This document shows, one piece after another, positions 1-20,358 of a DNA stretch of 20,358 nt. The position numbers and the translations under genes were made by a program. Positions within the stretch are counted from its first letter, which is position 1. Each line of letters starts with the position of its first letter. Source of the DNA: a virus; the IMG/VR virus record IMGVR_UViG_3300008217_000127, positions 1-20,358 of that record. The stretch is one strand, 5' to 3'. The notes under the pieces are model-generated. The model did no database searches and was not told the origin of the DNA. It saw only the letters and a list, made by a program, of their open reading frames with translations.

Positions 1-1862
1 CCTCTAACCTGGAGGGCACAGAACTTGTTTCCACCGGAGAGAGCGGGGGCAGCAAGTTCTTGAGGGAGGCCGGTGACAGGCGGTGCCGTTGGCGGACCAT
101 TAGCGTTACGGGAATGAGTAGTTTCTTTCTCGAAGACGGTGATGGAACCGAGGTGGAGATCTCCAATGCCAAGGAGGTCAAGTTCGTTGAAGGCACCGGG
201 ATCGACATTGACTGGACTGATACCAGCAATGGCTCTGACGGTGATCCTTACGATCTGACATTTACTTGTAATCTCGAAGGGACCGAACTTGTATCCACGG
301 GGGAAAGTGGTGGCAGCAAGTTTCTCCGTGAGGATGGTGACGGCACTTGCAGTTGGCAGACGATCAGCGTCACCGGGATGAGTAGTTTCTTCCTTGAAGA
401 CGGGGATGGGACCGAAGTCGAAATCTCGAATGCCAAGGAGGTGAAGTTCATTGAAGGTGGCGGGATCGATATCGATTGGACCGACACCAGCAATGGTACT
501 GATGGCGATCCGTATGACCTGACCTTCACGGTCGCTGACACGACTGTCGCCGGAGACAGCGGTTCCACGGGTATCACGCCAGGTGACACGCTGACGATAG
601 CGGGTGGAACCAATGTCACGACCGCAATGTCGGGTGATACCCTGACAGTCACATCAACCGACACGAACACCACCTACTCGGCTGGGACGTTGCTCGACCT
701 CTCAACCACGACGTTCAATGTGGATTTGACCGAGGCTGCTGAAGCGGTACTAGCCAATGGCGACTACATCCTGTTCCTCGATGGCGGTGCCACTGGATCG
801 CACGCGAAAGAGGCGATTGCGGATGTGGCAACCCTGTTTGCCGGGGATGGACTGACCGCCTCTGCGTCGGTCATGGCTGTCAACGTGGATGACTCGACCA
901 TCGAGACGAGTTCCGATGCGATCAGGGTCAAGGATAACGGAGTCACCCTGGCCAAGATGGCTGGTCTTGCGAGGGGGAAGATCATCTACGGAGATGCCAG
1001 CGGTGATCCTGCCGCGCTGGCGGTAGGCAGTGCCAATACTGTTCTACAATCTGACGGCACAGACGCATCGTGGGGGACTGTGGCAACAGCGATGATTGCC
1101 GACAATGCGGTTTCTCTCGCCAAGATGGCCGGTATTACCAGGGGCAGCATCATCTACGGTGATGCCAGTGGTGATCCAGCGGCTCTAGGTGTTGGATCCA
1201 ACACCTATGTCCTGACATCCGATGGAACGGATATCGCGTGGGCAGCGGCCAGTGGTGGGGGTGGGATCTCGTGGGATGGTTCGACCGCACAAGGAGTCGC
1301 CACCTTCAAGGACTCAGACGAGGCAACGGTCGAGGCGAACCTCACGTTCGACGGGAACTCTCTCTTGGTGGTCACCGGCAGTTCGTCAGCAATCCCGTGT
1401 ACGATCAAGGGCGCGAGCGGTCAGTCGGCTGATTTCCTGGTCGTGGAGAACAGCAGCGGGACGGATCAGTTCACCGTCAATAGCAGTGGCCACGTAAATC
1501 TGGCGACGGGTAACCTCCGCTTCGAGACAGGTGGAACGAGGGTCATCAACGTCAGGGAGGAATCCGGCACGGACACGGCGGGTAAGGATCTCTTCCTCAA
1601 GGCCGGTAAGGGAACGGGAACCGGCGAGGGTGGCGACATCCGCTTGTACACGTCACCAGCAGGAGGATCATCTAATTCAAGTACGAATGCGTGGACCGAG
1701 GTGGTAAAGATCCGAAACGACAAGATTGTCGATTTCAAGATCGCGGCACACGCTGATTCTGGGATGACGCTCCAGGAGGCGCAGACGATGGGTGCGAACC
1801 TTTACCTGGAAATCAAGGTTGCAGGGACGCAGTATTATCTGCCGCTGTACGAGGAACCGTAA
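1..1862 (+). CDS. Tail fibre / receptor-binding protein, 5' truncated
   Basis: The frame is open to the left edge (codons from base 3), so the N-terminus lies outside; about 619 residues are visible. The product is a Gly/Ser/Thr/Asp-rich beta-repeat protein of the kind found in phage fibres. It begins with two tandem 88-residue units (bases 3-266 and 267-530; each holds LEGTELVSTGESGG and SNAKEVKF). Next comes a segment with FLDGGATGSHAKEAIADV, then two 56-residue modules built on LAKMAG...IIYGDASGDPAAL (from 942 and 1110). The C-terminal part carries ASGQSADFLVVENSSGTDQF and ends in LPLYEEP. Such LAKMAG/IIYGDASGDPAAL modules are, from memory, common in marine tailed-phage fibres. The role would be host recognition at the virion surface. 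The stop overlaps the next start in TAATG, suggesting coupled translation. The exact type of fibre cannot be told. Confidence 0.8.
   Translation, partial: SNLEGTELVSTGESGGSKFLREAGDRRCRWRTISVTGMSSFFLEDGDGTEVEISNAKEVKFVEGTGIDIDWTDTSNGSDGDPYDLTFTCNLEGTELVSTGESGGSKFLREDGDGTCSWQTISVTGMSSFFLEDGDGTEVEISNAKEVKFIEGGGIDIDWTDTSNGTDGDPYDLTFTVADTTVAGDSGSTGITPGDTLTIAGGTNVTTAMSGDTLTVTSTDTNTTYSAGTLLDLSTTTFNVDLTEAAEAVLANGDYILFLDGGATGSHAKEAIADVATLFAGDGLTASASVMAVNVDDSTIETSSDAIRVKDNGVTLAKMAGLARGKIIYGDASGDPAALAVGSANTVLQSDGTDASWGTVATAMIADNAVSLAKMAGITRGSIIYGDASGDPAALGVGSNTYVLTSDGTDIAWAAASGGGGISWDGSTAQGVATFKDSDEATVEANLTFDGNSLLVVTGSSSAIPCTIKGASGQSADFLVVENSSGTDQFTVNSSGHVNLATGNLRFETGGTRVINVREESGTDTAGKDLFLKAGKGTGTGEGGDIRLYTSPAGGSSNSSTNAWTEVVKIRNDKIVDFKIAAHADSGMTLQEAQTMGANLYLEIKVAGTQYYLPLYEEP
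3..530 (+). repeat. Two tandem 88-residue (264 bp) fibre repeats
   Basis: Unit 1 is bases 3-266 and unit 2 is 267-530, in the same frame with no gap. The proteins are nearly identical, but codons differ by many silent changes, so the duplication is old and protein sequence has been maintained. The exception is a stretch of about 11 residues where unit 1 reads EAGDRRCRWRT and unit 2 reads EDGDGTCSWQT. More copies may lie upstream of the window. Confidence 0.9.
942..1247 (+). repeat. Two 56-residue (168 bp) LAKMAG modules in the fibre gene
   Basis: Copies start at 942 (VTLAKMAGLARGKIIYG...) and 1110 (VSLAKMAGITRGSIIYG...). The conserved core covers 46 residues and includes GDASGDPAAL and SDGTD. 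A linker of about 10 residues (VATAMIADNA) separates them. They are likely structural repeats of a trimeric fibre shaft. Confidence 0.88.
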
Positions 1863-2173
1863 TGTCACAGATCACGATCAACGCCTGGGACAAGGACATC
1901 ACGATTGACTTCCCGGACGACATGGAAGGCCAGGCACCGGCCGCGTTTGTCCTGCAGTACGACTACGAGGAAACGATCCTCGATGATGACGATAACGAGA
2001 TCCCCAACCCCCAGGACGAGGTGGAATTCACGGTTCACCGCATTCTGGATTTCATCAAGGACGTGATTCGGGCGTCCGGGATCAAGGTCGCGCGAGACGC
2101 GGCGGCTGATGCGGCGCGGCTGGACATCCAGGACAAGTTGAACCAGATCGAGTTGACGATCGAAGACGCATAG
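1862..2173 (+). CDS. Small acidic protein of unknown function, fibre-adjacent
   Basis: A 103-residue acidic protein (LDDDDNEIPNPQDE around residues 40-54). Its C-terminal half is predicted helical, with Ala/Asp-rich repeats (VARDAAADAARLD) and LNQIELTIEDA at the end. The ATG overlaps the fibre stop by one base (TAATG), so translation is probably coupled to the fibre. No family is recognised. Its position directly after the fibre suggests a virion component, a fibre chaperone or an attachment accessory; this rests on context only. Confidence 0.75.
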   Translation: MSQITINAWDKDITIDFPDDMEGQAPAAFVLQYDYEETILDDDDNEIPNPQDEVEFTVHRILDFIKDVIRASGIKVARDAAADAARLDIQDKLNQIELTIEDA

Positions 2174-2182
2174 GGATCGATC

Positions 2183-3712
2183 ATGCCGCTAAATATACAA
2201 TTGCCGCGCACAGGAGGAAATCCAGGATGGAGAATCGATCAATCGGTTGCCGACCCAGGCGGTTTGGGCGTCTATCAACTTGGCGGCGCATACAACATAA
2301 GTAGGGGTGGGGGGGGGACGAGTTGGAATTTTTACCCCTACGATCCTGCCGGCGGTTTCATGGCCGGCGGTTACAACAACACGGCTATGGGTTATCCGGT
2401 TCAAAACGTAGGCGATTACGGGTCGTGGGCACCGCCCGCTACGACACCGCCAGTTGGAACAACGCCGGCAGCGGGAACAACGCCGGCCGCAGAGACGACC
2501 CTGACGGCGGGGACGATGCCAGCGACCGAGACGGGTACGGCACCCGTCGTCGGAACAACACCAGCTACGACAGGCGTGGCCGGAACAACCCCGGCTACCG
2601 GACTGGCAACCACAACCGGCACACCGAACCAGGCACAGAACGTCGTCGGTCCTTGGGGAACCGGACCTGGCGGTGGGATTACCTACCAGCCCAATATCGG
2701 TGCCACCGGTCCAATGCAGTACCCAGGGATGGGTGGCATGGGCCAGATGGGTCCAAGACAATACCCGGCAATGGGCGGGATGGCACCCCGGCAGTTTTCG
2801 GCGATGGGGATGGGTGCCGGTTATCCCCAGACTGTTCTCCCGCAGCCGCAGTATCCGGCTGCCGGGGACCGGCCTACGTACACCGACTACACCAACCGCG
2901 AGATCATCAATTCACTTCGAGCGTCGAAGAACTGGTCAATGCCTGGAGCGACCGAGGGGACGTACCGGGAGCGCGAAGGCTGGACGCCGCAGACCGATCA
3001 GCAGATCCTCGACTACATGGCATCGCAGCCGGCGTCGTGGATGACCGATCAGTTGGAGGACTATCGGCCCGCGGCACTGGCACGGATGGCCGAGGACATC
3101 AATCAGCGCAACGAATTCCTGACGCGGACACAGGCTGGTGACGTTCAGAACATTGCCAACCAGAGCCTGATCAATTCGATGGCGATGCTGCGGGGATACG
3201 GCCAGAGCGGTCTGCGAGAGGTCGAGAAGAATTACCTGAGAAACGTCGGTCGTGGTCGTGCGAATCTTGCGAGTCGGGGCATGACTGGCACGACGGTTTA
3301 CGATGCCATGCGACGTGGTGCCGGCGAACAGGCGATGGACGATTGGATGAGGGTCCAGGATGCCATCACTTCTCAGAAGATCAACACTTACCAGCAGGGA
3401 ATGGGGCAGATCCTCAACGCGATCAACTCGATCCAGTATCGGCAGATGCAGCCGATGGAATTCGCCAACTTGTACCAGGCGTTTGGCGAGGGCGGTGCGG
3501 GTGCGGCTGCACCAGCGGCACCGAGTACGACGACATCGGCCCTGCTGGGCGGACTGGCTGGTGTTGCCACGCCGTTGTTGCTCAATTCTCTGCTCGGTCC
3601 AGCCGGCGGTGCCGTGAGTGGTCTTGCCAACGTCGGTGCCAACGTCCTCGGTGGGATTGGGGACGTGGCGGAGGACATCTGGGACTTTGTTGAAGATCTA
3701 TGGCCGTTCTAA
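2183..3712 (+). CDS. Low-complexity virion protein with hydrophobic C-terminus
   Basis: A 509-residue protein with three visible parts. Residues about 80-150 are Thr/Pro/Ala-rich repeats built on GTTPA. Residues about 165-225 are Gly/Met/Pro/Gln-rich, with PRQYPAMGGM and PRQFSAMGMG as near repeats. From about residue 230 it is mainly helical, with many Met and Gln residues. The last 60 residues form a Gly/Ala/Leu hydrophobic stretch (LLGGLAGVATPLLLNSLLG) followed by an acidic, Trp-containing end (EDIWDFVEDLWPF). This fits a virion protein that contacts membrane, such as an internal/ejected or tail-tip protein. No named family is recognised. The ATG follows the previous stop by 9 bases with a weak AGGG upstream. 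A 272-codon frame over the same bases (2323-3141) is a GC-rich shadow. Confidence 0.8.
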   Translation: MPLNIQLPRTGGNPGWRIDQSVADPGGLGVYQLGGAYNISRGGGGTSWNFYPYDPAGGFMAGGYNNTAMGYPVQNVGDYGSWAPPATTPPVGTTPAAGTTPAAETTLTAGTMPATETGTAPVVGTTPATTGVAGTTPATGLATTTGTPNQAQNVVGPWGTGPGGGITYQPNIGATGPMQYPGMGGMGQMGPRQYPAMGGMAPRQFSAMGMGAGYPQTVLPQPQYPAAGDRPTYTDYTNREIINSLRASKNWSMPGATEGTYREREGWTPQTDQQILDYMASQPASWMTDQLEDYRPAALARMAEDINQRNEFLTRTQAGDVQNIANQSLINSMAMLRGYGQSGLREVEKNYLRNVGRGRANLASRGMTGTTVYDAMRRGAGEQAMDDWMRVQDAITSQKINTYQQGMGQILNAINSIQYRQMQPMEFANLYQAFGEGGAGAAAPAAPSTTTSALLGGLAGVATPLLLNSLLGPAGGAVSGLANVGANVLGGIGDVAEDIWDFVEDLWPF

Positions 3713-3730
3713 TCGTGGCAGGAGCAACCC

Positions 3731-5794
3731 GTGCCAGTTGTTGAAAGTTATCCGAGTATCGTCGGCATAGCCGAAGTTGCGCAGGCTGCCGGCCAGGGCC
3801 GCTACAACCAGTGGTTGGCCGAGTTCAACACCCGGTCGAACGTCGCCAAGACTAACGCGATGATGAGCGGTTTTTCCGCCGGTGCGAATGTCGGCATGTC
3901 CGCGCTGCGGATGATGCAGCAACAACAGCAGTTCACGCAACGCCAGGGTTTCATCGAGAGTCAGGCGACGGACAAGTTGAAGGCCGATACGGATCACGCC
4001 GCCGCCATGATGCCGGCGTTGGATCCCTGGGTCCAGATGAAATTCCCGCACCTGACAGCGGAACAACGCGGTGCCTACATCGGTTCGTTGAACCGGAATC
4101 AGGTTGACGAGATAGTCAATTCCCAGTCGAACGCTGGCCAGGCATTGGCGTGGCACAATAAGTTTCGCAGCCCGATGGCGATGGCGCGACAGGCTGAAGA
4201 CACCTATAACAACGCGATCTCGGGAAAGAAACATCACAATGCCCGTGTCCAGGCTCGTCTTGAGCCGATACTTCAACGGGTACGCGATGCGGATCTGGAT
4301 TATGTTGACGGGGCCGTTTACGACGAAATAGCCCGAATTCTGAAAGAGGAAGGCGAGGCGAAACCTGGCGGGAGTAGATCATCAGAGTGGTATGAAAATG
4401 CGGTGGTGATTCGCGATCCGAATACCGGCAAACCCGTCGCCTACACATGGAGAGACCAACAGAACAAGACGCACACCTACACTCTGCCGAAGGTGGAGGC
4501 GGTAACGACTCTAACGCAACCAGAGACTTGGGAGCAACGACACAAACTGAATACGCAGATTGGTAGCCGACACGCCCAGATGGTTTCGGAGTGGGAATCG
4601 AGATATGCGTCTGCACCGGCATACGAAGGCGACAAACCGCAGGTTCCCACAAAGGACGTGGCACTATTCTCACAGGCTGATGCCACCGGCAGGGTGCGGC
4701 ATTGGCGACAGTCCCGTGTAGAAGACTCTCCAACAACGATGCGACTTCAGCGGGGGGATATGTTTTACACCGAGACAAACATTCCGCCGCGGCCAACGTG
4801 GGACGATGCAGTCCGTCAATTCCCCGGTGCTGCTGCGTATCTCGGTGAAGGACAGGCGGTTGGTGGACCGAGAATGCAGCCGCAGCCGCAGCCGCAGGGC
4901 CAGGTTGTGCGGCCGACGCGGCCCGGCGGCGTGATGACACCAGGTCAAGATCCTGGACAGGCCATGCCTACACCGGTTCCGGTGAGGGCACGACGACCAG
5001 GCCTGGCTCCCGCACTCGTACCATCGCCTGGCGGTATGGCAGAATATGGATCGGCTGGAATAGAGGAACGTGGTCGTGTGACTCCCGGCGAAACGATCCA
5101 ACCCGAGGAAATCGAGTTGGGAAGATCAGCAGTCAGAAAACGCAAGGCGCAAGTTGATGCCAAGGGAGCGGCGATCAAGAAGTTGCGCAAAGATTACGGT
5201 AACGCTGGTCAACGAGGATTGACGGAATTGATTGGAGCGGGTCAATTGCGTCCAACGGAAACTACGCAGAATTTCGAGGCTGTGGTGCGGAGTGGACAAC
5301 CGCTGGAGCCGCTGACGAGCCAGTTGATGCTCGAAGCAGAACATCGGGAACTAAACAAACGAATCAAGGGATTTGACGCCAAGATCAGCAAGGGCCGACA
5401 ACTTACGGAACCTGGTAAAGATCAAACGGTTTCGGGGTTGGGTCAGGGTGTAGAAATGGCAAGAGACCGAAGTGCCCGCGAGAACCTGACAAAACGCGAA
5501 CTTGACATTTATTACCAAGTAAGAGGGCAATTCGCAGAGCGACGAGAATACATTGGGCGAATCGCCCAGGCGGCAGTCCTCGCCACACCGCCTGGTGAGC
5601 GGGTCGATATTGGAAACATCCCGAACTACACGATGCAAGAATTCGATCTCGGCGTTAGTCGGGGTCAAATCAGAGTTGGTGAAGTGATTTTATCCGGCAC
5701 GAAAGGCATCCATTTCGTGGACGAGAAAGACATCCTCGACTCAAAAGATCGAATGTGGAAACTTCGTGGTGTGCCGCTAAGAGGAATTCAGTGA
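3731..5794 (+). CDS. Probable internal virion protein
   Basis: A 687-residue protein starting at GTG 3731, preceded by AGGAG with a 6-base spacer. The N-terminal 100 residues are Ala/Met/Gln-rich and helical (GFSAGANVGMSALRMMQQQQ). The middle is mixed. Around residues 375-440 there is a Pro/Gln-rich linker (QPQPQPQGQ, then TPVPVRARRPG). The C-terminal 230 residues are charged and likely coiled-coil (AEHRELNKRIKGFDAKISK). No catalytic motif was seen. It lies between the hydrophobic-tailed virion protein and the 2097-residue protein, as expected for a set of proteins packed in the capsid and ejected with the DNA in podovirus-like phages; this is inference from size, composition and order. Confidence 0.78.
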   Translation: MPVVESYPSIVGIAEVAQAAGQGRYNQWLAEFNTRSNVAKTNAMMSGFSAGANVGMSALRMMQQQQQFTQRQGFIESQATDKLKADTDHAAAMMPALDPWVQMKFPHLTAEQRGAYIGSLNRNQVDEIVNSQSNAGQALAWHNKFRSPMAMARQAEDTYNNAISGKKHHNARVQARLEPILQRVRDADLDYVDGAVYDEIARILKEEGEAKPGGSRSSEWYENAVVIRDPNTGKPVAYTWRDQQNKTHTYTLPKVEAVTTLTQPETWEQRHKLNTQIGSRHAQMVSEWESRYASAPAYEGDKPQVPTKDVALFSQADATGRVRHWRQSRVEDSPTTMRLQRGDMFYTETNIPPRPTWDDAVRQFPGAAAYLGEGQAVGGPRMQPQPQPQGQVVRPTRPGGVMTPGQDPGQAMPTPVPVRARRPGLAPALVPSPGGMAEYGSAGIEERGRVTPGETIQPEEIELGRSAVRKRKAQVDAKGAAIKKLRKDYGNAGQRGLTELIGAGQLRPTETTQNFEAVVRSGQPLEPLTSQLMLEAEHRELNKRIKGFDAKISKGRQLTEPGKDQTVSGLGQGVEMARDRSARENLTKRELDIYYQVRGQFAERREYIGRIAQAAVLATPPGERVDIGNIPNYTMQEFDLGVSRGQIRVGEVILSGTKGIHFVDEKDILDSKDRMWKLRGVPLRGIQ

Positions 5795-5797
5795 TCG

Positions 5798-8700
5798 ATG
5801 GTTTATCCTCCTGATCCGAACGAGTTGTGGGATCCCAGCGATGACGAGCGTGATATCGCTCTGGAGGAACCGCAACGTGCCCTGGAAGAGTCACAACAGT
5901 ACCTTCCGGTAAGGCCGCCAATTTCTGTCGATGAAGGTTCCCAACTCTGGGATCCCGAAGAGGAATTCGTACCGACATTCACCGTCGAGAGGAGGCAAAA
6001 AATACGCGGCGAGGGTTCGCTGGAATCGGCAGAACAATTCGCGGATATGATCGCTGCCGAAATCAAGGAACTACGGGAGAAGGAAACCGGATGGGCACAG
6101 AGAACTGTGCGAGGAGCGAAACGACTGCCCGTAATCGGGGGTCTCCTCAGTGCCGGTTCACTCTGGGATGTCTACAAGGCCAGCGAGCGGTACAACCAGG
6201 GCCAGTTCTGGAAGGGCGATGCCAAGGCGATCGCCGCCTACATGGCCGAGGCCGAGCGTTACGGTGACCTGGGCGTCTGGGACAAGGCCCTGGAAATCGT
6301 CCTCGACATCCCCGGTTACGGTGCCGAGATCGCACTGACCGGCAGCGCGATGACTGCAGGACGACAACTCGTCCGCAAGGTCGGAACCGAAGTTGCCGAG
6401 AAGATGGTCAAACGCGGCGTGCTGAAGACGGTCGGCACCGCTGCGGCTGGCAGAGCGGTTGCGAGAGGTGCGCAAATAGCTACCAGGGGCGTCGGTGCGG
6501 CCGGGGGCCTGGCCGTCGGTGGCGTGGCGATGGCTGCCCGCAGCCCGTGGTTGCTCGCTGAACAGGTAACGCAATACGCCGTACAGAATTCGCTCAAGGG
6601 TGAAGACAATGCGTTTGCCAAGGCACTCTTGCAGGGTCCGCTCTCAGCGAGCATCACGCTGGCGACCGAGTTTGCCGGCGGCTCAACGGCTGCGATGCTC
6701 GGGAGACTTCCCGGCATCCGCACGTTGAAGAAATTCGTTGCAACCAACTGGTTGAGTGCAGACAAGACACGCACCCTTGCCGGTTTTGGGAAACTCAAGG
6801 ACCGGATCGGTTGGCACGGCATCATTGGCGAAATCGAGGAAGAACGCTGGGACGAATTGCTGCACGGGTTGACCGGGTTGACCGACGACTACGGTGCCAT
6901 CCAGGGCATCTTCAGCGACGACCAGGCACGGCAGAGCGAGGCGTGGAAACAGATCGGTTCCGAGACGATTGCCTTCACCGCGTTTGGTATGCCGTTCACC
7001 GTGGCGAGTGCAGCCCAGTATCGACGCGCGGGGATGACTGCCAGGAAGGCACTGGAGAAGTTCGCCCAGTCGGATAACCCGAGTCGCACGCAGTACGATC
7101 GTCTAACCGAAGGAATCAGGGCGCACATGCCCGTTGAGGGGACACCGATCTCGGTGGAGGATGACGAAGGAAACACGGTAACCGAACCGTTCGATCCGGG
7201 AAAGAAACATCACCGACGTGCGGTTAGGAAGGACGCGCAGCAGATCCTGAACCAGTGGGATGCGATGGCTGCAAACGCGCCCCAGGATCAGAAGGATCGA
7301 ATGGTCGCGGAGGCCGAGGCGATCCTGGCGGCAACCGAGGACGTTGCGACTCAACGTGGTGCGATGGGCGCATTCGTTGACCGGTTGCTGGAAACCCGCG
7401 GTGACGGCGAAGCGATGTTGAAGGACGGTATCGACCTTGCGGAACTCAGGCGACTGCGCGTCCGGGTTGCGGGTGTACCCACCAACGCAGATCGGACTGC
7501 CGAGGAACTGGCGAGAGACTACCCCGAGGCGGCTGGCCTACTGATTGAAAGTGAGGAAACGGTTTCAGCGACACTGTTCGAGAAGTTGACCGGCATCCCG
7601 AATGCGAGCGAGAAGAAGATCGGGGAATTCGGTCAGCAGGTCCAGGACATCATCGGTGCCCAGTTCATGGAGTCACTGGGGAGGGCCGAGACGGCGCAGC
7701 AGCAGTTGTCCCAGGTCGAGGCAGATCAGGCCCAGGCCTTGTCTCAGGCCCAGGCTCAGGCAAGAGCGACCAGTCCGTTAACAGCGGGAGCCCCCGTTCC
7801 CGCCGCCGAGCCAGTCGCCGCCGTTCCCGGTGTCGCGGCGGCGGAAGGGGCCGAGCCAGGTGCCGCCGTTCCCGCCGCCGAGCCAGGTGCCACAGGTGCT
7901 GCAGCGATCGGCGGCAAACCTGGTCAATTCGGCCCGGAGGCATTCGACACCAGCCCCGCGTCACACGATGCCTACGCGCAGCATTCCCAGTTCGCGATTG
8001 CGTTACCGGAACTTCTCGAACTTGCTCAACGTCTTTTCGATGGCGAGAGTCTTGTCCTCGTTGAGGGCGCACTGGAGCGGATGGGCAAGGCCGGTGAATT
8101 CAGGGAGGCGACCGCCAAGAGAGCGGCTCATATCCTGATGAATCCGAAGTATGCCAGTGACGCAGCGGAGGCGGCCATTATTCTTGGCCACGAAATCGGA
8201 CACCTGATCAACTATCTGCCGCACGAAACGCTCAAGAACGGCAACATTCTCGGACGTGTTGCCGGTCTGCAGAAGTACCTCAAGGGTGCCCTGGCCGGGA
8301 AGATCGGTGGCCGGGAACCTATGACCGATGCCGAAAAGACAGTCCTCAAAAAGAAAGTCAGGTCCGACCTTCTCCAGCAGACCGGGAAGACGCCAACCGA
8401 CGCCGAAGTTAGGGCAGAGACCAGGGAGAGGGTCCAGGCAGAGAACAAGAAACGCTCCGTCGTAACTGCGAACGAGTTGCGTGCTGAATTGATCCGTCTC
8501 TCGGAGTGGTGGACTCCGCATGGAATGGATCTTGATGTCGAGGCCGGGAGACTGCGGGCAATCTCGCAGGAGGCCGTGAAGTCTGGGAAGATGACACAAA
8601 AACAGGCCGACGCAGCGTTCGATGCGGGTTACAAGAAGGCAGAAAATTATTTGACGTATCGACATTCGTCATCCGAGTTGATGGCCCAGTCGTTGAGCGT

Positions 8701-11700
8701 GTTGCTGGTCGCCCCCAAGGAACTGCAGGAGCGGGCACCGATCTTCTGGGAATTATTCGGCAACTACATCAGTCGCCATCCCAAGTTTCTCAAGGAGTAC
8801 CAGGAACTGCAGGATCTCCTGGCCGGCGACTCCGAGGAACTGCTGAAACATCGTGAGCGTCGGATTCTCGACAACTACGCCTCTGGAGCGGAGGCACTGA
8901 TTGCTGCGGCTGCAGCCCGTGACGCTGCAAGGATCGATGGCTGGGATGCAGTTGTGCGCTGGGTCACCCAGGGAATCCTCGACCGAACGGCACCGGGGAA
9001 GAAACTTGGTGACGAGGCACGAAAGATCCTGTTGAAGAAGATCCGCGAGAAGGAGAAACGGGAGCCGACCGACGTTGAGATGGTGAAAATCAATCGGGAA
9101 GTGGAAACACTGAAGAACACCCTGGATGAACTGTTCACCGCTGACGCACCCGCTCATGCGATGGTTCTGAAAAACCAGCGGTTGGTTATCGAGCCTCTGC
9201 GGAAGGTCGGGATTACGCTCAATGACTTTGGCATCTACATGGAGATGCGTCGAGACATCATGGAGCGTGGAGAACTCTACAACCCTAACGCACACACTCC
9301 CGAGACTGCCGCCGAGCAAATCGATCTTCTGCGGAAACGACTGAGAAACAATATCCAGGATCCTGACAATCCCGGACAGGAGATCACGCAGTTCGAGTAT
9401 CTCGAAAGGATGGCCCTTGTCTGGCACCACGAGATTATCCATCCGATGGTGAAGGAGGCGGTGAAGGCGGGTGTGTATAGCCAGGCGACGTACAACAACA
9501 AGATCGCCCCCAACGTCGCCAACTACGCTACGTTCCTGGTGATACGTCACATCATCGGGGACGAGATATCACCGATGATTCACGACCAGACCGGGACGTT
9601 CGAGGCTGTCGCAAACCCGGCAGTCGCGACGTTGCTCAAGATGGTCAAACTCAGTCGCATGACGGTACTCAACCGGACCAAAGGTGCGCTCGTTGACTGG
9701 ATGAACCGGTATTTCAGAGAGGAGATTGAACCGGTCCCGATCCCCACGCGACTCGACAAGGAGACAGGCAGGGAGATACCCGACACACGTCTGCTGGGCG
9801 ATCCACCCAGGGGCAAGGCGCACCTGATCGTTCTTGAAGATGGCAAGAACAAGGCATATCTGGTTGATGAGTATCTGAACAAGGTATTCCTGAATTCCGA
9901 TCTTGGCTCGTTGGAAGGCATCACGCGGGTGATGAATTCGGTCCTTTACCGGACGTTCCATCCGCTGTTCGTGACCTACAACCCGTCCTTCGTCGCCGGC
10001 AACTGGCTGCGTGATATCCAGCGGACGCAGCGAAACCTTGGTGCGCAGGGACGCCGACTTGAGTTTGAAACCTACGTTGCCGAGTTACAGGCAATTCGTG
10101 ACACCGAGGGACGCGAACCGACCGACGCCGAGAAGAAAACGGCCAAGGAAAAATCCAGCAGGATGCGGATGGGGTTGCTGGACATCCTCAAGGAACGGCA
10201 CACGTTGATGGGCTGGGGCAAGGTTGCTGAATTTTTCAGTTTCGGATACCTCAAACCGGGACCGGCTCGCCTGTTTGCTCGCGGAGAGAAAGTCGAGTTA
10301 GTCGAACAGATGATGGCGGAACATGCCTATGCGGTTCCGTTGACCGACATCGAATCGCAGGTGGGCGGATTGCTGCCAGGTTTCGTTGAAGAGCAGTTGT
10401 CGCCGCGGGAGCGAGTGGCGAAACAGGTGGAGAAACTCAGGGATCTCGAAGATCCGAAGTTGCGTGACAGGTTCATGCGAACAGTCCTGCCGGCGGTTGG
10501 ACGGTTGTACCAGGCGTTTGAACTTATCGGAGCAGAGAGGCTGGCACGATACGGTGCGGCCCAGGAACTGGCCGGGAAGATGACCGGTTACAATCTGCTC
10601 GTAGAACGGCAAGTGCCGGTTCGTGAACGTGCGATGATCACGCGGAAGGATGTCGGCACGCCCGATTTCATGCAGCGAGGCCTGGTGTCCTCGATTACCA
10701 ACTCGCTGTTCATGTACTCGAAGGTTCGCTGGTCTGCACTGTTACGGGATTACCAGTTACTCAAGGGAGACATGCCCAAGACCCGTGCGGCGTGGATCAC
10801 TCACCAGATCATCTGGACATTGCTGCCGACGACGGTGACGAAACTTGCCGGGTACGGGATGCTGGCGAGCCTGGTGCCTGGCGGCGACGAGGCGGAAGAA
10901 TGGTACACCATGTTCTCCAAGTATTTCCTGGACAACTACGACGTTCTCCCGATGGGTTACACCGAGATAGCCGGGAAACAGCACGCGGTGGGAATTACGG
11001 TCCCGCGTGACGAGATGCGGAGTTTCGTGGCCCAGATGTGGGGCAACGCGATGGACGCGACCCTGGAGTCGATGACCGACGTGGAGACCCAGGCCGGCAC
11101 CGTACCCAAGGCATTCCAGGAACTGGCCGAGGCTCTTTACACCAACATGATGCCGAACATCAACCCGTACCTGGACATCGCGGGAACGTGGATGGCGTAC
11201 TCGCAGGGCATGAATCCTCGCGATCGTTTCTACAAGGGTGACGTGATTCCCCGCAGCAACTGGGAGGCGGGTGGCTGGGAGTCGAACCGAAAGATGCTGG
11301 CCTGGACGTTCAAGAAGACCGGCGTACTCAACACCGCAGTCCACCCGATTGCCGGGCCGATACTCGGGGACGCATTTGACGATGCCCAGGAGACGTGGAA
11401 AACGACAACCCTGCGAACGACACCGATGCTGCAGAGGTTTCTCCGCGTCAGCCAGCGTGGCATACAGGACAGGCGATGGGCTGCGATGGAAGAGGGGCGG
11501 GGCGACAGCGCGAGGTTCCGGTTGCAACTGCCGACGACGGTTCGCCAGGCAAACGGTGAACAGTACCTGATGAGTCACACCCAGCACTTGCTCGATGACG
11601 AGGGCAAACAGAAATTGCTCGTCTTGAACAAGTGGCGATCGATGACCTACATGCCGGCACGCGAGAAAATGCTGGAGGCGACTGCCGCTGGCGACGAGCA

Positions 11701-12091
11701 GACTTTCAATCAACTGCGAGAGCAACTCTCGACGGTCACGCAGGAAATCATGGCAGCCCCGATCTCCGAGACGCCGCCGTTGTATCTCGGAGCGGTGGCC
11801 TGGTCGTTGACCGATCCGTCGTTCGAGAAACCCGGCGAATCGAGCGAACTGAAACTGCTCAAGGTCAACCGCATCGACCTGGGCACTGTCGAATCGTTGA
11901 TCAGGTCCGAGGCATTACGACGCAACAACATGGAAATTCAGCGTCGGTCGAAACGGATCGGTCGGGAGATTCGCACGCGGCAGTTCCCCAAGTACACCCG
12001 CGCACTGGCACAGCGGATCACTCGGGTACGCGACATCTTCGCCGGGCGTAAACCACGCCGCCGCATTGGTCGGGTCGGGGAACGTCGCTGA
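5798..12091 (+). CDS. Giant polyvalent virion protein with HEIGH zincin domain
   Basis: A 2097-residue protein; ATG three bases after the previous stop, with AGAGGA 12 bases upstream. The N-terminus has two copies of a short LWDP motif (W11, W51). Residues about 105-290 are Ala/Gly-rich and hydrophobic (GAAGGLAVGGVAMAA), suggesting membrane interaction. Residues about 630-710 are a Gln/Ala/Pro linker. A zinc-peptidase signature ILGHEIGHLINYLP holds H798, E799 and H802; E960 in HSSSELMAQ is a candidate third ligand. The later half has HPLFVTYNPSFVAGNWLRD, reminiscent of 'large polyvalent protein' domains of phages (recollection). Hydrophobic stretches follow (IIWTLLPTTVTKLAGYGMLA), and the C-terminus is basic (RKPRRRIGRVGERR). 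The most likely role is an ejected protein that opens the envelope, possibly by cutting peptide bonds. The position in the virion operon supports this; the substrate is unknown. Confidence 0.82.
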   Translation: MVYPPDPNELWDPSDDERDIALEEPQRALEESQQYLPVRPPISVDEGSQLWDPEEEFVPTFTVERRQKIRGEGSLESAEQFADMIAAEIKELREKETGWAQRTVRGAKRLPVIGGLLSAGSLWDVYKASERYNQGQFWKGDAKAIAAYMAEAERYGDLGVWDKALEIVLDIPGYGAEIALTGSAMTAGRQLVRKVGTEVAEKMVKRGVLKTVGTAAAGRAVARGAQIATRGVGAAGGLAVGGVAMAARSPWLLAEQVTQYAVQNSLKGEDNAFAKALLQGPLSASITLATEFAGGSTAAMLGRLPGIRTLKKFVATNWLSADKTRTLAGFGKLKDRIGWHGIIGEIEEERWDELLHGLTGLTDDYGAIQGIFSDDQARQSEAWKQIGSETIAFTAFGMPFTVASAAQYRRAGMTARKALEKFAQSDNPSRTQYDRLTEGIRAHMPVEGTPISVEDDEGNTVTEPFDPGKKHHRRAVRKDAQQILNQWDAMAANAPQDQKDRMVAEAEAILAATEDVATQRGAMGAFVDRLLETRGDGEAMLKDGIDLAELRRLRVRVAGVPTNADRTAEELARDYPEAAGLLIESEETVSATLFEKLTGIPNASEKKIGEFGQQVQDIIGAQFMESLGRAETAQQQLSQVEADQAQALSQAQAQARATSPLTAGAPVPAAEPVAAVPGVAAAEGAEPGAAVPAAEPGATGAAAIGGKPGQFGPEAFDTSPASHDAYAQHSQFAIALPELLELAQRLFDGESLVLVEGALERMGKAGEFREATAKRAAHILMNPKYASDAAEAAIILGHEIGHLINYLPHETLKNGNILGRVAGLQKYLKGALAGKIGGREPMTDAEKTVLKKKVRSDLLQQTGKTPTDAEVRAETRERVQAENKKRSVVTANELRAELIRLSEWWTPHGMDLDVEAGRLRAISQEAVKSGKMTQKQADAAFDAGYKKAENYLTYRHSSSELMAQSLSVLLVAPKELQERAPIFWELFGNYISRHPKFLKEYQELQDLLAGDSEELLKHRERRILDNYASGAEALIAAAAARDAARIDGWDAVVRWVTQGILDRTAPGKKLGDEARKILLKKIREKEKREPTDVEMVKINREVETLKNTLDELFTADAPAHAMVLKNQRLVIEPLRKVGITLNDFGIYMEMRRDIMERGELYNPNAHTPETAAEQIDLLRKRLRNNIQDPDNPGQEITQFEYLERMALVWHHEIIHPMVKEAVKAGVYSQATYNNKIAPNVANYATFLVIRHIIGDEISPMIHDQTGTFEAVANPAVATLLKMVKLSRMTVLNRTKGALVDWMNRYFREEIEPVPIPTRLDKETGREIPDTRLLGDPPRGKAHLIVLEDGKNKAYLVDEYLNKVFLNSDLGSLEGITRVMNSVLYRTFHPLFVTYNPSFVAGNWLRDIQRTQRNLGAQGRRLEFETYVAELQAIRDTEGREPTDAEKKTAKEKSSRMRMGLLDILKERHTLMGWGKVAEFFSFGYLKPGPARLFARGEKVELVEQMMAEHAYAVPLTDIESQVGGLLPGFVEEQLSPRERVAKQVEKLRDLEDPKLRDRFMRTVLPAVGRLYQAFELIGAERLARYGAAQELAGKMTGYNLLVERQVPVRERAMITRKDVGTPDFMQRGLVSSITNSLFMYSKVRWSALLRDYQLLKGDMPKTRAAWITHQIIWTLLPTTVTKLAGYGMLASLVPGGDEAEEWYTMFSKYFLDNYDVLPMGYTEIAGKQHAVGITVPRDEMRSFVAQMWGNAMDATLESMTDVETQAGTVPKAFQELAEALYTNMMPNINPYLDIAGTWMAYSQGMNPRDRFYKGDVIPRSNWEAGGWESNRKMLAWTFKKTGVLNTAVHPIAGPILGDAFDDAQETWKTTTLRTTPMLQRFLRVSQRGIQDRRWAAMEEGRGDSARFRLQLPTTVRQANGEQYLMSHTQHLLDDEGKQKLLVLNKWRSMTYMPAREKMLEATAAGDEQTFNQLREQLSTVTQEIMAAPISETPPLYLGAVAWSLTDPSFEKPGESSELKLLKVNRIDLGTVESLIRSEALRRNNMEIQRRSKRIGREIRTRQFPKYTRALAQRITRVRDIFAGRKPRRRIGRVGERR

Positions 12092-12265
12092 TCAGTCAAG
12101 ACCGTCGGGTGCCTTGACGATCATCAGTTCCCAGTCAATCGACTCCGGTTGCCTGGCGATGCGATGTGCATCCCAACCTTCCCGGATCTCGGCGCAGACT
12201 TCCCGGATCTCTTCCGGGGTCGGCTCGTAACGCACGTGCGATTTAGTATACTTTTTTTTCGGCAT
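12092..12265 (-). CDS. Small charged protein, unknown function
   Basis: A 57-residue protein starting MPKKKYTKSHVRYEP and continuing PTPEEIREVCAEIREGWD. I chose the ATG at 12265 over an upstream in-frame codon at 12289 because GGAGG sits 7 bases before it. Its first codons contain a run of eight A residues (bases 12252-12259 as T on the plus strand), a possible slippage site. It overlaps the nuclease gene upstream by 23 bases. Its stop directly abuts the stop of the convergent giant gene. A basic N-terminus plus a helical centre is compatible with a nucleic-acid or protein-binding role, but no family is recognised. Confidence 0.65.
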   Translation of the reverse strand: MPKKKYTKSHVRYEPTPEEIREVCAEIREGWDAHRIARQPESIDWELMIVKAPDGLD

Positions 12266-12605
12266 GCCCACCCTCCACCAACAGATCACAGAGTTTTATG
12301 CCTTCTTCGTTCTCGATCGACGCCAGGAAACGTCCGTATTTGCCCTGTCGCGTCCCTCGAAAGGTACGCACGATACATTCGTCGTCATTGCAGTATTCTT
12401 CGATCATGGCAACCAGGGCCGCCTTGGCGACCAGTCCCTCGGGTTTCTCCACCCCCCTGATCTCCGGTGCGTTGATGCCCACGCCGTCGCTCATGCAGAG
12501 ACGAAGGCGTTCCACCACCTCCACGTGAAACCCCAATTTGATGCGACAATCCAGCGTGTCCGCATCCAAAACTCTCAGGATGGTTGCCTTGAACTTCCAG
12601 TCCAT
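12243..12605 (-). CDS. Staphylococcal-nuclease-like (thermonuclease) protein
   Basis: A 120-residue protein of the SNase family, which cleaves DNA or RNA with Ca2+. Visible signatures are the strand ILRVLDADTLD (D14, D16, T17), the RLRL strand with R35, GINAPEIRG with E48, and KYGRFLASI with R92. These match the Asp/Arg/Glu/Arg active-site set of staphylococcal nuclease (D21, D40-T41, R35, E43, R87) in order. About six extra residues (CMSDGV) sit between RLRL and GINAPE. There is no signal peptide, so it would act in the cytoplasm. The length is near the single-domain family size. ATG 12605 is preceded by GAGGAG with a 7-base spacer and overlaps the hydrolase gene upstream by 31 bases. It may degrade host DNA or process phage DNA. 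Confidence 0.85.
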   Translation of the reverse strand: MDWKFKATILRVLDADTLDCRIKLGFHVEVVERLRLCMSDGVGINAPEIRGVEKPEGLVAKAALVAMIEEYCNDDECIVRTFRGTRQGKYGRFLASIENEEGIKLCDLLVEGGHAEKKVY

Positions 12606-13141
12606 TCAAGGACTCCTCGTTGAATAAGGCAGGGCAACTCGATAACGTCTGCCGGTGACATCATAGCAGGATCCTTATTGATTTCGATTCCCGCTTCCTG
12701 CAGACAAGTGACCACGAACTCCGAGCAGAAGAATCGTTTGTCGTTCGTGTCGCGTTTGATCTTCAGCCGGTCGCAGATCCACCGGGTGAGCAACCCGAAA
12801 CTACGGACGAACTGCCAGGGGCTGGCGTATTTCTGTCCCCAATGGGACAACGCCGCCTCGGAGACATCGAACCTGTTGATCGAGATCGGGACCACGGTCT
12901 GATACCAGACGAGCGTGCGTCCTTTCTTGAGAATCGTTGAGACGGGAAAGACCCTGACACCCCGGCCTTCCAGGGCCTCAACGACGCACAGTCGGTCGTA
13001 GAACCTCACGCAAATGCCGACGTGACTGATGCGGCTGCGAGTTCGGAAACTGATCAGCTGGCTGAAGAACGATTTCGGATCGTAGCGGAATGCCAATACG
13101 TCGCCGTTCTGGATCCCGCTGCGGACGAGTGAGTATTCCAT
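12575..13141 (-). CDS. Permuted NlpC/P60 (YiiX-like) cysteine hydrolase
   Basis: A 188-residue protein with the hallmarks of circularly permuted papain-fold enzymes. NGDVLAF lies near the N-terminus (G13-D14), SRISHVGI carries the presumed catalytic H40, and VVEALEGRGVRV is an E55-containing strand. FFCSEFVVTCLQEAG carries the presumed nucleophile C139 followed by S-E, and MSPADV follows near the end. The family includes amidases and peptidases acting on peptidoglycan or lipid amides. No signal peptide is seen. Its neighbours are membrane and secreted proteins, so cell-wall hydrolysis during lysis is a fair guess. The start is supported by GGTGGAG 7 bases upstream, placed within the last codons of the preceding gene (3-base gap). 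The true substrate is unknown. Confidence 0.82.
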   Translation of the reverse strand: MEYSLVRSGIQNGDVLAFRYDPKSFFSQLISFRTRSRISHVGICVRFYDRLCVVEALEGRGVRVFPVSTILKKGRTLVWYQTVVPISINRFDVSEAALSHWGQKYASPWQFVRSFGLLTRWICDRLKIKRDTNDKRFFCSEFVVTCLQEAGIEINKDPAMMSPADVIELPCLIQRGVLEWTGSSRQPS

Positions 13142-13144
13142 TAC

Positions 13145-13549
13145 TTACTCCACCTTTTTGACTCCAGTGACGCTCAATTCCCCATCGACCGTTTCGATCG
13201 TGATGTCGAATTCCGTTGTCGCCGCGGGAATGGCCCCGGGGGGTTGCCCTGTCGGAGGAGTGGATGGCAAGAACGACAGGGCACTCACGGCCCCCACACC
13301 CCCGAGACCAATCATTGCCGCGGTGACCAGGGCGGTCTTGATGAACCCCGGTCCACCTGGTTGTATCAGCGTCTGCTGTTCCTGTGGGTATGTCCCCACG
13401 TCGTAACTGTCGTCCAGGCCGGCATCGCGAGCCAGTGCCTTGCGGCGAATCTGCAGTCGGGCTGCCACGTCGTGCATCCACATGTTGAGAAACCTATTCC
13501 GGCCCTTCAAATGGGCCGACATTCCCCTCTCGAAAACTGGTGAGACCAT
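13145..13549 (-). CDS. Single-pass membrane protein, possible lysis protein
   Basis: A 134-residue protein. I chose the ATG at 13549 because AGGAG lies 7 bases upstream; longer in-frame starts lack an SD and run deeper over the upstream gene. Residues 1-70 are basic and helical (RLQIRRKALARDAG). Residues about 70-95 form one membrane helix (FIKTALVTAAMIGLGGVGAV). A Pro/Gly-rich spacer (PSTPPTGQPPG) and a small beta-type tail ending VKKVE follow. This would put the first part in the cytoplasm and the tail outside, or the reverse. The surrounding hydrolase and coiled-coil/membrane genes suggest a lysis or envelope role such as a holin-like protein. No family match is recognised. Confidence 0.65.
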   Translation of the reverse strand: MVSPVFERGMSAHLKGRNRFLNMWMHDVAARLQIRRKALARDAGLDDSYDVGTYPQEQQTLIQPGGPGFIKTALVTAAMIGLGGVGAVSALSFLPSTPPTGQPPGAIPAATTEFDITIETVDGELSVTGVKKVE

Positions 13550-13694
13550 GCAGAAACTCCTCATCGAGTCTACGCAATTCAGCCCAGGTCTGTTTCGCCG
13601 CCTCGCCAAGGCGAAGGGCAATGACGACCATCTCCCGTTCCCGCCCGCTCTCATCGAGAGCGAGCAGTCGATCCGCTTCCGACTGAAAGTCCAC
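13494..13694 (-). CDS. Small helical protein, unknown function
   Basis: A 66-residue charged, helical protein (ADRLLALDESGREREMVVIA; RLGEAAKQTWAELRRLDEEF). The GTG start at 13694 shares a base with the upstream stop (TAGTG), so translation is probably re-initiated there; no good separate SD is seen. Its last 18 codons overlap the start of the membrane protein gene in another frame. No cysteines or membrane helix are present. Function is unknown; it may act with the two neighbouring small genes as a unit. Confidence 0.6.
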   Translation of the reverse strand: MDFQSEADRLLALDESGREREMVVIALRLGEAAKQTWAELRRLDEEFLHGLTSFREGNVGPFEGPE

Positions 13695-13882
13695 TAGGCC
13701 GACGGGCCGTCTTTGCTCTGGATGAGGACACGCGAGGCGAACGACTCAGCCGCATCGACTTCGCTGTACACCTTGCCGAACGAACGGTCGAGCATCTGGA
13801 GGAAACTGTTGTTCGCCGCCGACGCCTGGGCCAATCGCTCGCCAGCACTCGCTTCCAGCAACGCCTGAAGGTCAACTGCCAT
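13694..13882 (-). CDS. Small protein, unknown function
   Basis: A 62-residue protein (MAVDLQALLEASAGERLAQA), mostly helical and Ala/Ser-rich. ATG 13882 is preceded by AGGAG with a 7-base spacer and overlaps the protease gene end by 11 bases. It ends in TAG overlapping the next GTG by one base. No motif is recognised. It belongs to the same leftward operon as the protease and the membrane proteins. Confidence 0.65.
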   Translation of the reverse strand: MAVDLQALLEASAGERLAQASAANNSFLQMLDRSFGKVYSEVDAAESFASRVLIQSKDGPSA

Positions 13883-14783
13883 CGTTCTTCTCCTGTTTAG
13901 GCGCGATCTTCACGCGAATGATCGCCCTGAAGTTCTCGCGCCAGTCCTCAAGTGAAAGTAGCCGATCCATCAGCACGTCTGTTTTGCCGACCGGCCCCGG
14001 ATCCCCGCGTGGACCGGGGGGACCGGGAACCGGCGACCGTTTACTAATCGTTGCGACGAGTTCCTCCAGTTCAGCCACTCGTTGTTTCAGTAACTTGATC
14101 TCGCGGGTGCGGTCGATGTCGCCCCAACCGTCCACCAGGGCGACCGGTTTGGCAGCGACCGGCCTGGACAGGACCAGCCGCGGTCTCGCCTCCTTGAGGA
14201 ACGCGATGAGTTCGTCGTGTCGGCAACCGTAGACCCACTCGTCATCAACGCCGTGAGTCATCACGCTGACGAGATGGTCACCGATGAAGATCCCGCCACC
14301 GGAGTTGCCGTTGCGGAATCGACCCACGTTGACACCGAAGACCCAACGGTCGCCGGCCAGGTTGCTGAATCGTTCGCGGTTGGAGTATCTCAACGCCAGG
14401 CGTGTCGGCCCCTTGCCTTCCGGCCACCCGCAGCCGGTGATCGGTCCCGCGGGGACACGCTGCGGCACCGTCACGAAGTGCAGCGGTTTGCCATCGATCT
14501 TGAACAGGCTCAGGTCGCGGGTCTTATCGACGTGGACCCAGCGTGCCTTGCCCTCGGTCTTGTTGTCGTACCCGGTCCATTCGACTCGTTTGCCCTGGCT
14601 GGCGCAGTGGCCGGCGGAAATTCCGTATCCGTCCGCGGTGATGATCGTGCCCGAGCAGCCATCGATCGTCACGCTGGCGCGGACCCACCCGGGATCTGCA
14701 GCCGTCAGCGGACTGACCAGGATCAGCCAGACAGCCAGGTATCGATGACCTTGAAGGCAATTGGCATCAATACGCCCAGGCAC
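13872..14783 (-). CDS. Secreted trypsin-like protease with coiled coil and collagen-like tail
   Basis: About 303 residues if GTG 14783 is used. The start is uncertain: there is no strong SD, and CTG at 14738 or 14726 is also possible. An N-terminal hydrophobic stretch (YLAVWLILVSPLTA) before AAD looks like a signal peptide, so the protein is probably exported. The trypsin-fold triad is visible: H59 in SAGHC, D90 in TRDLSLF and S161 in GNSGGG. Four cysteines could form disulfides. After the protease come a short coiled coil (EIKLLKQRVAELEELVATIS), about four Gly-X-Y triplets (GPPGPRGDPGPVG, near residues 254-266) and a helical C-terminus. Collagen-like stretches trimerise, so a trimeric stalked protease is plausible. 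It overlaps the upstream coiled-coil gene by about 60 bases. The substrate is unknown; it may be a lysis factor or an extracellular/virion protease. Confidence 0.82.
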   Translation of the reverse strand: MPGRIDANCLQGHRYLAVWLILVSPLTAADPGWVRASVTIDGCSGTIITADGYGISAGHCASQGKRVEWTGYDNKTEGKARWVHVDKTRDLSLFKIDGKPLHFVTVPQRVPAGPITGCGWPEGKGPTRLALRYSNRERFSNLAGDRWVFGVNVGRFRNGNSGGGIFIGDHLVSVMTHGVDDEWVYGCRHDELIAFLKEARPRLVLSRPVAAKPVALVDGWGDIDRTREIKLLKQRVAELEELVATISKRSPVPGPPGPRGDPGPVGKTDVLMDRLLSLEDWRENFRAIIRVKIAPKQEKNDGS

Positions 14784-14995
14784 GCGGCGATGGTACGCAG
14801 TTCCGTTCGCAACTTGGTGATCTGCGTGACCAGCGAGTCGCTGCCGTTGCCGCGGTAGATCGTGTTGTCGATCGATGTCAATCGCTGCGAGTGACTTTCG
14901 AGTGTGCGCCATAGCTGCCCGTCGAATCCATCCTGGCCCAGTTCGGACTTGATCCGCTCTTCGATTTTCGTGATGCGAATCGCGAGGTCTTCCAT
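14723..14995 (-). CDS. Coiled-coil protein with C-terminal membrane helix (XhlA-like)
   Basis: A 90-residue protein. The N-terminal 70 residues are heptad-like and charged (LAIRITKIEERIKSEL; LVTQITKLRTELRT). The C-terminus is one hydrophobic helix (IAACLGVLMPIAFKVIDTWL). This layout resembles XhlA-type holin-associated proteins of phages, which sit at the inner membrane with the coiled coil in the cytoplasm; the similarity is in layout, not proven by sequence. ATG 14995 is preceded by AAGGA with a 6-base spacer. It heads the group of small membrane and secreted proteins, which suggests a lysis role. Confidence 0.7.
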   Translation of the reverse strand: MEDLAIRITKIEERIKSELGQDGFDGQLWRTLESHSQRLTSIDNTIYRGNGSDSLVTQITKLRTELRTIAACLGVLMPIAFKVIDTWLSG

Positions 14996-15020
14996 GACGT
15001 TTCCTTTCGAGTATCTTCGT

Positions 15021-15359
15021 TTACTGCTCGCCCATAGTCAATAACAGGGTTTTAACGAGTGTCGGCAGATCTTCGAGTTGCAGACTTACCAGCCAGGGTT
15101 GGTTATCGGCACGGTGCAGCACGATGGCAACCCGGTCCTCTGCGGCGTCGTCAACGGCCCGGGCGACGACACGCTGCACGTTGATCCTGGAGACACGTTT
15201 GACCTCGATCGAGACTCCCGGTTGGCCGACGATGTCGTCGGACTCGTCGGATCGGCCGCAGAACTGCTGGCTCCGGTGCATTTCGACGCCGAAGATCTCT
15301 TCCCAGGCTTTCGCGGCTTCGAGTTCGCCACGCTTACCCTTGTCACGACTATTGATCAT
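15021..15359 (-). CDS. PD-(D/E)XK nuclease, Holliday-junction-resolvase-like
   Basis: A 112-residue protein with a PD-(D/E)XK nuclease core. KRGELEAAKAW has helix residue E12, SDDIVG has metal-binding D42, and VSIEVKR has E52 and K54. The small size, the SRDKGKRGE start and the lysine-rich core resemble archaeal-type Holliday-junction resolvases found in phages. It would cut branched DNA made by recombination or replication. I chose ATG 15359 because GGAG sits 7 bases upstream; the TTG two codons earlier is too close to it. It overlaps the end of the methyltransferase gene by 11 bases and is the last gene of the DNA-metabolism group. Confidence 0.82.
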   Translation of the reverse strand: MINSRDKGKRGELEAAKAWEEIFGVEMHRSQQFCGRSDESDDIVGQPGVSIEVKRVSRINVQRVVARAVDDAAEDRVAIVLHRADNQPWLVSLQLEDLPTLVKTLLLTMGEQ

Positions 15360-16176
15360 TCTCAAACTCCATGATGCAACGGCCCAGGAATTCGACGACC
15401 TGGGGGACTACTGCGTTTCCGAGTGATCTAAGTCTGTCCACCCGCTTGGGAATCCCATGAGCCACTCGACGAATTCCGGTGTCAGACTCCCAGACTCCCT
15501 GCTCGGCTTCACGACGCGACCGAGCAAGCAATTCTCGGGCACGTTCTCCACCGAGCATCCATCCTTGTGATCCCTGCTCGTCGGTGTCGGCCACATCCGC
15601 ACCATATTTCGAAGATCGCTCCGGCGATTTTTCCCACCTGTTGACCCCACGGCGTTCGCTGCCCTCGGAGTGGGCCACGATCCAAACCCTATCTCGTCTG
15701 TGGCGTGCGCCAACACTGGCAGCCGGTACGCAGTGGTACTCGACACGATAGCCGAGCGAGGCCAGGTCTCGGAGAACACCTCCGAAGAGTCCCCCTCGTC
15801 GTCCCATTGCATCAGTTGCTGAGAGTAACCCCGTGACGTTTTCACCCAGTACCCAACGAGGTCGGAGTACCTCGCAAATTCTGCGAAACTCGGGCCATAG
15901 CCATCGTTCATCGTCTTCACCTTCCTGGCGTCCAGCGTTACTGACCGGCTGGCAAGGCCAACCGCCGCAGATCAAGTCTACCGCCCAGTCCTCGACCGGG
16001 TCAGGTGGAAATGTTTTCACGTCATCCCATCGCCGGGCATCCGGCCAATGTTTTGCCAGTACCTTCTGGCAGAACTCGTCCTGCTCCACCTGCCAGGCGA
16101 TCTCGAAGTCGGGCGATGCCATTTGCAAACCCAACTCGAATCCTCCAATTCCTGAGAAGACGCTGCCCACTTTCAC
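15349..16176 (-). CDS. DNA (cytosine-5) methyltransferase
   Basis: A 275-residue enzyme that transfers a methyl group from SAM to C5 of cytosine in DNA. Core motifs appear in order: I (VFSGIGGFELGL, near the N-terminus), IV (GGWPCQP with nucleophile C75), VI (ENV at 112-114), VIII (ARHRRDRVWIVA, 158-169) and X (GNAVVPQ, 253-259). The segment between VIII and X that would hold the target-recognition domain is short (about 85 residues), so it is a compact phage-type enzyme; the target sequence is unknown. GTG 16176 overlaps the upstream stop in GTGA. It may protect phage DNA from host restriction. A second long frame lies wholly inside this gene (see the nested gene). All key residues are present, so it should be active. 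Confidence 0.93.
   Translation of the reverse strand: MKVGSVFSGIGGFELGLQMASPDFEIAWQVEQDEFCQKVLAKHWPDARRWDDVKTFPPDPVEDWAVDLICGGWPCQPVSNAGRQEGEDDERWLWPEFRRICEVLRPRWVLGENVTGLLSATDAMGRRGGLFGGVLRDLASLGYRVEYHCVPAASVGARHRRDRVWIVAHSEGSERRGVNRWEKSPERSSKYGADVADTDEQGSQGWMLGGERARELLARSRREAEQGVWESDTGIRRVAHGIPKRVDRLRSLGNAVVPQVVEFLGRCIMEFENDQ
15408..15911 (-). CDS. Nested +1-frame ORF inside the methyltransferase gene (WLMGFP-type phage protein)
   Basis: A 167-residue frame on the same strand as the methyltransferase, read one base later and lying fully inside it. ATG 15911 is preceded by AGGAAGG with an 8-base spacer, and a GTG lies nine bases further upstream. The product does not look like a random shadow: it has FSETWPRS, TAYRLPVLAH, two WPTP motifs (SWPTPRAAN, MWPTPTSRD) and LTPEFVEWLMGFPSGWTDL near the end. 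From memory, sequences of this pattern are common in phage proteomes, often annotated as part of a cytosine methyltransferase. Here the bases for VEYHCVPAASVGARHRRDR also give the AYRLPVLAHATDE stretch, and those for motif X give the GWTDLDHSETQ end. It could be a genuine overlapping gene, a trans-frame methyltransferase tail, or an ancestral frame that survives by constraint from the other one. Confidence 0.55.
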   Translation of the reverse strand: MNDGYGPSFAEFARYSDLVGYWVKTSRGYSQQLMQWDDEGDSSEVFSETWPRSAIVSSTTAYRLPVLAHATDEIGFGSWPTPRAANAVGSTGGKNRRSDLRNMVRMWPTPTSRDHKDGCSVENVPENCLLGRVVKPSRESGSLTPEFVEWLMGFPSGWTDLDHSETQ

Positions 16177-16631
16177 GCCTCGCCCCCCGCGATCGCCTTG
16201 TACGCCGCGGCGAACTGTTTGAACAATTGCTCGCGGTTGAATTCGTTCATTTCGCACAGTTTCTGCCAGCCGACACGTTTGGTCGCGGCCATGATCTGTT
16301 CGTCCATTGTCCTGGCGGCGTCGAGGCGGCCCATCAGGCCGTGATCGCGGATCGCGATGCGGACTCGGTCGAACGCGGCGACGACATCGACCTCGGGAAC
16401 CCACTCCGACCGATCATCGGTCCATCGCTCCTGGTTGAACCAGGTCGAGGCGTGAGGGGTGTACTTGCGGTCCTCGCCCTGACGGCCCAAGGCGTACAAC
16501 TCGACGGCCTCCAGCAGTTCATCAAAAGGAACACGTTTCAATGCCTTGGCGATCGCCTTGATCGCGGCACCCCGACCGACCTTGCGTGGGTAGGCATCGT
16601 AAATCCGCAGTGCCTGTTGTTCGTCGCTCAT
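16173..16631 (-). CDS. Phage replication-protein-like domain
   Basis: A 152-residue protein. The first 75 residues have IYDAYPRKVGRGAAIKAIAK, LLEAVELYAL and YTPHASTWFNQERWTDD, a pattern I recognise from C-terminal domains of phage replication/helicase-loader-type proteins. The rest is helical and charged. It may help load replication proteins, but no catalytic motif is present and the usual N-terminal DNA-binding domain is missing. That missing part may be the separate winged-helix-like gene at 16910-17245. ATG 16631 has only a distant GGAAGG. The end overlaps the methyltransferase start by four bases (GTGA). Confidence 0.72.
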   Translation of the reverse strand: MSDEQQALRIYDAYPRKVGRGAAIKAIAKALKRVPFDELLEAVELYALGRQGEDRKYTPHASTWFNQERWTDDRSEWVPEVDVVAAFDRVRIAIRDHGLMGRLDAARTMDEQIMAATKRVGWQKLCEMNEFNREQLFKQFAAAYKAIAGGEA

Positions 16632-16682
16632 GCGCGCACCACCGACCTTCCGGGTGTGAAAACCCGTTTACGAGCGTGTCGA

Positions 16683-16913
16683 TCACTCCGAAGTGACGGT
16701 TGGCGGTCTCGTGAATTTCACACCCACCGGGATACAGGTCGTCAGCATTGCCCGGTATTGACCGTGTCCGTTTTCCAGGGTCGTGAGTCCTGGCGGGAAC
16801 ACTCCATTGCTCACAAATTTTCGTTTCCTGGTCACGCCCGCAAGGGCCATGCAGCCGACCGGCCCGAGAGTTTTACGGCCGCCAATTTGACGTGACGCTG
16901 AACACGCTCTCAT
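16683..16913 (-). CDS. Small protein of unknown function
   Basis: A 76-residue protein (MRACSASRQIGGRKTLGPVG; later VFPPGLTTLENGHGQYRAML). The main support is its ATG, which overlaps the upstream stop in ATGA, as at many other junctions in this operon; the SD is weak. Three cysteines and a basic N-terminal half are visible. No family is recognised. The frame continues open upstream to 17195 over the winged-helix gene, which I treat as a shadow. A gap of 51 bases follows before the replication-like gene. Confidence 0.5.
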   Translation of the reverse strand: MRACSASRQIGGRKTLGPVGCMALAGVTRKRKFVSNGVFPPGLTTLENGHGQYRAMLTTCIPVGVKFTRPPTVTSE

Positions 16914-17245
16914 CCGCTGAAATTGTTTCGCGTTGCAATCCAGACAACGGCATTCCTGCCGCTGCGTGTTTTTCGTTTTAGCCCCGAGTCCTCGACCTGT
17001 CCACCCCGGACCAAATCGATCCTGCGTGGTCTCTGGGTGGAGGGGTTCATCTCCAGAGAGATCTGGATTTCCTCGTCGGTGCAGCCGAACATGCCGCAGC
17101 CGATGATCCGATCCAGTACACGCTCCTTGAGAGTCGCACTGGGTTTCGAGATTTCCTTCGCGGCCGCCCGTGAGGTCACCGAGTGGCCCTGGCATGGTGG
17201 CCGGGTCATCCCGTCGAGATCGAATTGAATCGTGGTCTGGATCAA
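16910..17245 (-). CDS. Winged-helix-like DNA-binding protein, putative
   Basis: A 111-residue protein. Residues about 40-105 contain ERVLDRIIGCGMFGCTDEEI, STQRPRRIDLVRGGQVED and TRSGRNAVVW. This helix/helix/recognition-helix/strand order is typical of a winged helix that decides on DNA binding in small phage proteins (recollection, not a database result). The TTG start at 17245 is supported by AGGAGGTG with a 6-base spacer and by the four-base TTGA overlap with the SSB-like gene. It lies in the recombination/replication operon, so it may be a replication-initiation or regulatory factor. It might have formed one protein with the downstream replication-like domain in relatives. Confidence 0.68.
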   Translation of the reverse strand: MIQTTIQFDLDGMTRPPCQGHSVTSRAAAKEISKPSATLKERVLDRIIGCGMFGCTDEEIQISLEMNPSTQRPRRIDLVRGGQVEDSGLKRKTRSGRNAVVWIATRNNFSG

Positions 17246-17766
17246 AACGGCACCTCCTCGTCCCCGGGAGCAGTCGCCTGTGCCGGTGCCGGTGCCGGTG
17301 CCGGTGTCACGGCAGGGGTCGGGCCTCGCAATCGATCCAGCCGCGTGGGGATCCCGCTGTCATTGTTGATCGACGCCTCGCGAGGGAGTTGCACGTCGAA
17401 ATTGTCGTAGATCTTGTCCGGGTTCGACGTGCCGGCAGAATGCGTGTTGATCACTTCGATTTCCATTCCGACCAACGAGCGATGATTGGGGAACTCGGGA
17501 TCGAGACTTGCCCAACTCACGCCATCCCAGGCCAGCGCGTGCATCATCTTTTTGCGGCTGAAGGCGATCGCCTTGTCGGTTGTCAGCCAGAACTTCACCG
17601 TCCTCGGGAACGGGTTGTTGATGAATTCCTCGGTCGTGGCCGAACTGTCGGTGTAGTGGGCCGTCGGCCTCACGACGATCCCGAAGAATTCCTTGCCGTT
17701 GGTCGTGCGATCGTATCCCTGGGACTCGATGGTCGCGCGGTACTTGCCTTGTGGGTACTCAGGCAT
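17242..17766 (-). CDS. SSB-like single-stranded DNA-binding protein
   Basis: A 174-residue protein. Residues 1-130 look like an extended beta domain (YRATIESQGYDRTTNGKEFF; FPRTVKFWLTTDKAIAFSRK), compatible with an OB-fold. A Pro/Ala linker (TPAVTPAPAPAPAQATAP) then leads to the acidic tip GDEEVPF. A disordered linker ending in an acidic tip with a terminal Phe is the signature by which SSB proteins recruit partners. It sits directly after the Sak4-like ATPase, a known pairing in phage recombination. ATG 17766 has GGAGG 9 bases upstream and overlaps the ATPase end by eight bases. The OB-fold itself is inferred, so the family could also be an unrelated ssDNA-binding protein with an SSB-type tail. 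Confidence 0.75.
   Translation of the reverse strand: MPEYPQGKYRATIESQGYDRTTNGKEFFGIVVRPTAHYTDSSATTEEFINNPFPRTVKFWLTTDKAIAFSRKKMMHALAWDGVSWASLDPEFPNHRSLVGMEIEVINTHSAGTSNPDKIYDNFDVQLPREASINNDSGIPTRLDRLRGPTPAVTPAPAPAPAQATAPGDEEVPF
17281..17304 (+). repeat. Hexanucleotide TGCCGG tandem repeat
   Basis: Four perfect TGCCGG units in a row. They lie in the SSB-like gene and encode the Pro/Ala linker on the minus strand. The array is a site where linker length could change by slippage in steps of two residues without breaking the frame. Confidence 0.9.
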
Positions 17767-18550
17767 TTGTTCGTGCCTCCCTGATTGCGTTTTTCAAATT
17801 GTTCCAGGCCTCTTGTCCGCTGTTTCCCATGTCAATCGTCTCGGGCAGATTCAGGCGGTTCTTCGCGTCGTAGCCGGGCATGTGTTCAGTGTGCAGCACG
17901 CGGCTCTTGCCACCCTTGCCCTTGCCGTCCTCGACCTCGGTGTACCAGGTGGCGAAAAGGACCGCGTCAGATCGCTGGATCAAAAACGCAGCATTCTTCT
18001 TGTGGAGGCAGGGAATGTATCGGTCGAAGTCCTCCCCCGTGGGATTCTTGAAGGGCGCGACCTTCGTGTGCCCGAGCAGGATGATCGACATTCCTTTTTC
18101 TTCGCGGAGTGCGTCGAGTTTGTCGAGGAAGTAACCGTCCCAGTACTCGTTCGCGGCAATATCAAATCCGCGATGGTATGCCATGAACTGTTCCCAACTG
18201 CCGTTGTAGACGACGTTCGTCACCTCCTCGTGGCACAGGGACTCGGCACACGTTGCCGTATCGATGGCGATCGCCTTGTACGGATGATCCTCCGTCCGCA
18301 ACGCCTCCAGGTTGGTCATCAGGTCCAGCCAGGTGTTGGCCCGTGGCAGGATCGGAAGATCCTTCGGGATGGCCCCTGATTGTTTGAGCAGTGACCAGGA
18401 GTCTTCGCGACCGAATGGCTGGCAGACGATGTTTTCGATCCAGCCGGCAAGGGTTGTCTTGCCGATTCCCGGCGGCCCCATGATGAAGATCATGCTGGGC
18501 CGACTCTTGATTTCAGTCGTAATTCTCGACAGTGGACTCGCATGGTTCAT
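17759..18550 (-). CDS. Sak4-like RecA-fold ATPase (AAA_24 type), recombination
   Basis: A 263-residue ATPase. Walker A is GPPGIGKTT (25-33). Walker B is YKAIAIDT with D97. A third strand SIILLGHTK (155-163) matches the sensor-type strand of RecA-like ATPases. The middle (GYFLDKLDALREEKGM) and LHKKNAAFLIQRSDAVLFAT fit the phage Sak4/AAA_24 family, which promotes single-strand annealing during phage recombination. The adjacent SSB-like gene is its usual partner. ATG 18550 overlaps the CsrA stop (ATGA), with GGGAGGG 7 bases upstream inside csrA. The substrate role in this phage is inferred from family and context. Confidence 0.88.
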   Translation of the reverse strand: MNHASPLSRITTEIKSRPSMIFIMGPPGIGKTTLAGWIENIVCQPFGREDSWSLLKQSGAIPKDLPILPRANTWLDLMTNLEALRTEDHPYKAIAIDTATCAESLCHEEVTNVVYNGSWEQFMAYHRGFDIAANEYWDGYFLDKLDALREEKGMSIILLGHTKVAPFKNPTGEDFDRYIPCLHKKNAAFLIQRSDAVLFATWYTEVEDGKGKGGKSRVLHTEHMPGYDAKNRLNLPETIDMGNSGQEAWNNLKNAIREARTNA

Positions 18551-18726
18551 CTCGATACCCTCCCGTTCTTGACCAACTCATCGCGGAGGATTTCCACGTC
18601 GTCGGGAGCCTCGATGCCGAGTTTGGCCTTCCCGTTGGCCGCACGCACGACCAGGATCTCGATCACCTTGCCGTCCTCCGTCCGCAGAACGATCCTCTCG
18701 CCTTCTCGTCTTCCCAGGACCAGCAT
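18547..18726 (-). CDS. csrA: CsrA-family RNA-binding regulator
   Basis: A 59-residue protein, too short for many ORF callers. It begins MLVLGRREGERIVLR and continues KLGIEAPDDVEILRDELV. These match the CsrA fold: N-terminal MLxLxRxxGE, the central GIEAPDDV strand, and R48 in LRDEL at the position of the RNA-contacting R44 of E. coli CsrA. CsrA dimers bind GGA motifs in mRNA leaders and usually block ribosome entry or change mRNA stability. ATG 18726 has AAGGAGG with a 7-base spacer. The stop overlaps the ATPase start (ATGA), so csrA is translationally linked to the recombination genes. It could control phage genes, host genes, or both. Identification is firm; the phage role is inferred. Confidence 0.93.
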   Translation of the reverse strand: MLVLGRREGERIVLRTEDGKVIEILVVRAANGKAKLGIEAPDDVEILRDELVKNGRVSR

Positions 18727-18735
18727 TTCACAGCC

Positions 18736-18770
18736 TCCTTCTCCAACTCGTTTTAGCCCGAGTCGTCTCC
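18736..18770 (-). promoter_or_regulatory. csrA leader with three GGA motifs and a small hairpin
   Basis: Read on the minus strand, the 50-base leader of csrA has GGA at 18770-18768, 18744-18742 and 18738-18736. The last lies in the SD. A five-base stem (ACTCG at 18763-18759 in minus sense, CGAGT at 18750-18746) with an eight-base loop lies between the first and second GGA. GGA motifs near an SD are the known CsrA target, so autoregulation is possible. An SD contains GGA anyway, so only the two extra copies and the hairpin count as evidence. Confidence 0.3.
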
Positions 18771-18776
18771 GACAGT

Positions 18777-19028
18777 TTATGCCCCGTCCTGGGGCACTCG
18801 GGCGTTTCCGTCCTCTGCGTCATCGATTCCGGTCAGCGCGCGGAACTTTTTCATCCACGAACCGTAGCGTCGTGGCATGGCGGCGATCCCGAGTTTCTCG
18901 GCCTGGGGCCAGGTCAGCGAACCCTTGCGAACCTGGGTAGCCGCTGACTGGTAACAGGCGTGGCACAGTCCGCGGCGGATCGATCGTTGATCGCACGTCA
19001 GACACTTCTTGCCGCGATCGCTGCTCAT
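18777..19028 (-). CDS. Small CxxC zinc-finger protein, putative
   Basis: An 83-residue protein. CLTC (9-12) and CHAC (22-25) form a CxxC-x9-CxxC pair that should bind one zinc, followed by TWPQAEKLGIAAMPRRYG and a short helical end. Such small zinc fingers occur in phage genomes, where a nucleic-acid-binding role is likely. I chose the ATG at 19028, which has GGAGG 5 bases upstream, over the longer open frame to 19172, which lacks an SD. It lies just upstream of csrA, with 50 bases between, and is the first gene after the putative promoter region, so it may be the first gene of the leftward operon. Confidence 0.72.
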   Translation of the reverse strand: MSSDRGKKCLTCDQRSIRRGLCHACYQSAATQVRKGSLTWPQAEKLGIAAMPRRYGSWMKKFRALTGIDDAEDGNARVPQDGA

Positions 19029-19056
19029 CGTCACCTCCCGTGTTTCGATGGAGACA

Positions 19057-19085
19057 ACATTAGCAGCACTGCCGTAAAAAACCAA
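19057..19085 (-). promoter_or_regulatory. Possible leftward promoter
   Basis: On the minus strand there is TTGGTT (19085-19080), a 17-base spacer and TAATGT (19062-19057), with TG at -15/-14 upstream of the -10 box. The boxes match the sigma-70 consensus only partly (three of six each). It sits in a 91-base gap upstream of the zinc-finger/csrA/recombination genes, where a promoter is expected. This is a weak call. Confidence 0.3.
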
Positions 19086-19105
19086 CCATAATCGAATTGG
19101 TTTTT
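19077..19105. promoter_or_regulatory. Inverted repeat AAAAACCAA / TTGGTTTTT, possible operator
   Basis: A nine-base perfect inverted repeat (19077-19085 and 19097-19105) with an 11-base centre, in the gap between the serine recombinase end and the zinc-finger gene. It overlaps the proposed -35 box. As a plus- or minus-strand transcript it would form an A/U-rich stem, so a weak terminator after the recombinase is an alternative to an operator. Confidence 0.35.
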
Positions 19106-19119
19106 GTGTATGTGTCTGT

Positions 19120-19836
19120 CTAGACCCGTGCAAGGATCCGCTGGACGGTCGCGGGGTGCCACCTGCTCCCACGGGGCGGGTGTCCCTCGGTCGTCAGCGT
19201 CCTGCAGATTGACCGATAGGACTCGCCGGCCTCGCGTAATTCTCGCATTCGCTCGATCGCGTGCTGTTCGGCCTGGACGATTTTCATGCCGCTGGGATTG
19301 CCGTTCTCGTTCAGGTCGGAATCGGGATCGCTCCTCCAACCGTAAGGAGTTTCGGCCGACTGCCTTCGCCCGCCACGCTGGTTACGCAACATTCCCGCCC
19401 GCGTTCGAGAGTTGCGGATCGACCGATCCAGTTCGGCAACCGCGTGCAGGATCGTCCTGGTGAACTTCGTCGTCGGATCTTCGTCCCGGTCGATCGAATC
19501 CCCGTTCTCTGTAGAAAGGATCGAGCATTTCTTGCGGGTGATCTTGTCCTCGATGACCATCGCCAGCAGGGTGTCCCTGGCCAGGCGATCGATGTTCCGC
19601 ACGAGGAAGGTCCAGCCTTTTTTCAACGCGGCGACGGCATCCCACAGGCCGGGTCGGTCGTGATCGGCACCACTGAGTGCCTCGTCGGAAAACTCGCCCA
19701 TCACTTCGATGCCGTTGGCCCGGCAGTATTCGCGCAGGTCTTCGAGTTGCCTGGCGACGGACTCACACTCCTCCGCGTTCGGCCGCGGACTGAACCTCGC
19801 GTAGAGTATCGCGCGTCGAATGAGTTTCCTGCTCAT
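19120..19836 (-). CDS. Serine recombinase, short form
   Basis: A 238-residue site-specific recombinase. The catalytic domain starts with LYARFSPRP, holding R14 and nucleophile S16. DEALSG (51-56), R61 and NIDRLARD (R84, R87) follow, as in resolvases and serine integrases. Residues about 115-150 are the long helix region. The end has TPYGWRSD, IERMRELREAGESYRSI, CRTLTTEG and HPATVQRILARV, which resembles the start of the 'Recombinase' domain of large serine integrases. The zinc ribbon and coiled coil of full integrases (usually over 400 residues) are absent. It could resolve dimers, integrate, or invert DNA. ATG 19836 has AGGA 6 bases upstream. Tail truncation or a natural short family are both possible. 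Confidence 0.88.
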   Translation of the reverse strand: MSRKLIRRAILYARFSPRPNAEECESVARQLEDLREYCRANGIEVMGEFSDEALSGADHDRPGLWDAVAALKKGWTFLVRNIDRLARDTLLAMVIEDKITRKKCSILSTENGDSIDRDEDPTTKFTRTILHAVAELDRSIRNSRTRAGMLRNQRGGRRQSAETPYGWRSDPDSDLNENGNPSGMKIVQAEQHAIERMRELREAGESYRSICRTLTTEGHPPRGSRWHPATVQRILARV

Positions 19837-19854
19837 CGCTCGTCCTGGAAAAAG

Positions 19855-19931
19855 GCCGCCGGCCTCGTCAGATCGCGGAGAATCACCATACGCAATCGAC
19901 TCAACGGGGGTATCACTCCCGGGCCGGCGGC
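19855..19931. repeat. Ten-base inverted repeat flanking 57 bases upstream of the recombinase
   Basis: GCCGCCGGCC at 19855-19864 and its complement GGCCGGCGGC at 19922-19931, in the 113-base gap between the serine recombinase start and the zinc-binding gene. Serine recombinases often have their recombination site next to the gene, so a res- or att-type site is possible. In GC-rich DNA such repeats can arise by chance. Confidence 0.3.
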
Positions 19932-19949
19932 TGTGTCAGTGGAATCGCC

Positions 19950-20165
19950 TCACTCGCTCGGATTGGCGCAGGAGTCGCAGATCGGAACCTTGATCCGGTA
20001 CGGTTGCCAGGCCGACTCGGGTATCTCTTCCTTTGGACGACTGTCAATCGCCCAACAGGTCTGCTCTCCAATCGTGATCGTCTTCAGAGCGTACTGGTCG
20101 CCCTTCGCGATTGTGTCGTCGCAGAGTTCGCAGGCTCGCTCTTTCATGGATCGCTTCGTCTTCAT
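19950..20165 (-). CDS. Small zinc-binding protein, putative
   Basis: A 71-residue protein with CELC (12-15) near the N-terminus and CDSC (63-66) near the C-terminus, enclosing a beta-rich centre (GDQYALKTITIGEQTCWAID). Two CxxC knuckles so spaced suggest a zinc-ribbon fold. ATG 20165 has GGGAG 8 bases upstream. A nucleic-acid or protein-binding role is likely, but no family is recognised. It lies upstream of the serine recombinase on the same strand, separated by 113 bases that contain an inverted repeat. Confidence 0.68.
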   Translation of the reverse strand: MKTKRSMKERACELCDDTIAKGDQYALKTITIGEQTCWAIDSRPKEEIPESAWQPYRIKVPICDSCANPSE

Positions 20166-20231
20166 CGTTCGTTCTCCCTGTCCTGAGACGCCCGAAAATC
20201 GGACGATCTTTGTATCACGGTCGCTCGTCCA

Positions 20232-20248
20232 ATGCCCGTACAGGGCAT
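20232..20248. promoter_or_regulatory. 17-bp hyphenated palindrome, possible operator
   Basis: ATGCCC / GGGCAT with five bases between, in the 123-base gap (20166-20288) upstream of the small zinc-binding gene. No U-run follows on either strand, so a repressor site is more likely than a terminator. The rest of this gap shows no gene that I can support. Confidence 0.35.
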
Positions 20249-20288
20249 CCTCGGGCCTCGAAATCGGTCACCTGGCCCCGATCTGCCC

Positions 20289-20358
20289 CTATTTGGCCGA
20301 ATCGGCCAACTCCTCTCCCGCGGCAGCAAGACGTGCCAGGTGTTCAATGTAATCCACC
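20289..20358 (-). CDS. C-terminal end of a gene entering from the right edge
   Basis: On the minus strand a frame runs in from the right edge and ends with TAG at 20291-20289. The visible residues (DYIEHLARLAAAGEELADSA) are helical and Ala/Leu/Glu-rich, as in the end of a genuine small protein. The other minus-strand frame here (20162-20347) is Arg-rich and low in complexity, so I prefer this one. Only about 22 residues are visible, so no function can be given. A perfect palindrome overlaps its last codons. Confidence 0.45.
   Translation of the reverse strand, partial: VDYIEHLARLAAAGEELADSAK
20293..20309. promoter_or_regulatory. 17-bp palindrome TTGGCCGA-A-TCGGCCAA
   Basis: Perfect eight-base arms around one central base, overlapping the last codons of the partial gene at the right edge. 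Its centre is 61 bases from the centre of the other palindrome at 20232-20248. It could be an operator or a hairpin at the end of the incoming transcript; no U-run follows. Confidence 0.3.

Follow-up and report, generated by a model that had tools for sequence, protein, structure and literature searches.

Is the long open frame inside the methyltransferase gene of this virus a gene in its own right and, if so, what does it add to the enzyme? The window, the whole stretch of 20,358 bases analysed here from an IMG/VR virus record, encodes on its minus strand a C5-cytosine methyltransferase large chain (alpha), and a smaller frame (beta) is read from the same strand within it. The initial annotation of the locus had claimed a 167-codon open frame with its own Shine-Dalgarno (SD) motif and ATG inside the methyltransferase gene, had read from it ETWPRS, TAYRLPVLAH, WPTP twice and VEWLMGFPSGWTDL, and had called motifs VI, VIII and X of the catalytic frame intact. 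The nested frame was confirmed with its start, and each of those strings is in the translation of beta. The catalytic motifs are indeed intact, running from I through VIII to X, but without motif IX. Two points had been missed: motif IX lies in the nested frame and accounts for what that frame does, and M.EcoHK31I is a known precedent of two polypeptides (PMC3404938).

Two reading frames at one locus

The features of the locus are as follows.

15349..16176, minus strand: alpha, C5-cytosine methyltransferase large chain, about 275 aa, motifs I-VIII and X
15408..15911, minus strand: beta, nested small chain, 167 aa plus stop, in the +1 frame of alpha
15920..15926, minus strand: Shine-Dalgarno-like AGGAAGG, 8 nt before the beta ATG at 15911
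15673..15711, minus strand: motif VIII in the alpha frame, GARHRRDRVWIVA; the same DNA is read as LAHATDEIGFGSWPTP in beta
15666..15677, minus strand: WPTP element 1 of beta; T81 and P82 are nearly invariant in the alignment
15582..15593, minus strand: WPTP element 2 of beta
15447..15485, minus strand: motif IX in the beta frame, LTPEFVEWLMGFP, beta residues 143-155, assigned by reciprocal profile scans and a frame tally
15430..15657, minus strand: alpha linker, residues 173-248, read through the beta recognition region and predicted to be disordered
15400..15423, minus strand: motif X (LGNAVVPQ) as read in alpha; the beta stop codon falls within it

Alpha starts with a GTG at 16176, where GTGA overlaps the stop of the upstream gene. 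Beta likely consists of a target-recognition-like region and motif IX, the recognition role being inferred, and its second WPTP element occurs in up to five copies among homologues. The neighbours of alpha and beta in the record are an AAA ATPase, a serine recombinase and a putative phage PDDEXK endonuclease, the last lying directly downstream of alpha (15021-15365, minus strand; weak PF24608 match). In related phage loci, RusA, RuvC or endonuclease VII is found nearby downstream. The window also encodes, at 13872-14912 on the minus strand, a protein that combines a trypsin-like peptidase domain (PF13365) and a collagen-like GPPGPRGDPGP stretch, unusual for a phage contig.

Alpha matches PF00145 over residues 2-199 (E=8e-40) and phrog_363 over its whole length (E=1e-73), and its match to TIGR00675 passes the cut-off of that model. 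Motifs I, IV (PCQ), VI (ENV) and VIII (RxR), the criterion for a C5-methyltransferase, are met in one frame and follow the order I...VIII...X, with invariant residues at PCQ 73-75 (motif IV), EN 111-112 (motif VI) and R160 and R162 (motif VIII). Motif X (GNxVxP; L251 G252 N253) is in the same frame. In the AlphaFold model of alpha, the core has a pLDDT >90 and matches the HaeIII and HhaI methyltransferases, residues 173-209 and 225-248 fall below 50, and the motif X helix is ordered. As predicted by the model, alpha is without a foldable target-recognition region, and the criterion of a recognition domain and motif IX in the catalytic frame is not met. Neither a scan with a single-chain motif IX profile nor a frame tally over loci found motif IX in alpha. 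A G-I-P string in alpha was considered as a candidate motif IX and rejected, as alpha scores far below beta on the single-chain profile.

Beta matches phrog_1008 (E=5e-23), as do 72 of the 72 sequences in the beta alignment, and no Pfam or NCBIfam model matches beta in a scan of those aligned sequences. The alignment ends in a conserved C-terminal block, GxLNPEFVEWLMGFPxGWTDL. The best windows for a profile of this block, LHPRECARVMGYP, LTPRECARLQGYP, ITPREASRLQGFP and LTGREMLRLQGFP, are motif IX of HhaI and of three single-chain plasmid enzymes. When the scan was reversed with a profile built from those four enzymes, LTPEFVEWLMGFP in beta scored 26 versus 7 for the next window, with nothing comparable in alpha. 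The profiles from the two sides converge on the same 13 residues, and the computation shows that the conserved block of beta is motif IX of C5-methyltransferases. Tallied over loci, motif IX is in the +1 frame in 95, in the alpha frame in three and in the +2 frame in none. No match to beta was found among solved structures in the PDB by sequence or by fold. The model of beta alone has a pLDDT of 62 and is confident only for the motif IX helix, the sole part used here. A poor fold might be expected of a small domain detached from its enzyme, but is no evidence in itself.

Coding status of the nested frame

When the alpha codons of the window gene alone were permuted synonymously 20,000 times, 0.9% of the permutations kept the +1 frame free of stops across beta. 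Across 85 distinct related loci, a single +1 stop was observed versus 277.5 expected under alpha-preserving permutation, and the +2 control frame of the same loci holds 667 stops versus 679 expected. Frequent +1 stops among close homologues, which according to the initial annotation would refute a nested gene, were therefore not borne out. As the loci share ancestry, neither the stop counts nor the pair counts that follow are independent events.

Constraint on alpha was measured as third-position differences at alpha-identical four-fold codons in pairs 60-75% identical. Change at these sites is 0.66 before beta, 0.45 from the beta start to motif VIII, 0.25 between motifs VIII and IX, and 0.69 after the beta stop. 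In a sliding profile, alpha synonymous change runs 0.16, 0.16 and then 0.67, the release falling at the beta stop. Between motifs VIII and IX the third positions of alpha are conserved and the first positions are free, and first-position change relative to third-position change rises from 0.42 to 1.12. The synonymous-constraint comparison proposed by the initial annotation thus finds constraint under beta that is gone after the beta stop, for which the alpha frame is no full explanation.

Third positions at four-fold codons of beta change at 0.16-0.25 before WPTP and at 0.60 from WPTP to motif IX, a neutral-like rate that leaves no detectable alpha-frame constraint in that interval. As the four-fold sites of beta are free from WPTP to motif IX, the alpha frame there is unconstrained. 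From these frame-specific rates, the first half of the overlap is dual-coded and the second half is carried by beta alone. Across the second half alpha is likely a linker needing only to stay open, and the disorder predicted by AlphaFold agrees. Dual coding requires more selection on the second frame than the host frame alone accounts for. The constraint and the stop depletion fulfil this, and from them the nested frame is very likely a real coding gene; its translated product is inferred.

How beta is started is less uniform. SD motifs precede 19% of open beta-frame ATG or GTG codons versus about 7% in control frames, and an SD-led ATG or GTG start is present in only 49 of the 85 loci. No conserved beta start codon was found across the loci; the starts form clusters, one at the position seen in the window and others 28-42 or about 90-100 codons upstream of it. 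Conservation of the beta frame and synonymous constraint on alpha both begin upstream of motif VIII.

Distribution, rearranged loci and known systems

Viral contigs and bacterial genomes were surveyed with a DNA pattern for the motif IX block that is blind to alpha. At least 240 stretches were recovered, and alpha is in the -1 frame in 228 of the 240: 215 with the alpha motifs and motif X both in -1, and 13 further with alpha in -1. The 215 loci uphold the earlier suggestion that phage proteins with the nested pattern arise when motif VIII-to-X DNA is read in +1. When 50 viral loci were fetched by alpha alone, nearly all had a beta match in +1, apart from truncated or frameshifted contigs. Record titles include Bacillota, Actinomycetota, Pseudomonadota, Bacteroidota, Planctomycetota, Verrucomicrobiota, cyanobacteria, Chloroflexota, Spirochaetota, Elusimicrobiota and others; the nested-beta design recurs in phages and bacterial genomes across many bacterial phyla. 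Annotation of beta in deposited genomes is haphazard. Both genes are annotated in Arcticfreeze and Shelly (the Shelly beta under the note 'g55 internal gene'), phiKX2 and Mwe-JY08 have all or part of beta annotated without alpha, most records annotate alpha only, and Modragons has neither. No description of a family-wide nested beta was found in the literature searched, the original 1995 EcoHK31I paper being outside that search.

In a few loci the blocks have changed frame. In L342, L332, L098 and L103 the IX block shares its frame with motif X and the two follow the canonical order (for example, LNPDWVEWLMGFPVGWT...LVALGNAVVPQ in L342), and in the first three both lie in the alpha frame. The WPTP region stays in +1 in these loci where their extent suffices, which is fully visible in L342 and L098. 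In Gordonia phage Jumbo (L107) and in L232, alpha ends after motif VIII, and WPTP, IX and X are all in beta, which remains open while the alpha frame is full of stops. Rearranged loci with IX and X in one frame directly show the nature of the nested block. The first four loci may be evolutionary intermediates between split and single-chain enzymes.

Other loci are irregular in different ways. In a viral contig (L085, 1222-3354), an HNH-type homing endonuclease-like insertion interrupts the alpha frame, with motif VIII on both sides (SAAALGAPHIRDRVFIVA twice), reminiscent of ShiLan elements (PMC11855218). In Komagataeibacter phage phiKX2 (L108, about 1870-2250), the beta frame runs on past beta into a protein with an HNH-like zinc motif, and the alpha frame has no stop across that stretch before motif X. 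This is an apparent out-of-frame HNH insertion inside the methyltransferase that gives a further overlapping reading frame. The alpha of Mycobacterium phage Modragons (L356) seems frameshifted, with its C-terminal half in another frame, the beta motif IX intact and deposited genes on the opposite strand over alpha; it could be a decaying copy or a recombinant. In L040 (1080-2060), alpha and beta switch frame together near 1850, as from a single indel, which is likely a sequencing error or decay rather than a new arrangement.

Among characterized enzymes, M.EcoHK31I consists of two polypeptides: the large chain bears motifs I-VIII and X, and motif IX is confined to the small one (PMC3404938). 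Its target is YGGCCR, and the gene for its small chain likewise overlaps that of the large chain in a different frame. The two-chain layout itself is therefore already known and not categorically new. The window has the same division, a large chain with I-VIII and X and a small chain with IX, and by analogy resembles the M.EcoHK31I type, on motif layout only and without sequence comparison. Unlike M.EcoHK31I as described, the recognition region of alpha is unconstrained and predicted to be disordered, and the recognition-like region is in beta. The literature places the recognition domain of M.EcoHK31I in the large chain (PMC3404938), which counts against the assignment to beta made here; the constraint data suggest re-examining that placement. 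No EcoHK31I-like enzyme was present among four plasmid enzymes examined (three Escherichia, one Acinetobacter); all are single-chain, and as controls they have motif IX in frame and a +1 frame full of stops.

M.AquI is likewise a natural split into a catalytic chain and an IX-bearing chain, and has motif X in the small chain (PMC3404938). Motif X in the window is in alpha, unlike in M.AquI, which is resembled in this respect only by L107 and L232. M.HhaI, M.HaeIII and other single-chain enzymes share the core fold and motif order of alpha, but have the target-recognition domain and motif IX in the same frame. The label of phrog_1008, 'DNA methyltransferase', is silent on an overlapping chain with motif IX only. 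ShiLan-type out-of-frame HNH insertions in phage methylases (PMC11855218) also place a second protein in another frame of the gene and give a disordered in-frame reading; however, those are mobile endonucleases found in some methylases, whereas beta is a conserved part of the enzyme.

A probable two-chain enzyme and its alternatives

Taken together, a single stretch of DNA at this locus likely encodes both chains of a two-chain C5-cytosine DNA methyltransferase, with complex formation and methylation inferred. Of the three possibilities raised by the initial annotation, an overlapping gene is the one supported.

The alternative that survives best, though unlikely, is its second possibility, a programmed +1 frameshift after motif VIII. 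This would yield an alpha-beta fusion (I-VIII, recognition region and IX) beside the full, X-bearing alpha. For it, the +1 frame is often open far upstream of any conserved start, and the position of the beta start differs between loci. Against it, conservation and constraint extend upstream of motif VIII, a region that a post-VIII fusion would not translate in +1; the enrichment of SD-led starts is confined to the beta frame; and a two-polypeptide precedent is known (PMC3404938). Internal initiation is favoured because beta conservation begins before motif VIII.

Very unlikely is that beta is a real overlapping protein with some other role, such as a regulator, an inhibitor or a partner of another protein. 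Its lack of a solved relative and its poor fold alone would fit such a role. However, beta carries motif IX exactly where alpha lacks it, IX and X occur together and in order in rearranged loci, and the WPTP and IX region occupies the expected place of the recognition domain.

All but excluded is a shadow frame without a product, in which WPTP-like and VEWLMG-like strings would be imposed on +1 by base composition and the conserved residues of alpha: both frames do look family-like on shared DNA (motif VIII and WPTP; GIPxRVDRL and GFPxGWTDL), but the constraint sits in the beta frame and stops are all but absent, on which grounds the idea was rejected in general, beta stays open in L107 and L232 where alpha is riddled with stops, and the same IX block moves to other frames together with X. 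The third possibility of the initial annotation, misread methyltransferase DNA, is refuted with it as a general account.

Under the two-chain reading, alpha, read straight through, would supply motifs I-VIII, the core for SAM binding and catalysis, as well as the motif X helix at its C-terminus. Beta would start at its own ribosome-binding site within alpha, in the +1 frame, and would supply the small domain, made up of a variable recognition region with WPTP and, after it, motif IX. Target choice in single-chain enzymes falls to the region from motif VIII to motif IX, and that region is organised by motif IX. Alpha cannot provide either part, because its frame there is an open linker to motif X. 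Together, alpha and beta are expected to form the whole enzyme, which would methylate phage DNA. Computation shows the frames, motif assignment, constraint, conservation and alpha fold; translation of beta from its own start, alpha-beta binding, methylation and a specificity set by beta are inferred, with no expression or biochemical data. The poor fold of beta, the unconserved position of its start and the restriction of SD-led starts to part of the loci count against the reading.

A bolder reading, toward which we lean only slightly, is that many phage 'orphan' C5-methyltransferases annotated as single proteins belong to one ancient, obligate two-chain class in which the specificity chain is nested, half of the overlap being dual-coded and half carried by beta alone, and in which specificity evolves by remodelling of beta while alpha is passively read through. 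C5-methyltransferases of phages and prophages are counted, cloned and given specificities as single proteins; if the two-chain reading is true, a large class of them is two-chain, and most annotations, as well as Pfam and NCBIfam, lack the part expected to read the DNA sequence. Under the bolder reading, codon optimisation of such enzymes would remove beta and leave them inactive. Synthetic recoded genes would fail for a cause nobody would look for. The loci also form a large natural set of same-strand dual-coding genes in many bacterial phyla and phages, and their internal control, constraint that switches off at the beta stop, together with the frame reassignments of motif IX, makes them a good system for the origin and resolution of overlapping genes.
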